Assembly: GCF_030317035.1 (NCBI RefSeq)
Contig: NZ_JASZYK010000002.1
Span: 124,001 to 188,000 of the forward strand
Source of the DNA: Variovorax sp. J22G73
GTDB lineage: Bacteria > Pseudomonadota > Gammaproteobacteria > Burkholderiales > Burkholderiaceae_C
Reading direction: 5' to 3'
DNA length: 64,000 nucleotides
Position numbers and translations under genes: made by a program. Below, in pieces: positions 1 to 64,000 of the stretch. The notes under the pieces were generated by a model. That model made no database searches and was not told the origin of the DNA. It saw nothing but the letters and a program-made list of their open reading frames with translations. Each line of letters begins with the position of its first letter. Within the stretch, counting starts at the first letter, position 1.

Positions 1-1080
1 TACGACACCATCCGCCTGAACAAGGCCGCCGGCGGCGTGCTGAACGTGTCCGAGGTGCTGCTGCGCAACATGCGGCTGTCGCGCGACGACCGCATCGAGG
101 CCGTCAGCGAGCGCCATCCGCGCGTGTATGCGCTGACGCAGCGCCTGCGCATGAGCCGCTTCGTGCTCGACACGCTGCTCTACAACTTCCATTTGCTGCG
201 CACGCTGTTCACCGGGGAGCGCGTGCTGTCGATGTTCCCGAACTACTTCCTGCCGTTCGCGCTGTTCGGGCGTCACCGCGACTCGATCGTCATCGTGCAC
301 GACCTGCAGTACAAGGCCTACCCGCAGTACTTCAGCCGCCCCAAGCGCATGTTCCTGGACTGGAGCCTGTGGCGCGCGGCGCGCAGCGCGGCCGACGTGG
401 TGTTCATCAGCAAGAGCAGCCAGAACGACTTCGAGCGCCACTTCGGCCGCTGCGCGCACGCGGCGGTGATCTTCAATCCGGTGGACGCGCCGCGTGCGGC
501 GGCACCGGCCGAGGCATCGCTTTCCCCCCAAGGCGCACCGCCGCGCGAGCGCTACCTGATCGCCGCCTACCACTACTACCCGCACAAGAACTTCGGCGGC
601 ATCCTCGCGCTGTTCGAGCGCATGAAGCGCGCGGGGCTGGTCGATTTCCTGGACATCACCGGCAACGGCGCCGCCGACGTGGAGCGCATGGTGGCCGCGC
701 TGGCCCCCGAGGTGCGCGGCTTCGTGCGGCACCGCGGGCTGGTGTCGCGCGAGGAGCTCATCCGCCTGTACATGGGCGCGACCGCGTTCATCTCGCTGTC
801 GACCTTCGAGGGCTTCAACCTCTCGGCCGCCGAGGCCGCCACGCTGGGCGTGCCGCTGCTGCTGTCGGACATTCCGGTGCACCGCGAGCTGTTCGCGGGC
901 TACGGCTTCTTCGTGGGCAGCGCGTCCAGCGACCCTTACCGCCTGGCCAAATACCTGGCGCGCCACGAGCGCACGCAACCGGCGTGGACGCTGGCCGCCA
1001 CCTGCGCGCCGGCGGCCGTGGCCGGGCGCTACCTCACGCTGAAGCGCGGCGCGGTGTCGTTCACCAGGGCCCTGCCATGA
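1..1080 (+). CDS. Glycosyltransferase family 4 (5' end outside window)
   Basis: Probable retaining glycosyltransferase that adds a sugar to a lipid-linked exopolysaccharide intermediate at the cytoplasmic face of the membrane. The reading frame is open to the first base of the window, so the true start lies upstream; a GTG at 37 is only an internal candidate. The C-terminal half has the GT4 nucleotide-sugar fold, including the EX7E element in FEGFNLSAAEA followed by the usual TLGVPLLLSD stretch, and the N-terminal half carries an IVHDLQY motif. The stop overlaps the start of the next gene (ATGA at 1077-1080), so the two are translationally coupled. The genes that follow (flippase, galE, manC) place it in an exopolysaccharide cluster. 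Donor and acceptor sugars cannot be told from the sequence. Confidence 0.85.
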   Translation, partial: YDTIRLNKAAGGVLNVSEVLLRNMRLSRDDRIEAVSERHPRVYALTQRLRMSRFVLDTLLYNFHLLRTLFTGERVLSMFPNYFLPFALFGRHRDSIVIVHDLQYKAYPQYFSRPKRMFLDWSLWRAARSAADVVFISKSSQNDFERHFGRCAHAAVIFNPVDAPRAAAPAEASLSPQGAPPRERYLIAAYHYYPHKNFGGILALFERMKRAGLVDFLDITGNGAADVERMVAALAPEVRGFVRHRGLVSREELIRLYMGATAFISLSTFEGFNLSAAEAATLGVPLLLSDIPVHRELFAGYGFFVGSASSDPYRLAKYLARHERTQPAWTLAATCAPAAVAGRYLTLKRGAVSFTRALP

Positions 1081-2096
1081 AAACCGTGGTCGCCGTCGGC
1101 GTGCGCGTGGTGGCCGCGGTGCTCTTCGGGGCGGCGCTGGTGGCGGTGATCGCGCAGCCCAAGCCACAGGCCGCAGTACAGGCTGCAACGCAGAAGCCGG
1201 CGCAGCAAGCCCAGCAACCGCAGCAAATCCAGGCCGGCGAAAACGCCATGCCCGGCTTCGGCGTGATGGTGCATTACCTGCCCGACAAGCAGAGCATCCG
1301 CGAGATCAAGCGCTTCGACGTCGAGGCCTTCGCCAACCAGCTCGCGGACATGCGCGCGTCGCACCTCGTGCTCACGCTGGGGCAGAACAACGGGCAGTAC
1401 ATCGCGCCCAATTCCGCGCTCGAGGTGCTGTGCCCCGAAAGCGCCAAAAACCGCTCGCCGCGCGACCTGCCGCTGGAAATCGGCCAGGCCCTGCGCAGCC
1501 GCGGCATCGCGATGATCCTGTACCTGCCGTTTCGCGCGCCGCAGTCCGACCGCTACCTCATGGGCTGCCTGGGCGACGTGAACGAGCAGCAGCCGCCGCC
1601 GCAGAAGTTCGTCGCGGCCTGGGCCAGCGTGATCCGCGACTGGTCGGAGCACTACGGCCCGCTGGCCGCCGGCTGGTGGTTCGACGGCACCTACAACACC
1701 AAGGGCATCACCAGCGCCGGCTGGGACCAGCTGTGCGACGCCTCGCGCAGCGGCGCCGCCAACCGGCTGCTGGCCTTCAACGCCGGCGAGGGCCCGGAGC
1801 GCTTCGCCCTCAAGTCGGCGCCCTGCCAGAACCTGATGGCCGGCGAGTACATGGAGCCGCCAGAACGCCCGGTGGCCGCGCCGTCGGAGCTGATGTTCCA
1901 CGTGCTCACGCCGCTCACCGCCACCTGGGGCCACGACGGGCCGCCGCGCTTCACGCCCGCGCAGCTGCGCAACTGGATGTCCGAGGCGGCCACCGCGCGC
2001 GGCCTGTTCACGCTGGAAATGCCCATCGACGCCACCGGCCGCTTCCTGCCGTCGCAGGTCGCGCTGGTGCGCGGCGTGACGGCGCGCAAGCCCTGA
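1077..2096 (+). CDS. Secreted glycosidase-like protein of the polysaccharide cluster
   Basis: A 339-residue protein with one N-terminal hydrophobic segment (residues about 4-26), followed by a Gln/Ala-rich linker (about 27-55) and a globular domain. It is probably exported and membrane-anchored or released. The domain contains a YGPLAAGWWFDGTYN stretch, which resembles the WWFDG nucleophile region of GH29 alpha-L-fucosidases and related TIM-barrel glycosidases. The Asp in WWFDG would be the nucleophile, but the family assignment is tentative. The ATG overlaps the preceding glycosyltransferase stop. A glycosidase inside an exopolysaccharide operon could trim or turn over the polymer, or release chains stalled in the periplasm. 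If it is not GH29, it is an unclassified secreted TIM-barrel protein. Confidence 0.6.
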   Translation: MKTVVAVGVRVVAAVLFGAALVAVIAQPKPQAAVQAATQKPAQQAQQPQQIQAGENAMPGFGVMVHYLPDKQSIREIKRFDVEAFANQLADMRASHLVLTLGQNNGQYIAPNSALEVLCPESAKNRSPRDLPLEIGQALRSRGIAMILYLPFRAPQSDRYLMGCLGDVNEQQPPPQKFVAAWASVIRDWSEHYGPLAAGWWFDGTYNTKGITSAGWDQLCDASRSGAANRLLAFNAGEGPERFALKSAPCQNLMAGEYMEPPERPVAAPSELMFHVLTPLTATWGHDGPPRFTPAQLRNWMSEAATARGLFTLEMPIDATGRFLPSQVALVRGVTARKP

Positions 2097-2161
2097 GCAC
2101 CGAACGCCCACCGAACTCGACTTCCGCTGTCACACCCTTTCATCACTCCTCACCCAACGCC

Positions 2162-3094
2162 ATGAAATCCTCCCTGCCCTTCATCGTCGTGGAAGACCGC
2201 CAGAACAAGACGCTCGCGCTGTGCCGCGAATCGGCCGTGCTCGCAGGGGAGCAACTGTTCGTGCTCGCCCAGACCGATGCCGGCGCGAGCTACGAGCGCT
2301 TCTGCAAGTCGTACGTGCACCTGTCGAGCAACTCGCCCGAGTTCGAGAAGATCTGCTTTCGCCGCTACTTTCTTCTTGCGCAGTTTCTGGAATCCAACCC
2401 CGAAGTGCGCGAGTTCGTGCTCATCGACAGCGACGTGCTGCTGTTCCAGGGCGCCGCGGCGCACATCGCCCACCTGGTCGGTCGGGCCGACTTCTCGGGC
2501 TCGGCGACGCAGGCCGGCGACGGCTGGAACCCCTGCCAGATTTCCCCGCACGTGAGCTACTGGAGCGCCAGCGGCCTGCGCCGCTTCGTGGCCTACGTGC
2601 TCGACAGCTACGCCACGCCCTCGGGCCGGCGCAAGCTGCGCGAAATCGCGGCGCGCTTCGCCGCGCGCGGCGTGCGCGGCGGCGTGTCTGACATGACGCT
2701 GCTGTACCTCTGGGCGCGCACCACGGGCAACGACGCGCCCATCAACCGCCAGCTCGACGCCACCGTCATCGACCACAACATCAACGGCGGCCAGAACCTG
2801 GTGCCGCGCGAGTTCAAGGTTCGCGGCGGCGCCAAGCGCGTGGCCTACCGCGACGGCAAGGCCTGGCTCACCACCGAAGGCGGCGAGGCCACGCGCGTGG
2901 TGGCGCTGCACTTCCAGGGCAGCGCCAAGATGGCCATGCCCTATGCGCTGCGCGGCCACATGCACACCGTGGCGGCCGTGACCTACGCGCTGCAGATGGC
3001 GCGCAGCGCGAAGAACAAGGCCTTCAGGGCCGCCACCTTCGCGCGCCGGCTGCTCGACACGCGCAGCGTGGCGCACGCCCCGTCCGGCAAGTGA
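2162..3094 (+). CDS. Putative DXD-type glycosyltransferase
   Basis: A 310-residue cytoplasmic protein without signal peptide or membrane segment. It carries EFVLIDSDVLLF (residues about 84-95), where DSD fits the metal- and nucleotide-sugar-binding DXD motif of GT-A enzymes. Later elements such as NPCQISPHVSYW and HNINGGQN look like acceptor-site loops, and a conserved-looking VALHFQGSAK closes the domain. I cannot assign a CAZy family. The position between a glycosidase-like gene and a Wzx flippase supports a role in repeat-unit assembly. The ATG follows a 65-base gap that separates it from the upstream gene, so an internal promoter is possible but none is obvious. Confidence 0.65.
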   Translation: MKSSLPFIVVEDRQNKTLALCRESAVLAGEQLFVLAQTDAGASYERFCKSYVHLSSNSPEFEKICFRRYFLLAQFLESNPEVREFVLIDSDVLLFQGAAAHIAHLVGRADFSGSATQAGDGWNPCQISPHVSYWSASGLRRFVAYVLDSYATPSGRRKLREIAARFAARGVRGGVSDMTLLYLWARTTGNDAPINRQLDATVIDHNINGGQNLVPREFKVRGGAKRVAYRDGKAWLTTEGGEATRVVALHFQGSAKMAMPYALRGHMHTVAAVTYALQMARSAKNKAFRAATFARRLLDTRSVAHAPSGK

Positions 3095-3110
3095 TGCCTG
3101 GAGCCGCGCG

Positions 3111-4370
3111 ATGAAGCCCTTCAGCCCGTCACTCGCCCTGCCAGGCGCACGCATGGCCTGGATCTCCGGCCTGGGTGCGCTGGCCTCGCGGCTGTACGTG
3201 TACCTGTCGGGCTTCCTGGCCGTGTTCCTGATGGCGGCGACCATTTCGCCGGCGCGCTTCGGCGAGTACTCCATCTACCAGTCGGTCATCGAGGTGGCGC
3301 TGGTGCTGGGCACGCTGGGCAGCTCGCTGCTGTTCTCGCGCAACGCGGCCAGCGTGCCGCCGGGCGTGACGCGCGGCGACGTGGTGCGCACGCTGTGCAT
3401 CGGGCTGCCGCTGGCCACGGTGCTGGTCACCATCGTGCTCACGGTGCAGCGCCTGCCGGTGGGCGACGCGCCCTTCCTGCTGGTGGTGGCCACGCTGGCG
3501 GTGTTCGCCTTCAACAGCCTGCGGCTGTCGTTCAGCCGCGGGCTGGGGCATGCGGGGCTGCTCAACCTGGAGGCGGGCATTCGCTCGACCATCCTGGTGG
3601 CGGGCGTGGGCCTGTGCGCAGCGCTGAAGTTCGACCTGGGCGTGGCGCACCTGCTTCTCATCAACCTGTTCGCGCTGGTGGTGGTGTGCGCGGCCATCGG
3701 CCTGCCGGGCAACGGCGCGGCGCCGCCGGCCGGCAGGCACGCCATCGGCCTGCTGCAGCAAGGCACGGCCACGCTGTATTCGCTGCTGATGTTCCTGCTG
3801 CGCAAGTCCGACCTGCTGGTGGTGGCGTACTTCATGCCGCTGAGCTACGTGGGCGCGTTCAAGCTGGCGTTTCTGCTGGCGGAGGCGCCTTCGCAGTTCG
3901 TGCAGGCCTTCCTGTTCACCAAGACCCGCGCGATGCTGGAGGCCGACCCGAAGCATTTCGGCACCGCGCAGCTGGGGCTGGCGCGCCATTCGTTCCTGCT
4001 GGGGTGCGCCCTGTTCGTGGGGCTGGGCTGCGTCATGGCGGTGGCCGCGCCGCTGCTGAAGCTGGGCGAAGAGGCCCGCAGCATCTTCCTGTGCATTGCG
4101 CCGTACTTCCTGCTGCGCACCTACACGATCCACCACGAAATGGTGCTGTCGCTGAAGACCTCGATGGGCTCGCTCGGGCGCTGGGCGCTGCTGGAGGTGG
4201 CTCTGCGCTTTCTTTCCTACGGCGTGGTCATCGTGCTGTTTCCGGGCAAGCCGCACTACGTGTTCCTGCTGGCCTGCGTGTCGGACTTCGTGCTCTACGA
4301 GACGCGCATGCGCCTGGTGTTCGGTTTCTTCCCCATTTACCGCCTGCTTCGCATGAGGTCGACACCGTGA
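3111..4370 (+). CDS. Wzx-type polysaccharide flippase
   Basis: A 419-residue integral membrane protein with about 10-12 hydrophobic helices along its length. It looks like a member of the MOP/PST polysaccharide-export superfamily that flips undecaprenyl-linked repeat units to the periplasm. The first helix region (about residues 15-45) contains GLGALASRLYVYLSGF, typical of O-antigen/exopolysaccharide flippases. Its stop overlaps the GTG start of the following glycosyltransferase (GTGA at 4367-4370), which indicates co-translation. A flippase implies a Wzy-dependent route, although no polymerase or Wza/Wzc is visible here; they should lie upstream of the window. Confidence 0.85.
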   Translation: MKPFSPSLALPGARMAWISGLGALASRLYVYLSGFLAVFLMAATISPARFGEYSIYQSVIEVALVLGTLGSSLLFSRNAASVPPGVTRGDVVRTLCIGLPLATVLVTIVLTVQRLPVGDAPFLLVVATLAVFAFNSLRLSFSRGLGHAGLLNLEAGIRSTILVAGVGLCAALKFDLGVAHLLLINLFALVVVCAAIGLPGNGAAPPAGRHAIGLLQQGTATLYSLLMFLLRKSDLLVVAYFMPLSYVGAFKLAFLLAEAPSQFVQAFLFTKTRAMLEADPKHFGTAQLGLARHSFLLGCALFVGLGCVMAVAAPLLKLGEEARSIFLCIAPYFLLRTYTIHHEMVLSLKTSMGSLGRWALLEVALRFLSYGVVIVLFPGKPHYVFLLACVSDFVLYETRMRLVFGFFPIYRLLRMRSTP

Positions 4371-5602
4371 AAATCCTTCTCTACTCGATGAATTTCACGC
4401 CCGAGCTGGCCGGCATCGGCAAGTACTCGGGGGAAATGGCGCAATGGCTGCACGCGCGCGGCCACGACGTGCGCGTGATTGCCGCGCCGCCCTTCTTTCC
4501 GCAGTGGTCGGTGTTCGACGGCTACTCGGCCTGGCGCTACCGCAAGACGGTGTGGAATGGCATCACCGTGTGGCGCGCGCCCACCTGGGTACCGAAGAAG
4601 CCGCGCACGCTGGCGCGCATGGCGCACCTGTTCTCCTTCATGCTGTCGAGCATTCCGCTGCTGGTGGCGCAGATGCGCTGGAAGCCCGACGTGGTGTTCG
4701 TGGTGGAGCCGCCGCTGTTCTGCGCGCCCTCGGTGCTGTTCTTCTCGAAGCTGGTGGGCATCAAGTCGTGGCTGCACATCCAGGACTACGAGGTGGACGC
4801 CGCCTTCGGCCTGGGCCTGCTGAGCGGCCAGCGCGTGCAGCGCTTCGCGCGCTCGGCCGAGCACTGGCTGCTGAGCAAGTTCAGCCGCGTGTCCACCATT
4901 TCCAGCGCCATGGTCGACAAGGCCAGGGGCAAGGGCGTGGCCGAAGGCCGCGTGGTGCTGTTCCCCAACTGGGTGGACGTGAAGTCGATCCACCCCGCGC
5001 CGCGCAACACCTCGCCCGACGGCTACCGCGCGATGCTGGGCATTCCCGAAGACGCGGTGGTCGTCCTGTATTCGGGCAGCCTGGGCAGCAAGCAGGGCAT
5101 CGAGCTGCTGGCCGAGGCGGCGGCGCTGCTGGCGTGCTCGCACGACATCCACTTCGTGTTCTGCGGCAACGGCCCGAGCCGCGAGTCGCTGAAAGACGCG
5201 TGCGTGCGGCTGGCCAACGTGCACTTTCTGGACCTGCAGCCGTTCGAGCGCCTGAACGAGCTGCTGGGCATGGCCGACATCCACGTGCTGCCGCAGCGCG
5301 CCGACGCCGCCGACCTCGTCATGCCCTCGAAGCTGGGCGGCATGCTGGCCAGCGGGCGCGCCGTGATCGTCACTGCGCATGCCGGCACCGAGCTGAGCAA
5401 CGTGGTCTCCGGCCGCGGCGTGGTGGTGGCGCCCGGCGACGCGGCGGCGCTGGCCGACGCCATCGAGCAGCTCGCCATGTCGCGCCAGACGCGCGAGGAA
5501 ATGGGCGCGGCCGGCCGGCGTTTCGCCGAGTCCGCGCTCGACCAGGACGCCATCCTGCAGCGGCTGGAGCACGAGCTGCAGCGCTGCGTGGCCGTCGGCT
5601 GA
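4367..5602 (+). CDS. WcaI-like glycosyltransferase (GT4)
   Basis: A 411-residue glycosyltransferase resembling the colanic-acid enzyme WcaI. The N-terminus reads KILLYSMNFTPELAGIGKYS, the classic WcaI-type opening in which the glycine-rich loop contacts the acceptor or donor. The C-terminal domain has VVLYSGSLGSKQG, then FCGNGPSR and LPQRADAADLVMPSKLGGML, matching the GT4 nucleotide-sugar site; WcaI-type enzymes use this MPSKL version of the EX7E region. The GTG start is chosen because it overlaps the flippase stop and no ATG fits the conserved N-terminus. With galE and manC downstream, UDP-galactose or GDP-mannose-derived donors are plausible but unproven. Confidence 0.88.
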   Translation: MKILLYSMNFTPELAGIGKYSGEMAQWLHARGHDVRVIAAPPFFPQWSVFDGYSAWRYRKTVWNGITVWRAPTWVPKKPRTLARMAHLFSFMLSSIPLLVAQMRWKPDVVFVVEPPLFCAPSVLFFSKLVGIKSWLHIQDYEVDAAFGLGLLSGQRVQRFARSAEHWLLSKFSRVSTISSAMVDKARGKGVAEGRVVLFPNWVDVKSIHPAPRNTSPDGYRAMLGIPEDAVVVLYSGSLGSKQGIELLAEAAALLACSHDIHFVFCGNGPSRESLKDACVRLANVHFLDLQPFERLNELLGMADIHVLPQRADAADLVMPSKLGGMLASGRAVIVTAHAGTELSNVVSGRGVVVAPGDAAALADAIEQLAMSRQTREEMGAAGRRFAESALDQDAILQRLEHELQRCVAVG

Positions 5603-5639
5603 CCCCGTCACCCCTTCACGTACCCACGGAGCACTGACC

Positions 5640-6812
5640 ATGAGCCTGCCGAACAAGATCCTCGTGACCGGCGGCGCCGGCTTCATCGGCAGCCACACCT
5701 GCGTGGCGCTGATCGAGGCCGGCTACCAGCCGGTGGTGCTCGACACCCTGGTCAACAGCGACGCGCGCTCGCTGCACCGGGTGGGCTGCATCACGGGCGT
5801 GACGCCGCTGCTGGTTCGCGCCGACGTGCGCGACCCCGCCGCGCTGGACCGCGTGCTGGCCGACCCCGCCATTCGCGCGGTGGTGCACCTGGCGGGCCTG
5901 AAGGCCGTCGGCGAATCGGTGGCCGACCCGGTGAGCTACTACGACGTGAACCTGGCCGGCACGCTGGCGCTGGTGCAGGCCATGGCGCGCGCCAGCGTGC
6001 GCACCCTGGTGTTCTCCTCTTCGGCCACGGTGTACGGCGACGCGCAGCATTCCCCTATTCCAGAGAGTGCGCCTTGCGCTGCCGTGAACCCCTACGGCCG
6101 CACCAAGGCCATGGTGGAAAGCGTGCTGGCCGACCTGGCGCACGCCGACCCGCGCTGGGGCATTGCCTGCCTGCGCTACTTCAACCCCGTGGGCGCGCAC
6201 GAAAGCGGCCTGCTCGGCGAGCGCCCGCACGGCCCGCCCAACAACCTCATGCCCTACATCTCGCAGGTGGCCGTGGGCGAACGCGAGCACCTGGTGGTGC
6301 ATGGCACCGACTACGACACCGTCGACGGCACCGGCGTGCGCGACTACGTGCACGTGATGGACGTGGCCGAAGGCCATGTGGCCGCGCTGCGCCATGCCAC
6401 GCACACGCCCGGCATCCTCATGAGCAACCTGGGCACCGGCCGCGGTGCCTCGGTGCTGGAGGTGGTGGCCGCCTTCGAGCGCGCGAGCGGACGGCGCATT
6501 GCCACCCACCTGGGCCCGCGCCGCCCCGGCGACGCGCCGGCCTACTGGGCCGACGCACGCGGCGCGCGCGACGTGCTCGGCTGGCACGCGCAGCGCGACC
6601 TCGACCAGATGTGCGCCGACAGCTGGCGCTGGCAGGCGTCGAACCCGCACGGTTTCGACGACCCGGTGCCGACGCACATGCAGCCGCATCTGCAGCCCCA
6701 TACACAGCCCCACGCGCATCCCGAGTGGGCTCCCGATGCCGGGCTCGTCCCCGTCTTCGCCGCGGACATGCCGCGCTTCCACACCTCCAACCTGGGGCAC
6801 TCCAATGTCTGA
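5640..6812 (+). CDS. galE: UDP-glucose 4-epimerase with a His-rich C-terminal tail
   Basis: Interconverts UDP-glucose and UDP-galactose using bound NAD, supplying galactose for the polysaccharide. Residues 7-17 carry the Rossmann motif GGAGFIGSHT. The catalytic SSSATVYG and Y152xxxK156 (NPYGRTK) are intact, as are NPVGAHESG and the C-terminal SWRWQASNP. GalE proteins normally end near residue 340. This one continues for about 50 residues, beginning with an imperfect HxQP repeat (THMQPHLQPHTQPHAHP) and ending in a proline-rich segment. The tail has many histidines and could bind metal or be a neutral read-through extension. The last 8 bases overlap the response-regulator start at 6805. Confidence 0.93.
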   Translation: MSLPNKILVTGGAGFIGSHTCVALIEAGYQPVVLDTLVNSDARSLHRVGCITGVTPLLVRADVRDPAALDRVLADPAIRAVVHLAGLKAVGESVADPVSYYDVNLAGTLALVQAMARASVRTLVFSSSATVYGDAQHSPIPESAPCAAVNPYGRTKAMVESVLADLAHADPRWGIACLRYFNPVGAHESGLLGERPHGPPNNLMPYISQVAVGEREHLVVHGTDYDTVDGTGVRDYVHVMDVAEGHVAALRHATHTPGILMSNLGTGRGASVLEVVAAFERASGRRIATHLGPRRPGDAPAYWADARGARDVLGWHAQRDLDQMCADSWRWQASNPHGFDDPVPTHMQPHLQPHTQPHAHPEWAPDAGLVPVFAADMPRFHTSNLGHSNV

Positions 6813-7581
6813 CAACGCATCTCCCTCCTTCGGTGAACAGAACGACGGCCGCTCGGGGTATCCGCCGGGCATTCTTCCGCCGGCCGCGCCGCTGTGGCCC
6901 GGCTTTCTGACCGGGCAGCAGGACGCCCCCGTGCGCGTGCTGCTGGTCGACGACGACGAGTTCATGCGCCGCGTGATCGCGCAGGAGCTGCTGTCGGACC
7001 TGCGCATCCAGCTCGAAGGCCAGGCCGGCAGCCTGCGCGACGGCCGCCGGCTCATTGCCACGCACGCCTTCGACGTGCTCATGGTCGACCTGCGCCTGGG
7101 CGACGGCACCGGCTTCGACCTGATCCGTGAGGCCAGCAAGCTCAACAGCGCGGCCGAGATCATCGTCATCACCGCGCTGGAGGACGAGGCCCACGTGCTG
7201 CAGGCCTTCGAGCTCGGCGCCACCGGCTACCTGCTGAAAGATGCGTGGCTGCAGAGCTTTGCGCAGGCCGTGCTGCAGGTGGTGAACGGCGGCGCCGCCA
7301 TCACGCCGCGGCTGGCGCGACGCCTGCTGGCGCGCCTGAGCCACCGGCCCGCCGGCGCGCCGCCCGCGGTGGAGGCGCCGCAGCGCGAGGCCACGCTCAC
7401 CGCGCGCGAGTGCGAGGTGCTGCGCTTCGTGGCGCGCGGCCATGTCACCGAAGAAATCGGCACCAAGCTGGGCATCTCGGGGCAGACCGTCAACGCCCAC
7501 ATCAAGAACATCTACAAGAAATTGCACGTGCATTCGCGTGCGCAGGCCGTGAGCTACGCGGCGTATTCGGGGCTCATCTGA
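6805..7581 (+). CDS. NarL/FixJ-family response regulator
   Basis: A 258-residue two-component regulator. After a proline-rich leader (residues 1-40), the receiver domain (about 42-160) has the acidic pocket LLVDDDEF, phospho-acceptor D95 (MVDLRLGDG), the switch Thr in IVITALED and the conserved Lys in YLLKD. A LuxR-type HTH follows (about 192-258, LTARECEVLRFVARG then GISGQTVNAHIKNIYKKL). The ATG at 6805 overlaps galE and has a GGGG ribosome-binding stretch about 7 bases upstream. GTG at 6931 would give only the core domains. No histidine kinase is visible, so its partner is elsewhere. The position inside the polysaccharide operon suggests control of exopolysaccharide synthesis. Confidence 0.9.
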   Translation: MSDNASPSFGEQNDGRSGYPPGILPPAAPLWPGFLTGQQDAPVRVLLVDDDEFMRRVIAQELLSDLRIQLEGQAGSLRDGRRLIATHAFDVLMVDLRLGDGTGFDLIREASKLNSAAEIIVITALEDEAHVLQAFELGATGYLLKDAWLQSFAQAVLQVVNGGAAITPRLARRLLARLSHRPAGAPPAVEAPQREATLTARECEVLRFVARGHVTEEIGTKLGISGQTVNAHIKNIYKKLHVHSRAQAVSYAAYSGLI

Positions 7582-7620
7582 AGCGCCCGATGCCCTTTTC
7601 GTTTCCTTTCACCTGTCACA

Positions 7621-7631
7621 CCCCCCCCCCC
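7621..7631 (+). repeat. Homopolymeric C11 tract upstream of manC
   Basis: Eleven consecutive C followed by five T lie 15 bases before the manC ATG. An in-frame upstream ATG at 7590 would read through the tract as prolines. Long mononucleotide runs are prone to slippage, so length variation could change spacing or a leader frame. It could also be a sequencing-sensitive site. Confidence 0.8.
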
Positions 7632-7646
7632 TTTTTCCTGGCGATC

Positions 7647-9227
7647 ATGAACAGCACACTCATTCATCCCGTGGTTCTTTGCGGCGGCAGCGGCACCCGC
7701 CTGTGGCCCCTTTCGCGCAAGGCGCTGCCCAAGCAGTTCGCGCCGCTGGTGGGCGGCAAGAGCCTGCTGCAGATGACGCTGGAGCGCCTGCGCGTGCTGA
7801 ACCCCGACATCACCTGCATCGCGTCCGAAGACCACCGCTTCATGGTGAAGGAAACCGTGGAGGCCGCGCAGACCACCGGCCGGCAGATCCTGGAGCCGAT
7901 GGCGCGCAACACCGCCGCCGCCATGGCCTCGGCCGCGCTGCTGGCCGCGCCCGACGACCTGCTGCTGTTCGCGCCGTCGGACCACCACATTCCCGATGCC
8001 GAGCTGTTCGCGCGCACCGTGCGCGCCGGCATCGACGCCGCGCTGGCCGGAAAAATCGTCACCTTCGGCGTGGTGCCCAGCTTTCCGAGCACGGCCTACG
8101 GCTACATCGAGGCCGGCCAGCCTTCGGGCGACGGCCACAGCCAGGCCGTGGTGCGCTTTGTTGAAAAGCCCACCGCCGCCGTCGCCGAAACGCTGCTGCT
8201 GCACGGCGGCTACAGCTGGAACGCCGGCATCTTCCTGGTGCAGGCGCGCACCCTCGTGGCGGCGCTGCGCGGGCATGCGCCCGACATCCTGCTGGCCTGC
8301 GAGCGTGCGACCGACGCCGCGACCACCGACGGCAGCTTTCTGCGGCTGGACCAGGCGGCCTTCCAGGCGTGCCGCAGCGACAGCATCGACTACGCCGTGC
8401 TCGAGAAGCACAAGGACATTGCCGTCGTGAAGTTCGAGGGCCTGTGGAGCGACGTGGGCAGCTGGAACGCCGTGGCCACGCTGCACCCGGCCGACGAGAC
8501 CGGCAACCGCCTGAGCGGCAAGGCCAGCGCGCTGAATTCGCGCAACACCTTCATCCACGCGCCGCACCGCCAGGTGGTGGCGCTGGGCACCGACGGGCTC
8601 ATCATCGTGGACACCCCCGACGCCGTGCTGGTGGCCGGCGCGGGCTGCGCCGAACAGGTGGCCGAGGTGGTGCGCAAGCTGTCGCTGGACGGCTGCGTCG
8701 AGGCCACCGAACACCGCCGCGTGGTGCGGCCCTGGGGCGCTTATGACAGCGTGGACAACGGCGAGCGCTTCCAGGTCAAGCGCCTGACCGTGAAGCCCGG
8801 CGCCAAGCTGTCGCTGCAGATGCACCACCACCGCGCCGAGCACTGGATCGTGGTGCAGGGCACGGCCAAGGCCACCTGCGACGGCGTGGTGACGCTGGTG
8901 CGCGAGAACGAATCCATCTACCTGCCCTCGGGCGCCATCCACCGGCTGGAGAACCCGGGCAAAACGATGCTGGAGGTGATCGAGGTGCAGACCGGCGGCT
9001 ACTTGGGCGAAGACGACATCGTGCGTTTCGACGACACGTATGGGCGGTGCGGGCCGGGGCATACGCTGGCGGATGCGGTGAAGGTGCCGGTGCGTGTGCC
9101 GGTGCATGTGCCGGGGGTGGCGGCCGCTTCAGTTGAAGCGGCGGCTTCGGAGGTGGAGTCGATGTCGGTGGGGACTTCGGCCGGGTCGGGGGCGAGTGCG
9201 GCGCTGCATGCGCCGGTGGCTCACTGA
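7647..9227 (+). CDS. manC: Mannose-1-phosphate guanylyltransferase / mannose-6-phosphate isomerase
   Basis: Bifunctional enzyme of the ManC/AlgA/CpsB type making GDP-mannose for the exopolysaccharide. The N-terminal nucleotidyltransferase domain (residues about 5-290) has VVLCGGSGTRLWPLSRKALP with the P-loop-like GGSGTRLWP signature, PKQF, and FVEKP. The C-terminal cupin (about 360-475) has RPWGAYDSVD, KLSLQMHHHRAEHW and YLPSGAIHRLENPG with the metal-binding histidines. Usual length is about 470-485 residues; this protein has 526, the surplus being a low-complexity Val/Pro then Ala/Ser tail. The ATG at 7647 fits the conserved start; the in-frame ATG at 7590 would add 19 residues across the C11 tract. 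Its last 7 bases overlap the convergent GrpB gene. Confidence 0.95.
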   Translation: MNSTLIHPVVLCGGSGTRLWPLSRKALPKQFAPLVGGKSLLQMTLERLRVLNPDITCIASEDHRFMVKETVEAAQTTGRQILEPMARNTAAAMASAALLAAPDDLLLFAPSDHHIPDAELFARTVRAGIDAALAGKIVTFGVVPSFPSTAYGYIEAGQPSGDGHSQAVVRFVEKPTAAVAETLLLHGGYSWNAGIFLVQARTLVAALRGHAPDILLACERATDAATTDGSFLRLDQAAFQACRSDSIDYAVLEKHKDIAVVKFEGLWSDVGSWNAVATLHPADETGNRLSGKASALNSRNTFIHAPHRQVVALGTDGLIIVDTPDAVLVAGAGCAEQVAEVVRKLSLDGCVEATEHRRVVRPWGAYDSVDNGERFQVKRLTVKPGAKLSLQMHHHRAEHWIVVQGTAKATCDGVVTLVRENESIYLPSGAIHRLENPGKTMLEVIEVQTGGYLGEDDIVRFDDTYGRCGPGHTLADAVKVPVRVPVHVPGVAAASVEAAASEVESMSVGTSAGSGASAALHAPVAH

Positions 9228-9775
9228 GATGCGGCGCGAATCTGTGCCTGTATTTGTGCCTGAATCTCTTTGATCACACCCTCCTTCGCCCGGTTGTAGA
9301 CCTCCGGGTTCACCGGGTCGATCTCATGCGCGTGGTCCTTCGCGGCCTCGTACTTCGCGCGCAGGTCTGCGCGCTCGTTCAGGATCTTCATGAACGCCAG
9401 CGAGTCCACGTGCACCGGATCGCCTCGGTGGCACACGTGGATGTTGATGTTGAACCTGCGCCCTTCGTGCACGACGCTTGCGCACACATAGGGCTTCTCG
9501 TCGGTGTCCACCCACACGGGTCGGCGGTGGAAGCCGAGCCGCTCGAACTCGCGTTGCACGGCACGCAGGTCTTGCGCGCCGGCGATGGCCGCGGCATCGA
9601 CCATGGGCTTGCCCCTCAAGCCCGCGATGGCGGTGCTGCCGATGTGCACGAGTTCGATGCGCTCGAGCCGGTTTTCCACATGGCGCTGCACGCGTGCGAA
9701 CACCTCGGCATACGCGGGGCTGTACGGCACGATGTTGCGTTGCTGCAGGCTCTCGTCGAAGGCATCGATCTTCAT
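9221..9775 (-). CDS. GrpB family protein (UPF0157, nucleotidyltransferase fold)
   Basis: A 184-residue member of the GrpB/UPF0157 family, which has a nucleotidyltransferase-like fold and no firmly established cellular role. Family hallmarks are seen in order: VHIGSTAIAGLRGKPMVD (about residues 43-60), FERLGF, RRFNINIHVCHRG and the C-terminal YNRAKEGVIKEI. The start is set by a strong AAGGAG ribosome-binding site about 6 bases upstream of the ATG. It converges on manC with a 7-base overlap and sits just downstream of hipA on the same strand (70-base gap), so it may share transcripts with the toxin-antitoxin operon. No catalytic assignment is attempted. Confidence 0.85.
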   Translation of the reverse strand: MKIDAFDESLQQRNIVPYSPAYAEVFARVQRHVENRLERIELVHIGSTAIAGLRGKPMVDAAAIAGAQDLRAVQREFERLGFHRRPVWVDTDEKPYVCASVVHEGRRFNINIHVCHRGDPVHVDSLAFMKILNERADLRAKYEAAKDHAHEIDPVNPEVYNRAKEGVIKEIQAQIQAQIRAASQ

Positions 9776-9845
9776 GGCGTCTCCTTGCGGTGGTGTGGTT
9801 GCCGCAGTGCGTTCCGCTGGTTCCGCTGGTTTCGCTGGGCGGGCG

Positions 9846-11255
9846 TCAGGCCTTGCCCTGCCCCATCGACCGCACGGCCTCGTCCCATTCCTCGAGCAGC
9901 TCGGGCCGGCGCAGCCGCCGTGCCGCCTGCCGCAGATGCGGATGGCCCGCCAGGCGCGTGAGCAGCTGCAGCTTCTGCCGGGGCGTGACACCGCTGGCCA
10001 CGATGGGCGCCAGCCAATGCCGCGCGGCTTCGGCCGCGGTGTCGCGCACCACCTTGGCCGCGCCCGCGACCTGCAGGCCCAGTTCGTTGCAGAAGGCCTG
10101 CAGCCGCGTGGGGCTGAGGATGGCGTCGGTGTGCTGCTTGTCGCCGCCCGGCATCAGCCGCAGGGCATGCCCCCTGGCGCCGTTGTAGAGCAAGGTCGCG
10201 GTGATGTCGTAGGCCGGCGCCAGCTGCGCATGGTGGCGGTCACGGTAGAGCAGCCCGAGGTTCTTCAGGTGCATGTCGGCATTGCCCAGCAGCTCGTTGA
10301 CCTCGATGCGCCGCAGCAGCTCGTGCACCGCCGGCTCGCCGCATTCGGGCAGGCCCAGCAGCACGGCGGCAATGGCGAGGTATGACTCGGCGTACTTCTG
10401 CTCGGGCGGCACGCCGAAGACCTGCGCGAAGTCTTCGAAGTGCACCTTGCCGCCCTTGAGGTGATTGAGGTGAGCCTCTCGGTCGAAGCGGGTCACGGCG
10501 AGGAACTGGCCGTCCACCTCGTCGCCCAGGTCGTAGCGGTGCGGCGCGGCCAGGGCCGACATGGGCGCCAGCTCGAACCGGCACACGGCCACGCCTGCGA
10601 GCCCGGCCAGCGTCATGCTGAGGCTTTCGAGCTGCGGCATGCGCGCGTACTCGGACGACGGCAGCTTGGCGATGATGGCCGCGTCGCCCTTCGACGTGCG
10701 GCCCACGAAGCGGCCCTCGGCGTTCTTGTTGACGCCGATCTTGGGCTGCACGCCCGAGATCGACAGCGCGTCCTGAAAGGGCTCGGACCACACCGAGGCC
10801 TCGAGCGCGTCCTGGTTCTGGGTGACCAGGCGCTGCAGCGTGGCGCGCGAGATGTCTTCCCACTCGGCGGTGACCGCGCCCGGCATGTTCTTGCCGCAGG
10901 CGGCGATCATGCCCATGTGGTCCAGCGGATCGATGCGGGCCTCTTCGGCCACGAAGCGGCGGAACACGCCTTCGGGCAACAGGTTCTGGAAGAACGGGGG
11001 CAGCTGGTAGTCGCCCTTGCCGCCGAGCACGGTGTTGAATTCGGGCCGGGTGACGTCGAGCCAGAACGATTGCTGCTGTGCCGGGTCGGCCGCGCGCATG
11101 GACTCCGAGAGCACATCGGCCTCGTCCCACGGCAGCCGCGCGTAGCTCTCGTCGGCGACGAAGCGCATCACGGGCGGCGACGCGGGTTGCTCGTACTTGA
11201 ACAGGCAGCCGATGCGCCGGCCGTACAGCTTGATGACGAGAACGGGCACGTTCAT
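9846..11255 (-). CDS. hipA: HipA-type serine/threonine kinase toxin
   Basis: A 469-residue HipA-like kinase. In E. coli, HipA phosphorylates glutamyl-tRNA synthetase and induces persistence. The N-terminal subdomain begins VPVLVIKLYGRRIGCLF. ISGVQPKIGV matches the regulatory serine/P-loop region. The catalytic loop GNADMHLKN places the base at about D327, and APAYDI gives the metal-binding D350, so the kinase core looks intact. The start overlaps the hipB stop (ATGA), the usual antitoxin-first order with translational coupling. Expression is probably repressed by HipB, alone or with HipA, at the operators at 11709-11804. Residues around the Ser in SISG suggest that autophosphorylation control is retained. 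Confidence 0.92.
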   Translation of the reverse strand: MNVPVLVIKLYGRRIGCLFKYEQPASPPVMRFVADESYARLPWDEADVLSESMRAADPAQQQSFWLDVTRPEFNTVLGGKGDYQLPPFFQNLLPEGVFRRFVAEEARIDPLDHMGMIAACGKNMPGAVTAEWEDISRATLQRLVTQNQDALEASVWSEPFQDALSISGVQPKIGVNKNAEGRFVGRTSKGDAAIIAKLPSSEYARMPQLESLSMTLAGLAGVAVCRFELAPMSALAAPHRYDLGDEVDGQFLAVTRFDREAHLNHLKGGKVHFEDFAQVFGVPPEQKYAESYLAIAAVLLGLPECGEPAVHELLRRIEVNELLGNADMHLKNLGLLYRDRHHAQLAPAYDITATLLYNGARGHALRLMPGGDKQHTDAILSPTRLQAFCNELGLQVAGAAKVVRDTAAEAARHWLAPIVASGVTPRQKLQLLTRLAGHPHLRQAARRLRRPELLEEWDEAVRSMGQGKA

Positions 11256-11701
11256 TTGCGGCGCTTTCTGGTGGCAGGGGCGGCGGGAGCGGTGGGGGCC
11301 GCCGTGGCCAATGCAGGTGCGGCGATGGGTGCCACGGTGTTTTTCTTGAGGCCTGCCAGCCGGCGCTGCACGGCGGACAGCACGTGAGACGAAGCCGCGG
11401 GCGGGCTGACCGCGTTGGTGGTGGTGTTGGCCTTGACCTTGGCCCGGGCCGCCGCTGGCGCTGCATCGCGCAGGTCGAGTTCGGGCAGCGCGCGCTTGAG
11501 CGCCCGGGGCACGGTGGCGAGGTCGAGTTGCAGCACCTCCATGACGGCCAGCAGCGTCGACACCTGCACGTCGTTGCCCTTGAACAACCGGTACACGGCC
11601 TGGCGGCTCACGCCCGCCTGCTCGGTCAGCTGTTGCCGCGTCAGGCCGCTGGCGAGCCGGGCGGCTTCCAGGCGTTGGGCCAGTTCCAGCGAAGTGCTCA
11701 T
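11252..11701 (-). CDS. hipB: HipB-type antitoxin / XRE repressor with long basic tail
   Basis: A 149-residue DNA-binding antitoxin. The XRE helix-turn-helix lies at about residues 6-62 (LAQRLEAARLASGLTRQQL, then AGVSRQAVYRLFKGNDVQV). Classical HipB proteins are about 90 residues. Here some 75 extra residues form an Ala/Pro/Thr-rich, basic tail ending TRKRRK, likely disordered and able to contact DNA or the toxin. The ATG at 11701 is chosen because it directly precedes the HTH and the open frame upstream runs through operator DNA. It overlaps hipA by the ATGA junction. The upstream AT-rich region with four palindromes indicates autoregulation. Confidence 0.88.
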   Translation of the reverse strand: MSTSLELAQRLEAARLASGLTRQQLTEQAGVSRQAVYRLFKGNDVQVSTLLAVMEVLQLDLATVPRALKRALPELDLRDAAPAAARAKVKANTTTNAVSPPAASSHVLSAVQRRLAGLKKNTVAPIAAPALATAAPTAPAAPATRKRRK

Positions 11702-11708
11702 GGTGTTG

Positions 11709-11804
11709 CGTATTCGATGATATTTCTCGCAACTTACCGTATTCGCAACCTTCTTGCAAGTTGCGTATTCGATACGTTTTGGATAATTTATCGTATTCGA
11801 TACG
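11709..11804. promoter_or_regulatory. Array of four hipBA operator-like palindromes
   Basis: Two perfect copies of the interrupted palindrome CGTATTCGATACG lie at 11764-11776 and 11792-11804. Two diverged copies keep the CGTATTCG half at 11709-11721 and 11738-11750. Start-to-start spacing is 29, 26 and 28 bases, roughly 2.5-2.75 helical turns, all between the hipB start and 105 bases upstream. The region is markedly AT-rich compared with its surroundings. Multiple operators upstream of hipBA are known from E. coli, but this motif differs. Assignment to HipB is inferred from position. Confidence 0.8.
11731..11759 (-). promoter_or_regulatory. Candidate sigma-70 promoter for hipBA
   Basis: On the minus strand, TTGCAA (11759-11754) and TAAGTT (11736-11731) are separated by 17 bases. 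The second operator copy (11738-11750) fills the spacer, so a bound repressor would block polymerase. The -10 box is weak, matching consensus only at the key first, second and sixth positions. Confidence 0.4.
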
Positions 11805-11925
11805 AAATTCAGGCGTTTGGAGCGCGCTGTGGCTCTTCGTGCGCTGAAAGACCTGGGAGCGGGCACGCCGTGCCCGCCCCTCCCTTCACGCCCCTGCGAA
11901 CGGGGCGCTACTCAACAGGCTTGGT

Positions 11926-12195
11926 TCAAGCCTTCTTGTTCAGCTCGCTCGCGCATTGCTGGAACAGCGTTTGCGCCTTCTGCGCGAGCTCCCATGCGAG
12001 CCACAAGACATTGTCGAGGTGCTCCTTGCTTTCGCGCTCGCGCCAACGGGTGCCGTCGCCATGGCAGGCCCAGAGGAAAGAGGTCAGTTGCGCGAGCGTG
12101 TTCTCGAGCAGGTCCGAGGGGCCCGGGCCGTCGGGCATGGCGGGTGCGTTGGAGGGTGCCGGCCCGTAGGGCGGGGCTATAGTGCGATCAGCCAT
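11926..12195 (-). CDS. Small protein of unknown function
   Basis: An 89-residue protein that I do not recognise. The N-terminal third is Pro/Ala-rich (MADRTIAPPYGPAPSNAPAM). The rest is predicted amphipathic helix with aromatic residues (LLENTLAQLTSFLWACHGDG, then LWLAWELAQKAQTLFQQC). No signal peptide or membrane span is evident. The ATG at 12195 is preferred; an in-frame TTG at 12216 would add seven residues. It lies about 220 bases upstream of hipB on the same strand, so it may be transcribed with or independently of the toxin-antitoxin pair. Regular codon use and a plausible helical composition favour a real gene, but length and lack of motif keep confidence moderate. Confidence 0.55.
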   Translation of the reverse strand: MADRTIAPPYGPAPSNAPAMPDGPGPSDLLENTLAQLTSFLWACHGDGTRWRERESKEHLDNVLWLAWELAQKAQTLFQQCASELNKKA

Positions 12196-12657
12196 TTGTG
12201 GTGCGTTTTCTTTCAACGGTTTTGCACTTCATGTGGTCAGACGGTCGGAGCGGTTGTGCGCTCCGGCCGTCGCCTTTTGTGCCTAGTGTTTCTTTGGTGT
12301 CTTTGGTGCCTCGCGATTGCTGCCGATGCCCCATGCATCGGCGCATGCGCTGCGAGACCAAGCGGTAGGGTTCAGAGGGGTGCTTGCGTGTGATGCCTTC
12401 CTTGCCCACGGGTGGGACGTGAATGTCAGGGGCATTCACTTTAGGGAAGAGAGGGACGCGCGGGGGGAACGGATGCGCTAGAAAGTCTCAGTTCGCGCGA
12501 CTAAGTCGTGTGGCTGAACATTGACAACAATTCGGGCGCTTTGTAAACCGATGAAGCCCCTGGAGAACATGCGCGTTGTTCTCGAAGGGCCGTCGCTTCA
12601 CCAGTCACTTTGCCGTGCGCGGCCCGGCCTGTGGGCGCGGGCCAGCGCGCTGCGCGC
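12196..12657. other. 462-base stretch without a convincing gene
   Basis: Between the small gene and the amidohydrolase operon. It contains an AT-richer patch (12199-12320) with the direct repeat CTTTGGTG, a small perfect palindrome CGACTAAGTCG at 12498-12508, and an inverted repeat GAGAAC-N9-GTTCTC at 12563-12583 that could be a protein-binding site or part of a terminator for the operon ending at 12658. Near 12621-12643 a GC-rich GGCCC/GGGCC pair could fold. No RNA gene is recognised. Confidence 0.5.
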
Positions 12658-13998
12658 TCAATGCATTTCCGCCAGCGCTTCGCGCACGCCCTGCTCCTGC
12701 AACGGTGTGTCGGCGCCTTCCAGGTGCAAGGCCGCGTGCGCCGGCACGGGCGTGGCGCAGTCCTTGTGGATCACGCCGTCTTTCATGACCAGCTGCACCT
12801 TGGCCGGGTCCGTCAGCAGCGCCAGGTTCTGCAGCGGATCGCCATCGACCAGCACGATGTCCGCCAGGAAGCCGGCCTTCAGCTGCCCCAGTTCGTCGGG
12901 CCGCTGCATGATCTGCCCGCCGAGCCGGGTCGCGGCCATCAGCGCCTCTTTCGGGGTCATGCCGATGTAGTCGACAAAGTACTGCAGGTCGTTGGCGTTG
13001 GTGCCGTGCGGCATCCACGCAAAGCCGTAGTCTCCGCCGGGCAGGATGCGAATGCCGCGCTTGTGCATCTCGCGCAACGAGGCCGACGCAATCTCCAGCT
13101 CGCGCTTGTAGCCCATCTGCGTGGCCACGGCTTCGGTGATGCCGTACTCGGCCGCGTTGAAGGTGGTGCGAATCAGCCAGCCGATGCCCGGCGCCACGAA
13201 GTGCTTGTCCTTCGCGGCTTCGAGCATGTCGAGCGCTTCGGCATCCGCAAAGCTCGCGTGGTAGACCATTTCGATGCCGTGGCGCACGCACTGCTTCACC
13301 GATTCGCTGGAGCGCGCATGCGCGGCCATGCGCTTGCCGTAGCGCTTGGCCTCCTGCGCGAGCATGGCCACTTCTTCTTCGGCGAAAGGCGACATCTCCG
13401 CCGGCAGCCCGGCGATGTATTCGCCCGACAGGTTGATCTTCAGATGGTCGACGCCGTACTTGATGAAGGTGCGCGCGGAGCGGCGGATTTCTTCCGGCCC
13501 GCTGCACACGCTGCCGAAGCTCAGCTCCTCGAACTTCATGTGCGGCAGGGTGTTGTCGCCCAGCGCGCCGATGGTGGTGATTTCCTGGCTGCCCGCGAGG
13601 TAGCGCGGGCCGGGAAATTCGCCCGCCTCGATGGCGTTGCGCAGCACCACGTCGAGCCGCGGCTTGGCCGCCGCCGCGCCGATGGCCGATGTCCAGCCCA
13701 TGTCGAGGTAGCGCTTGGCCACGCGCACGCACCACAGCATGTGCTCCTCGGGCGGCATGAACTGGATGGCGGCCAGCGAAGGCTGGTCGTTCCACGAGAA
13801 ATGCGTGTGCGCCTCGGTCATGCCGGGCATCAGGAAGCGCCCTTTGCCGTCGATGACGCGCGCGTCGTCGGTGCTCACGCGCCGCGGGCCGCGCGCCACG
13901 TCGACGATGCGCTTGCCCTCGACCAGCACGTCGCCGGTGTAGGTGTCTTCGCCCGAGCCGTCGAAGATGCGGACGTTGGTGAATGCAATGCGGGTCAT
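12658..13998 (-). CDS. Metal-dependent amidohydrolase (imidazolonepropionase-like)
   Basis: A 446-residue amidohydrolase-superfamily enzyme hydrolysing an amide or ester-like bond, substrate unknown. The N-terminal beta-sandwich is followed by the metal site TEAHTHFSW (HxH), then DHLKINLSGEY with a possible carboxylated lysine, MAAHARSS and MVYHASF with the third and fourth histidines, and ILPGGDYGF with the catalytic aspartate. Length fits the imidazolonepropionase/prolidase-like subgroup. The start is fixed by a GGAGGAG ribosome-binding site about 7 bases upstream. It is the third gene of an operon with an alpha/beta hydrolase (69-base gap) and an FAH protein, so it probably acts late in breakdown of a nitrogen-containing or aromatic compound. 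Confidence 0.85.
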   Translation of the reverse strand: MTRIAFTNVRIFDGSGEDTYTGDVLVEGKRIVDVARGPRRVSTDDARVIDGKGRFLMPGMTEAHTHFSWNDQPSLAAIQFMPPEEHMLWCVRVAKRYLDMGWTSAIGAAAAKPRLDVVLRNAIEAGEFPGPRYLAGSQEITTIGALGDNTLPHMKFEELSFGSVCSGPEEIRRSARTFIKYGVDHLKINLSGEYIAGLPAEMSPFAEEEVAMLAQEAKRYGKRMAAHARSSESVKQCVRHGIEMVYHASFADAEALDMLEAAKDKHFVAPGIGWLIRTTFNAAEYGITEAVATQMGYKRELEIASASLREMHKRGIRILPGGDYGFAWMPHGTNANDLQYFVDYIGMTPKEALMAATRLGGQIMQRPDELGQLKAGFLADIVLVDGDPLQNLALLTDPAKVQLVMKDGVIHKDCATPVPAHAALHLEGADTPLQEQGVREALAEMH

Positions 13999-14067
13999 GG
14001 CTTGTCTCCTCCGGCCGGTGGCGCCGGACATGGGTTGATGAATACGTGATCGCCTGAAGAAAGAAAT

Positions 14068-14850
14068 TCAGCGCAGCGCGGCGTGGAACTGCTGCAGCTC
14101 CTGCATGCAGCGCTGCGGCTTCTCGAAGGTCGTCCAGTGGCCGCAGCCTTCGACAACCACCTGCCTGGCGCCCGCGATGCGCGCGGCCATGGCGGCCACG
14201 TTGGCGGGCGGCGCCACGCCGTCTTCGTCGCCGGTCACCAGCAGCACGGGCACGCCGATGCGCTCGATGTCGGCCGACTGCGCGCTGGCCAGCGCCTCGC
14301 AGCTCTGCGCATAGCCTTCGGGCGACTGGCGCATCACGCTCTCGCGCACCAGCGCCAGCACGGCCGGCTGTTGCGCCTTGGTGTCCTGGCTGATGGCGCC
14401 CTTGACGATGGCGTCGGCAATGTCCTGCAGGGCCGCCGCGCCGCCACGCGCGGCGGTGGCGCGCGCGCGGATGTTCGGGCGGCCCGCTTCGGGCGGCGCG
14501 ACCAGCGGCCCGAAGAGCGCCAGCGACTTCACCTTGCCCGGGTTGCGCACCGCGAAATGCTGCGCCACGATGGTCCCGAGCGAATGCGCGGCGATGCGCA
14601 GCGACTCGACGCCGAGGCTCTCGAGCAGCGCCTCGAGCGCCGAAACGTAGCCTTCGATGGACAGGGCCTCTTGCGGCAGCGCGGAACGGGCGCTGCCCGG
14701 CAGGTCGGGCCGAATCGCCTGAAAGCCGGTCATCGCCGCGAGCACCGGCGTCCATGTGTTCGACGAGCCGCCCAGCCCGTGGATGCACAGCAGCGCCTCG
14801 CCGTTGCCGTCGATTTCCACGGCCATGCCTTGAATGATTTGCGTGGTCAT
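14068..14850 (-). CDS. Alpha/beta-fold hydrolase
   Basis: A 260-residue alpha/beta hydrolase of the 3-oxoadipate enol-lactonase/C-C hydrolase type. Oxyanion-hole region LLCIHGLGGSSNTW (residues about 20-33), nucleophile elbow IAAHSLGTIVAQ (Ser with Ala replacing the first Gly of GxSxG), acid VTGDEDGVAPP and catalytic His in EGCGHWTTFEKP are all present in order. It follows the FAH gene by 8 bases, so they are certainly co-transcribed. Such enzymes act on ring-cleavage products of aromatic catabolism, consistent with an FAH-family neighbour. Substrate cannot be deduced. Confidence 0.88.
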   Translation of the reverse strand: MTTQIIQGMAVEIDGNGEALLCIHGLGGSSNTWTPVLAAMTGFQAIRPDLPGSARSALPQEALSIEGYVSALEALLESLGVESLRIAAHSLGTIVAQHFAVRNPGKVKSLALFGPLVAPPEAGRPNIRARATAARGGAAALQDIADAIVKGAISQDTKAQQPAVLALVRESVMRQSPEGYAQSCEALASAQSADIERIGVPVLLVTGDEDGVAPPANVAAMAARIAGARQVVVEGCGHWTTFEKPQRCMQELQQFHAALR

Positions 14851-14858
14851 GGCGCTGC

Positions 14859-15728
14859 TCAGACGAACTTGTTCTCGATGGCGCCGAGCCGGTCGATCTC
14901 GACCCGCACCACGTCGCCCGCCTTCAGGTAGCGCGGCGGCGCCATGCCCATGCCGACGCCGGCCGGCGTGCCGGTGGCGATCACGTCGCCGGGGTACAGC
15001 GTGATGCCGCGCGAGATGGTCTCGATGAGCGTCGGAATGTCGAAGATCATGTTTTCCGTCGGGCCGTCTTGCCGCAGCTCGCCGTTCACCCAGCAGCGCA
15101 CGCGCGTCTTCGTGCCGTCGAACTCGTCCGCCGTCACGATCCACGGACCCATCGGGCAGAAGGTGTCGAAGGACTTGCCCATGTCCCATTGCCCGTGGCG
15201 AATCTGCACGTCGCGCGCGGTCACGTCGTTGACCACCGTGTAGCCGAACACGTGCGCCATCGCGTCGCCGCGCGCGATGTTCTTGCCGCCCTTGCCGATG
15301 ACCACGGCCAGCTCGGCCTCGTAGTCGATCTGCGTGGACACGGCGCCGGGCAGCAGCACCTCGTCGTGCGGGCCGACCACGCATTCGGGCACCTTGGTGA
15401 ACACGATGGGCCATTCGTCGGTCTTGGCGCTGTTGTCCTTGAAGACCGAGGCCGACAGTTCCTTGGCGTGCGCGTGGTAGTTGCGGCCCACGCACCAGAG
15501 GTTGCGGCGCGGCTTGGGCAGCGGTGCGTCGAGCGTCACGTCGGCCACCTTGACGGCGGCGCCGCTGGCCGCGGGCAGCGTGCCGCCTTCGGCCAGCGAC
15601 TCGATGAGGTGCAGGGCCCCGGCGGCGGCCTGGGCCGGCGTGAGGGCCAGGGTGTTGATCGTCTGGCCGTCTTCGGACACGAGTCCCACGTGTCGGGTGC
15701 CGTCGGAAATGTAGGTGGCGATGCGCAT
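14859..15728 (-). CDS. Fumarylacetoacetate hydrolase (FAH) family enzyme
   Basis: A 289-residue FAH-family protein. Members include 2-hydroxyhepta-2,4-diene-1,7-dioate isomerase/decarboxylase, fumarylpyruvate hydrolase and acylpyruvases. The C-terminal catalytic domain (about 75-289) has CVGRNYHAHAKE, the metal-binding acids in IDYEAELAVVIGKGG, VVNDVTARD, KSFDTFCPMGPW and GDVIATGTPAGVG, all intact. It is the first gene of the three-gene operon and is transcribed divergently from the AraC regulator across a 219-base gap, the probable control region. The exact ketoacid substrate is open; a catechol or homoprotocatechuate-type pathway intermediate is likely. Confidence 0.9.
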   Translation of the reverse strand: MRIATYISDGTRHVGLVSEDGQTINTLALTPAQAAAGALHLIESLAEGGTLPAASGAAVKVADVTLDAPLPKPRRNLWCVGRNYHAHAKELSASVFKDNSAKTDEWPIVFTKVPECVVGPHDEVLLPGAVSTQIDYEAELAVVIGKGGKNIARGDAMAHVFGYTVVNDVTARDVQIRHGQWDMGKSFDTFCPMGPWIVTADEFDGTKTRVRCWVNGELRQDGPTENMIFDIPTLIETISRGITLYPGDVIATGTPAGVGMGMAPPRYLKAGDVVRVEIDRLGAIENKFV

Positions 15729-15947
15729 GGCTGCTGGCTCCTGTGAGGTGTTGTTGCGAAGGGTTGTCGCGGGGATGGCGCAACTTTAGAAACGGGCGAC
15801 CGCGGCCGCTTATCGGTGCATCCGGCGGCGTATCAAGGAGTCAGGTGAAGTGCTAGGGACTTACCCGATGGGGCCATTTCGCGGGCCGCGCGCGGGCGAA
15901 CAATCGCGCCGTAGACCCCACGAACGACGAACCAAGGACACGGAGAC

Positions 15948-16826
15948 ATGGCGGAGGCATACGCACTGCATGAAGGCGCGTTCGGCACGGCGATCGTCCT
16001 GGAGTCGCGCGCCAACCTGGTGGCGCACGCGCATTCGGAATCGCAGCTGGCCTTCTGGCTCGGCGGCACGCATGCGGTCGCCCATGTGGGCAACGAGGTG
16101 GTGCCCTACGGCGAGAACGTGGCGCTGGGCGTCAACGCCTTCGAGGCGCACGACATGGTCATGGAGAGCACCGGCGGCTGCCTCTTCCTGGTGTTCATGA
16201 TCTCGCGCCAGTGGCTGGACGACCTGGGCAATGCCACCGGGCGCAGCTTCAGGTTTCCGTCGCCGCGCGTGCCCATCAACGCCGCGCTGCGCCGCTCGTG
16301 CTGGCGCGTGCTGGACCTGATCATTTCCGCGAGAGGCGCGCGCCCGGCCATCGACGACGAGGTGGAGCGGCTGCTGGAAACGGCGATAGCCACATCGACC
16401 GCTGGCGGCGTGGAGCCGCCAGTGAATGGAATCGCAGGGGTCGGCGGCGTCGGGGTCATGCTCGACCAGCGCCTGCGCAGTGCCATCGCCTACATGCGCG
16501 AGCACGTGTCCGAGATCACGACCATCGACGAGATCGCGGCCAAGGTGGGCTTGTCGCGCGGCCACTTCTTCGCGCTGTTTCGCGACCAGCTCAACACCAC
16601 GCCCCAGGTGTTCTGGAGCGGCGTGCGCGTGGAAGAAGCCATGCGGCGCGTGGCCGAAGGCAGCGCGCTGACCGACGTGGCGCTCGACCTGGGGTTTTCC
16701 GCGCCGGGCAATTTCTCGCGCTTCTTCAAGGAGCACACCGGCGTGTCGCCGTCGATCTTCAAGCGCGCGACGCGCGACCCTTCGCCGGTGACGGTCACGG
16801 GGATACCGAGGGAGCCGAGCGTCTAG
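15948..16826 (+). CDS. AraC-family transcriptional regulator
   Basis: A 292-residue regulator with an N-terminal cupin-like ligand-binding domain (residues about 8-130; AHAHSESQLAFWLGG) and a C-terminal double HTH (about 170-275; IDEIAAKVGLSRGHFFALFR, then LTDVALDLGFSAPGNFSRFF). The ATG is preceded by GGAGA at suitable spacing. Divergent orientation to the FAH/hydrolase/amidohydrolase operon strongly suggests that it activates that operon in response to the pathway substrate. A glycine/valine-rich linker (about 155-165) separates the domains. It converges with the D-threonine-aldolase gene with 24 bases between stops. Confidence 0.9.
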   Translation: MAEAYALHEGAFGTAIVLESRANLVAHAHSESQLAFWLGGTHAVAHVGNEVVPYGENVALGVNAFEAHDMVMESTGGCLFLVFMISRQWLDDLGNATGRSFRFPSPRVPINAALRRSCWRVLDLIISARGARPAIDDEVERLLETAIATSTAGGVEPPVNGIAGVGGVGVMLDQRLRSAIAYMREHVSEITTIDEIAAKVGLSRGHFFALFRDQLNTTPQVFWSGVRVEEAMRRVAEGSALTDVALDLGFSAPGNFSRFFKEHTGVSPSIFKRATRDPSPVTVTGIPREPSV

Positions 16827-16850
16827 TGTGCGTTGGGGCGGGCCTCGTGC

Positions 16851-18002
16851 TTACCAGCCGTGGAAGCGGTCCCACGTCTGCAACGCGCCGTCTTCCCCCA
16901 GCGCGTGGTATTCCGGAAACTGCGCCCCCGTCGCGCACGCATGGTTCGGCAACACGCGCAGCCGCGTGCCGATGGGAAAGCGCGCGGCAATGTCCGTGTC
17001 GGCCGTGCCTTCGCGCGACAAAATTCCGTGCTCCTGGTTCGCGCCGCTCAGCACATAGCCCTCGAGCACGGTGCCATCCACCGCGCACACCTGCCCATAG
17101 CCGAAGTCGCGCTTCTGCTTCTGCGTGCCCCGGTCGCGGCTCATGGCCATCCAGCCGGCATCGACGATGGCCCAGCCTTTCTCGACCTGGTGGCCGATGA
17201 CGGTGGTGAGCACGCTGAGCGCGATGTCGCTCTCGCTGCACACACCCACGTTGCGCATCACCAGGTCGAAGAACACGTACACGCCCGCCCGCACCTCGAT
17301 CACGCCTTCGAGCGACTGCGCCATCAACGCCGTGGGAGTGGAGCCGACGCTGACCACGGGGCACGGCAGGCCCGCATCGCGAACCCGCTGCGCGGCGTGC
17401 ACGCAGCCCGCGCGCTCCTGCTCGGCCATGGCGCGCAGGGCCTCGGGCGTGTCGAGCTCGTAGCTGGAGCCGGCGTGCGTCATCACGCCGCCCAGGCGCA
17501 TGCCGCCTTCGTGCAGCGTGCGCGCCACGTGCAGCAGCGCGTCTTCCTCGGGGCGGATGCCGGAGCGGTGGCCGTCGGTGTCGACCTCGATCAGCACGTC
17601 GAACACCTCGCCGTTCGCGCGGCCGAACTCGGCGATGGCGCGTGCCGACTCGGCGCCGTCCGTGATGATGACCAGCGCGCAGCCGCGCCGGCGCAGTTCC
17701 ATCGCATGTTGCAGCCGGTGCGGCGCCATGCCGACGGCGTACAGGATGTCGGTGAAGCCGTGCGCGAAGAACTGCTCGGCCTCTTTCAGCGTGGACACGG
17801 TGATGCCCTGCGCGCCCGCATCGCGCTGGGCCCTGGCCACGTCAATGCACTTGGTGGTCTTCACGTGCGGGCGAAAGCGCACGCCGAGCGCGTTCATGCG
17901 CTGCTGCATGCGCTCGATGTTGCGCTGCATGCGCGTGCGTTCGATGAGGGCTGCGGGCGTGTCCAGGGTGTCCAGGGTGTCGAGCGTGGCGAGTGTGTTC
18001 AT
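16851..18002 (-). CDS. D-threonine aldolase / D-serine dehydratase-like PLP enzyme
   Basis: A 383-residue fold-type III PLP enzyme of the DSD1/D-threonine aldolase family, cleaving D-3-hydroxy amino acids. PLP lysine is K48 in RPHVKTTK; GVMTHAGSSYE and VVSVGSTPTA contact the cofactor phosphate; the metal pair H354/C356 (NHACAT) is intact, as required for metal-dependent catalysis. The first 15 residues contain a threefold LDT repeat encoded by GTCCAGG-like tandem units (about 17960-17990), outside the fold. It lies 11 bases downstream of a HAD-family gene in an operon divergent from a LysR, so both are probably LysR-controlled. Which D-amino acid is used is unknown. Confidence 0.88.
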   Translation of the reverse strand: MNTLATLDTLDTLDTPAALIERTRMQRNIERMQQRMNALGVRFRPHVKTTKCIDVARAQRDAGAQGITVSTLKEAEQFFAHGFTDILYAVGMAPHRLQHAMELRRRGCALVIITDGAESARAIAEFGRANGEVFDVLIEVDTDGHRSGIRPEEDALLHVARTLHEGGMRLGGVMTHAGSSYELDTPEALRAMAEQERAGCVHAAQRVRDAGLPCPVVSVGSTPTALMAQSLEGVIEVRAGVYVFFDLVMRNVGVCSESDIALSVLTTVIGHQVEKGWAIVDAGWMAMSRDRGTQKQKRDFGYGQVCAVDGTVLEGYVLSGANQEHGILSREGTADTDIAARFPIGTRLRVLPNHACATGAQFPEYHALGEDGALQTWDRFHGW

Positions 18003-18013
18003 GGGGTTTCTCT

Positions 18014-18733
18014 TCAGGTGTTCAGGTCCGCGGCCCGTGGGCCGAACGATTGCAGCCACGGCAACGCCGGCGCGAGCGTGTCGCCCTGCAGCTCGGGCGG
18101 CGGCGCGCCCTGCGGCAGCGACAGGCCCACGCGGTTGTGCCAGAAGGTGCGCAGCCCGACCGACGAGGTGCCGAACATGTCGTAGCCCGAGCCGGCGACA
18201 AAGGCCGCATCCACCGCCTTCACGCCGAGCCGGTCGAGCGCCAATCGGTAGGGGCGCGGGTCGGGCTTGTAGAAGCCGGCCTCCTCCGACGTGACGACCA
18301 CGTCCCACTCGATGCCCAGCCGCGTCGCCGCCAGGTGGCCGAGCCGCTTCGAGCAGTTGGTGACCACGGCCAGCTTGCAATGCGGCTTCAGCGCCAGCAG
18401 CAGCTCGCGGGCGCCGTCCCACACGGGCAGCGTGTGCCACTGGGCTTCGAGCGCATCGGGGGCCGAGGCGGCCATGCCGGTGTTGCGCGCGGCGTCTTTC
18501 ACGAGCTGTTCGTAGGGCACGTAGGCGCCGCAGCCGTAGGTCAGGCGCAGGTACTCGGCGCGCCAGGCGCGGCCCTTGTCCTCGGCGCCGGCGGCGGTGT
18601 TCCACACGGTCCAGGAATCGATCAGCGCGGTGAGCAGGTCGAACAGCACGGCGCGCGGGTAGCGCGCGGAATCTTGCGGCGCTTCTTGCGGGCGGTCTTG
18701 TGGGCTGTCTTGCGGGGAAGTGGGTGTGTGCAT
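18014..18733 (-). CDS. HAD-superfamily hydrolase, haloacid-dehalogenase-like
   Basis: A 239-residue HAD hydrolase. Motif I is VLFDLLTALID: the nucleophilic Asp is present but the +2 Asp of phosphatases is Leu, as in dehalogenase-type members. Motif II VVTNCSK supplies the Thr, GFYKPDPRPY the Lys of motif III, and FVAGSGYDMFGTSSVG with FWHNR resembles the dehalogenase C-terminus. A substrate other than a phosphate ester is therefore likely. The N-terminus (residues 4-22) is an imperfect PQDS/PQDR/PQEA/PQDS repeat of no structural role. The ATG at 18733 is used; a GTG two codons upstream is possible. It is co-transcribed with the D-threonine-aldolase-like gene. Confidence 0.8.
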   Translation of the reverse strand: MHTPTSPQDSPQDRPQEAPQDSARYPRAVLFDLLTALIDSWTVWNTAAGAEDKGRAWRAEYLRLTYGCGAYVPYEQLVKDAARNTGMAASAPDALEAQWHTLPVWDGARELLLALKPHCKLAVVTNCSKRLGHLAATRLGIEWDVVVTSEEAGFYKPDPRPYRLALDRLGVKAVDAAFVAGSGYDMFGTSSVGLRTFWHNRVGLSLPQGAPPPELQGDTLAPALPWLQSFGPRAADLNT

Positions 18734-18805
18734 GGCCACGAACTCTACGTGCCAAGACCCCGCCTGTGCTTCAATTCCCGCTCATCAATCGTTAAGCACA
18801 CGTTA

Positions 18806-19771
18806 ATGATCCAGATCGAAGACATGCAACTCGCCGCCGCCCTGCTGCGCGAGCCTTCGCTGAGCGCCGCGGCCCGCGCGCTCGACGTGACGCCGCCGGC
18901 CCTGTCGATGCGCCTGCGCAAGCTGGAGGCCACGCTGGGCCTGTCGCTGGCCACGCGCACATCGCGCCGGCTGGCCCTCACGCCCGAGGGCGAACGCTTC
19001 GCGCGCGAAGCCGCCGCGCTGCTCGGGCAGATCGAGGGGCTGCGCGAATCGATGCAGCGCGACGACCAACGGCTCACGGGCACCTTGCGCATCGCCGCGC
19101 CCTTCGGCTACGGTCGCCAGTACATCGCGCCGATGCTGGTGCGCTTCGCCCGCCTGCACCCCGGCCTGCACATGCAGCTGGACCTGCGCGAAACGCCCTG
19201 GCCCGACCGGCACGACGCCGACGCGGTGATCCACATCGGCGCGGTGCGCGACTCGTCGTGGGTGGCGCGGACGCTGAGCGACAACGAGCGCTGGCTGTGC
19301 GCCAGCCCCGACTACCTGCGCCTGCGCGGCACGCCCCGCCTGCCGCGCGACGTGATGGCACACGACTGCATCTGCATTCGGGAGAACGACGAAGACGTGA
19401 CGCTGTGGCACCTGCGGCCCGCGAAGACGGGTGCATCACTTCGAACTCGTCCGGCGAAGACGGGCGCGGCACTTCGAACCCGGCCGATGAAGGCCACCAC
19501 CCGCGAAACCCTGCGCATCAGCCCCGCCTACGTGACCAACGACGGCGCCGTGGCCCGCCAGTGGGCCGAGCAAGGCATGGGCCTGGTGCTGCGCTCGCAA
19601 TGGGACGCGGCCGAGGCCGTGGCGCGCGGCACGCTGGTGCGCGTGCTGCCCGACTGGCAGTTCGACAGCGCCCCGGTCACGCTGCTGGTGCCCAGCCGCA
19701 AGGGCCGCACGGCGCGCGTGCAGGCCATCGTCGCCTTCCTGGTCGAGAGCTTCGGCGCCGCGGGAAAGTAG
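18806..19771 (+). CDS. LysR-family regulator with internal 33-base duplication
   Basis: A 321-residue LysR regulator. The winged HTH occupies residues about 3-62 (MQLAAALLREPSLSAAARAL, then VTPPALSMRLRKLE), and the periplasmic-binding-like effector domain about 88-315. Divergent transcription from the HAD/D-threonine-aldolase operon across a 72-base gap makes these its likely targets; the AT-rich spacer contains CGTTAAGCACACGTTAATG over the start. Residues about 204-225 hold two tandem copies of an 11-residue unit (RPAKTGASLRT / RPAKTGAALRT) plus a partial third, an insertion not expected in the family. It may sit on a surface loop, or may impair ligand binding. Confidence 0.88.
   Translation: MIQIEDMQLAAALLREPSLSAAARALDVTPPALSMRLRKLEATLGLSLATRTSRRLALTPEGERFAREAAALLGQIEGLRESMQRDDQRLTGTLRIAAPFGYGRQYIAPMLVRFARLHPGLHMQLDLRETPWPDRHDADAVIHIGAVRDSSWVARTLSDNERWLCASPDYLRLRGTPRLPRDVMAHDCICIRENDEDVTLWHLRPAKTGASLRTRPAKTGAALRTRPMKATTRETLRISPAYVTNDGAVARQWAEQGMGLVLRSQWDAAEAVARGTLVRVLPDWQFDSAPVTLLVPSRKGRTARVQAIVAFLVESFGAAGK
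19415..19480 (+). repeat. Two tandem 33-base units inside the LysR gene
   Basis: Units at 19415-19447 and 19448-19480 encode RPAKTGASLRT and RPAKTGAALRT. The next residues, RPMKA, start a decayed third unit. The repeat keeps frame and adds 11 or 22 residues to the effector domain. Differences between the copies are mostly at third codon positions, so the duplication is not brand new. Confidence 0.85.
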
Positions 19772-19804
19772 CTGCGCGCATATCCATAGCCGCATTCATT
19801 CGTT

Positions 19805-19829
19805 GTTGGCGCCGGGGGCGCGCGCCAAC
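19805..19829. terminator. GC-rich hairpin between LysR and ABC importer genes
   Basis: GTTGGCGC (19805-19812) pairs with GCGCCAAC (19822-19829) around a 9-base loop. No T-run follows, so this is either a weak terminator for the LysR gene or a regulatory hairpin in the leader of the transporter mRNA, which starts at 19867. Confidence 0.4.
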
Positions 19830-19866
19830 ACTCCGGGCTTCCAAACATTCCGGTGGAGAAGCTCCG

Positions 19867-20883
19867 ATGAACGTTCCTCTCGATCACTTGCCGCCCTCGC
19901 GCCGCAGCGTGCTGCAGGCCGGCGCCGCCGCCGCCGTGGTCGGCTCCGCGGCCCTGCTGGGTGCCTCGGCCTGGTCACAGCCGCGCAAGCTCACCTTCGC
20001 CTGGAGCCAGGCCGGCTTCTGCCTGGCGCCGGTGCCGGTGGCGCTGGAGCGCGGCTTCTTCGAGAAGAACGGGCTCGACGTCGACCTGCTGAACTGGGCC
20101 GGCTCGTCGGACCAGATGCTCGAGGCGCTGGCCACAGGCAAGGCCGACGTGGGCGTGGGCCTGATCCACCGCTGGGTGAAGCCGCTGGAAGCGGGCTTCG
20201 ACGTGAAGGTGGTGGGCAGCGTGCACGGCGGCTGCCTGCGGCTCATCGGCGCCAAGGCGGCGGGCGTCACGTCGAACGTGGCGAGCCTGAAGGGCAAGAC
20301 CATCGGCGTGTCCGACCAGAACAGCCCGGCGCGCCAGTTCTACGCCATTCACCTGGCCAAGAAGGGCATCGACATCGACAAGGACGTCGACTGGCGCGTG
20401 TACCCCGCCGACCTGCTCGACGTGGCCGTGAAAAAGGGCGAGGTGCAGGTGATTGCCGACGGCGACCCGAACGTGTTCCTCATCGAGAAGCGCAACCCGG
20501 GCGTGTTCGTCGAGCTCGCCAACAGCGCGAAGGGCGAATACGCCGAGCGGCTGTGCTGCATCGTGGGCGCGCGCGGCGAGTTCGCGCGCAACGACAAGCC
20601 GCGCGCCGCCGCCGTGGTGCGCGCGCTGGCGCAGGCGTCTGACTACGTGTCGGAAAACCCGAACGAGGCCGCCAGGATCTATTCCAAGTACGCACCCAAG
20701 GTGCCGCTCGAAGACCTGCAGAAGCTGCTCGCCGAGCTCACCTACAAGCACCACCCGGCGGGCAAGGCGCTGCGCAACGAAGTGGAAGCCTTTGCCACCG
20801 ACTTCCGCAACGCCGGCATCCTGAAGAAGAGCACCGACGTGACCCGCTTCGCGAACCAGGTTTCGCTGGACGTGCTCGCATGA
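19867..20883 (+). CDS. NitT/TauT-type ABC importer, substrate-binding protein
   Basis: A 338-residue periplasmic binding protein of the SsuA/TauA/NrtA class (sulfonates, taurine, nitrate, pyrimidine precursors and similar). The N-terminus SRRSVLQAGAAAAVV is Tat-like (twin Arg at residues 12-13), with cleavage expected after ASAWSQ. The mature protein begins KLTFAWSQAGFCLAPVPVAL, followed by ARQFYAIHLAKKGI and a typical two-lobe pattern. The stop overlaps the permease start (ATGA at 20880-20883). It heads a four-gene operon ending in a cytochrome c. The substrate is not deducible; the cytochrome hints at an oxidisable compound. Confidence 0.88.
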   Translation: MNVPLDHLPPSRRSVLQAGAAAAVVGSAALLGASAWSQPRKLTFAWSQAGFCLAPVPVALERGFFEKNGLDVDLLNWAGSSDQMLEALATGKADVGVGLIHRWVKPLEAGFDVKVVGSVHGGCLRLIGAKAAGVTSNVASLKGKTIGVSDQNSPARQFYAIHLAKKGIDIDKDVDWRVYPADLLDVAVKKGEVQVIADGDPNVFLIEKRNPGVFVELANSAKGEYAERLCCIVGARGEFARNDKPRAAAVVRALAQASDYVSENPNEAARIYSKYAPKVPLEDLQKLLAELTYKHHPAGKALRNEVEAFATDFRNAGILKKSTDVTRFANQVSLDVLA

Positions 20884-21980
20884 CGACCGCCGAACAACTC
20901 CTGGACGCGCCGCTGGGCCGGCACGGCGATGCGCCTGCTGCACAGCGTGCGCAACGCGCGCCCGTTGCGGCAACGAAAGCTGCAGACACCGTCCTGCTGC
21001 GCCCCGCCGCCCCCGTCGCTCCCACGGGCCTCTGGGCCACCGGCCTGCTGGCCGCCGCCGCCTGGTTCGCGCTCGGCCTGCTCACGTTGCTGTGGCCGAA
21101 CAAGTCGGTGGGCTTCAGCGACTGGGCCTTCACCGACGAGTTCGGCATTGCCACGCTGGTGGTGGCCGCCGTGCTGTTGGCCATCGGCCTGCTCGGCTCG
21201 CGCGCGGGCAAGCTCACGCAAACGCTGCGCCCGGCCGGCCAATGGCTGGTGGCGCTGGCCGTGGTGTTCGCCGTGTGGGAGGCCGCCACGGCCAAGCTCG
21301 GCGTGCTGCCCTCCCCCTTCTTCGCGCCGCCGCAAAGCCTGATCGACGTGGTGAACGAAGACTGGCAGCGCCTGGGCCTGTCGACCGCGTACTCGCTGCG
21401 CCTGCTGGCCAACGGCTTCGTGCTGGGGGCGCTGGTGGGTTTCGTCACGGGCGTGCTGATCGGCTGGTCGCGCATCGCGGGGTACTGGGTGCATCCACTG
21501 CTGCGCTTCCTGGGGCCGGTGCCCGCGTCGGCGCTGCTGCCGCTGGCCTTCTTCTTCGCGCCTTCGAGCTACGTGGCGGCGGTGTTCCTGGTGGCGCTGG
21601 CCACCTTCTTCCCGGTGGCGGTGCTCACCTGGTCGGGCGTGGCCTCGGTCAACAAGAGCTACTACGACGTGGCGCGCACGCTGGGCGCGTCGGAGCGCTT
21701 CCTGGTGCTGCGCGTGGCCATTCCGGCCGCGCTGCCGCAGGTGTTCGTGGGCCTGTTCATGGGCCTGGGCGCGTCGTTCTCGGTGCTGATCACGGCCGAG
21801 ATGATGGGCGTGAAGGCCGGGCTGGGCTGGTACCTGCAGTGGGCGCAGGGCTGGGCCGCCTACGCCAACATGTACGCGGCGCTGTTCGTCATGGCCGCGC
21901 TGTGCTCGGGCCTGATCACGTTGCTGTTCAAGGTGCGCGACCGCGTGCTGTCGTGGCAGAAAGGAACCGTCAAATGGTGA
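20880..21980 (+). CDS. ABC importer permease (SsuC/TauC-like)
   Basis: A 366-residue inner-membrane permease. An unusually long N-terminal region (residues 1-120) holds an Ala-rich cytosolic segment and two extra hydrophobic helices (about 48-72 and 90-107) before the canonical domain. That domain includes LRLLANGFVLGALVGF, and the EAA loop that contacts the ATPase is seen as YYDVARTLGASERFLVLRVA (about 261-280). It is coupled on both sides: ATGA with the binding protein and a 7-base overlap with the ATPase. About 8 membrane segments in total. It probably forms a homodimer pore. Confidence 0.88.
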   Translation: MTTAEQLLDAPLGRHGDAPAAQRAQRAPVAATKAADTVLLRPAAPVAPTGLWATGLLAAAAWFALGLLTLLWPNKSVGFSDWAFTDEFGIATLVVAAVLLAIGLLGSRAGKLTQTLRPAGQWLVALAVVFAVWEAATAKLGVLPSPFFAPPQSLIDVVNEDWQRLGLSTAYSLRLLANGFVLGALVGFVTGVLIGWSRIAGYWVHPLLRFLGPVPASALLPLAFFFAPSSYVAAVFLVALATFFPVAVLTWSGVASVNKSYYDVARTLGASERFLVLRVAIPAALPQVFVGLFMGLGASFSVLITAEMMGVKAGLGWYLQWAQGWAAYANMYAALFVMAALCSGLITLLFKVRDRVLSWQKGTVKW

Positions 21981-22825
21981 ACGCCGTGCTTCCCCTAGCG
22001 CCTGCGCCGACCGACGCTGCAGCCACCGCAGCCACCGCAGCCACCGTGACAGCTGCGGCAACGAAGACCAAGGGCGCGCACATCGATATCCGTGGCGTCA
22101 GCCACTGGTTCGAGGTGTCCGGCGGCGTGCTGCAGGTGCTCGACGGCATCGACCTGCAGGTGCAGCCCGGCGAGTTCGTGGCGCTGCTGGGGCCCAGCGG
22201 CTGCGGCAAGTCGACGCTGCTGCGGCTGGTGGCCGGGCTGGAGCCCGCCACCACCGGCACCATCACGCAAGACGGCCAGGCCATCACCCGGCCCGACCCG
22301 TCGCGCATCGTCGTGTTCCAGGACCCGACGCTCTACCCCTGGCGCAGCGTGTGGGACAACGTGGCGCTGGGCCTGCAGGCGCGCGGCGTGCTGAAGGAGC
22401 AGCGCGGCCGTGTCGACGAGGCGCTCAAGCTCGTGGGCCTGACCGATTTTGCGAAAGCCTTTCCGCACCACCTCTCGGGCGGCATGGCGCAGCGCGTGGC
22501 GCTGGCGCGCGCGCTCGTCAACGACCCGCAGCTGCTGGTGCTCGACGAGCCGCTGGGCAAGCTCGATTCGCTCACGCGCATCGCCATGCAGAGCGAGCTC
22601 GTCAACCTGTGGCAGCGCGCGGGCTTCTCCGCCCTGCTGGTCACGCACGACGTGGAAGAGGCGCTGTTCCTGGCCAACCGCGTGATCGTGCTGAGCGACC
22701 GGCCGGCGCGCATCGCGGCGGAAATCGTGGTCGACCTGCCCTACCCGCGCCACCGCGGCGACGCCCGACTGGCCGAGCTGCGGCACGAGGCGCTGAAGCA
22801 CCTCGGGCTCGACGCCACCTGGTGA
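21974..22825 (+). CDS. ABC importer ATP-binding protein (SsuB/TauB-like)
   Basis: A 283-residue ATPase driving import. Walker A is GPSGCGKST (about residues 74-82), Q-loop VVFQDPTLYPW, signature LSGGMAQRVALARAL, Walker B LLVLDEPLGKLDS and H-loop LVTHDVEEAL, all intact. The first 35 residues are a low-complexity Ala/Thr extension encoded by repeated GCAGCCACC units (22018-22045), not needed for function. The ATG lies inside the permease gene. The C-terminus is the typical DLPYPRHRGD region of nitrate/sulfonate importers. One base separates its stop from the cytochrome c gene. Confidence 0.92.
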   Translation: MVNAVLPLAPAPTDAAATAATAATVTAAATKTKGAHIDIRGVSHWFEVSGGVLQVLDGIDLQVQPGEFVALLGPSGCGKSTLLRLVAGLEPATTGTITQDGQAITRPDPSRIVVFQDPTLYPWRSVWDNVALGLQARGVLKEQRGRVDEALKLVGLTDFAKAFPHHLSGGMAQRVALARALVNDPQLLVLDEPLGKLDSLTRIAMQSELVNLWQRAGFSALLVTHDVEEALFLANRVIVLSDRPARIAAEIVVDLPYPRHRGDARLAELRHEALKHLGLDATW

Positions 22826-22826
22826 C

Positions 22827-24008
22827 ATGGGCAGCGTTCCCGAGGCCGATTGGCTCAACCTGCTGATCGGCCTGCTGCAGGGGGCGCAACTGCAACTGCT
22901 GCGCGTGCTCGATGCGCTGGGGCTGGTGGTGCAGGCGCACGGCCAGCCGGCGTGGCCGTGGGACCACCGGCTGTCGGGCGAGAACCTGCTGATCGACCTG
23001 GGCCAGGCGAGGCGCCTCGGGCTGACGGTGGTGGTGCTTGCCGTCGCATTCGTCGTGCTGCTGCTGGCCCTGCTGTGGCGCCGCCGCCGGCCGTGGCTGG
23101 TGGCGCTGACCACGCTGCTGGCGGTGCTCGCGCCCTGGCCCGAGGCCAACGTGGTGCTGGTGCCGGCTTACCCGACCAGCTTCCAGCAATCGCCCACGGG
23201 CTTCACCGCCGCCAGCATCGACCGCGGGCGCGTGCTGTATGCCGCCCAGTGCGTGGCCTGCCACGGCACCGACGGCAAGGGCCAGGGCCCGCTGGCCGCC
23301 GCGCAGCCCGTGTGGCCGCCCAACCTTGCCGGCCCGCTGCTGTGGCGGCGCGCCGATGGCGACGTGCTGTGGCACGTGCTGAACGGCGTGCGCGACCGGC
23401 GCGGCGCCGTCACCATGCCCGGCTTCGGCGCCGCGCTGCGCGACGAAGACGCCTGGGCGCTCATCGATTTCATGAAGGCCCAGGGCGCGGGAGAAAGCCT
23501 GCGCGCGGCCGGCCTGTGGACCCAGCCCATCGCGCCGCCCGACATGGCCGTGCAATGCAAGGGCAAGCCGCGGCGCATGCTGAGCAGCTGGCGCGGGCAG
23601 CGCCTGCGCATCGTGGCGGCCGGTGGCGGGCAACCCCTGCTGGAAGACCCGCGCATGGTCACGGTGTTTCTGAAGCCGAACGCGCAGGCTGGCGATGCCC
23701 AGCCCGGCAATGCTCAAACCGGTGATTGCGTGGCCGACGCGCTCACCGCATGGTCGGCCTTCTCGCTCATCGCCGCGACCGACCAGCTCGCGGGCACACA
23801 GCTCATCGTCGACCGCGACGGCTGGCTGCGCGCGCGCGGCGAGCCCGGCAAGAACGAATGGAGCGACGACGACCTGCTGTGCCGCACCGACTCGCCCGCG
23901 CGCGCCGGTTCAAAACCCCTGCCCCTGCCGCCCGATGGACTCGGCGCCCTCATCGCCCGCATGGACGCCGAGCCGGTGCGCTTCGTCAAGGGCGGCTTCG
24001 TGCACTAG
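22827..24008 (+). CDS. Membrane-anchored monohaem cytochrome c
   Basis: A 393-residue protein. After an N-terminal region with a weak hydrophobic stretch, two membrane segments (about 62-83 and 88-103) anchor a periplasmic cytochrome c domain: the single haem motif is CVACHG (C142, C145, H146), and the axial methionine is probably M197 in TMPGFG. Residues about 240-393 form an extra domain of unknown function with cysteines at CKGK and LCRTDS. It begins one base after the importer ATPase stop, so it is part of the same operon. It probably passes electrons from a periplasmic oxidation of the imported compound to the respiratory chain. No dehydrogenase is adjacent. The pairing with an ABC importer is unusual. 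Confidence 0.8.
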
Positions 24009-24072
24009 CGCAACAGGACTACGATGTTTTTGCCTGCCGCCTTTTTTCAACCACCCTGAAGGAGACGCTCCC

Positions 24073-24279
24073 ATGTCCAACCACGTCTACAAGACCCTCG
24101 AGCTCACCGGCTCGTCGCCCATCGGCATCGAAGACGCCGTGCAGACCGCCATCGCCAAGGCGCACGAAACGGTGCGCAACATCCAGTGGTTCACCGTGAC
24201 CGAAACGCGCGGCCATGTGGTCGAGGGCAAGGTGGCGCACTGGCAGGTGTCGCTGAAGATCGGGTTCACGCTGGAGTGA
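24073..24279 (+). CDS. Dodecin flavin-binding protein
   Basis: A 68-residue dodecin, a dodecameric flavin storage/buffering protein. The sequence begins [15 protein letters not shown] and carries the flavin-stacking tryptophan in [12 protein letters not shown] with the following Glu/Thr pattern and C-terminal [12 protein letters not shown], matching the family's usual 65-70 residues. An AAGGAGACG ribosome-binding site lies about 7 bases before the ATG. It follows the cytochrome gene by 64 bases and overlaps the convergent LysR stop by 14 bases. Several flavin-using enzymes nearby (25.8 kb, 35-39 kb) make flavin buffering relevant. Confidence 0.93.
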
Positions 24280-25216
24280 GTGGAACGGGCGGGGCAAGGT
24301 GCCCCAGGCCCAGCCCCGGCAAGCCGGCCACGCTGTCGCGCAACCAGCGCTGCGCCGGGTGCGCGTCGTTGCGCCGGTGCCAGGCCATCACGAAGGGCAC
24401 CGGGGCCAGCGCCAGCGGCGGCGGCTGCACGCAAAGCTCGCCTACGTAGCCCGATGCCAGCACCACGCCGTGCATCAGCGTCGCGACCATGTCGGAGTGC
24501 GCGACCAGCATGGGCGCCGCGTACATGTGCGGCAGCGTAAGCCCGAGCCGGCGCTGAAGCCCCTGCTGCGCAAGTTGCGCATCGACCAGCCCGAAGCGCT
24601 CGTTCTCGGGCGACACCAGCAGGTGCGTGAGCTCGACGAAGGCATCGAGCGTCAGCGGCACCTTGGCGGCCGGATGGCCCTTGCGCATCACGCACACGAA
24701 GCTTTCCTCGAACAGCGGCTGCGTCAGGATGCGCCCCGACGGCGACGTGGGCGGCACGCCGACCGCCAGGTCGACCTCCCCCGCATCGAGCAGCGCCACC
24801 GCGTCGTCGCGCGCGGTGAAGCTGCGCACGCGCAGGTCCACCTGCGGCGCGGCCTCGGCCAGGAAGGCGATGAGCCGCGGCAGCAGCACGAAGGCCGGAT
24901 GCTCAGACAGCGCGATGCTGAAGGTGGCCGGCGACGAGCCCGGATCGAAGGCTTGGGTGAACTGCAGGATGCGCTGGATCTCGGCCAGCGCCTGGCTCAG
25001 CGGCTCGCCGATGTCGAGCGCGCGCGGCGTGGGCTGCAGGCCGTTGGGGCCGCGCACGAAGAGCTCGTCTTTCAGCAGCAGGCGCAGCCTGGCCAGCGCG
25101 GCGCTCACCGCCGGTTGCGAACGGTAGATGCGGGCGCCCGCGCGGGTCACGCTGCGCTCGGCGAGCAACGCGTCGAAGGCGACGAGCAGGTTGAGGTCGA
25201 TGCCATGTAAATCCAT
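24266..25216 (-). CDS. LysR-family regulator
   Basis: A 316-residue LysR regulator of the NodD/LinR-like subgroup, judged from the N-terminus [20 protein letters not shown] and [20 protein letters not shown] in the HTH (residues about 4-65). The effector domain (about 92-310) includes [20 protein letters not shown]. It is divergent from the SnoaL-like/flavodoxin-like pair at 25284-26392 over a 67-base gap, the probable regulatory target; the spacer has the AT-rich segment AATCGATTTTACTTATG. The stop overlaps dodecin tail-to-tail. The start ATG at 25216 is chosen by family alignment; nine extra residues from an upstream start are unlikely. Confidence 0.9.
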
Positions 25217-25283
25217 GGAACGAATGCTCTCACATACCGTCAATCGATTTTACTTATGAACGCCGAATTCTTACGCTGGCGGC

Positions 25284-25760
25284 ATGAACTCACACACCAC
25301 TGAAACCAACGCCGCGCCGGCGCTCGTCGCCGGCCTTTCCGCCGCAGAACGGCACGCCATCGAAACCCTGTACCGCGCCTTCAGCGAGGGCGACACCGAC
25401 CTGCTCGACGAGGTGCTCGCCGAAGACTGGGACGACGTGCCGCTCGCGCCCGGCCAGGGCCCCGGCCGCGACGGCATCAAGCCGATGGTGGTGGCCTTCC
25501 GGGCCGCCTTCTCGGACCTGCGCATCACCGTGCACGAAATGATCGGCGTGCCGGGCCGTGCGGCGGTGCGCGCCGCCATCACCGGCGTGCACACCGGCGA
25601 ATGGTTCGGGGTGGCGCCCAGCGGCAAGCCGTTCGAAATCGCCATCCACGAATTCCACCGCATCGCCGACGGACGCCTCACGCACACCTGGCACCTGGAA
25701 GACTGGTTCGGCTGGTTCAACCAGGTGGGCGCCGGCCCGGCCGGCGGAGCCGCAGCATGA
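25284..25760 (+). CDS. SnoaL-like ester cyclase family protein
   Basis: A 158-residue NTF2-fold protein of the SnoaL/ester-cyclase group. ALRHAIETLYRAF-like helices are followed by WDDVPLAPGQGPGRDGIKP and the typical ITGVHTGEWFGVAPSGKPFE, then DGRLTHTWHLEDWFGWFNQ with His and Asp in the pocket. Members range from polyketide cyclases to dehydratase-like or purely binding proteins, so the reaction is unknown. Its stop overlaps the ATG of the flavodoxin-like gene (ATGA at 25757-25760). It is expected to be under the divergent LysR. Confidence 0.85.
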   Translation: MNSHTTETNAAPALVAGLSAAERHAIETLYRAFSEGDTDLLDEVLAEDWDDVPLAPGQGPGRDGIKPMVVAFRAAFSDLRITVHEMIGVPGRAAVRAAITGVHTGEWFGVAPSGKPFEIAIHEFHRIADGRLTHTWHLEDWFGWFNQVGAGPAGGAAA

Positions 25761-26392
25761 GCCGCGCCACTGCCGCATCCACCGTGTCGACGCTCTCGGT
25801 CGTCTTCTTTTCGGGCACCGGCACCACCGACCTGCTGGCACAGGCCATCGGCGAAGGCGCGGCCTCGGTCGACGGCGTGCAGATGAAGCTGCTGCGCATC
25901 ACCGGCGAGCAGATCGACAAGGGCCGCTGGCAAGACGACGCGGTGCTCGAGGCATTGAGCGCGTCCGACGCCATCGTGTTCGGCTCGCCCACCTTCATGG
26001 GCGGCGCAGCCGCACCGTTCAAGGCCTTTGCCGATGCCACGGCGGGCATCTGGTACGGCCGCGGCTGGGTCGGCAAGTTCGCGGGCGGGTTCACCATCAG
26101 CGGCAGCCCGAGCGGCGACAAGCTGCACACGCTCGCCTACTTCAACCTGCTGGCGGCGCAGCACGGCATGACCTGGCTCAACTGGAACGAGCTGCCGCAC
26201 CAGCCCGACGGCACCAACCGCCTGGCCTCCTTCATGGGCCTGATGGCGCAGAACGGCGGCGCACCGGGCAGCCCGCCGGCGCTGGACCCGGCCGATGCGC
26301 TGTCGGCCGGCAAGTACGGGCGCTACCTGGCGCAGCAGGTGCGCCGGTACGCGGCAGTCAGCCAGCCGGAAGCCGTGGCGGTGGCCGCCTGA
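25757..26392 (+). CDS. Flavodoxin-fold NAD(P)H:quinone oxidoreductase (WrbA-like)
   Basis: A 211-residue flavodoxin-fold protein. FMN phosphate loop is FFSGTGTTDLLAQAI (residues about 18-32), then IVFGSPTFMGGAAAPFKAF and GKFAGGFTISGSPSGDK, matching WrbA-type quinone reductases. It probably reduces a quinone or unsaturated intermediate by two electrons, or supplies reduced flavin. It is translationally coupled to the SnoaL-like gene. Downstream, a perfect palindrome at 26416-26437 separates it from the convergent importer operon. Confidence 0.85.
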   Translation: MSRATAASTVSTLSVVFFSGTGTTDLLAQAIGEGAASVDGVQMKLLRITGEQIDKGRWQDDAVLEALSASDAIVFGSPTFMGGAAAPFKAFADATAGIWYGRGWVGKFAGGFTISGSPSGDKLHTLAYFNLLAAQHGMTWLNWNELPHQPDGTNRLASFMGLMAQNGGAPGSPPALDPADALSAGKYGRYLAQQVRRYAAVSQPEAVAVAA

Positions 26393-26415
26393 TCTGCCGG
26401 CTTGCCCGCGGGAAA

Positions 26416-26437
26416 CGCGCTGAGCGCGCTCAGCGCG
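26416..26437. terminator. Perfect 22-base palindrome between convergent genes
   Basis: An 11-base arm CGCGCTGAGCG is followed directly by its exact complement. It lies between the flavodoxin-like stop (26392) and includes the last codons of the minus-strand binding-protein gene (stop at 26430-26432). It can terminate in either direction, though no T-run follows on either strand. Confidence 0.5.
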
Positions 26438-27524
26438 CCAGCAGCTGGTTGAGCTTCTGCTGCGCGTATTCCTCGTTCGTGGTGCCGTCCGGTGCCTTCG
26501 CGCCCCAGAAATCGGCGTTCCACTTGATCGCCTTCTTCTCCACCTCGGGGCTGTTGGTCCAGTAGTCGCGCAGCTTGGGGTCGGCCGCGGCGTACACGCG
26601 CGGCGACGGCAGCGCCACGCTGGTGGCCTCGGCCACGCGGGCGGCGCGCTCGGCGTCCAGGCGGTACGACAGCAGCTTGAGCGCGGCGTCGTAGTGCGGC
26701 GCGTCCTTCGGAATGGAGAAGAAGTCGTAGTAGGTAAAGGCCTGGTCCCAGGTCAGCTCCAGCGGGGCGCTGGCGTCTTCCTTCTTCAGGCGCGCCACCG
26801 GTCCGGTGTAAGACAGGCAGGCCGAGGCTTCGCCGTCGAGCAGCAACTGCGGCGCCTGCGAATTGGTCAGCCACCACTTGACCACGTGCGGCTTGATCTC
26901 GGCAATCTTGCGCAGCGCGCGGTCGAAGTCGACCGGGTAGATCTTGTCGGCCGGCACGCCGTCGGCCAGCAGCGCCGACTCGAACACGAAGCGCGACCAC
27001 TGCGGCAGGCAGCGCTTGCCCGGAAAGTCCTTCACGTTCCAGAAGTCGGCCCAGGCCTTGGGGTACTTCTTCGACGGGAAGGCTTCCTTGTTGTAGACCA
27101 GCGCCACGCCGATCACCTGCAGCGCCACGCCCTTGGGCCGCACGGCCTCCTTGGGCAGCGAAGCGACGGTCTTCTGCGCCTCGGGCGTGAGCTTCTTGTA
27201 GTCGATCTCGGCCAGGTAGGGGTCGAGCTGGCGCACCTCCTGGTCGAAGATGAAGCTCAGGTCCCACTCGGTTCGCTTGGCTTCCACCTGCGCCTTGACG
27301 CGCGGGCCGCCGCGGGCTTCCTGCACGGTGAGCACCTTGATGCCGGTGTCCTTGGTGAAGGGGTCGTACACCAGGCGGCGCAGGTTCTCGCCGTAGGTGC
27401 CGCCCGGGTCTTGCGTGACCACTTCCTTGGCCTGGCTCCAGGCCGGGCCGACGCCGCAGGCGCTGCCCAGCGCGATCGCCAGGGCGAGCAGGGTCTGCAG
27501 CGGACGGGGACTCGATTGCTTCAT
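26430..27524 (-). CDS. ABC importer substrate-binding protein (PotD-like)
   Basis: A 364-residue extracellular binding protein of the family-1/polyamine-iron type. The signal peptide runs LQTLLALAIALGSACGVGPAWSQ-like to about residue 30. The mature part has VTQDPGGTYGENLRRLVYDPF, VALVYNKEAFPSKKYPKAW and CLPQWSRFVFES, typical of PotD-like proteins that bind organic cations or metal chelates. A TTG seven codons upstream is in frame, but the ATG at 27524 gives a normal signal peptide. It is the last gene of the eleven-gene island, 63 bases after the fused permease. Confidence 0.87.
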   Translation of the reverse strand: MKQSSPRPLQTLLALAIALGSACGVGPAWSQAKEVVTQDPGGTYGENLRRLVYDPFTKDTGIKVLTVQEARGGPRVKAQVEAKRTEWDLSFIFDQEVRQLDPYLAEIDYKKLTPEAQKTVASLPKEAVRPKGVALQVIGVALVYNKEAFPSKKYPKAWADFWNVKDFPGKRCLPQWSRFVFESALLADGVPADKIYPVDFDRALRKIAEIKPHVVKWWLTNSQAPQLLLDGEASACLSYTGPVARLKKEDASAPLELTWDQAFTYYDFFSIPKDAPHYDAALKLLSYRLDAERAARVAEATSVALPSPRVYAAADPKLRDYWTNSPEVEKKAIKWNADFWGAKAPDGTTNEEYAQQKLNQLLAR

Positions 27525-27587
27525 GCGGATGCTTTCTTTCTTCAAATGACAAACGGAAACGGGAAGGCGCTGTGGCTCTTCGATTGC

Positions 27588-29392
27588 TCAGCGCCGCTGG
27601 CGCGCGGCCCAGGCCGAGCGCGCGAAGAACAGGCCGGCCACGATCAGCGCCACCTCGAAGGTGGCCACCACCGCCGGCACGGGGTCGAGCTTGTAGTTGA
27701 CGTTGCCCCACAGCCGCAGCGGCAGCGTGGTCATGCGCGCGCCGCTGAGAAACATCGACAGCACGAGGTCGTCGAAGGAATGCAGGAACGCGAAGAACGA
27801 CGCCGCCAGCACGCCCGGGCGAATGGCCGGCAGCGTGACGAACCAGAACACCCGCAGCGGCGATGCGCCATGCACGGCCGCGGCCTGCTCCTGGCGCATG
27901 TCCACCGCCTGCAGGCTGGCCGCGACGATCACCAGCACCAGCGGAATGCCGCCGATGGCATGGGCCGCGGCCAGGCCCGGCACGCTGCCCGCCAGCCCGG
28001 CGCGCAGGAACAGGCTGTACAGCGACAGGCCGAGTACCACGCCGGGCACGATGAGCGGGCTGACCAGAAAAGTCATCCACGCCGTCTTGCCGCGCAACGA
28101 CGAACGCACCAGGCCGAACGCCGCCGCGGTGCCGAGCACCACCGAGATAGCGGTGGCCAGCAGCCCCACCGCCACCGAGGTGCCGAGCGAAGACATCCAC
28201 ACCGGGTCCGACAGGAACTTTTCGTACCAGCGCAGCGAGTACGCGGGCGGCGGAAAGCGCATGTAGGCCGAGTCGCTGAACGAGATGAGCGCTGCGATGG
28301 CGATGGGCAGCAGCAGGGTCAGGAAGGCCACGGCCGCCAGCGCGCCCGACACCAGCCGCCCCAGCCACGCCGGCACCGCGCCGAGCGCGCGCAGCAGCGG
28401 CCAGCCGAACGCATCGGCCATGCGGTCGAGCACACGCCCGAACACGGCATGCCGCCATGAAGCCGAGCCGCTGTGGGCCACATCACGCACCGGCTTGCCC
28501 GCCCTTTGCCCGCCCCAGATGAACTCCAGCCCCAGGAAGCGCGCCGCCACCGCGACCACCAGCAATGTGACGGCCAGCAGCACCGCCGCCAGCGACTGCA
28601 GGAAGCCGCCGCTGGCCAGAAAGTCCGCCTGCTGGGTGATGTGCATCGCGAACATCTGGTCGGCCGGGCCGCCCAGCAGCGAGGGCGTGATGAAGAAGCC
28701 CAGCGCCGAGATGAACACCAGCAGCACGCCCGCCAGCAGCCCCGGCAGCGTCTGCGGAAACAGCACGCGCCAGAACACCGCCAGCGGCCCTGCCCCGCTG
28801 GCCGTGGCCGCGCGCTGCACCAGCGGATCGATGCGCGCCAGGCTGCCGCCCACGGTGAGCACCATCAACGGCAGCAGCACCGCGCTGATCGAGATGAGCA
28901 CCGACGCCCGGTTGAAGATGAGCGGCAGCGGCGCGTCGACCACGCCGATGGCCAGCAGCAGCTTGTTGATGGGCCCGTTGCGCCCAAGCAGCACCATCCA
29001 CGAATAGGTGCGGATCAGCACCGAGATGAAATACGGCAGCACCACCGCCGCCGTCAGCACCAGCTTCCAGGTGCCCCGCGCGCGATGGATGAGCAACGCC
29101 GTCGGGTAGCCGAACAGCGCGCACAGCGCCGCCACCGCCGCCGCGATGCCGAAGGTGCGCACCAGCGACTCCCAGTACAGCGGCACCTCGAACACACGGG
29201 CGTAGAAAGACAACCCGGCGTCGCCCGCCACGCTCAGCTGCAGCAGGTCGAGCAACGGCAGCACGTAGAAGAAGGCGAAGAACAGCAGCGCCGGCGCGAG
29301 CAGCCACGCGGGGTTGCGCAGGTTCACGCGGGCCCGCCGGCGCGGCCCTGTGGCAGCGGCCGTTGCACTCAGACCAGCAGTCTCGAGAGCAC

Positions 29393-29396
<4 letters not shown>
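27588..29396 (-). CDS. Fused two-domain ABC permease (PotB-PotC type)
   Basis: A 602-residue permease carrying two complete transmembrane domains in one chain: residues about 28-300 (PotB-like; EAA-type loop around AATASGAGPLAVFWRVLFP) and about 345-602 (PotC-like; EQAAAVHGASPLRVFWFVTLP). PotB and PotC are normally separate subunits, so this forms the whole pore alone, as in some ferric-ion and putative polyamine importers. GTG at 29396 is chosen because it overlaps the ATPase stop (GTGA); a GTG four codons earlier is possible. Around 12 membrane helices. It works with the ATPase at 29393-30550 and the binding protein at 26430-27524. Confidence 0.85.
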
Positions 29397-30546
<1,150 letters not shown>

Positions 30547-30550
<4 letters not shown>

Positions 30551-32253
30551 GAAGGAACAGCTTCTGCAAAGGGTTGGCCGTGCACCACGCGCCCGCCGAC
30601 CAGCGTCAGCTCCGCGTGGATGTGGGCGAGTTGGTCCACCGGCACGGCCAGCGGGTCGGCGTTCAGCACGGCGATGTCGGCCCAGTGGCCCGGCGCCAGC
30701 GTGCCCTTGCGGTCTTCCTCGAAGCTCAGGAAGGCGCCGTTGCGCGTGACGGTCTGCAGTGCCTGCAGCCGGCCCAGCGCCTGCGCGGGCGCGATGGCGC
30801 GGCCCGTGGTGCGCTCCTGCCGCGCCACGGAAGCCCACACGGCCGTGAACAGGCTCACCGGAATGTTGTCGCTGCCGGCGGCCAGCGGCAGGCCGGCCTC
30901 GAGCAGGTCGCGCTGCGGCAGGAAGGTGTGTTGCCTCGCCTGGCCGGCCTCGTCGTGTTCGTCCACCAGCCGCGGCGCGCCGTTCTTCCACAGCATGTAG
31001 AACGGAATGCTGGTCACCATCAGGCCCAGGCGCTTCACGCGCGCGATGTCCTGCGCCGTCACGTAGCCCACATGCTCCACCACCCAGCGCCGGCCCGCGA
31101 GCGGGAAGCGCGCGTCGATGGCCTCGAACACGTCGAGCACCTCGGTGAGCCGGTCGACCACCACGCTGTGCACGCGCAGGTCGTGCTCGGCCGCGAGCCA
31201 GGCATAGTCGCGAAAGTCTTCCACCCGGTTGGCCCATTCGACGAAGCCCATCCAGCCGGTGTTGGGCAGCGCGCGGCGCACCGCGTTGGCGGCCGCCTTG
31301 TCGCCGCCCAGGCCGATGTAGATGCCGCTCACGGCCAGCATCGGGTCGCCGGTGCCTCGGCCGCGCGCGTACGAGAGCCAGTCGCGCATCGCAAGGCGGG
31401 CCTCCTGCACGTTCGACCAGGTCGGGCTCACGCACAGGCGGGTGCGCATGGTGAGGCCGCCCTCTTCCCACAGCCGGCGGTACACGGCGATGGTCTCGGG
31501 CGAGGAGCCGTGCCCCTCGTAGATGCTGGTGGTGCCGCAGGCGTGGTACAGCGGCAGCGAGCGGCGCAGCCCCTCGAGCCGGTCGTCGAAGCCGAAGGCC
31601 GGCACCTGCGTGAGCACCGAGAACTCCACCAGCGGGCGCTTGTTGGTCTCGACGATCACGCCGTTGGGCTGGCCGTCGGCGCCGAGCTCGATCTGCAGGC
31701 CGCTGCAGTCCGGGCAGGTGGCGTCGTCGATGCGGTGCAGCGCCAGCGCGCGGCTGTTGAGCGCGCTGTGCCCCGGCGGCACGCCCCAGTTGCCGAACAG
31801 CCCCGGTATGTAGACGAGGTGGTCGGGCGCGACCGCGTCGAGCTCGTGGCGGTCGGGCATGCGCCCTTCGGCCAGGTTCGACGGGCCACCGAAATAGAAC
31901 GGCGGCTGCCCCACCGGCATGGTGACGATCCACGCGCCGCGCGGCAGGCGCGCCGCCTCGGCCGCGACGACGGCCAGCACGTCGGCGATGTTCTTCGCGT
32001 GCGCCAGGCTGGGGCGCAGCGTCTTCAGGCCTTCGCGCTCCATGTGCGCATGCGCGTCGATGAGGCCAGGCACCAGCGTGCGGCCCGCCAGGTCGACGAC
32101 CCGCGTGCGCGCGCCGCGTGTCGCCGCGACCTGCGCGTTGCTGCCCGTGGCCAGCACGCGCCCTTGCGCCACGGCCACGGCCTGCACCGGCGCCGCGCCG
32201 GGCACCATGGTGAGCACCTGGCCGTTCTCGAAGATGAGTTCAGCGTCTTGCAT
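30547..32253 (-). CDS. YtcJ-type amidohydrolase (amidohydrolase family 3)
   Basis: A 568-residue amidohydrolase-3 protein. The metal site is LIDAHAHMEREG (HxH, residues about 67-72), with later HGSSPETI, VVDRLTEV and WVVEHVGYVTAQD, and LPLAAGSDNIPVS with the catalytic Asp. Such enzymes hydrolyse N-acyl or cyclic amides; YtcJ itself is poorly characterised. It sits exactly between two importers, overlapping the permease before it (14 bases) and the ATPase after it (ATGA), so it very likely acts on what one or both bring in. There is no signal peptide, so it acts in the cytoplasm. PxxC/C motif CPDCSG at about 180 may bind an extra metal. Confidence 0.85.
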
Positions 32254-33181
32254 CGGCGCCGTACCAGGGGAAGAAGCGATGCAGCAGCCACGCGAAGAGC
32301 TGGTCGGCCACGAAGCCGATGGCGCCCAGGAACAGCAGGCCGACGAACATGATGTCCACGCGAAACACCAGGTGCGCGAACGAAATCAGAAAGCCCAGGC
32401 CCTGCTCCGCGCCCACCAGCTCGGCGGCCACCAGCACCACGAAAGACACGGCCGTGGCCTGGCGCAAGCCGGCGAACACGAAGGGCAAGGCCGCGGGCAG
32501 CGCGACCTGCACCATGGTCGCGAACGGGCTGGCGCCCAGCGCGGCGGCCGAGCGCAGGTACACCATCGGAATGTCGCGCACCCCGATGAAGGTGTTGACC
32601 CAGACCGGAAAGAACGCGCCCCAGGCGATCAGCATCACCTTCGACAGGTCGCCCAGCCCGAACCACACGATGGCCAGCGGCACGATGGCAATGGCCGGAA
32701 TGGCGCGCAGCCCGTGCAGCACCGGGTCGCTCAGGTGGCGCAGCGTGGCGTTGCGCCCGGTGAGCACGCCGGCCACCACGCCCAGCGACGCGCCCAGCAG
32801 GAAGCCCCACAGCGCGCGCAGCAGGCTCGCGCCCACGTGCGGCCAGATCTCGCCGGTGCGAAAGGTCATGTCGATGAACACGCCCACCACATGCGAGGGC
32901 GGCGGGAACATCTTCAGGTTGATGCCGGGCACCACGCGCGGCGCGATCTCCCAGGCCAGCAGGAAGGCGATGACACCCACCACGCCCAGCAGCAGCTGGC
33001 GGCGCCGGCCGCTGCGGCGCCGCGCGAGCTGCTCGCGCCGAAAGTCCTGCTCGATGGCCAGGCGGCGGGCGGCTTCGGCGTCGGTGCGCGAGGGCACCGG
33101 GGCACTCTCTTGCTGCTGCTCTCGCGCCGTGCCGTCTTCAGCCGCGCCCAGGCCACGAAGGTCGTTCAACGCCGCGCTCAT
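32240..33181 (-). CDS. ABC importer permease (SsuC/TauC-like)
   Basis: A 313-residue permease for the sulfonate/nitrate/taurine class. Residues 1-58 are a hydrophilic, charged extension (EQQQESAPVPSRTD, ARRRSGRRRQ); the membrane domain follows with SLLRALWGFLLGASLGVVAG and the EAA loop YLRSAAALGASPFATMVQVA. Six helices are predicted. It overlaps the ATPase upstream (ATGA) and the amidohydrolase downstream (14 bases). Together with the ATPase at 33178-33969 and the binding protein at 33981-35000 it forms a complete importer. Confidence 0.88.
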   Translation of the reverse strand: MSAALNDLRGLGAAEDGTAREQQQESAPVPSRTDAEAARRLAIEQDFRREQLARRRSGRRRQLLLGVVGVIAFLLAWEIAPRVVPGINLKMFPPPSHVVGVFIDMTFRTGEIWPHVGASLLRALWGFLLGASLGVVAGVLTGRNATLRHLSDPVLHGLRAIPAIAIVPLAIVWFGLGDLSKVMLIAWGAFFPVWVNTFIGVRDIPMVYLRSAAALGASPFATMVQVALPAALPFVFAGLRQATAVSFVVLVAAELVGAEQGLGFLISFAHLVFRVDIMFVGLLFLGAIGFVADQLFAWLLHRFFPWYGADARR

Positions 33182-33969
33182 GCCGACGCCTCTTCGGGCT
33201 GCGCAAAGGCGGCGCCGATGCGCGCATACAGCTCGCCGAAGGCCGGGTCGGCGCGGTCGCGCGGGTATGGCAGATCGATGTCGACGATCTCGCGGATGCG
33301 GCCCGGGTGCGCGCTCATCACCACCACGCGCTGCGCGAGGAACACCGCTTCTTCGATGTTGTGCGTGATGAAGAACACAGAGAGCTTCAGCTCCTGCCAG
33401 ATGCGCAGCAGCTCGCGCTGCAGGCTGGTGCGGGTGAGCGCGTCGATGGCGGCGAAGGGCTCGTCCATCAGCAGCACCTGCGGCTGCGTGGCCAGCGCGC
33501 GCGCCACGGCAATGCGCTGGCGCATGCCGCCCGACAGCTCGAACGGAAAGCGCGTGGCCGCGTGCGACAGGCCCGTGAGCGCCAGCAGTTCGTCGGCGCG
33601 CCGGCGGCGGGTGGCTGCGTCCAGCCCCTGCATCTTCAAGCCGAACTCGATGTTCTTGCGCGCGGTGAGCCACGGGAACAGCGCGTATTCCTGGAACACC
33701 ACGCCCCGGTCGGCGCCCGGGCCGCTCACGCGCTGGCCGCCCGCCGTCACGGTGCCCGTGGTCGGCTGGATGAAGCCCGCGATCATGTTCAGCAACGTGG
33801 TCTTGCCGCAGCCGCTGGGGCCGATGGCGCAGACGAATTCGCCCTGGCCGATGTCCAGGTCCACACCGGTCATGGCCCAGTTGAGCTCGCCGCCCGAGGA
33901 GGCATAGAGCTTGGAGGCGTCGCGCATGCTGACGCTGGGCGGCGCGGCGTCTTTCACGGAGGCGGTCAT
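33178..33969 (-). CDS. ABC importer ATP-binding protein (SsuB/TauB-like)
   Basis: A 263-residue ATPase. Walker A GPSGCGKTT, Q-loop VVFQEYALFPWLTARKNIEF, signature LSGGMRQRIAVARAL, Walker B LLMDEPFAAIDALTR and the variant H-loop ITHNIEEAVFLA (His followed by Asn instead of Asp) are present. The C-terminal DIDLPYPRDRADP is typical of the nitrate/sulfonate family. The ATG at 33969 lies 11 bases after the binding-protein stop, and its stop overlaps the permease start. It is distinct from the PotA-like ATPase of the same operon, so the two importers are separate systems. Confidence 0.92.
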   Translation of the reverse strand: MTASVKDAAPPSVSMRDASKLYASSGGELNWAMTGVDLDIGQGEFVCAIGPSGCGKTTLLNMIAGFIQPTTGTVTAGGQRVSGPGADRGVVFQEYALFPWLTARKNIEFGLKMQGLDAATRRRRADELLALTGLSHAATRFPFELSGGMRQRIAVARALATQPQVLLMDEPFAAIDALTRTSLQRELLRIWQELKLSVFFITHNIEEAVFLAQRVVVMSAHPGRIREIVDIDLPYPRDRADPAFGELYARIGAAFAQPEEASA

Positions 33970-33980
33970 GCGCGCTGTGC

Positions 33981-35000
33981 TCAGGACAGCGTCACGCGGT
34001 CGGGCGCGGCGGCCTTCAGCGCGTCGGTGTAGATCAGCTTGCGGTACAGCGCGCGCAGGTCGTCCTTGGTGGGCGTGGCCAGGCCGGCCTCGACCGCCCA
34101 TTGCGCGTTCAGCACCAGGTCGTCGAGCAGGCGGTTGTCCAGCCGCACGCCGACGGACACGGTGTCCAGCCCGGCCTTGGTGGTGTCCACCGTGGCCTTG
34201 GTGCGCTCGGCCACCAGCGCGATGGCGTCGGCGGTTTGCGCGCGGTAGAACTTCTCGGCGTCCAGCAGGCTGCGCACGGCGGCCTCGACCAACTTGGGCT
34301 TGCTCTGCACCAGCGACTCGTTGGCGGTGAGCACGTAGTGGCTCAGGAAGACCTTTTCCAGCCCGGTGTCGTCGAGCACCTTCACCTTGCCGCCGCTGTC
34401 GGCAATGGCCTTCTGGCCCGCGTCCCAGCCCCAGGCGAAGGCGTCGATGTCGCCTTTGGTCACGGCGGTGACGGCGTCGGGGCCGCGCAGGTTGACCAGC
34501 GTGATGTCTTTCAGCGTGAGGCCGTGCAGCGACAGGAAGCGGCTCAGGAAGTAATGGCCGCTGGTGCCGATGGTGGTGGCCACGCGCTTGCCCTTGAGCT
34601 GCGCGCCGCCCTGGATGCCGCGGTCGGTGCGCGCGGCCACGACCATGCCGCTGGACAGCCGCGAGAACTCCGCCACGATCACCGCCGGCACGCCGTTGGC
34701 GCCCGCCAGCCCGACCACGCTGTCGGTGGAGGTGGCGAACTGCGCCTTGCCGGCCACGGCCGCGTCGAAGGCCAGCCGGCCCGAGGTGAACTGCAGCGTG
34801 GTCGCCTCGATGCCGTGGTTCTTCCAGTAGTTCTTGCTGGTGGCCAGGTACGGAATGGCCCAGCTGAAGCCCTGGCTTTCGGCGACGACGATTTTTTCAG
34901 CGGCTTGCTGGGCCCACGACGGGGTGTGAAGGGCCAGGCCGGCGAGGCTGGCAAGGCCGAGGCCGAACTGGCGGCGGTCGAGGGAGGTCGAGATGGTCAT
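33981..35000 (-). CDS. NitT/TauT-type ABC substrate-binding protein
   Basis: A 339-residue periplasmic binding protein. The N-terminus LDRRQFGLGLASLAG carries twin arginines (Tat-like), with cleavage near TPSWAQ. The mature protein has VVAESQGFSWAIPYLATSKN, TTIGTSGHYFLSRFLSLHGL and NLRGPDAVTAVTKGDIDAFA, typical of SsuA/TauA-like sulfonate-binding proteins. It precedes its ATPase by 11 bases and follows the SfnB-like monooxygenase by 69 bases. The sulfonate-type fold and the monooxygenases upstream favour an organosulfur substrate, though other carboxylates are possible. Confidence 0.88.
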   Translation of the reverse strand: MTISTSLDRRQFGLGLASLAGLALHTPSWAQQAAEKIVVAESQGFSWAIPYLATSKNYWKNHGIEATTLQFTSGRLAFDAAVAGKAQFATSTDSVVGLAGANGVPAVIVAEFSRLSSGMVVAARTDRGIQGGAQLKGKRVATTIGTSGHYFLSRFLSLHGLTLKDITLVNLRGPDAVTAVTKGDIDAFAWGWDAGQKAIADSGGKVKVLDDTGLEKVFLSHYVLTANESLVQSKPKLVEAAVRSLLDAEKFYRAQTADAIALVAERTKATVDTTKAGLDTVSVGVRLDNRLLDDLVLNAQWAVEAGLATPTKDDLRALYRKLIYTDALKAAAPDRVTLS

Positions 35001-35069
35001 GCGGGTATCCGGGGAACGAGGGAAAGGCGAAGGGGAAGGCGAAGAAAGAAGCGACGTGAAAAGCGGGTA

Positions 35070-36338
35070 TCAGCCGTACCCGTAAGGGTTGGGCACATCA
35101 CCCGCCAGCAGCCAGGCGCCGATGCTCTGGTGCCGGTAGTCCAGCGGGTCGTGCAGCGTGTGCACGCGCACGTTGCGCCAGTAGCGGTCGAAGCCGTGGC
35201 GCGCCGCGGTGGCGCGCGCGCCAATGAGCTCGAAGATCTGCGAGGTCACGTGCAGCGCGGTGCGTGCCGCCTGCGCGCGGGCGGAGGCCACGTCGATGGC
35301 GAGCGCGGCGCGCTCTTCGGCCGTCAGCGCGGCGCCGCGCTCCCAGGCCTGCTGGAAGCGCGCATTGGTGTGGTTCGACAACGCAATGGCCGCCTGCAGG
35401 CCGGACCACATCTCGCCCGCGCGCAATTGCAGCAGCCGGTCGTCCTGCGAGCGCTCCACGCCGGCCATCGGCCAGGGCTGGGTCTGCGTACGCAGGTAGT
35501 CGATGGCCGCGCGCAAGGCGCCCAGCGCGTTGCCCAGGTAGATCTCGGTGAGCACGACCTGGCCGATGAGGTTGCGCAGCGTGGCGCGCGGGCTGGAGGC
35601 CACGCCGGGCGGGCCGAGCAGCTCGTCGTGCGCGATGCGCACATGGTCGAAAGACACGCTGCCGCTGTCGGTCTGGCGCTGGCCCATGTTGTCCCAGTCG
35701 TCGTTCACGCGAATGCCCGCGCGCGACGTGGGCACCACCGCGAACACGCGATCGGTCGGCAGCGGGCCGAGGACGGCCGACACGTTGAGCACGTCGGAGT
35801 CGGTGGCGCCGGAGCAGAAGGCCTTCACACCGTCGAGCTCGATGCCCTCGGGCGTGCGCACGGCGTTCAGGCGCGTGTCGCGCGCGTTCACCGCGTTGCC
35901 CCAGAACCAGCGGTGCTCCACGGCCTGGCCGAGAAAGCGCGCCTGCTGCGCGTCGGAGCCGAACAGCAGCACGCTCGCCACCTGCAGGTGCTGAAAGCCG
36001 AACAGGTGCGCCAGCGAGCTGTCGGCCTGCGCAAGCCGGCGCAGGATGCGGAAGATGAGCGGCCACGCGGCCTGCTGCCCGCCGTGCGCGCGAGGAATGG
36101 CCAGCGTGAGCAGTCCGCTCTGGCGCAGCAGCTGGCGCTCGGCCAGTGCGGTGCCGCCGGCGCGGTCGCGTTCAGCGGCGGTGGCGGCCAACGAATCGGC
36201 CAGCGCATTCACCGCGGATGTGAACTCGCCGAAGTCTTCGGTGAACGGGTCCGAAAACACGGACGAAGCGGACGACGCCGACGAAGCAGAAGACGCTGAG
36301 CGCGCGGAAGGCGCGAGGGAGGAAGGCTGTGAAGACAA
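35070..36338 (-). CDS. Acyl-CoA-dehydrogenase-like flavin monooxygenase (SfnB/DszC type)
   Basis: A 422-residue protein of the acyl-CoA-dehydrogenase fold that, by family, includes SfnB/SfnC and DszC, FMNH2-dependent enzymes of sulfur acquisition. LAIPRAHGGQQAAWPLIFRI and LAHLFGFQHL mark the N-terminal helical domain; NDDWDNMGQRQTDSGSVSFD marks the beta domain that binds flavin; DPLDYRHQSIGAWLL marks the C-terminal domain. A catalytic Glu of true dehydrogenases is not evident. A TTG start at 36338 is used, with GGA about 8 bases upstream; GTG at 36260 is an alternative lacking a low-complexity Ser/Ala repeat (residues 10-26). A 226-base gap precedes it, which may hold a second promoter. Confidence 0.8.
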   Translation of the reverse strand: MSSQPSSLAPSARSASSASSASSASSVFSDPFTEDFGEFTSAVNALADSLAATAAERDRAGGTALAERQLLRQSGLLTLAIPRAHGGQQAAWPLIFRILRRLAQADSSLAHLFGFQHLQVASVLLFGSDAQQARFLGQAVEHRWFWGNAVNARDTRLNAVRTPEGIELDGVKAFCSGATDSDVLNVSAVLGPLPTDRVFAVVPTSRAGIRVNDDWDNMGQRQTDSGSVSFDHVRIAHDELLGPPGVASSPRATLRNLIGQVVLTEIYLGNALGALRAAIDYLRTQTQPWPMAGVERSQDDRLLQLRAGEMWSGLQAAIALSNHTNARFQQAWERGAALTAEERAALAIDVASARAQAARTALHVTSQIFELIGARATAARHGFDRYWRNVRVHTLHDPLDYRHQSIGAWLLAGDVPNPYGYG

Positions 36339-36564
36339 GGCGATTCCGGCAGGCCGCCGAGGCAGCAGTGGTGCGAGACAGCGAGAAGGCCGCCCGGCAA
36401 TGGAGCCAGAAGTCTAGAAACGGAAGTGCTCACTCGGAACGAAGAAAAGCGCATGAACAAATGCGAACTTCGTTTCGGCCGGACGCGCACGCGCGGCCGG
36501 CCTGTGCTGTTGCAAGGGTGGTGCGCCGGCAGTCCCGCCGTTGTCGCCAACGTTGCCGCAGCGC

Positions 36565-37185
36565 TCAGGAAGCCGGCGCGTTCTCTTGCGGCTCGCCCAG
36601 CGACAGCATCAACCGGTTGGCCCAGTTGAAGAAGGCTGCGCCGTGCACCACGTCGGCAATGGCCAGGTCGTCCAGCCCCTGCGCGCGCAGGTTGTCGATG
36701 TGCGTGCCGTCGAAGGTCGAGGGTGTGGACGACAGCGCGACCGACGCTTCGACGATGGCGTTCCAGCGCTCGCCCAGCTCGGCCTTCACCCCCTCGTCGA
36801 GCAGGCGTTGCACATCGTCGGTGCGGTGCGAGAAGTGCGAGGCGAATCGCGCGTGCACCGACGCGCAGTAGATGCAGCCGTTGTAGCGCGAGGCCGCCGC
36901 GGCCGACAGCTCGCGCTCGGCGCGCGGCAGGCCGGCCTCGGGGTTGTAGAAGATGTCCTTGTCGGTGCGGGTGCGCGCGCCCAGGATGTCGGGGTCGCGC
37001 GCCAGCAGCCGAAAGTACGGCGACTTGGCGCGCGCCGCGTCCACCAGGCCCGCGAAGTGGCGCTCGGTCAGCTCGGCCTCGGGCAGCGGTGGCAGCCAGG
37101 GCAGCCATTCGAGTTGGGCCTGCGTGAAGGCCGTGGGGTGCATGTTGCCGGGGTGGCGCAAGGTCTGTTCGGTCTCGGTCGTCAT
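36565..37185 (-). CDS. Alkylhydroperoxidase-domain protein (Avi_7169 family type)
   Basis: A 206-residue CMD/AhpD-fold protein. The redox pair is CIYC in NGCIYCASVHARF (residues about 101-104), with the proton-relay His nearby, as in AhpD peroxidases. It matches what I recall of the alkylhydroperoxidase family often found with ABC importers and luciferase-like monooxygenases. ATG at 37185 is chosen; the GTG three codons upstream overlaps the previous stop (GTGA) and is equally credible. It probably removes peroxide or reduces a disulfide produced by the flavin monooxygenases. It is adjacent to a second CMD protein, with which it may pair. Confidence 0.82.
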   Translation of the reverse strand: MTTETEQTLRHPGNMHPTAFTQAQLEWLPWLPPLPEAELTERHFAGLVDAARAKSPYFRLLARDPDILGARTRTDKDIFYNPEAGLPRAERELSAAAASRYNGCIYCASVHARFASHFSHRTDDVQRLLDEGVKAELGERWNAIVEASVALSSTPSTFDGTHIDNLRAQGLDDLAIADVVHGAAFFNWANRLMLSLGEPQENAPAS

Positions 37186-37190
37186 GGGGT

Positions 37191-37826
37191 TCACTCGATG
37201 TGGGCTGCGGGACGCCGTGCCAGTGCCTTCAGGCCGATGACGACGCGGATCTGGAACGCGAGAAAAGACACGAGCTGCGACAGCGTCACGACCTCGGTGC
37301 TGGTCCAGCCCGCGTCGAGCAGGGCCTGCAACGCCGCCGGGCTCGCGTCGCGCGGATGAAAGACCAGCAGGTGCGCGTGCGCGAGGGCCGCGGCGAGCTT
37401 GCCGCCGAGCACGTCGCGGTACGCGTCGCTCACGATGTAAGACGGGCCTGCCGTGTCTTCCACGCTGAGCCGGCCCGCGGGGTAGCTGCCGTACGGGCCT
37501 TGCGCCTTGCCGCGCGCGACCTCGGCGGCGATGGCATCGGCCACGCCGGCGCGTGCGCCCTGCCCGGCCAGCTGCTGTGCATAGAAGCTCGCCACGTCGG
37601 CCTGGCCATGCAGCCCCGCCACGAAGGCCGCAACCGCGAACCGGTCGGCGATGCCGAACTGCCCGAACACCGGCGGCGTGGGCGCGAACAGCGACAGGTA
37701 GCTTTGCTGCGCGTTGATGCGCGCCTGCTCGCGCTGCACGCGAAGCTGGTCGATGGAATCGCCGGGCGCGATGCCGACCAGCTGGTCGATCACGTCGGGA
37801 ACGGGAGTGGATGCAACGGCGTTCAT
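37191..37826 (-). CDS. CMD-domain protein (Avi_7170 family type)
   Basis: A 211-residue protein with the carboxymuconolactone-decarboxylase-like helical fold but without a CxxC pair, so it is probably not a peroxidase itself. Recognisable segments are VIDQLVGIAPGDSIDQLR, FGIADRFAVAAFVAGLHG and TEVVTLSQLVSFLAFQIRV. It is coupled at both ends: ATGA with the luciferase-like gene and possibly GTGA with the alkylhydroperoxidase gene. Constant co-occurrence with the latter suggests a two-subunit complex. The enzymatic role is unknown. Confidence 0.8.
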   Translation of the reverse strand: MNAVASTPVPDVIDQLVGIAPGDSIDQLRVQREQARINAQQSYLSLFAPTPPVFGQFGIADRFAVAAFVAGLHGQADVASFYAQQLAGQGARAGVADAIAAEVARGKAQGPYGSYPAGRLSVEDTAGPSYIVSDAYRDVLGGKLAAALAHAHLLVFHPRDASPAALQALLDAGWTSTEVVTLSQLVSFLAFQIRVVIGLKALARRPAAHIE

Positions 37827-38911
37827 GCGGCCTTGAGAAGTGAAGCGGAGGGAATATCTGGCGCCGTGGCAGCCTCCGCAGGCTCGCGAACCCAGCCCAG
37901 GGCCGGCGCGACCACGGTGGCGGTCAGCTCGATGGAGCGCAGGATGGCGGCGTGCGGCGGATCGACCGAGTGCACCTGGCACACCAGGTCGGTCACGCGC
38001 GAGAGCGTGCTGTCGGCGCGCAGCGAGGCGATGACGTCGTCGGGCGAGCCCATGTGCACGTCGTAGGCGGCAATGAGTTGCGCGAGCGTGGCGTCGGGGC
38101 CGGCGCGGTCCGCCAGGCCGGCCTGGCCCGATGCGGCGAAGCGCGCAGCCGAGCGCCGCAGGCCGATGTCGGCCAGCCGCAAGGCCTCTTGCCGGGTGTC
38201 GGCCACGAACACGCTGCGCGAGCCCACGATGCGCGGCGCGCGCCCCGCTGGCAGCGCCGCCAGGTAGGCATCGACGATGGGGTTCTGTATGTCGGCCAGC
38301 GAGGCGTCCTGCGCATCGAGGGGGCGCGGCTGCGTGCGCGACAGCATCAGCCCGTCGCCCGCCAGGCCGGCGCGCGTGCCGCCGCTCACCGAGAAGGTGG
38401 CTTGCCAGATGCGATCGAGCAGCTGCGAGCCCGCGGGGTACAGCGTGTCGCCGCCTGCGAGCGGCTGGCCGGCCCAGGCGGCGCGCACCGCGTCGAGCTG
38501 CCGCGCGAACAGCGCGGAGCGGTCGTTGCCGTCGAGCCCGAAGGCCGCGAAAGACTCGGGCGTGCCGCCCGTGCCCACGCCCACGTCGAGCCGGCCGCCC
38601 GAGAGCAGGTCGAGCACGATGGCGTCTTCGGCCACGCGCACCGCGTTTTCCAGCGGCAAGGTGACGATGCCCGTGCCCAGGCGAATGCGCCGCGTGCGCG
38701 ACGCCACGTAAGACAGGAACACGAATGGCGACGGCAGCCCGCCCTCGTGCTCATGGAAGTGATGCTGCGCGACCCAGGCGGAATCGAAGCCGAAGGCCTC
38801 GGCATGGGCAATCTGCGCGGCCACGAGGCGGTAGCGCTCGGCCGCGGTAGCGTCGTCGAGCAGGCGGCTGAAGAAGCCGAGGCGCAAGGGAGGTCGTTGA
38901 ATGGCTGGCAA
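37823..38911 (-). CDS. Luciferase-like FMN-dependent monooxygenase (KPN_01858 type)
   Basis: A 362-residue LLM-class flavin monooxygenase. It begins LRLGFFSRLLDDA, followed by AEAFGFDSAWVAQHHFHEHE, LGTGIVTLPLENAVRVAEDA and VGVGTGGTPESF, the usual FMN-site pattern. Homologues SsuD/MsuD cleave C-S bonds of sulfonates using FMNH2 and O2. TTG at 38911 is chosen because it sits next to the conserved core; an ATG at 39067 would extend into the neighbouring SDR gene and is rejected. It is the first gene of the island; the stop overlaps the CMD gene (ATGA). A reductase supplying FMNH2 is not in this operon. Confidence 0.8.
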   Translation of the reverse strand: MPAIQRPPLRLGFFSRLLDDATAAERYRLVAAQIAHAEAFGFDSAWVAQHHFHEHEGGLPSPFVFLSYVASRTRRIRLGTGIVTLPLENAVRVAEDAIVLDLLSGGRLDVGVGTGGTPESFAAFGLDGNDRSALFARQLDAVRAAWAGQPLAGGDTLYPAGSQLLDRIWQATFSVSGGTRAGLAGDGLMLSRTQPRPLDAQDASLADIQNPIVDAYLAALPAGRAPRIVGSRSVFVADTRQEALRLADIGLRRSAARFAASGQAGLADRAGPDATLAQLIAAYDVHMGSPDDVIASLRADSTLSRVTDLVCQVHSVDPPHAAILRSIELTATVVAPALGWVREPAEAATAPDIPSASLLKAA

Positions 38912-39038
38912 GGTGCGGCGCGCCGAACTGTGAAGGCGCAGGGCAATGAAAGCGCAGATTGGGCCCCCAACGCCGCCCGCGCGGAACGCCGGATTTCGCG
39001 TTTGCTTATCCGTTTTTCGTCGATGCCGCCCGCAGGCT

Positions 39039-39791
39039 TCAGCGCAGCGCGTAGCCTCCGTCGACATAGATCGACGCGCCGTTCATGTTGCCGTTGTCCA
39101 GCAAGAAGAGCGCGGCGCCCGCGGCCTCCTGCACGGTGCCGAGGCGCCGGTTGAGCGTGAGCTTCTGCCAGGCCTGGCCGACGGCGTGGTAGACCTCGGG
39201 CGGCTTGTTGCGCCACAGCTCGCTGTCGATGGTGCCGGGCGACACGCAGTTCACGCGAATGGGCGCCAGCTCCAGCGCCAGGGCGCGCGCCAGCCCTTCG
39301 ACCGCGGCGTTGCAGGCCGCGTACGCCGGCGCCCCGATGGGCCGCACCGAGGCCGCGCCCGACATCAGCACCACCGACGCATCGGCCGCCAGGTACGGCA
39401 AGGCGGCATGCACCGTCCAGTACTGGCCCCAGAACTTGGCCTGGAACACGGCCTCGGCCTGTTCCTGCGTGTCTTCGCGAAACGAGACCGAGTGGTTGAC
39501 CGAGCCGGGCGTGAACAGGCCGGCGAGCGTGCCGCCGCCTTCCTGACCGTGGGAAGAGCCCTGGAAAAACCCCTGGAAGAAAGCAGCGATGGAGGCGCGG
39601 TCCCTCGCGTCGACGGTGCGCGCGGTGGCCAGCGCGCCCAGCTTGCGCACGGCCGCGTCGGCCTTGTCACGCGAGCGCCCGCCCAGCAGCACGCGGTCGC
39701 CGCGCGCCACCAGTTGTTCGGCCAGGGCGAAGCCCATGCCTGAAGTGCCGCCGACGATGGCGTAGGTCTTGCTGTTTCTTGCGGTGCTCAC
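39039..39791 (-). CDS. Short-chain dehydrogenase/reductase with Lys-to-Asn active-site change
   Basis: A 250-residue classical SDR. The cofactor loop is VGGTSGMGFALAEQL (residues about 12-26), then LLGGRSRDKA; the catalytic Ser is in VLMSGAASV and Tyr is Y157 in PAYAACNAA. The expected YxxxK lysine is N161. The C-terminus LFLLDNGNMNGASIYVDGGY is normal. Either another residue supplies the lysine's role, or the protein is a slow or non-canonical SDR. GTG at 39791 is used, with GAAGG about 6 bases upstream. It is divergent from a LysR over 138 bases, so probably under its control. Confidence 0.85.
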   Translation of the reverse strand: MSTARNSKTYAIVGGTSGMGFALAEQLVARGDRVLLGGRSRDKADAAVRKLGALATARTVDARDRASIAAFFQGFFQGSSHGQEGGGTLAGLFTPGSVNHSVSFREDTQEQAEAVFQAKFWGQYWTVHAALPYLAADASVVLMSGAASVRPIGAPAYAACNAAVEGLARALALELAPIRVNCVSPGTIDSELWRNKPPEVYHAVGQAWQKLTLNRRLGTVQEAAGAALFLLDNGNMNGASIYVDGGYALR

Positions 39792-39929
39792 GGGGTGCCT
39801 TCGTTGGGTGCTGGTTGAAGGCTTCGATGCTAGGAAGCGGTCGGCCGCAGGTAAAACGATAAGATTTCCGGACACCCGCGCGCCGGGTTCCGCAATCGCC
39901 TCCCTTCCGGTTTTTCTCCTTCCTGCCGC

Positions 39930-40904
39930 ATGTCCCACCTCGAGCCGAAGGGCCCCATCCGCGTCTTCCTGGCCGTGTGCGACGCGGGCAGCTTCGCGAA
40001 GGCCGCCGACGGACTGGCGCTGTCGGCCTCGGCAGTGGCCAAGACCGTGGCGCGGCTGGAGGCACGGCTGAAGGTGCGCCTGTTCGACCGCACCACGCGC
40101 CGCCTGTCGCTCACGCCCGAAGGCCGCACCTACCAGCAGGCCTGCGCCCGCGCGATGGGCGACATCGCCCGCGTCGAAGCCTCTTTGGCGCAGGCCGTGG
40201 CCACCCCCAGCGGCACCTTGCGCGTGAGCCTGCCGCCGCTGTTCGGCACCGAGGTGATCGCGCCCGCGCTGCATGCGCTGTGCGACCGCCATCCGGCGCT
40301 GAACGTCGACATCTCGCTGGACACCGAGCGCATCGACCTGATGGCCCGCGGCGTGGACCTGGCGGTGCGCATCGGCGAGCTGCCCGACGTGGCCGGCCTG
40401 ACCGCGCGCCGGCTGGGCCTGCAGGAGGTGGTGCTGTGCGGCGCGGCGAGCTACCTGGAGCGCCACGGCGAACCGGCCACGCAAGCCGACCTGGCCGCGC
40501 ACGCGCTGATCACGACCACGCACCGTGGCCAGCCGGTGCCGTGGCAGTTGCTGGGCGACGACGGGCGCGTCCGGCCGTGGTCGCCGGCCTCGCGCATCAG
40601 CACCGACAGCACCCTGCTCACGCTGGCGGCCGTGCGCGCGGGGCGCGGCCTAGGGCTGCTGCCGCGCTGGCTGGTGCAGGGCGACCTGGCCGCGGGGCGG
40701 CTGCGGGTGCTGATGACGGGGCCGGGGCCGGGGCCTGGGCCTGGGCTGGAACGCATCGCCGGGCACCTGCCGGTGCACGCGCTGTGGCTGAGCGCGCCGG
40801 TGATGCTGCCGAGGCTGCGGGTGGCCATCGACGCGGTGGTAGCTGCGGTGGCCGCCGTGCTTGCGGTGCCTGCCGTGGACACAATCGTTAGCAAAGCCCC
40901 TTGA
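39930..40904 (+). CDS. LysR-family regulator
   Basis: A 324-residue LysR regulator, HTH at residues about 8-66 (FLAVCDAGSFAKAADGLALS, then ASAVAKTVARLEARLKVRLF), effector domain about 92-300 with LFGTEVIAPALHALCDRHPA. It includes a Gly-Pro repeat (GPGPGPGPG, residues about 264-272) generated by GGGGCC repeats. Divergent from the SDR gene, its likely target. Its 3' end overlaps the candidate promoter of the downstream O-acetylation cassette (40888-40916). C-terminal Ala/Val-rich residues are not conserved. Confidence 0.9.
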   Translation: MSHLEPKGPIRVFLAVCDAGSFAKAADGLALSASAVAKTVARLEARLKVRLFDRTTRRLSLTPEGRTYQQACARAMGDIARVEASLAQAVATPSGTLRVSLPPLFGTEVIAPALHALCDRHPALNVDISLDTERIDLMARGVDLAVRIGELPDVAGLTARRLGLQEVVLCGAASYLERHGEPATQADLAAHALITTTHRGQPVPWQLLGDDGRVRPWSPASRISTDSTLLTLAAVRAGRGLGLLPRWLVQGDLAAGRLRVLMTGPGPGPGPGLERIAGHLPVHALWLSAPVMLPRLRVAIDAVVAAVAAVLAVPAVDTIVSKAP

Positions 40905-40916
40905 GGCTGGTACATT
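40888..40916 (+). promoter_or_regulatory. Candidate sigma-70 promoter for the O-acetylation cassette
   Basis: TTAGCA (40888-40893) and TACATT (40911-40916) separated by 17 bases, each matching consensus at four of six positions. They lie at the end of the LysR gene, about 30 bases before the GTG start at 40946, which has AAAGGGG as its ribosome-binding site. Confidence 0.4.
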
Positions 40917-40945
40917 TCTCGCGCAAAAGAAACAAAGGGGCACAG

Positions 40946-41638
40946 GTGTCACTCGCAGCGGCCTTGGCCGGTCTTTCCATCCTCATCATCGGGGACAGTC
41001 ATCTCGCACAACCCACCTACCTGATCACGTCGTTGCACGACGACCTGCAGCGGCAAGGGGCGAAGGTGCATTCCATCGGCATGTGCGGCGCCATGCCCTA
41101 TGACTGGATCGTGTCGAAGGCCGGCACCTGCGGCGGCGCGGAGCGCGTGGGCAACCGGCCCGTCGTTCGCAGCGAAACCGGCCGCACCGTGGCCATTGCC
41201 CAGCTGGTGAAGACCGAGCACCCCGACCTGGTGCTGGTCGTGATGGGCGACACCATGGCCGCCTACCACCAGCCCGACTTTCCGATGAACTGGGTGTGGC
41301 AGCAGGTGGGCGCGCTCACCGGCGCCATCGCCGCGACCGGCACGCGCTGCGCGTGGGTGGGCCCGGCATGGGGCCAGGAAGGCGGCAAGTACGGCAAAAA
41401 CTATGCACGCGTCGAGCTGATGAGCCGCTTCTTGGCCACCAACGTAGAACCTTGCACTTACATCGACTCGCTGGAGATGTCCAGGCGCGGCCAGTGGACG
41501 ACGGTCGACGGCCAGCATTTCAACGCCAGCGGCTACCAGGCCTGGGGCAACGGCATCGCCAGGCAGGTGATGCAACTGCAATCGGCAAAGACCGCCAGCC
41601 CGATCAACATCAACGCCACCGGCACCGTTCGCCAATGA
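40946..41638 (+). CDS. SGNH-hydrolase-like protein of polysaccharide O-acetylation (WssF-like)
   Basis: A 230-residue SGNH/GDSL-fold protein. The nucleophile is S18 in LIIGDSHLAQ and the D188/H191 pair (VDGQHF) completes the triad. The N-terminus begins SLAAALAGLSILIIGDSH, which is only weakly hydrophobic, so export is uncertain. In the wss and alg systems an SGNH protein helps transfer acetyl groups to the polymer. The GTG at 40946 is chosen for its AAAGGGG ribosome-binding site; the frame is open further upstream without a good start. The stop overlaps the next gene (ATGA at 41635-41638). Gene order equals wssF-G-H-I. Confidence 0.75.
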   Translation: MSLAAALAGLSILIIGDSHLAQPTYLITSLHDDLQRQGAKVHSIGMCGAMPYDWIVSKAGTCGGAERVGNRPVVRSETGRTVAIAQLVKTEHPDLVLVVMGDTMAAYHQPDFPMNWVWQQVGALTGAIAATGTRCAWVGPAWGQEGGKYGKNYARVELMSRFLATNVEPCTYIDSLEMSRRGQWTTVDGQHFNASGYQAWGNGIARQVMQLQSAKTASPININATGTVRQ

Positions 41639-42342
41639 GTCACCCATCTGCGAACCGCGCGCCGACAAACCGCGCACGCCTGCCGCTGCTCGCGGCCCTG
41701 TTCACCGTGTTCGCCCTGCTGCCCGCCGCGTCCTTCGCCGCCCCGCGGCTGTACGACACCGGCCCCGCGCAAGACCTGGCGCTGGTGCGCTTCGTCAACG
41801 CGGGCCCGCAACCGCTGACGGTGCACAGCGGCGCCAAGACCAGCCTCGAGGTGCCGCCGACCGCCCCCGTTACCGACTACCTGCCCGCGCGCTCCGACGC
41901 GCCCGTCACCGGCCAGTGGCGGGCGGGCGGCAAGAAGCTGCCGATCTCGCTGCGCGTGAAGGCCGGCGGCCAGGCCTCTTCGGTGGCCTGGCCCGATGCC
42001 GACGGCAACCTGGCCGGCGCCAGCTTTGCTGAAGAACCCGCGCAGTTCGACCCGCTGCGCGCCTCGCTCGCCTTCTACAACGCCGACGCCCGCTGCACCG
42101 CGGGCCTGCAGGCCGCCAGCCAGGGCAACCCGGCCATCTTCGAGAACCAGGCCGCGCTGGCCAATGCCCGCCGCGCCGTCAACCCGGTGAAGCTGGTGGT
42201 GCAGGCCACGTGCAACGGCCGCGCCGTGGAAGGCACGCTGGACCTGGGTTCGCTGCAGGCCGGCCAGCGCTACAGCGTGTTTCTTGTTCCCGCGGGCAAG
42301 GGCGCCCGGCTGATCGGCCTGCAAGACCGCATCGCGCGCTGA
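41635..42342 (+). CDS. AlgF/WssG-like periplasmic O-acetylation protein
   Basis: A 235-residue exported protein: signal peptide about residues 15-35 (LPLLAALFTVFALLPAASFA, cleavage AFA-AP). The mature part starts PRLYDTGPAQDLALVRFVNA and contains paired AlgF-like beta repeats, each built around a VRFVN- or ASLAFYN-type strand. AlgF in Pseudomonas is a periplasmic adaptor for alginate O-acetylation. It overlaps the SGNH gene and lies 6 bases before the MBOAT gene. Identity to AlgF is recognised by pattern and context rather than by strong sequence similarity. Confidence 0.75.
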   Translation: MSHPSANRAPTNRARLPLLAALFTVFALLPAASFAAPRLYDTGPAQDLALVRFVNAGPQPLTVHSGAKTSLEVPPTAPVTDYLPARSDAPVTGQWRAGGKKLPISLRVKAGGQASSVAWPDADGNLAGASFAEEPAQFDPLRASLAFYNADARCTAGLQAASQGNPAIFENQAALANARRAVNPVKLVVQATCNGRAVEGTLDLGSLQAGQRYSVFLVPAGKGARLIGLQDRIAR

Positions 42343-42348
42343 GCGGCC

Positions 42349-43743
42349 GTGGTCTTCGCGTCGCTCGAGTTCCTCTCGGTCTTCCTGCCTGCCTTTCTGC
42401 TGCTGTACGCGGTGACGCCGGCGCGGGCCAAGAACGCGCTGCTGCTGGCGTCGAGCTGGCTGTTCTACGGCTGGTGGAGCCCGCTGTTCCTGCTGCTGTT
42501 CATCGCGCTCACGGCGCTGGCCTGGGCAGGCGGCCTGCTGGTGGAACACGCGGGGCGGCATCGCAAGGCCGCGATGATGGTGCTCATTGCGCTCAACCTG
42601 GGCGTGCTCGCGTGGTTCAAGTACGCCAACATCGTGGTCGAGACCTTCAGCGCGGGCCTGGTGCACATGGGCGCGATGCCCATCGCGTGGCAGCGCATCG
42701 CCCTGCCCATCGGGCTGTCGTTCACGGTGCTGCAGGCCATTTCGTACTTCGTGGACATCTACCGCGGCAAGTTTCCGGCGGAGCGCCGGCCGGTCGATTT
42801 CGCGACCTACCTCGCCATGTTCGGCCACCTGGTGGCGGGCCCGATCATTCGCTACGACTGGATCCGCCAGCGGCTCGCGCACCGGTCGATGCGCTGGGCC
42901 GGCTTTGCCAAGGGCGCGCGGCGTTTCATGATCGGCATGTCGATGAAGGTGCTGGTGGCCGACACGCTCTCGCCCGTGGTCGAGCAGGTGTTCGCCACGG
43001 CCGGCCCCAGCCTGGTGGACGCATGGCTGGGCTGCCTGGCCTACACGCTGCAGCTGTTCTTCGACTTCGCGGGCTACAGCGCGATGGCCATCGGCATCGG
43101 GGCGATGCTGGGCTTCCGGTTTCCGGAGAACTTCAACACGCCCTACCTCGCGCGCAACGTCGCCGACTTCTGGCGGCGCTGGCACATCTCGCTGTCGTCG
43201 TGGCTGCGCGACTACCTCTACGTGCCGCTGGGCGGCAGCCGCCGCGGCAACGGCCGCACGGTGGCCAACCTGATGCTCACCATGGGCATCGGCGGGCTCT
43301 GGCACGGCGCGGACAGCTGGAACTTTCTGTACTGGGGCCTGGCCCACGGCGCGGCGCTGAGCGTGGTGCACCTGTGGCGCGGGCGTGGTTTCACACTGCC
43401 AGCGCCGTTGGCGCACGCCGCCACGCTGGTGTTCGTGATGCTGGGCTGGACGCTGTTTCGCTCGCCCGACCTCGCGACCGCCGGCGCCATGCTGGGCGGG
43501 CAGTTCGGGCTGCACGGCGTGGGCCTGGGCGCGGCGCTGTCGAACATGCTGCGCCTGCCCGTGATGCTGGCCTACCTGCTGGGCATCGCGTGGGTGGTGG
43601 CACCCGCGCTGGTGAAGCGCCCGTGGCCGACCCACAGTGCACGCGCGGTGGCGGCCACGCTGCTGCCCATCGGCGGCTTCGTGCTGTCGCTGGCGCTGGT
43701 GGCAAGCCGCGGCACGGTGCCCTTCCTGTACTTCCAGTTCTGA
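42349..43743 (+). CDS. MBOAT O-acyltransferase (AlgI/WssH-like)
   Basis: A 464-residue polytopic acyltransferase passing acetyl groups across the inner membrane. It starts FASLEFLSVFLPAFLLLYAV, as in AlgI. The two conserved histidines are present: H279 in RRWHISLSSWLRDYLY and the invariant H319 in GGLWHGADSWNFLYW (equivalent to AlgI His322). GHLVAGPIIRY is the typical luminal motif. Around 11 membrane segments. GTG at 42349 is six bases after the AlgF-like stop. The substrate polymer is not given by this gene. Confidence 0.92.
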   Translation: MVFASLEFLSVFLPAFLLLYAVTPARAKNALLLASSWLFYGWWSPLFLLLFIALTALAWAGGLLVEHAGRHRKAAMMVLIALNLGVLAWFKYANIVVETFSAGLVHMGAMPIAWQRIALPIGLSFTVLQAISYFVDIYRGKFPAERRPVDFATYLAMFGHLVAGPIIRYDWIRQRLAHRSMRWAGFAKGARRFMIGMSMKVLVADTLSPVVEQVFATAGPSLVDAWLGCLAYTLQLFFDFAGYSAMAIGIGAMLGFRFPENFNTPYLARNVADFWRRWHISLSSWLRDYLYVPLGGSRRGNGRTVANLMLTMGIGGLWHGADSWNFLYWGLAHGAALSVVHLWRGRGFTLPAPLAHAATLVFVMLGWTLFRSPDLATAGAMLGGQFGLHGVGLGAALSNMLRLPVMLAYLLGIAWVVAPALVKRPWPTHSARAVAATLLPIGGFVLSLALVASRGTVPFLYFQF

Positions 43744-43745
43744 CG

Positions 43746-44870
43746 ATGGCACGCCCTACACGACGTTTGCGACGTTTGCGAAGTTTGCGAGATGGCCTCC
43801 ACTGGGCCGGCACGGCCGTGCTGCTGGCCGCCATCGGCACCGCCTTCGTCGCGACCTGGCCGAACCTGGGCGCGGTGCGCTCGCATGGGGACACGTCGCT
43901 GCTGCACGACGCCGCCGCGCGCCGCGCGCTGACCAAGGAACTGGTCACGACGCCGTTCACCGAAGCCCTGGCGCGCTGGCAGCGGCAGGCCAACTGGCTG
44001 CTGCTGCGCGACCTGGGGCCCGAGGTGAAGCGCGGCGAAGACAACTGGCTGTTCCTGGACGAGGAGCTGCAGCTTCACCGAGACCGCGCTGCCCACGCAA
44101 CCGCGCGCGCAGAGGCCGTGTCGGCCATCGCCCGAGCGCTTGCCGACCGGCACATCGCGCTGCTCGTGGTCGTGGTGCCGGACAAGAGCCGCATCGAAGC
44201 CGCCCACCTCGGCACGCTGCGCCGTCCGCCGCAGCTCGACGCCCGCGTGCGCGACTGGACCGCGAAACTGGGCGCCGCGAACGTCGCCGCGCTCGACCTG
44301 TCTCCGGTGCTCGCGGGCGCGTCGCCCTCGCCGTTCCTGCACACCGACACGCACTGGAACGAGCGCGGCAGCTGGCTCGCGGCGCACGCCGTCGCGCAAC
44401 GGTTGCAGGAGTTGCATGCGCTTCGGGGCGAGCCGGTGCCTTCGGTCGTCGTGTCGAAGCAAGTGCGCGAAGTGCATGGCGACCTGCTGCACCTGGCCGG
44501 CATCGACGGCCTGCCCGCTTCACTGCAACCCGCGCCCGACACCGACACGCAGTCGGTCGTGGAAACGCGCAACGAAAGCACCGACCTGTTCGGCACCGCC
44601 GCCGTGCCGTCGACCGTGCTCATCGGCACGTCGTTTTCGCGGCGCAGCAATTTCGTGCCGTTCCTGCAACTGGCCAGCCGCGCGCTGGTGGCCGACTTCG
44701 CGATGGACGGTGGCGATTTCTCGGGCGCCGCGCGCCGCTACCTCGCGGGCGAAGATTTCGTGAAGACGCCGCCGCGCACCATCGTCTGGGAAGTGCCCGA
44801 GCGCGCCATCGAGGCGCCCATCGGCGAAGCGGAGGCGCAGTGGCTGCGCCAGCCGCTGCCGCTGCGTTGA
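43746..44870 (+). CDS. AlgJ/AlgX/WssI-like acetyltransferase
   Basis: A 374-residue SGNH-type acetyltransferase anchored by one N-terminal helix (residues about 21-40) after an Arg-rich start. The AlgJ/AlgX signature WLFLDEELQLH is followed by VVVPDKSRIEA, the catalytic D201/H203 pair in HTDTHWNERG and S296 in LIGTSFSRRSNF. All three residues are in family order, so it should be active. It starts 2 bases after the MBOAT stop. It would complete acetyl transfer onto the polysaccharide in the periplasm. Confidence 0.88.
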   Translation: MARPTRRLRRLRSLRDGLHWAGTAVLLAAIGTAFVATWPNLGAVRSHGDTSLLHDAAARRALTKELVTTPFTEALARWQRQANWLLLRDLGPEVKRGEDNWLFLDEELQLHRDRAAHATARAEAVSAIARALADRHIALLVVVVPDKSRIEAAHLGTLRRPPQLDARVRDWTAKLGAANVAALDLSPVLAGASPSPFLHTDTHWNERGSWLAAHAVAQRLQELHALRGEPVPSVVVSKQVREVHGDLLHLAGIDGLPASLQPAPDTDTQSVVETRNESTDLFGTAAVPSTVLIGTSFSRRSNFVPFLQLASRALVADFAMDGGDFSGAARRYLAGEDFVKTPPRTIVWEVPERAIEAPIGEAEAQWLRQPLPLR

Positions 44871-44889
44871 TTCGTTGCGGCCCTCGCCG

Positions 44890-45384
44890 CTATCGCATGT
44901 AGCCCAGGTCCCGCACGTCGGAGCGCACCGCCGCGCGGTCGCCGCCGTGCAGCGGCAAGCTCACGAGCAGCTCCAGCCTGCGGCGCAGCGAAAACAGCAG
45001 CTGTATCGCGTCGTGCGCCACCTTCTCGGGGTTGTCGACGGCGGCCACGTCGGGGTAGTCCCACAGCGCCGCGTCGGGCTGGCCGGGCCATGAGGGCTGG
45101 CGCGACTCGGTGGCCGCGTCGAGCGTGATGACGAACTCGGCCACCGTGCCGTTGGAGCGCGCCAGCTCGTCCCAGCCGCGGGGCGCGTGCGTGGGAACCG
45201 GAATGCTCGCGCTGTGCAATGCGCCGACGGCGGCGGGATGAAGCTCGCGCCCCACATGGCCGGGCTGGCCGCAGGACATGGCCGAGAAGCGCTTCGGGTC
45301 GAGGTGCGCGAGGCACGCTTCGGCAAGGATGCTGCGCAATGAATTTCGCCGGGAGACGAAGATCACGCCTATTCGTTTTTGCAT
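44890..45384 (-). CDS. ArsC/LMW-phosphatase-like protein lacking catalytic cysteines
   Basis: A 164-residue protein with the low-molecular-weight phosphatase/arsenate-reductase fold. The N-terminal loop RIGVIFVSRRNSLRSILAEA aligns with the FVCTGNSCRSxMAEA motif of ArsC: the nucleophilic Cys is S11, the second Cys is L16, while N14, S15 and R17 are kept. The distal ArsC segment containing PSWPGQPDAALWDYPDVAA is recognisable, but the cysteine expected before it is absent (ITLDAATES). It therefore cannot be a cysteine-dependent phosphatase or arsenate reductase. It may be a phosphate-binding sensor or scaffold. It is divergent from the Pat-like gene and convergent with the AlgJ-like gene. Confidence 0.75.
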   Translation of the reverse strand: MQKRIGVIFVSRRNSLRSILAEACLAHLDPKRFSAMSCGQPGHVGRELHPAAVGALHSASIPVPTHAPRGWDELARSNGTVAEFVITLDAATESRQPSWPGQPDAALWDYPDVAAVDNPEKVAHDAIQLLFSLRRRLELLVSLPLHGGDRAAVRSDVRDLGYMR

Positions 45385-45475
45385 GGAGCTTTGACTATAG
45401 CCAAGCCCGGCGAATTCGTCATGACAGGCAAGGCCCGCGTGCACAGCGCCGGCCGAACGGTGCAGACTTGGGGGC

Positions 45476-48202
45476 ATGGACAAGCATTTCCTGACCCCGC
45501 TTTTTGCCCCCTCTTCCGTCGTGGCCTTCGTCGGCCACGCCGACGATCCGGGCGGCCAGTCGGCCGCGGGCCGCACGCTGCGCGAGGCCTTCCGCGCCGA
45601 CCGCTTCGACGGCACCCTTCGCTTCCTGGACGTGCGCACCAAGGGCACGCTCGAAGAACTTTCACAGACCCACGCCGACCTCGCGCTGATTGCGCTGGCC
45701 CCGCGCGACGTGGCCGCCGCGCTCGAAATCGCGGGGCGCATCGGCTGCACCGCGGCGGTCGTCATCTCCAGTGGCATCGGCGCCGACCAGGCCGCGCAGT
45801 GGCGCAAGATCGCCAGGCGCGAAGGCGTGCACCTGCTGGGGCCGAACTCGCTGGGTTTCCAGCGCCCTTCGCTGCACCTGAACGCCAGCGTGGCCGGCCC
45901 GCTGGCGCGCTCGGGGCCGCTGGCGCTGGTGTCGCAGTCGGGCTCGCTCACGGCCTCGATGCTCGACTGGGCGCGCCAGAACGGCGTGGGCTTCTCGAGC
46001 GTGGTGTCGCTGGGGCCGCACACCTCGGTCGACATGGCGCAGGTGCTCGACTTTCTGGCGAACGACCGCGACACGCACAGCATCATCGTGTACCTCGAGG
46101 GCATCGACGACGCGCGCCGCTTCATGAGCGCGCTGCGCTCGGCCTCGCATGCCAAGCCGGTGGTGGTGCTCAAGGCCGGGCGCAAGCCCGCGGGCAACGA
46201 GGCCGCGCAAACGCACAGCGCGGCCATCGTGGGCAGCGACGACGTGTTCGACTCGGCCCTGCGCCGCGCCGGCGCGGTGCGCGTGCGCTCCTTCGTCGAA
46301 CTGTTTTCCGCGGCCAAGTGCCTGGCCTCGCGCTACCGCCCGGTCGGCAAGCGGCTGGCCGTGGTCACCAACGGCGGCGGCCCCGGCGTGCTGGCCGCCG
46401 ACTGGATCAACGAGATCGGGCTCGACCTGGGCAAGCTCTCCGCGCCCGCGCAGAAACTGCTGCTGCCCACCCTGCCCCCGCTGGCCTCGCTCACCGACCT
46501 GATGGACCTGTCGGAAGACGCGCTGCCCGCGCACTACCGCGCGGCCATCGACGCGGCCTCGGCCGACAGCCAGGTCGACGGCGTGCTCGCCATCTTCTCG
46601 CCCAAGCCCGGCGCCGACGCGGCCGCCACCGCCAAGGCGCTGGCCGACATTCCGCGCCCCATGAACAAGCCGCTGCTGGCCTGCTGGATGGGTGATTCGT
46701 CGGTAGGAAAGGCGCGCACGGTGCTGGCCGACGCGACCATTCCGAGCTTTCGCACGCCCGAGGCCGCCGTGGGCGCCTTCGGCAACATCGCGGCCTTCTA
46801 CCAGAACCAGCAGCTGCTGCAGCAGACGCCGCCGCCGCTGTCGGCGCTGGCCAAGCCCGACATCGAAGGCGCGCGCCTGCTCATCGAAAGCGTGCTGGCC
46901 GAGCGGCGCCGCGTGCTGACCGAGATGGAGTCGAAGACGCTGCTGTCGTCGTTCCACATTCCCATCACGCGCACGCTGCTCGCGCGCAGCGCCAACGAGG
47001 CCATGATGATCGCCACGCAGCTGGGATTCCCGGTGGCGCTGAAGATCGACTCGCCCGACATCTCGCACAAGTCCGACGTGGAGGGCGTGGCGCTCAACGT
47101 GCTCAACGGCACCGGCGCGCGCGACACCTACATCGAGATGATGGAGCGCGTGGCGCGGCTGGCGCCCGACGCGCGCATCAACGGCGTGACCGTGCAGAAG
47201 ATGGTGCGCGCGCGGCGCGGCCGCGAAATCTACGTGGGCATGGTGACCGACGAGCCCTTCGGCCCGGTCATCGTGTTCGGCGCGGGCGGCACCATGATCG
47301 AGCTGCTGAACGATCGCGCCATGGAGCTGCCGCCGCTCAACCAGTTCCTGGCGCGCCGGCTCATCGAACGCTCGCGCGTGGCCGAGACCCTGGGCGAATG
47401 GCGCGGCGCCAACGCCGTGGACATGGAGGCGCTCGAAGAGGTGCTGCTGCGCGTGTCGGAAATGGTGTGCGAGCTGCCCGAGCTGCGCGAGATGGACATC
47501 AACCCCATCATCGTGGACGAAAACGGCGCCATCTCGGTCGATGCGCGCATCGTGGTGGCGAGCAGCACGCAGGCGGTGGCGGGGAACAGCGGCTACGGAG
47601 GCGGATCGGCCAGCGCAGGCAACGGCTACCAGCACCTGGCCATCATGCCGTACCCCGCGCGCTACCGGCGCGAGTGGCCGCTGCCGGGCGCGGGCGGCGG
47701 CACGTACATCGTGCGGCCGGTCCATCCGAACGACGCGCAGATGCTGCAGGCGCTGGTGCAGGGCCTGTCGCCGGAGAGCCGGTGGTTTCGCTTTGTGTCG
47801 CGCTTCCATGAGTTGCCGCCGTCGATGCTGTCGCGCTTCACCCTCATCGACTACGACCGAGAGATGGCGCTGGTGGCCGTGGTGCTGGAGCGCAGCGTGT
47901 CGCCCGACGGCACCGTGCTGGAAAGCGAACGCATCGTGGGCGTGTCGCGCTACATCACCAACCCCGACCAGACCAGCTGCGAGTTCTCGCTGGTGGTGGC
48001 CGACGAGTTCAGCGGCAAGGGCATCGGCTCGCGCCTGATGGAAAGCATCATCGACGTGGCGCGCGACAAGGGCCTGGCCGAGATGGACGGCCTGGTGCTG
48101 GCCACCAACCCCGACATGCTGAAGCTGGTGCGGCGGCTGGGGTTCACGGTGAAGTCGTTTCCGGAGGACCCGGACTTCAAGCTGGTGGTCTACATGCTGT
48201 GA
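45476..48202 (+). CDS. Pat-type protein acetyltransferase (acyl-CoA-synthetase-like + GNAT)
   Basis: A 908-residue fusion protein. Residues about 1-460 resemble the CoA-binding/succinyl-CoA-synthetase-like part of NDP-forming acyl-CoA synthetases (LALVSQSGSLTASMLDWA; AAQTHSAAIVGSDD with H247). About 475-700 is an ATP-grasp domain (FPVALKIDSPDISHKSDVEG, VFGAGGTMIELLND). About 740-908 is a GNAT domain (YIVRPVHPNDAQML; VVADEFSGKGIGSRLM). This is the architecture of Salmonella Pat/YfiQ, which acetylates and inactivates acetyl-CoA synthetase and other enzymes. A Gly/Ser/Ala-rich linker separates the parts. It is monocistronic, divergent from the ArsC-like gene, with an A/T-containing 91-base spacer. 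Confidence 0.9.
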   Translation: MDKHFLTPLFAPSSVVAFVGHADDPGGQSAAGRTLREAFRADRFDGTLRFLDVRTKGTLEELSQTHADLALIALAPRDVAAALEIAGRIGCTAAVVISSGIGADQAAQWRKIARREGVHLLGPNSLGFQRPSLHLNASVAGPLARSGPLALVSQSGSLTASMLDWARQNGVGFSSVVSLGPHTSVDMAQVLDFLANDRDTHSIIVYLEGIDDARRFMSALRSASHAKPVVVLKAGRKPAGNEAAQTHSAAIVGSDDVFDSALRRAGAVRVRSFVELFSAAKCLASRYRPVGKRLAVVTNGGGPGVLAADWINEIGLDLGKLSAPAQKLLLPTLPPLASLTDLMDLSEDALPAHYRAAIDAASADSQVDGVLAIFSPKPGADAAATAKALADIPRPMNKPLLACWMGDSSVGKARTVLADATIPSFRTPEAAVGAFGNIAAFYQNQQLLQQTPPPLSALAKPDIEGARLLIESVLAERRRVLTEMESKTLLSSFHIPITRTLLARSANEAMMIATQLGFPVALKIDSPDISHKSDVEGVALNVLNGTGARDTYIEMMERVARLAPDARINGVTVQKMVRARRGREIYVGMVTDEPFGPVIVFGAGGTMIELLNDRAMELPPLNQFLARRLIERSRVAETLGEWRGANAVDMEALEEVLLRVSEMVCELPELREMDINPIIVDENGAISVDARIVVASSTQAVAGNSGYGGGSASAGNGYQHLAIMPYPARYRREWPLPGAGGGTYIVRPVHPNDAQMLQALVQGLSPESRWFRFVSRFHELPPSMLSRFTLIDYDREMALVAVVLERSVSPDGTVLESERIVGVSRYITNPDQTSCEFSLVVADEFSGKGIGSRLMESIIDVARDKGLAEMDGLVLATNPDMLKLVRRLGFTVKSFPEDPDFKLVVYML

Positions 48203-48274
48203 CACCCCGGCGCGCGAAAGGCATCGCGGCCGCGACGTAAGCTCTCGGGTCGCCAGCTTCCTGACCTTTTTTTC

Positions 48275-49312
48275 ATGATCCGAACGCTCTTGCGTGTCAT
48301 TGGCCGCCTTGCGGTGTCGCTCGCCGTGCTGCTGAGCGCCCTCTGGGCCTGCCTCGCGCTCTGGTACCAGCTGCCCGGCCCCGCCGCCGTGAAGATCGGC
48401 GCGGGCGTGCTGTGGGCTTTGTTCGCCCTGGCCGCCATCGCCCTGCTGTGGCGCGGCCGCGCCGCCCGCGCGCTTCTTTCTTACGTGGTCGGCTTCGCGC
48501 TGCTGCTCGGCTGGTGGGGCACCATCCTGCCGTCGCAGAACCGCACCTGGGCCGACGACGTGGCGCGGCAGGTGACATCACATGTCGAAGGCAGCGTCGT
48601 CACCCTGGACAACGTGCGCAACTTCGACTGGCGCAGCGACGCCGACTACACGCCGCGCTGGGAAACGCGCCGCTACGACCTCGACCGGCTGCGCACGGTC
48701 GACGTGGCGCTGTCTTACTGGAGCGGCCCGGCCATCGCGCACACGCTGGTGTCCTTCGGCTTCGACGACGGCCGCTTCCTGACGTTTTCCATCGAGATCC
48801 GCAAGGAGCGCGGCGAGAGCTTCTCGTCCATCGGCGGGTTCTTCAAGCAGTTCGAAACCAGCCTGGTGGCGGCCGACGAGCACGACATTCTTCGGGTGCG
48901 CACCAACGTGCGCGGCGAAGACCTGTACCTGTACCGCGTGCAGTTGCCGCAGGCGCAGATGCGCTCGCTGTTCCTGGCCTACCTGGACGAAGGCGCGTCG
49001 CTGGTGCGCGCGCCCAGCTTCTACAACACGCTCACGGCGAACTGCACGACCATCGTCTACGCACTGGCCAGGCACATCGTGCCCGGCCTGCCGATGGACT
49101 GGCGGCTGCTGGCCTCGGGCTACCTGCCCGACTACCTCTACGACGTGGGCGGCCTCACGCCGGGCTACAGCCTGGAAGCGTTGCGCGCGGCCGGCCGCAT
49201 CACCGACCGGGCGATTACCACCGACAAGGCGCCCGCCGTCGACTTCTCGCAGGCCATCCGCCAGGGCATGCCCGGGGTCGCAAGCGTGAAGCCAGCAAAG
49301 GCGCTGCCATGA
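48275..49312 (+). CDS. DUF4105 membrane protein
   Basis: A 345-residue protein with three N-terminal membrane segments (about 8-32, 38-58 and 64-83), then a periplasmic DUF4105 domain (about 110-280; NRTWADDVARQV precedes it). The domain has NTLTANCTTIVYALARH with a conserved Cys/His pair that suggests a papain-like fold (NlpC/P60-related). Function is unknown; related Lnb domains act on lipoproteins or cell-envelope amides. The stop overlaps the ATG of the lipoprotein hydrolase (ATGA at 49309-49312), so the two proteins are made together and likely work on the same envelope substrate. Confidence 0.85.
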   Translation: MIRTLLRVIGRLAVSLAVLLSALWACLALWYQLPGPAAVKIGAGVLWALFALAAIALLWRGRAARALLSYVVGFALLLGWWGTILPSQNRTWADDVARQVTSHVEGSVVTLDNVRNFDWRSDADYTPRWETRRYDLDRLRTVDVALSYWSGPAIAHTLVSFGFDDGRFLTFSIEIRKERGESFSSIGGFFKQFETSLVAADEHDILRVRTNVRGEDLYLYRVQLPQAQMRSLFLAYLDEGASLVRAPSFYNTLTANCTTIVYALARHIVPGLPMDWRLLASGYLPDYLYDVGGLTPGYSLEALRAAGRITDRAITTDKAPAVDFSQAIRQGMPGVASVKPAKALP

Positions 49313-51366
49313 CGTGCGTGCGCGGACGCGCGCTGCCCGGCTTGCTGCCCGGTTTGATGCTTGCAGCCGCGCTGCTCACCGGCTGCGCGGGCGTGAAGGT
49401 GGGCTCCATCTCCCCGGCCGACTACCTCGCGCAGCGCCGCGGCGACGTGCTCACCACCGGCAAGCTCAGCACCTCCGCGCAGGAGGTGCTGCGCGTGATC
49501 GGCTCCGACGCCGATCTGTGCGGCAAGAGCGGCCCCGCCTGCCGCACCGCGCTGGCCGACTCGCCGGGCCTGACCGACGAGCAGCGCCTGTCGGCCCTGT
49601 CGGAGGTGTGGCTGCAGGTGGCGCTGGCGGCCGACAAGGGCGGCACCACCGCCGAGCCTTCGTCGCCCGACACCGCCATCGAGGCCTGGCTGGAAACCGC
49701 CCGCCACGCCTACGCCTACCTCTTCTTCACCGCCCGCAAGCCGCGCGACCGCGCCTTCGAAGACCGCCAGACGCAGGTGCGCGACTACTACAACTACGCG
49801 GTGCAGCAGGCGATCACCGGGCTGTACCGGACGTACCAGCGCGCGGGTGCGGGCTCGGCGCCTCAGGCCCCGACCGAAGGCGCGCCACCGCAAGTTCCTC
49901 AGGTTCCCCAGGTCGGCAACTGGCGCATCGGCACCGACGTGACCGCGTTGCGCCTGCCCGCCGATTCGGCCCTGCCCGACGAGCTGATTCCCGCCGCATC
50001 GCTCACCTTCTCGGGCCTGCGCAACACCTACCGGCGCGACGGCTTCGGGGCCGAGCTGGTGGCCGCGGCCAGCAAGCGCACATACGACGAATCGCAGCAG
50101 CCCTCGGTGCCCTACCGCGAAACACCCTTCCCCGCCGTGACGGCGCTGCTGCTGTTCGACGGCAACAGCCTCGGCGAAATTTTGCGCACGCGTTCGCTGC
50201 GCATCGCGGCCTACGACCCGTACCGCACCGCGACCGTGCAGCTGGCCGGGCAAGAGGTGCCGCTGGCCGCCAACTTCACCTCCGGCTACGGCCTGTGGCT
50301 CGCGCGCTCGGACTTCGCGCTGCAGGCGCTGCGCAGCCTGTTCGGCAGCGCCGAGGGGCTGACCGAGCCGCGCATCTACCTGATGCAGCCCTACGACCCC
50401 GAGCGCCGCACCATCGTCATGCTGCACGGCCTGGCGAGCAGCCCCGAGGCCTGGATCAACGTGGCGAACGAGGTGCTCGGCGACGAAACGCTGCGTCGCC
50501 GCTACCAGGTCTGGCAGGTGTACTACCCCACCAACGCACCGCTGCCGCTGAACAACCAGGCCATTCGCCAGGCGCTGGAACAGACGCTGGCGCACTTCGA
50601 CCCATCGGGCAAGGCCGTTGCGTCCAACAACCTCACGCTGATCGGCCACAGCATGGGCGGCGTGCTGTCGCGGCTGATGGTGTCGTCGTCGGAAGACACG
50701 CTGTGGGACGCCCTGCTCAGCAGCTACCCCATGCAGGGCGCGCAGCAACAGCGCATGGAGGCCAAGCTGGCGCCCTACCTGCGCTTCGAGCCGCTGCCGC
50801 AGGTGAGCGACGCCATCTTCATTGCCGCGCCGCACCGCGGCACGCCGTTCGCCAACAACCGCGTCTCGCGCTGGGTGGCCAACCTGGTGACGCTGCCGGT
50901 GACCATGCTGGGCCAGCTCAACGACATTTCGCGCGAGCTGATCCGCATCGCGCCGGCCCGGCAGGACCTGGGCGCGTTTCGAATTCCCAACAGCATCGAC
51001 AACCTGAGCGACCGCGACCCGTTCGTGCGGCTGTCGTCGGGGTTGCCGATGAACCCGCGCGTGCGCTTTCATTCGATCATCGGCAACGACACGCCGGGCT
51101 TGGCGCAGGCGCTGTCGAGCGACGGCATCGTGCCCTACGAGAGCGCGCACCTCGACGGCGCTGCGTCGGAGCTGGTGATCGCGTCGCCCCACAGCGTGCA
51201 GGAGAACCCGCTGGCGATCCTGGAGATACGGCGCATCCTGCGCGAGCAGTTGGCGCCAGTGCCCGCACCTGCACCTGCACCTGCACCTGCACCTGCACCT
51301 GCACCTGCACCTGCACCTGCACCTGCATCTGCACCGGCATCTGCACCTTCGCGCGCCGCGCCCTGA
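49309..51366 (+). CDS. Lipoprotein alpha/beta hydrolase with Pro-Ala repeat tail
   Basis: A 685-residue predicted lipoprotein: signal peptide ends at lipobox LLTGCAG (Cys about residue 27). Residues about 30-350 form a helical domain of unknown type. About 355-640 is an alpha/beta hydrolase: IVMLHGLASSPEAW (oxyanion region), nucleophile S448 in LIGHSMGGVLSRLM, AAPHRGTPFANN, and a late SDGIVPYESAHL, typical of lipases and esterases. The tail (about 650-685) is a (PA)n repeat encoded by a hexanucleotide array. Coupled to the DUF4105 gene. It probably acts on lipids or lipoproteins of the outer membrane. Confidence 0.85.
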   Translation: MTCVRGRALPGLLPGLMLAAALLTGCAGVKVGSISPADYLAQRRGDVLTTGKLSTSAQEVLRVIGSDADLCGKSGPACRTALADSPGLTDEQRLSALSEVWLQVALAADKGGTTAEPSSPDTAIEAWLETARHAYAYLFFTARKPRDRAFEDRQTQVRDYYNYAVQQAITGLYRTYQRAGAGSAPQAPTEGAPPQVPQVPQVGNWRIGTDVTALRLPADSALPDELIPAASLTFSGLRNTYRRDGFGAELVAAASKRTYDESQQPSVPYRETPFPAVTALLLFDGNSLGEILRTRSLRIAAYDPYRTATVQLAGQEVPLAANFTSGYGLWLARSDFALQALRSLFGSAEGLTEPRIYLMQPYDPERRTIVMLHGLASSPEAWINVANEVLGDETLRRRYQVWQVYYPTNAPLPLNNQAIRQALEQTLAHFDPSGKAVASNNLTLIGHSMGGVLSRLMVSSSEDTLWDALLSSYPMQGAQQQRMEAKLAPYLRFEPLPQVSDAIFIAAPHRGTPFANNRVSRWVANLVTLPVTMLGQLNDISRELIRIAPARQDLGAFRIPNSIDNLSDRDPFVRLSSGLPMNPRVRFHSIIGNDTPGLAQALSSDGIVPYESAHLDGAASELVIASPHSVQENPLAILEIRRILREQLAPVPAPAPAPAPAPAPAPAPAPAPASAPASAPSRAAP
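51265..51348 (+). repeat. Hexanucleotide GCACCT tandem array
   Basis: Ten perfect GCACCT units (51265-51324) followed by four degenerate ones, encoding Ala-Pro pairs at the end of the lipoprotein hydrolase. Unit length is a multiple of three, so slippage lengthens or shortens the tail without frameshift. Confidence 0.9.
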
Positions 51367-51503
51367 TCAGAACTGCCATCGTGCCCTGACCGCGCCGTTC
51401 GCAGGCGCGGCCCCCACCACCGTGTTGAACATCGCCTGGGCCGCATGGGCCAGGCTCCGCCGTTGCCCGCGCGTGCCACCGGGTTTGCCCCAGTCTCGAA
51501 AAC

Positions 51504-51532
51504 TTTACCAGTCTTAAAAAAGATACTAATAT
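51504..51532 (+). promoter_or_regulatory. Candidate sigma-70 promoter of the orotate operon
   Basis: TTTACC (51504-51509) and TAATAT (51527-51532) with a 17-base spacer, each four of six to consensus, inside the most AT-rich patch of the region. The spacer and -10 include the interrupted inverted repeat AGTCTT/AAGATACT, a possible operator for the operon's own XRE protein. The MFS gene starts at 51641. Confidence 0.5.
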
Positions 51533-51640
51533 CGAAACTTGAACGGAACCCAGGGTTGCGCGACCTCTTCGTCTTCGCGGACCTTCCCAGCCAGTGATCC
51601 CGTGCGGCACACACCCCGCGCGCAGCCAGGAGTCGACAAC

Positions 51641-52906
51641 GTGGAAGCAAGAGTGAATTCATCGGCCACGGCCACGGCCGCGGACGCGGACGCCGCCCCC
51701 GGCCACGACAAGGTGACCGGCTACGGCTGGAAAGCCCTCGCGGGCTCGGCCGTCGGCTACGCCATGGACGGCTTCGACCTGCTGATCCTCGGCTTCATGC
51801 TCACCGCCATTTCGGCCGACCTGCACCTCACGCCGGGCCAGGCCGGCTCGCTCGTCACCTGGACGCTGGTGGGCGCCGTGGCCGGGGGCATCGTGTTCGG
51901 CTCGCTGTCCGACCACTACGGCCGCATCCGCGTGCTGACCTGGACCATCGTGATGTTCGCGGTGTTCACCGGCCTGTGCGCCTTTGCGCAGGGCTACTGG
52001 GACCTGCTGGCTTACCGCACGCTCGCGGGCATCGGCCTGGGCGGCGAGTTCGGCATCGGCATGGCGCTGGCGGCCGAGGCCTGGCCCGCAAGGCACCGGG
52101 CGCGCGTGTCGTCCTATGTGGCGCTGGGCTGGCAGACGGGCGTGCTCGGCGCCGCGCTGCTCACGCCACTGCTGCTGCCGCACATCGGCTGGCGCGGCAT
52201 GTTCCTGATCGGCGTCATTCCGGCGGTGGTGGCCTGGGTCATCCGCAACAAGCTGCACGAACCCGAGGTCTTCGTGCGCCGCCCGGCGACGAAGGGGCCG
52301 AAGACCAAGGCTTTTCGCCTGCTCGTGAAAGACGGCCGTACGGCGCGCACCAGCCTGGGCATCGTGACGCTGTGCGCGGTCCAGAACTTCGGCTACTACG
52401 GCATCATGATCTGGATGCCCAGCTTTCTCTCGAACAAGCTGGGCTTCAACCTCACCAAGTCGGCCCTGTGGACCTCGGTGACCATCCTCGGGATGATGGC
52501 CGGCATCTTCGTCTTCGGCCAGCTCGCGGACCGCATCGGCCGCAAGCCCAGCTTCCTGCTGTTCCAGGCCGGTGCCGTGGCCATGGTGCTCACCTATTCG
52601 CAGCTGTCCGATCCGGTATCGATGCTGTGGGCCGGCGCGCTCATGGGCATGTTCGTCAACGGCATGCTTGGCGGCTACGGCGCGCTGATGTCGGAGGCCT
52701 ACCCCACCGAGGCACGCGCCACCGCGCAAAACGTGCTGTTCAACATCGGCCGTGGCGTGGGCGGCTTCGGGCCGGTGGTGGTCGGCGCGCTGGCCACGGC
52801 GTACTCGTTCCAGGTGGCCATTGCCCTGCTGGCAGCCATCTACGTGCTCGACATGCTCGCCACGCTGTTCCTGATTCCCGAACTCAAGGGCAAGGAGCTC
52901 GAATGA
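51641..52906 (+). CDS. MFS transporter (aromatic acid:H+ symporter type)
   Basis: A 421-residue, 12-helix major-facilitator permease of the AAHS/BenK-PcaK group. AMDGFDLLILGFML carries the characteristic helix-1 acidic motif, GSLSDHYGRIRVL the loop 2-3 motif, GIGLGGEFGIGMAL helix 4, and FGQLADRIGRKP the loop 8-9 repeat. These symporters import aromatic carboxylates, which suits orotate, a heteroaromatic carboxylate. GTG at 51641 is chosen for AGGAG 9 bases upstream; GTG at 51653 is possible. It is the first gene of the operon, its stop overlapping the pyrK-like start (ATGA). Confidence 0.85.
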   Translation: MEARVNSSATATAADADAAPGHDKVTGYGWKALAGSAVGYAMDGFDLLILGFMLTAISADLHLTPGQAGSLVTWTLVGAVAGGIVFGSLSDHYGRIRVLTWTIVMFAVFTGLCAFAQGYWDLLAYRTLAGIGLGGEFGIGMALAAEAWPARHRARVSSYVALGWQTGVLGAALLTPLLLPHIGWRGMFLIGVIPAVVAWVIRNKLHEPEVFVRRPATKGPKTKAFRLLVKDGRTARTSLGIVTLCAVQNFGYYGIMIWMPSFLSNKLGFNLTKSALWTSVTILGMMAGIFVFGQLADRIGRKPSFLLFQAGAVAMVLTYSQLSDPVSMLWAGALMGMFVNGMLGGYGALMSEAYPTEARATAQNVLFNIGRGVGGFGPVVVGALATAYSFQVAIALLAAIYVLDMLATLFLIPELKGKELE

Positions 52907-53775
52907 CCACCGCAGCCGCCCTCCCCACGGCGCACGCCGCCTGCTTCCAGCGCAATGCGCAAGGCGTGGCCTCGCACCGTTGCGAGGTGGTCGAGCACCG
53001 CTGGGTGAACGACCGCTACCGCTACCTGCGCCTGTCGGCCAGCGCCGACCTGGCCGGCACCACGCGGCCCGGCCAGTTCTACCAGCTCAAGTGCCCGCCG
53101 GCGCAAGACCTGCACCCCTTCCTGCTGCGCCCCATGAGCGTGTACGGCACGGGGCCGGAGGCCGGAACCATCGAGTTTCTCTACAACGTCACAGGCGTGG
53201 GCACGCGTGCGCTCGCAAGCCTGGAGGCCGGCAGCCACATGGAAGTCGTCGGCCCGCTGGGCAACACCTTCGCGCTCGAACCCGGTGCCCGGCGCATCCT
53301 GGTGGTGGCGCGCGGCGTGGGCCTGGCCACCATGGCGCCGCTGGTGCAGCACGCCGCGCGCCTGGGTGTGCAGGTCAGCGCCGTGATGTCCGCGCGAGCG
53401 CCGAAGGACCTGATGCGCGACGAGTTCCTGCGCGGCGTGGACGCCGACGTGCACTGCGTGTACGACAGCGACGGCTCCTCGTCGGTCGAGGCCATGGAGG
53501 CACTGGTGCGCCGGCTGCTCGAAAAGGCCCGCCACGACGCGGTCTACACCTGCGGCTCGCACCGCATCCTGATGCTGCTGCAGCGCGTGCTGCAAGACCA
53601 TCCGCACACCCGCGGCGAGGTTGCCATGGAGCAGCGCATGGCCTGCGGCATGGGCGTGTGCCTCTCGTGCGTGCGGCTGTTCGACCGCGAGGGCGACAAG
53701 CAATTTCTTCGCGTGTGCCGCGAAGGCCCGGTGTTTCCCATTCGCGACGTCGTGGGGGAGGTGGAGTTTGGCTGA
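52903..53775 (+). CDS. pyrK: Dihydroorotate dehydrogenase electron-transfer subunit (PyrK-like)
   Basis: A 290-residue FAD/2Fe-2S oxidoreductase subunit that passes electrons between NAD(H) and PyrD. FAD-binding PFLLRPMSVYG (residues about 68-78), GPLGNTF and LVVARGVGLATMAPL; NAD region CGSHRILMLLQRVL; the iron-sulfur ligands are C248-X4-C253-X2-C256-X15-C272 (ACGMGVCLSC). All are intact. A 25-residue N-terminal extension is not conserved. It overlaps the MFS gene by ATGA and pyrD by 8 bases. PyrK with a class 1B PyrD is typical of Gram-positives; a Gram-negative using quinone-linked PyrD for synthesis would not need it. Confidence 0.88.
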   Translation: MTTAAALPTAHAACFQRNAQGVASHRCEVVEHRWVNDRYRYLRLSASADLAGTTRPGQFYQLKCPPAQDLHPFLLRPMSVYGTGPEAGTIEFLYNVTGVGTRALASLEAGSHMEVVGPLGNTFALEPGARRILVVARGVGLATMAPLVQHAARLGVQVSAVMSARAPKDLMRDEFLRGVDADVHCVYDSDGSSSVEAMEALVRRLLEKARHDAVYTCGSHRILMLLQRVLQDHPHTRGEVAMEQRMACGMGVCLSCVRLFDREGDKQFLRVCREGPVFPIRDVVGEVEFG

Positions 53776-54718
53776 CCTGAATGTCCGTATCGGCGAGCTC
53801 GAGCTGCGCAACCCGGTGATGCCGGCCTCGGGCTGCTTCGCCATCGAGTACAGCGAAGCACTCGACCTCGGCCGCCTGGGCGCGCTGGTGGTCAAGAGCG
53901 TGTCGCCCGTGAGCCGTGCGGGCAACCCCACGCCGCGGGTGAGCGAGGCGCATGCCGGCATGCTGAACTCGATCGGCATCCCCAGCAAGGGCCTGGCGCA
54001 CTACCGGCGCGAGGTGCTGCCCGCCTACACCGGCTTCGGGACGCCCGTGGTGGTCTCCATCTCGGCCGATACGGTCGATGAGTTCGCCGACGCCGTGGCC
54101 GAGATGTCGCTGCCCGAGGTGGCCGTGATCGAGGCCAACATCTCCTGCCCCAACCTGGAAGCCGACGGCATGGCCTTCGCCATGACGCCGGAGACCACCT
54201 ACAGGGTGGTGAGCGCCATTCGCCGCAAGACCCGCCACCCGTTCTGGGCCAAGCTCACACCCAATGCCTCGCACATTGCCGCCGTGGCCAAGGCCGCGGA
54301 AGAAGCCGGTGCGGACGCATTGGTGATGGGCAATACCGTGCTGGGCATGGCCATCGACGTGCGCACGCGCCAGCCCAAGCTGGGCAACGTGATGGGAGGC
54401 CTCTCGGGCCCGGCCATCAAGCCGATTGCCCTGCGCATGGTGCACCAGTGCTACCGCAGCGTGCGCATTCCCATCATTGGCTGCGGCGGCATATGCACCG
54501 CCGACGACGCGGTGGAGTTCATGCTGGCCGGCGCGAGCGCGGTGCAGGTGGGCACCGCGTCGTTCCTCGACCCCGGCGTGATGCAAAAGATCATCGACGG
54601 GCTGCAGGCCTACTGCGGCGAGATGGACGTGGCGCACGTGCGCGACCTTATCGGCCAGGTGAAGCTCGACCGGCAGCTGTCGGACCGCTGGCTGCGCTTT
54701 GCACAGCAGTCGGGCTAG
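53768..54718 (+). CDS. pyrD: Dihydroorotate dehydrogenase, class 1B catalytic subunit
   Basis: A 316-residue flavoprotein that interconverts dihydroorotate and orotate with NAD(H) through PyrK. LNVRIGELELRNPVMPASGC opens the TIM barrel; the active-site base is C127 in IEANISCPNLEADG, a cysteine as in class 1 enzymes (class 2 has Ser). AKLTPNASHIAAVAKAAEEA, GGLSGPAIKPIALRM and IIGCGGICTADDAVEFMLAG bind FMN. The TTG start overlaps pyrK by 8 bases and has GGGAGG upstream; no other start fits. NADH-linked type and neighbouring catabolic genes suggest it runs in the reducing direction, orotate to dihydroorotate. Confidence 0.9.
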   Translation: MADLNVRIGELELRNPVMPASGCFAIEYSEALDLGRLGALVVKSVSPVSRAGNPTPRVSEAHAGMLNSIGIPSKGLAHYRREVLPAYTGFGTPVVVSISADTVDEFADAVAEMSLPEVAVIEANISCPNLEADGMAFAMTPETTYRVVSAIRRKTRHPFWAKLTPNASHIAAVAKAAEEAGADALVMGNTVLGMAIDVRTRQPKLGNVMGGLSGPAIKPIALRMVHQCYRSVRIPIIGCGGICTADDAVEFMLAGASAVQVGTASFLDPGVMQKIIDGLQAYCGEMDVAHVRDLIGQVKLDRQLSDRWLRFAQQSG

Positions 54719-54728
54719 GAACACGGCC

Positions 54729-56003
54729 ATGGACCTGCTGGAACTGCGCCCGCTCGCCGAGAAGCTGTTCGACGACGTGCGCGCCCTGTCCTTCGACGGC
54801 GTGGGCGTCACGCGCGAAAGCTACGGGCGCGGCGAATCGGCAACGGCCGAGTACCTGTGCGAATTCGCGCGCGCCGAGGGCCTGGAGGCCGAGCCCGACC
54901 GGGCCGCCAATGTCGTATTTCGATTGCCTGGCACCGCGCGAGAAACGTCCGTGGCCTGGACCGGCTCGCACATCGATTCCGTGCCGCAGGGCGGCAACTT
55001 CGACGGGCTGGCGGGCGTGGTGGCAGGGCTGCTGTGCCTGGTGGCGCGCCAGCGCAAAGCCGATGCAGGGCACGCACGCGATGCAGCAGGGCTGCCCCTG
55101 GAAGTGCTGGCCTTCCGCGGCGAGGAAAGCGCCTGGTTCGGCAAGGCCTACATGGGCTCGGGCGCGCTATTGGGGAAGATCGGCGAGGCCGACCTCGCGC
55201 TCACGCAGCGCAGCACCGGCGAGACCCTGGCCGAGTGCATGCGCAAGGCCGGCGCGGATGTCGACGCCATCCGCGCGCAGCAACCGCTCTTCGACAGTTC
55301 GCGCGTGAAGGCCTACCTGGAACTGCACATCGAGCAGGGGCCGGTGATGGTTGCGCGCAAGTTGCCGCTGGCGGTGGTGTCGGGCATTCGCGGCAACGTG
55401 CGCCACAACCGCATCGTGTGCAACGGCGACGCGCAGCACTCGGGCGTGGTGCCGCGCTGGCTGCGCCACGACGCGATGTTCGCGGTGGCCGACCTGGTCA
55501 TGCGCATCGACGAGCACTGGCGCGTGCTGCTGGAGCGCGGCACCGACCTGGTGGTGACCACGGGCATCGTGCAGACCGACGCCGCCGAACATTCGATTTC
55601 GCGCATTCCCGGCCACGTGAGCTTCAGCCTCGAGGCCCGCAGCAAGAGCACCGACACGCTGGAGGCTTTCTACCAATTGATGCGCGCGGAGTGCACGGCC
55701 ATCGAGCGCGAGCGCGGCGTGCGCTTTGCATTCGACCGCCGCCTCGAAAGCGCGCCGGCCACGATGAACCAACGCATCTGCGGCGTGCTCTCCCAGGCTT
55801 GCGGCACGCTCGACGTGCCGTTCGACGTCATGCCGAGCGGTGCGGGCCATGACGCATCGCTCTTCGCCAACGCGGGCATTCCCAGCGGCATGCTGTTCGT
55901 GCGCAACCAGAACGGTTCGCACAACCCGCACGAGGCGATGGACATGGCCGACTTCATGCTCGGCGCGCAGGCGCTGAGCGACGCCTTCGGGCAACTGGAC
56001 TGA
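54729..56003 (+). CDS. N-carbamoyl-L-amino-acid amidase (predicted ureidosuccinase)
   Basis: A 424-residue member of the hydantoinase/carbamoylase family of M20 zinc amidases, whose members include beta-ureidopropionase, allantoate amidohydrolase and N-carbamoyl-L-amino-acid hydrolase. Metal-site elements are in order: [16 protein letters not shown] (H81), [36 protein letters not shown] and the final [10 protein letters not shown]. In this operon the natural substrate is N-carbamoyl-L-aspartate, releasing aspartate, CO2 and ammonia. The ATG has AGGAA 8 bases upstream, 10 bases after pyrD. Specificity for aspartate cannot be read from sequence alone. Confidence 0.88.
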
Positions 56004-56004
56004 C

Positions 56005-57072
56005 ATGCGCCCGCAGACCCTCACGATCCGACGCCCGGACGACTGGCACCTGCACCTGCGCGACGGCGACATGCTGCGCGCCGTGCTCGGCCACAGCACC
56101 GCCTCGTTCGCGCGCGCCGTCGTCATGCCCAACCTCCGGCAGCCGGTGACCACCACGGCGCAGGCGCGCGCTTACCGCGAGCGCATCGTCGCTGCCCTGC
56201 CAGCCGGCGCGCGCTTCACGCCGCTCATGACGGCGTACCTCTGCGACGGCACACCTGCCGCCGAATTGAAGCGAGGCTTCGAGCAAGGCGTGTTCACCGC
56301 CGCCAAGCTCTATCCGGCCGGCGCCACCACCCATTCGGAATTCGGTGTCACCTCCATCGCCAGCGTGGCCCCGGCGCTGGAGGCCATGCAGGCCCTGGGC
56401 ATGCCGCTGCTGGTGCATGGAGAAAGCACCGATCCGGCCGTCGACATCTTCGACCGCGAGGCCGTGTTCATCGACACCACGCTGCGCCCGCTGCTCGCGG
56501 ACTTTCCCGCGCTGAAGGTGGTGATGGAGCACATCACCACCGAGCAGGCGGTCGATTTCGTGCAGGCCGACCACAGCGGGCGGCTGGGCGCCACGATCAC
56601 GCCGCAGCACCTTCTGTTCAACCGCAACGCCCTTTTCACCGGGGGCATCCGGCCGCACTTCCATTGTTTGCCGGTGCTGAAGCGCGAGCGTCATCGGCTG
56701 GCGCTGCGCCGCGCCGCGACCTCGGGCGATGCGCGCTTCTTCCTGGGCACCGACTCCGCGCCGCATGTGCGCGCGCTGAAAGAGGCGGCCTGCGGCTGCG
56801 CCGGCATCTTCAATGCGCCGACCGCGCTGCAGGGCTATGTCACGGTGTTCGAGGAAGAAGGCGCCCTCGCGCACTTCGAGGCCTTCGCGAGCGAGAACGG
56901 CGCGCGCTTCTACGGCCTGCCGCTCAACGAAGGCACGCTCACCCTGTACCGACAGCCGGCGCAGGTGCCCGAAGACATCGCCCTGCCCCACGGCGCGGCC
57001 CTGCACCCGTTCCTGGGCGGCAGCACGCTGGCGTGGTCGCTGGGGCAGCCCCATGGACAGGAGTCTCTATAG
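56005..57072 (+). CDS. pyrC: Dihydroorotase (class II, E. coli PyrC type)
   Basis: A 355-residue homodimeric dihydroorotase, reversible between N-carbamoyl-L-aspartate and L-dihydroorotate. Zinc ligands H15 and H17 ([10 protein letters not shown]), the carboxylated lysine K101 in [26 protein letters not shown], and the catalytic GTDSAPH are intact, with usual length. It begins one base after the amidase stop. In a catabolic direction it opens the dihydroorotate ring for the amidase next door. Placement between a carbamoylase and a regulator, rather than with synthesis genes, is unusual. Confidence 0.93.
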
Positions 57073-57104
57073 TGTCTTTTTCGATCTCCGAGCAGGAAAA
57101 AGAG

Positions 57105-58010
57105 ATGACAGCAGCACCTCCGGCATTCAGGTCCTCTATCGACTATGCGGCGCTCGGCGACCGCCTGCGGGCCTACCGCATCGGCGCCTCGCTGCTGGCG
57201 GAGGACGTGGCCGAACAGCTCGGCATTTCGCGCGCCGTGGTCTATCGCATGGAAAAGGGCGAGATCGTCAAGATCGAAACGCTGGAACGCCTGGCCACCC
57301 TGCTGGACACCTCCCTCGCCTCGCTGCTGGGCGTGGAGGTGGAGTACTACGCCACCGCGCTCGGGCTGTTCGAGCGCATGCGCCAGCTCGAAGAGAACTC
57401 CGACCGCATCCTGGCGCACTTCGAGCCCATCTCGCTGCTGCTGACCTCCGACGACTACCTGCCGCATCTGCGCGAGATGTTGCTGGAGGCCTCGCCGCGC
57501 TCGCCCGGCAAGGGACCCAAGGTCTCGGACATCGACAAGATGCTGGAGATCATGGCCGAGCGCAAGGCCTTCTTCGAGAAGCGCAAGCCGCAGATCGTGA
57601 GCCTCATCGGCCTGCGCGAGCTGGAGCGCTTCGTGCACACCGGGCTGGTCGGGCGCGTCGACCTGCCGGCCAAAATCCGCGCCGAGCGCGTGCTGGCCGC
57701 GCGCCGCGAAGTGACCCGCATCGCCGACCTGATGGAGAGCGAGCCGTTCCATGTGCAGATCGGCCTGATCGACGACGCCATGCCGGCCTCGACCTTCCAG
57801 CTCTTCACGAGCGCCAGGCACGCGGTGCTGGCGGTCAGCCCGTTCCGCCTCGGCGAGCTGCCCAACGTGCGCAACGGCATCGCCACCGTCACGGCCTCGC
57901 CCGAAGCGGTGCGCATGCATGAAGAGATGATCGAGCGGCTCTGGAAGAGCGCCTACAAGGGCCGCACCGGCGCGCAGCACCTGCGCAAGCTGCTGGAGCG
58001 GATTCAATGA
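57105..58010 (+). CDS. XRE-family regulator of the pyrimidine operon
   Basis: A 301-residue regulator. The HTH occupies residues about 12-70 (LGDRLRAYRIGASLLAEDVA, then LGISRAVVYRMEKGEIVKI), followed by about 230 residues of helical, ligand-sensing or oligomerisation domain that I do not recognise. ATG at 57105 is chosen with AGGA 8 bases upstream; GTG at 57072, overlapping the pyrC stop, would add 11 residues. It is embedded in the operon, and its stop overlaps pyrE (ATGA), so it is made with the enzymes and likely autoregulates in response to orotate or a pathway intermediate. Confidence 0.85.
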   Translation: MTAAPPAFRSSIDYAALGDRLRAYRIGASLLAEDVAEQLGISRAVVYRMEKGEIVKIETLERLATLLDTSLASLLGVEVEYYATALGLFERMRQLEENSDRILAHFEPISLLLTSDDYLPHLREMLLEASPRSPGKGPKVSDIDKMLEIMAERKAFFEKRKPQIVSLIGLRELERFVHTGLVGRVDLPAKIRAERVLAARREVTRIADLMESEPFHVQIGLIDDAMPASTFQLFTSARHAVLAVSPFRLGELPNVRNGIATVTASPEAVRMHEEMIERLWKSAYKGRTGAQHLRKLLERIQ

Positions 58011-58726
58011 CACACGCACACCCCACCGCGGGCACTTCCGCCAGCGCCAGCGCCGGCGCCGGCGCCGACGCCGACGCCATGGCCGTGGCGGCCGGACTGA
58101 TCGATGCCGGCTGCGTTTCGGTTCGCACCGACGAGCCCTACCGCCTGCCCTCCGGCTGGGCCAGCCCGGTGTACATGGACTGCCGGCGGCTCATTTCCTT
58201 TCCGGCGTTGCGGCGCGACCTGGTGGCGCGCGGCATCGCACGGCTCGCGTCGCACGGCTGCACCGAGGGCCTTGCGGGCGTGGCGGGTGGCGAAGCCAGC
58301 GGCATCGCGCTGGCCGCGTGGATGGCCGAGGCGCTCGACCTTCCGCTGCAGTACGTGCGAAAGCGCGCGGCAGGCGCCAGCCAGGTCGAGGGCGTGGTGC
58401 CGGCCGGCGCCCGCGTGCTGCTGGTCGACGACCTGATGGCCGCGGGCCACTCCAAGCTGCGCTTCTGCCGTGCGCTGGCCGACGCCGGCGCGCAGGTTAC
58501 CGACCTGTTCGTGGTGTTCGACTACGCCACCTTCCCCACCGCGCAGTTGCTGGCCCCGCTGGGCGTGCGCGTGCATTCGCTCGCCACCTGGCGCGACGTG
58601 CTTGCCGTGGCGCAGCAGCGTGGCGACTTCACCCCTGCCGCCCGCGCCGAGTGGGCCGACTTCCTGGCCGCCCCCGCGGCCTGGTCGCAGGCCCACGGCG
58701 GACTCGGGCCCACCGCCCATTCATAG
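58007..58726 (+). CDS. pyrE: Orotate phosphoribosyltransferase
   Basis: A 239-residue phosphoribosyltransferase making OMP from orotate and PRPP. The PRPP-binding motif is VLLVDDLMAAGHSK (residues about 138-151), and the orotate-site segments WASPVYMDCRRLISFPALRR and LQYVRKRAAG fit PyrE. The first 25 residues are a low-complexity Ala/Ser/Gly/Asp stretch from repeated GCCAGC/GCCGGC/GCCGAC units. It overlaps the XRE gene by ATGA. Here it would let imported orotate enter UMP synthesis, competing with the degradative branch; it could also be the cell's only PyrE. Confidence 0.9.
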   Translation: MTHAHPTAGTSASASAGAGADADAMAVAAGLIDAGCVSVRTDEPYRLPSGWASPVYMDCRRLISFPALRRDLVARGIARLASHGCTEGLAGVAGGEASGIALAAWMAEALDLPLQYVRKRAAGASQVEGVVPAGARVLLVDDLMAAGHSKLRFCRALADAGAQVTDLFVVFDYATFPTAQLLAPLGVRVHSLATWRDVLAVAQQRGDFTPAARAEWADFLAAPAAWSQAHGGLGPTAHS

Positions 58727-58741
58727 AGGAGATCGAGAAAA

Positions 58742-59068
58742 ATGGAATTCATCGACATCGCCCGGCGCTTCGACAGCGCCACCTCGGGCACGGACGCCTT
58801 CAAGTCGTTCTACAAGGACGCCTTCGCACTCATGAAGGCCGACCCCGACAACGCCAGCCTGTACTTCGTGGTCGGCATTGCCGCGCAGTCGTATGTGCGC
58901 ACCTACGAAGACCAGGGCATCAGCGGCGAATTCGCCGACAGCGCCAAGGTCACGCTCGTGGGCTTCAACGCGAAGCTGGTCGAGGCCCTGGCCGCCGCGC
59001 CGCAGGAGCGGTTGCGCCTGCTGGGCGAGGTGGCCATCGACTACGAGTGGAACGTGCACAGCTTCTGA
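58742..59068 (+). CDS. Small conserved-looking protein, function unknown
   Basis: A 108-residue acidic, mainly helical protein that I do not recognise, without signal peptide or cysteines. It begins MEFIDIARRFDSATSGTDAF and ends EVAIDYEWNVHSF. A GAGGAG ribosome-binding site precedes it by about 10 bases, and it is 15 bases after pyrE, so it is the last operon gene. Its preserved frame, good ribosome-binding site and position suggest a real accessory function, perhaps a pathway chaperone or regulator. Confidence 0.65.
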   Translation: MEFIDIARRFDSATSGTDAFKSFYKDAFALMKADPDNASLYFVVGIAAQSYVRTYEDQGISGEFADSAKVTLVGFNAKLVEALAAAPQERLRLLGEVAIDYEWNVHSF

Positions 59069-59231
59069 ACCGGCCCCGCGGAAAAAATGCTGCGCTAACA
59101 TCCAGCCCGCGGTCGCAAGCCGCGCCCGGGCCCGCGGGAAGGGTTGAACCCACTTGCCTTCACATGACGATCCACAGCCTTTTGTGCAGCCGGATTTGCG
59201 GGCCGTCGGCGCCTGATGCACGGAGGTTTTC

Positions 59232-60905
59232 ATGAAGCGCATTCCCGCCCGGCCCGACATCGGCCATCTCAAGAAACAAGCCAAGGACCTGCTCGCGCTC
59301 TACCGCGGCAACGACCCCGCGGCCTTCGCCCGCTTTCGCGACGCGCTGCCGGCCGCCGCCGGCAAGACCGACACCACCCTCGCAGCCCTCGGCCTGCGCC
59401 TGCACGACGCGCAGTCGTGCGTGGCGCGCGAACACGGCTTTGCCTCGTGGGCCGACCTGCAGGGCTTCGTCGTCGCGCGCCGCGCGCAGGCGGACGACCC
59501 GGCCCGCGCGCTGCTGCACTGGCTGCGGCTGGTGTACGCGGGCGACATCTCGGGCGGCAACCACCGCGCGCGGCCCACGGTGGCGGCCCGGCTGCTCGAA
59601 GACGGCCCCGCCCTGCCCCTTCCGATGCCCGTGCTCGGCCAGGACCCCTACCTGGCCTGCGCCATTGGCGACGAGGCCGCGCTGCGCCGGGCCACCGCGC
59701 AAGACCCGGGCTGGCTGCACCGCGCCGGCGGCCCGCTGAACCTGCCGCCCCTCGTGGCCGTGACGCATTCGAGCCTGCTGCGCCTGCCGGCGTTTCGCGA
59801 GCGGCTGCGCGCGTGCGCCAGCTACCTGCTCGCAGCCGGTGCCGACGCCAACCAGTCGGCCGGCAACCGCTGGCCGCCGGCCTCGCTGGCCGCGCCCTCG
59901 GACACCGAGCGCCTGTCCGCGCTGTACGGCGCCGCCGGCCAGAACCACGACGTGGAACTCACCGAACTGCTGCTCGGCGCGGGCGCCGACCCGAACGATG
60001 GCGAGTCGCTCTATCACTCGCTCGACCAGCCGGCCTGCACCCGCCTGCTGCTGCAGGCCGGCGCGCGCGTCACCGGCTCCAACGCGCTGTACCGCGAGCT
60101 CGACCTGGACGACGTGGCCACGCTGCGCCTGCTGCTCGCGCATGGCGGCGACGCGAACGAACCGGCGCGCGGCGCACCCACCTCCGACTGGGGCACGCCG
60201 CTGCTGTGGGCCCTGCGCCGCCGCCGCTCGCCGGCCCACATCGAGGCCTTGCTGGCCGCGGGCGCCGACCCGGCCGCCACCACGCCCGACGGCACGCCCA
60301 CCCACCTCGTGGCCTTGCGCTTCGGCTTGACCGAGGTGGCGCGGCTGCTGCAGGCGGCGGGCGCCGACAGCGCCCCGCTGCCGCCCGATGAAGCCTTCGT
60401 CGCCGCCTGCGCCCGCGCGGACGAAGCGGCGGCGCGGCAGGTGCTGTCGCAGCACCCGGGCCTGATCGCCTCGCTGGGCGACACCCGCCTGAAGCTGCTG
60501 CCCGAGCTGGCGGCGCAGGGCTGCACCGACGCGGTGAAGACGATGGTCTCGCTCGGCTGGCCGATCGAGGTGCGCGGCGGCGACATCGACGGCTCGGCGC
60601 TGAACCAGGCGGTGTTCCGCGGCGATGCGGCGCTCACGCGCTTCCTGGTCGAGCACGGCGCCGACTGGCGCACGCTGCACGGCTACGGCGACGACGCGCG
60701 CGGCTCGCTGGCGTGGGCCTCGCTGAACGAGCCCGAGCCCGGTGGCGACTGGCTGGGCTGCGCGCAGGCGCTGGTGGCGCACGGCATGCCCGCCGCGCGG
60801 CCAGACCCGCAGACGCCCGACGCCGTGCTGGTCGGCGAAAAGCGCTACTGGTTCTCCGACGAGGTCACCGACTTCCTGCTCGGCGCATCGGCAGCGCAGG
60901 GCTGA
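59232..60905 (+). CDS. Ankyrin-repeat protein
   Basis: A 557-residue protein. The N-terminus KRIPARPDIGHLKKQAKDLL is typical of a family with a helical cap, followed by REHGFASWADLQGFV. From about residue 195 a series of ankyrin repeats runs to the end, recognisable by LLLAGADPN-like units (LLAAGADANQS, LLGAGADPNDG, LLLQAGARVTG, LLLAHGGDANEP, LLAAGADPAAT). No signal peptide, so it is probably a cytoplasmic protein-binding scaffold. GGAGG lies about 8 bases before the ATG. Separated from the pyrimidine operon by a 163-base spacer. Partner unknown. Confidence 0.88.
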   Translation: MKRIPARPDIGHLKKQAKDLLALYRGNDPAAFARFRDALPAAAGKTDTTLAALGLRLHDAQSCVAREHGFASWADLQGFVVARRAQADDPARALLHWLRLVYAGDISGGNHRARPTVAARLLEDGPALPLPMPVLGQDPYLACAIGDEAALRRATAQDPGWLHRAGGPLNLPPLVAVTHSSLLRLPAFRERLRACASYLLAAGADANQSAGNRWPPASLAAPSDTERLSALYGAAGQNHDVELTELLLGAGADPNDGESLYHSLDQPACTRLLLQAGARVTGSNALYRELDLDDVATLRLLLAHGGDANEPARGAPTSDWGTPLLWALRRRRSPAHIEALLAAGADPAATTPDGTPTHLVALRFGLTEVARLLQAAGADSAPLPPDEAFVAACARADEAAARQVLSQHPGLIASLGDTRLKLLPELAAQGCTDAVKTMVSLGWPIEVRGGDIDGSALNQAVFRGDAALTRFLVEHGADWRTLHGYGDDARGSLAWASLNEPEPGGDWLGCAQALVAHGMPAARPDPQTPDAVLVGEKRYWFSDEVTDFLLGASAAQG

Positions 60906-60913
60906 AACGGGGC

Positions 60914-60941
60914 AAAAAAAAGCGGGCCACAAGGGCCCGCT
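60914..60941 (-). terminator. Intrinsic terminator for the minus-strand monooxygenase operon
   Basis: AGCGGGCC (60921-60928) pairs with GGCCCGCT (60934-60941) around a short loop. On the minus strand the stem is followed by an eight-T run (60921-60914), the standard Rho-independent arrangement, about 100 bases after the stop at 61042. The same stem may slow transcription leaving the ankyrin gene. Confidence 0.85.
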
Positions 60942-61041
60942 GAAGGTCTTCCATCGAACGGCGCCAAGGCGCCTTCCGACTCCGACTCACCTCGAACTCA
61001 ACCTCCTGCACTCCTTTTTTCCTCTTCCTCTCCTCCTCGGT

Positions 61042-62049
61042 TCACAGCGCCCGCCAGCCCAGCTCGGGCGCAATGCGGGCGCCAAGGTCGCTCAATATCT
61101 GCTCGTAGTCTTCGCCGCTGAAGTTGTAGGGCAGCTCCACGCGCAGCTCTTCCACCTGCGGCAGCACCGGGTCTTGCCGCAGGCGCTCCAGGATCTCGTC
61201 GGACGTGCCCACCAAATCGCTCGCGAACAGCGTGCGCCGCTCGCCCTGCGGCGACAGCGTGCGTTCCACGCGGCCGGCCGCGAAGGCGCGGTAGCGCTTG
61301 CGGGTGGCGGCGTCGGCGCTGTCCAGCGGCACGATCACGCGGCCCAGCGCCACCCGGCCCTTGTGTTCGCCTCCCTCGCTCGCGCGAAAGCGCTCGACCA
61401 GGCCGAGCTGCGCCGCGAGGAAGTCGTCGGTGTTCTCGCCCGACAGCACATTGCCCTGCAGCAGGTTGAAGCCGTTGCGCCCCGCCCACTCGGCCGAGCG
61501 CAGCGAGCCGCCGCCGTACCACAGCCGGTTGGCCAGGCCCGGCGCATGCGGCTGCACCTGCGGCCGCACGCGCCCGCCGGCCGACTCGATGAAGGTCTGC
61601 GCGTCGCCCAGCAGCGTGGGCGCCAGGTTGGCCTTCAGCCGGCCCACGCGCTTGTGCGTGTAGTCGACGGTGTTCGGTGCCGTGTCGTAGAAGCGGTTGC
61701 CCAGCAGCGCGCCGTGCAGCGGCACGCCCGCGCTCAGGCCCACCTGCAGCCGTCCGCGCGCCAGGATGTCGACCGTGGCCAGGTCCTCGGCGAGGCGGAA
61801 CGGGTTTTCATAGCCCATCTGGATCACGGCCGCACCCAGCTCGATGCGGCGGGTGCGCTGCGTGGCCGCGGCCAGAAAGGTCGCCGCCGACGACACGCCG
61901 CGCTCCAGGTGGCGCTGCCGCACCCAGGCGCCGTTGAAGCCCAGCTTCTCGCCGAACTCGAACAGCTTCAGCGCCGCCTCCAGTCCCGCATAAGGATCGG
62001 TCTCCGCGAAGTTGCCCGGCGTGAGAAAGGCGAGATGGCGGATGCTCAC
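61042..62049 (-). CDS. Luciferase-like flavin-dependent monooxygenase
   Basis: A 335-residue LLM-class flavin monooxygenase. It opens RHLAFLTPGNFAETDPYAGL, followed by FEFGEKLGFNGAWVRQRHLE, IELGAAVIQMGYENPFRLAE and LQVGLSAGVP, the FMN-binding pattern. GTG at 62049 is chosen because it overlaps the binding-protein stop (GTGA) and precedes the conserved core. Last gene of a three-gene operon with two solute-binding proteins, ending at the terminator at 60914-60941. Probably oxidises the imported compound; a sulfonate, sulfone or amine is possible. No flavin reductase is visible. Confidence 0.85.
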   Translation of the reverse strand: MSIRHLAFLTPGNFAETDPYAGLEAALKLFEFGEKLGFNGAWVRQRHLERGVSSAATFLAAATQRTRRIELGAAVIQMGYENPFRLAEDLATVDILARGRLQVGLSAGVPLHGALLGNRFYDTAPNTVDYTHKRVGRLKANLAPTLLGDAQTFIESAGGRVRPQVQPHAPGLANRLWYGGGSLRSAEWAGRNGFNLLQGNVLSGENTDDFLAAQLGLVERFRASEGGEHKGRVALGRVIVPLDSADAATRKRYRAFAAGRVERTLSPQGERRTLFASDLVGTSDEILERLRQDPVLPQVEELRVELPYNFSGEDYEQILSDLGARIAPELGWRAL

Positions 62050-63014
62050 GGCGCGAACTTCGGCAGGCCGGGTGGGTTGGTCTCCGACTTCGGCAGCGCC
62101 TCTTCGGCCAGGCTCCAGCGCGCCAGCGTCTTGGCGTAGCTGCCGTTGCGAATGAGGTTGTTGGTGGCCGTGGTCAGCGCCACGGCCAGGCCGCTGCCCT
62201 TGCGCGTGGCAATGGCCACGTCGGACTTCAGCGGCCAGCCCGCGTTCACCGTGCCGACCAGGCGAATCTGCCCGTTCTTCGCGGACTCGTAGGCCTGCGG
62301 CGCGTTCGGGTTGAAGTTGGCATCGACCCGTTTGGTGACCACCGCCAGCGTGCGCGTCACATCGTCGTCGTAGTACTGGATCGTGGCGGGCTTCAGCCCG
62401 GCTGCGGCGTTCTGCCGGTTCCATTCGAGCAGGATGCGCTCCTGGTTGGTGCCCGCGCCGGTCGTCAGCTTCAGGCCCGCGATGTCTTTGGGCTCCTTGA
62501 TGCTCTTGATGGGGCTGTCGGCCTTCACGTAGAAGCCGTGCAGGCCCAGCCGGTAGGTGGAAAAGTCGAACTTCTCCTTGCGTTGCTCGGTCACGCCCAC
62601 GTTCGAGATCACCGCGTCGTACTTGCCCGAGCTCAGGCCCAGCGGCCAGTCGGCCCACGCGATGGGCTGCAGGTCGAGCTTCAGGCCCAGCGCATCGGCG
62701 ATGAGCAGTGCGTAGTCGGCGTCGAAGCCCACCACCGTCTTCGCATCGGTCGCGTAGGTGGAGATGGGCGGCGCGAACGGCGCCACGGCCACGGTCAGCA
62801 CGCCCTCCTTCACGAACTTGAAGTTGGGCGGAATCGCGTTGACGGCCTCGGCGTCCTTGCCCGTGCGCAGGCGGCCCTGCTGCTCGGGGCTGAAGTCGAA
62901 CTTGTCGGCGGCATGCGCCGTGCCTCCAGCAAGGGTGAATGCGGCAAGGCTGGATGCAACAAGGCTGCGCGCGATCCACGCCACGGATGTGTTCTTGATG
63001 TTCTTCAAAGTCAT
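62046..63014 (-). CDS. Solute-binding protein family 3 (copy 2)
   Basis: A 322-residue periplasmic binding protein of the polar amino acid/opine class. Signal peptide to about residue 35 (AAFTLAGGTAHA). The core has FDADYALLIADALGLKLDLQ and SNVGVTEQRKEKFDFSTYRL. It is a paralogue of the next gene: GVTEQRKEKFDFSTYR versus VTEERKEKFDFSTYRN, and both end in TNPPGLPK. It overlaps the monooxygenase start (GTGA) and follows the first copy by 5 bases. No permease or ATPase is seen, so these may lie upstream of the window. Confidence 0.88.
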   Translation of the reverse strand: MTLKNIKNTSVAWIARSLVASSLAAFTLAGGTAHAADKFDFSPEQQGRLRTGKDAEAVNAIPPNFKFVKEGVLTVAVAPFAPPISTYATDAKTVVGFDADYALLIADALGLKLDLQPIAWADWPLGLSSGKYDAVISNVGVTEQRKEKFDFSTYRLGLHGFYVKADSPIKSIKEPKDIAGLKLTTGAGTNQERILLEWNRQNAAAGLKPATIQYYDDDVTRTLAVVTKRVDANFNPNAPQAYESAKNGQIRLVGTVNAGWPLKSDVAIATRKGSGLAVALTTATNNLIRNGSYAKTLARWSLAEEALPKSETNPPGLPKFAP

Positions 63015-63019
63015 GGTCT

Positions 63020-63961
63020 TCAGTTCTTCGGCAGGCCGGGCGGGTTGGTGCGCGACGCCTGGATGGCTTCGGACTCCAGGCTCCAGCGCGACAGGGTCTT
63101 GGCGTAGTTGCCGTTCTTGATCTGCGTGTTCAGCGCCAGCGTCACCGCGTCGGCAATGCCGGAGCCCTTGCGCGAGGTGACGGCAATCTCGGCGTTCAGC
63201 GGCCAGCCGCCCGAGAACACGCCCGCCAGCTTCGTCTTGCCGTCGCGCGCCTCGTAGGCCGCGATGGCGTTCGGCCCCACATAGGCGTCGGCCCGGCCCG
63301 ACTGCAGGGCCAGGCGCTGCACCACGTCGTCGTCGTAGTACTGGATCTCGACCGGCTTCAATCCGGCGGCCAGGTTCTGCTTGTTCCAGCGCAGGATGAT
63401 CTGCTCCTGGTTGGTGCTGGCCGCCACGATCACCTTCAGCCCCGCGATGTCCTTCGGCTCCTTGATGGCGCCCAGCTTGCTGTCGGACTTCACATACACG
63501 CCGATCTGGTCGTTGCGGTAGGTGGAAAAGTCGAACTTCTCCTTTCGCTCTTCCGTCACCGTCACGTTCGACACCACCACGTCGAACTTGCCCGACTGCA
63601 GGCCCAGCGGCCAGTCGGCCCAGGTGGTGGACACCAGCTCCAGCTTGCGACCCAGGCTGTCGGCCACCAGCTGCGCGATGTCGGGCGCGTTGCCCACGGG
63701 CGTCTTCGTGTCGGTGGCGTAGGCCGCGAACGGCAGGCGGCCCGTGGTCGTGCCGACGACCAGCACGCCCTCCTTCTGGAACTTGAAGTCCCTGGCGAGC
63801 GCCACGGCCTCGTCGATCTTCTGCGCGCGCGGGCGGCCGACCTGCTCGGGACTCAGGTCGGGGGCGGCCTGGGCCGATGCCGCCAGCGGGAGCAACGCAG
63901 CCACAAGAACGGACCAGAAAGCGAACCAGGAGGCGGACAGGATGTTTCGTCGGTAGGTCAT
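63020..63961 (-). CDS. Solute-binding protein family 3 (copy 1)
   Basis: A 313-residue paralogue of the preceding protein. Signal peptide ends near LPLAASAQAA; mature segments include APDIAQLVADSLGRKLELVS, GKFDVVVSNVTVTEERKEKF and EIQYYDDDVVQRLAL. The ATG is at 63961, leaving 39 bases before the window edge, which hold AAGGAA-type purines but no gene. Tandem duplication followed by divergence suggests that the two proteins bind related but different ligands for one importer. Confidence 0.88.
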   Translation of the reverse strand: MTYRRNILSASWFAFWSVLVAALLPLAASAQAAPDLSPEQVGRPRAQKIDEAVALARDFKFQKEGVLVVGTTTGRLPFAAYATDTKTPVGNAPDIAQLVADSLGRKLELVSTTWADWPLGLQSGKFDVVVSNVTVTEERKEKFDFSTYRNDQIGVYVKSDSKLGAIKEPKDIAGLKVIVAASTNQEQIILRWNKQNLAAGLKPVEIQYYDDDVVQRLALQSGRADAYVGPNAIAAYEARDGKTKLAGVFSGGWPLNAEIAVTSRKGSGIADAVTLALNTQIKNGNYAKTLSRWSLESEAIQASRTNPPGLPKN

Positions 63962-64000
63962 GAAGTGCGATGCAGTGAAGGATGCGTTGAAGGAAAAAAA

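Follow-up and report, generated by a model that had tools for sequence, protein, structure and literature searches.

Organization of the gene cluster

A stretch of 64,000 nt from Variovorax sp. J22G73 (assembly GCF_030317035.1, contig NZ_JASZYK010000002.1, positions 124,001-188,000, forward strand), referred to as the window, was examined. As described in an initial annotation of this DNA, eight co-oriented open reading frames with overlapping or near-contiguous ends occupy positions 51641-59068 in the order MFS, PyrK, PyrD, amidase, dihydroorotase, XRE, PyrE-like protein and small protein:

51641..52906, + strand: MFS symporter, proposed orotate importer (GTG start; PF07690, 205 bits)
52903..53775, + strand: PyrK, predicted FAD/NAD/2Fe-2S electron-transfer subunit (PF10418; C-x4-C-x2-C-x15-C)
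53768..54718, + strand: PyrD class 1B (TTG start inside pyrK; PRK07259; NISCPN)
54729..56003, + strand: M20 carbamoylase-type amidase, proposed N-carbamoyl-L-aspartate amidohydrolase (ureidosuccinase) (TIGR01879)
56005..57072, + strand: class II dihydroorotase, PyrC paralogue (TIGR00856; metal-site and loop motifs)
57105..58010, + strand: XRE-family regulator (HTH_31 and HTH_3 domains; C-terminal domain without family assignment)
58007..58726, + strand: PyrE-like protein, catalytic loop not intact (below both PyrE cut-offs)
58742..59068, + strand: small helical protein, undescribed family (five-helix model)

Family searches found neither PyrB nor CarAB among the eight products. The operon contains no aspartase gene, a point against the catabolic reading. 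A scan of positions 51300-59400 gave no promoter-like site (0.4 expected) and two terminator-like sites (3.8 expected).

Reductase, dihydroorotase and biosynthetic copies

PyrK exceeds the cut-off of the Pfam model DHODB_Fe-S (52.6 bits, cut-off 23.9) and has the four cysteines of the Fe-S domain, while its scores with the four NCBIfam PyrK models all stay below cut-off (129 against 270 for the best). The PRK07259 score of PyrD (364.7 bits, cut-off 269) places it in the class 1B sequence family. Its catalytic-base motif NISCPN carries a cysteine, presumably the catalytic base, where the class 2 PyrD of the host has NISSPN. The protein was aligned over residues 4-299 with the class 1B PyrD chains 1ep1, which we take to be the Lactococcus lactis enzyme, and 5ue9; NISCPN is common to the window protein and these chains. 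The PreA model was matched below its cut-off (141.8 vs. 335). The dihydroorotase clearly exceeds the TIGR00856 cut-off (432 bits vs. 293), matches solved dihydroorotases in the PDB at E 6.1e-140 at best and contains the motifs WHLHLR, AAKLYP, VHGE, EHITT and GTDSAPH, which we take to serve metal-site and loop functions. With a TIGR00856 dihydroorotase as ring opener and a PRK07259 protein as reductase the locus does not qualify as a uracil-catabolic pyd operon, a distinction already drawn in the initial annotation.

That annotation had made its catabolic reading depend on the presence of other pyrD, pyrC and pyrE genes in the genome. All three were found: a class 2 PyrD, a second PyrC (58% identity to the operon dihydroorotase) and a canonical PyrE are encoded outside the operon, which is not the sole genomic copy of these pyrimidine steps.

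Distribution and neighbourhood

A scan with the amidase matched 594 stretches, of which 590 were confirmed; locus counts refer to the best 80 of these 590, eight plasmid loci and the window (hereafter the best-80 set). In this set PyrK, PyrD and amidase genes are co-directional in all 40 loci having all three. The 40 include one locus, L033, in which PyrK, PyrD and dihydroorotase were each read in two pieces and which was excluded from the PyrD tree. Neither PyrKD nor a PyrE-like gene was seen at 29 more distant amidase loci of the best-80 set. Contigs end within a few kb of the amidase at several loci (e.g. L038, L049, L057, L061, L066 and L078; about 9 of the 29 distant ones), which weakens the evidence for absence of neighbours there. 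L078 (487 bits, 4.9-kb contig), counted as distant, is placed by the tree within the main clade of amidases.

Within the genus, PyrD of the operon type (at least 85% identity) occurs in 7 of 101 genomes, and two of the six relatives for which the region was fetched have the flanking genes with no operon between them. A related operon is found on 53 Klebsiella plasmids. On the Klebsiella plasmid that was read, it lies beside plasmid-borne lactose genes.

Aspartate ammonia-lyase is encoded at 5 of the 40 PyrKD-amidase loci vs. 0 of the 49 other amidase loci of the best-80 set. Malic enzyme genes occur at four of the 40, one of these genes being truncated where its contig stops; a fifth locus has a weak fragment. 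Two Cupriavidus loci (L020 and L030) carry MFS-PyrK-PyrD-amidase-PyrC-aspartase-malic enzyme-porin on a single strand. These genes in related clusters point to aspartate as the product. A dihydroorotase of the two types searched is missing in 23 of the 40 loci (best-80 set); such clusters would require a dihydroorotase encoded elsewhere, which counts against a catabolic reading.

The cluster could be thought of as a second, NAD-linked set for pyrimidine biosynthesis, used for instance at low oxygen, with the amidase draining surplus N-carbamoylaspartate. PyrK, PyrD, PyrC and the PyrE homologue do belong to biosynthetic families, but the eight genes include no pyrB or carAB and instead an importer and an amidase that would destroy the intermediate; rarity of the operon-type PyrD and the sister clusters with aspartase and malic enzyme speak in the same direction. 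We regard such a set as highly improbable, and a plain biosynthetic duplicate was rejected on the basis of the separate genes, the genus distribution and the empty sites. We regard the operon as very likely an accessory, orotate-catabolic one, probably spread horizontally.

The amidase

The amidase exceeds the cut-off of the broad family model TIGR01879 (267.5 bits vs. 204) but, with the models that give it the highest scores, stays below cut-off (NF006771, 374.6 vs. 399). Its closest relatives in the PDB are an L-carbamoylase and an allantoate amidohydrolase, and beta-alanine synthase was also matched. The residues H81, D92, E133, H200 and H398, presumably metal ligands, are invariant in all 40 PyrKD-linked copies of the best-80 set. 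The protein is of one family with the L-N-carbamoylase 3n5f and the allantoate amidohydrolase 1z2l, and both the residues of the metal site and the second arginine of the carboxylate site are conserved. An alignment, which included one of the five paralogues from the same genome, revealed a conserved Arg304 and Ser291-Arg292, a pair that replaces Asn-Val of 3n5f.

Position 292 varies with genomic context. Within the best-80 set it is Arg in 39 and Lys in one of the 40 PyrKD-linked copies, Val in 16 and Arg in four of the 20 copies that have a PyrE-like gene without PyrKD, and Lys in 22 and Arg in three of the 29 distant amidases. The genomes of two of the four Arg292 copies without PyrKD (L034 and L044) were searched, and no PyrK Fe-S domain was found in them. 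Arg292 is typical of PyrKD-linked copies and not exclusive to them. The gene context, together with an arginine close to where the substrate carboxylate presumably binds, leads us to propose N-carbamoyl-L-aspartate as the substrate. To our knowledge, ureidosuccinase (EC 3.5.1.7) has no assigned gene, and the cluster would supply a testable one.

Amidases and dihydroorotases of these superfamilies also act on hydantoins, and ErtE, the N-carbamoyl-glutamate amidohydrolase of ergothioneine breakdown, is related to the window amidase (275 bits, below the cut-off of 520). The enzymes might hence have shifted in specificity towards another cyclic ureide or orotate-like substrate, such as hydantoin-5-acetate or a substituted orotate. 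PyrD and the dihydroorotase, however, score well above their equivalog cut-offs, and hydantoin breakdown needs no PyrKD redox step, which makes such a substrate very unlikely.

The PyrE-like protein

The PyrE-like protein does not reach the curated PyrE cut-offs (TIGR00336, 67.3 vs. 106.8; NF001729, 219.7 vs. 245). In its loop, YVRKRAAG---ASQVEG, the catalytic lysine is replaced by alanine and three residues are deleted. This mobile-loop lysine is Lys98 in the M. tuberculosis enzyme, and mutagenesis in S. typhimurium has shown that it is central to catalysis (PMC5430920). The genome-wide count of PyrE genes covered 14 of the 21 scan loci that combine PyrKD with a PyrE-like gene and 2 of the 20 that lack PyrKD; some of these genomes are metagenome assemblies. 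In alphaproteobacterial genomes whose one strong PyrE is the cluster copy, the lysine is kept (7/7 genomes); where a second PyrE exists, it is gone in nine of ten, the exception being L033 of Cupriavidus basilensis. Two other candidate marks of an inactive PyrE were rejected. Loss of the loop histidine also occurs in sole copies, which have phenylalanine there, and an altered PRPP motif (e.g. TTDGGSK) is found in sole as well as in second, presumably biosynthetic, copies. The lysine (with the deletion) alone separates sole-copy from second-copy proteins.

The window protein is probably not an active orotate phosphoribosyltransferase, judging from its loop, but a former one that now probably serves as an orotate-binding sensor or partner. 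The salvage branch assigned to PyrE in the initial annotation is not supported, since the loop lysine and three loop residues are missing and a canonical PyrE is encoded elsewhere. The pattern suggests that in an essential biosynthetic family the catalytic loop was lost once an additional copy had entered a catabolic operon. The seven alphaproteobacterial clusters with the sole strong PyrE indicate that the locus there also touches biosynthesis; this counts against a catabolic reading and for the biosynthetic set considered above, while the missing lysine of the window copy counts against that set.

Orotate might also be mainly a pyrimidine source, converted to OMP by PyrE, with breakdown as a minor route. 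The operon has a PyrE-like gene, and a review describes uptake of orotate via DctA as a pyrimidine source in enterobacteria (PMC13328217). Against this stand the lost lysine, the three operon products that would destroy orotate and the clusters of G060, Klebsiella and three Pseudomonas, in which no PyrE-like gene was found; we consider this use of orotate as the main one extremely improbable.

Proposed importer, regulator and small protein

The nearest NCBIfam subfamily of the MFS protein is aromatic acid/H+ symport (TIGR00895); the score of 353.5 lies below the cut-off of 418.6, which counts against the orotate-catabolic reading. An MFS gene of the window type is present at 20 and a regulator of the XRE kind at 25 of the 40 PyrKD-amidase loci (best-80 set). 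Clusters differ in their type of transporter (MFS, TRAP) and agree in the catalytic core. No PDB relatives of the XRE protein were found at E 0.01.

The small protein had no match in Pfam or NCBIfam at E 0.001 and no convincing relative in PADLOC and PDB fold searches, the window member being the sole query for NCBIfam and PADLOC. The fold search gave no support for a profile match to dehaloperoxidase, presumably a globin (best E 0.00083), and this match was set aside. Members of the family occur in 27 fetched loci including the window, and in three of them (Rhizobiales) they are fused to the C-terminus of the amidase. The structure model shows five helices (pLDDT 91.5); a model of the fusion reached pLDDT 85.7 and pTM 0.73, with the mutual placement of the domains not firm. 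The amidase is probably the protein on which, or together with which, the small protein acts.

Proposed pathway and its meaning

According to our proposal, the MFS protein would bring orotate into the cell, and the NAD-linked class 1B PyrKD would use NADH to reduce it to dihydroorotate. Ring opening by the dihydroorotase would then give N-carbamoyl-L-aspartate, which the amidase would cleave to L-aspartate, ammonia and CO2 as a supply of nitrogen and carbon for metabolism. Control of the operon would fall to the XRE protein; the PyrE-like protein would probably serve as orotate-binding sensor or partner, and the small protein would probably act on or with the amidase. The catabolic function given in the initial annotation is supported by the separate biosynthetic genes, the rarity of the operon and the empty sites, and its route from orotate to aspartate by the PyrKD-amidase linkage and by the aspartase and malic enzyme genes of related clusters; of that interpretation only the salvage branch lacks support.

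A wider, tentative reading, which we hold to be possible but rather doubtful, combines a PyrE descendant as sensor or partner, a five-helix subunit or stabiliser of the amidase and transfer between classes that reached Klebsiella plasmids, perhaps under selection by milk orotate. The PyrE descendant may then sense orotate or a ureido-acid, or be a partner of the regulator or the amidase, and both devices may be previously unrecognised.

The enzymology of orotate breakdown has long been known. No description of an orotate-catabolic operon was found in the titles and abstract openings searched, most subscription papers being outside reach. With the cluster, testable genes would be at hand for the import of orotate by these bacteria and, in Cupriavidus, for the whole route to pyruvate. 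For PyrKD in gram-negative genomes, a function in pyrimidine synthesis should not be assumed automatically.

Comparison with known systems

In the pyd operon uracil is catabolized reductively by dihydropyrimidine dehydrogenase, dihydropyrimidinase and beta-ureidopropionase. The logic of ring reduction, ring opening and carbamoyl loss is common to both systems, as is the amidase superfamily; in the window, however, dihydroorotase replaces dihydropyrimidinase, PyrKD replaces PreA/PreT and aspartate would replace beta-alanine. From known PyrKD enzymes the window PyrKD differs by its clustering with an amidase, by the additional presence of separate biosynthetic genes and by its presumed direction, reduction.

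Clostridium (Zymobacterium) oroticum ferments orotate reductively with an NAD-linked dihydroorotate dehydrogenase, dihydroorotase and ureidosuccinase. The chemistry proposed here would be the same, from orotate via dihydroorotate and N-carbamoylaspartate to aspartate, ammonia and CO2. Unlike in C. oroticum, the host is a proteobacterium, the genome of the window also encodes a class 2 PyrD, and the operon is inserted or plasmid-borne; it adds an importer, a regulator, the PyrE-like and small proteins and an amidase of the M20 family.

Operon structure and separate biosynthetic genes

The operon is most likely a real, accessory and orotate-catabolic unit. ORF reading placed eight genes on the + strand at window 51641-59068, as initially annotated, with overlapping ends or short gaps; the TTG start of pyrD falls within the 3′ end of pyrK. 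This arrangement is not due to chance. In family scans PyrD, dihydroorotase and the amidase exceeded curated cut-offs, in the case of the amidase only that of the broad family TIGR01879. PyrK passed a single cut-off (Pfam Fe–S domain), and the MFS and PyrE labels scored below the relevant NCBIfam cut-offs. Motifs of the [2Fe-2S] cluster, the class 1 cysteine, the dihydroorotase metal site and the amidase metal site are present in the window proteins. A long Ala-Pro repeat forms the end of the hydrolase encoded 5′ of the operon (approximately window 51250-51366).

The window is C12:124001-188000 of the 8.39-Mb assembly of strain J22G73 (35 contigs), in which all three biosynthetic genes searched for are present outside the operon:

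C12:732558, second PyrD, class 2 type (NISSPN versus NISCPN in the operon PyrD)
C2:247546, second PyrC, 58% identity, frame open over its full length with a single TGA at its end
C32:209603, canonical PyrE, 181.7 bits versus 68 for the operon copy

As far as genome content is concerned, the catabolic reading of the initial annotation therefore stands.

Distribution in Variovorax

Operon-type PyrD (at least 85% identity) occurs in 7 of 101 genomes of the genus, J22G73 included. Of the other genomes, three (58–73% complete) gave no match, and the best match of the rest was much weaker, at E 1e-23 or worse. Gene content was taken from the window, four further genomes (L140–L143) and the annotation of RA8 (L014) and VAI-C (L016). 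The operon is present in all seven, with a shorter dihydroorotase ORF in G036 (L142). The same hydrolase and ankyrin-type genes flank it in J22G73, G056 and G101. Among six operon-less relatives fetched, these genes adjoin in two (G061 and G047, 0.8 and 1.4 kb apart), while in the other four the hydrolase lay outside the fetched stretch.

In two Variovorax plasmids a molybdopterin oxidoreductase, an oxidoreductase gene and a GntR regulator adjoin the operon (L014:15408-18748, L016:13379-16741), possibly for linked heterocycle oxidation; no comparable genes are present among the ORFs read beside the operon in the window.

Conserved linkage and the probable product of the pathway

A genome_contigs scan with an alignment of nine amidases gave 590 confirmed relatives; the best 80, eight plasmid loci and the window form the set of 89 loci used here. 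Linkage proved conserved: PyrK, PyrD and the amidase occur together in 40 of the 89 loci, co-directional in every case. One of these amidases (L079, 422 bits) scores below 550 bits. Twenty loci combine an amidase of at least 550 bits with a PyrE-like gene and have no PyrKD in the stretch, and the remaining 29 carry amidases below 550 bits with neither PyrKD nor a PyrE-like gene. Of the 40 PyrKD-amidase loci of this set, 26 have a PyrE-like gene, 26 encode the small protein, 25 have an XRE-type regulator and 20 an MFS gene of the window kind. A dihydroorotase is encoded in 17 of them: 14 have the class II enzyme and 4 the PRK09236 type, with both found at one locus. TRAP transporter genes replace the MFS gene in Nitratireductor, and ABC transporter genes adjoin the Agrobacterium cluster on the opposite strand.

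The strongest evidence for the route initially proposed, from orotate to aspartate, is provided by aspartase and malic enzyme genes in sister clusters. Five of the 40 loci (L020, L028, L029, L030, L060) have a gene for aspartate ammonia-lyase within or beside the cluster, with no match in the other 49 amidase loci of the set; the eight genes of the window operon include none. All four scanned against NCBIfam (L028, L029, L030, L060) passed the subfamily model NF008909, and L028 and L030, not L029 and L060, also passed the equivalog TIGR00839. Malic enzyme genes occur in 4 of the 40 (L020, L030, L022 and L067, the last cut by a contig end); a fifth locus, L063, has a weak fragment. Two Cupriavidus clusters read on one strand MFS-PyrK-PyrD-amidase-PyrC-aspartase-malic enzyme-porin, an order which would lead from orotate through dihydroorotate, N-carbamoylaspartate and aspartate to fumarate, and from malate to pyruvate.

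Substrate site of the amidase

In an alignment to the L-carbamoylase 3n5f, Asn-Val of the NVIP segment corresponds to Ser291-Arg292 of the window amidase, and the Arg thirteen residues past the NVIP Asn to Arg304, kept in all 40 PyrKD-linked amidases. Both positions presumably bind the substrate carboxylate in L-carbamoylase. Within the set of 89, Arg292 is found in 39 of the 40 PyrKD-linked amidases (lysine in one), and valine in 16 of the 20 lacking PyrKD, these 16 being one clade (support 0.994). The 29 distant amidases have lysine in 22 cases and arginine in 3; Arg292 is thus not exclusive. The extra positive charge would fit a dicarboxylate substrate. Two of the four Arg292 amidases without PyrKD sit in genomes without any PyrK Fe–S domain.

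A sister cassette (L036, L038, L039, L041, L042, L047, L050, L051, L054–L057, L061, L065, L066, L069) pairs a PyrE-like gene with an amidase of this family whose substrate segment reads Ser-Val; PyrKD is absent. The PyrK Fe–S domain is absent from 8 of 10 searched genomes of this clade. Three cassettes examined by Pfam (L042, L050, L051) have a divergent LysR gene and, nearby, a gene for a TctC or family 3 binding protein.

The PyrE-like protein

According to passages of PMC5430920, mutagenesis identified a loop lysine as key in S. typhimurium OPRT, corresponding to Lys98 in M. tuberculosis. The window loop reads YVRKRAAG---ASQVEG, with alanine at the lysine position and three residues missing; the deletion recurs in RA8, VAI-C, L028, L029, L034, L140, L141 and L142. 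The number of PyrE copies was determined for 16 genomes and the window genome. Where the cluster PyrE is the only strong match, the lysine is kept (7 of 7). Ten genomes have a second PyrE, two of them with a cassette lacking PyrKD; nine of their cluster copies have lost the lysine, the exception being L033, and all ten second copies retain it. On these grounds the window protein is not classed as an orotate phosphoribosyltransferase, and the salvage branch initially assigned to it is not supported. Its likeliest function is that of an orotate-binding sensor or partner. The protein seems dispensable; its gene was not found in the clusters of G060 (L143), the Klebsiella plasmid and three Pseudomonas.

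The seven genomes with a single strong match are alphaproteobacterial (L043, L053, L060, L071, L073, L074, L075), so a biosynthetic PyrE gene seems lodged inside the catabolic cluster there.

The small protein family

The window small protein matched nothing in Pfam, NCBIfam or PADLOC at E 0.001, and for 18 family members Pfam hits never fell below E 0.013. With an iterated profile, members were recovered from 27 fetched loci, namely 26 PyrKD loci and L025. The latter, on an Acinetobacter plasmid (L025:2139-2480), is an unlinked relative whose annotated neighbours include no orotate gene. Structure prediction gave a five-helix bundle with high confidence (pLDDT 91.5, pTM 0.83), and a fold search of the PDB at E 0.001 found no match to it. 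The small protein forms the C-terminal domain of the amidase in Agrobacterium, a Rhizobiales isolate and Xaviernesmea, and these three fusions suggest that it acts together with the amidase. They may represent one event, since the three loci cluster together in the PyrD tree.

Klebsiella plasmids and known systems

A related operon, whose PyrD is 69% identical to that of the window, is present on a plasmid:

L015:8160-13776, Klebsiella pneumoniae plasmid CP120874.1; no PyrE-like gene in the operon

In the midpoint-rooted PyrD tree the Klebsiella sequence clusters with nine from Burkholderiales (support 1.0), apart from Pseudomonas, and Pigmentiphaga (Burkholderiales) falls with Pseudomonas. 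The stretch from pyrK to the small protein is full length and at least 99.9% identical to L015 in 53 Klebsiella plasmids, L015 included; none of 20,395 E. coli records contained it in a near-identity search. In L015 the genes beside the operon include lacYZ, as they do in NZ_CP074520.1 judging from coordinates.

Orotate is abundant in milk. A milk or mastitis source was given for 9 of the 45 orotate plasmids with a stated source, versus 0 of 51 among 60 lacYZ plasmids evenly sampled from 1324, a sample that includes two orotate plasmids. This association is only suggestive, because several milk records look drawn from shared studies. The terms orot-, dihydroorot- and pyrimidine are absent from the main text of PMC12724306, on lac- and fec-bearing mastitis plasmids, and of PMC10711319, on lac plasmids of dairy Salmonella.

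No such orotate-catabolic gene set was found in the literature that could be searched on the subject. The chemistry of orotate catabolism is already known; the operon couples it with a PyrE-derived protein that has lost its catalytic loop and with an undescribed small protein family.
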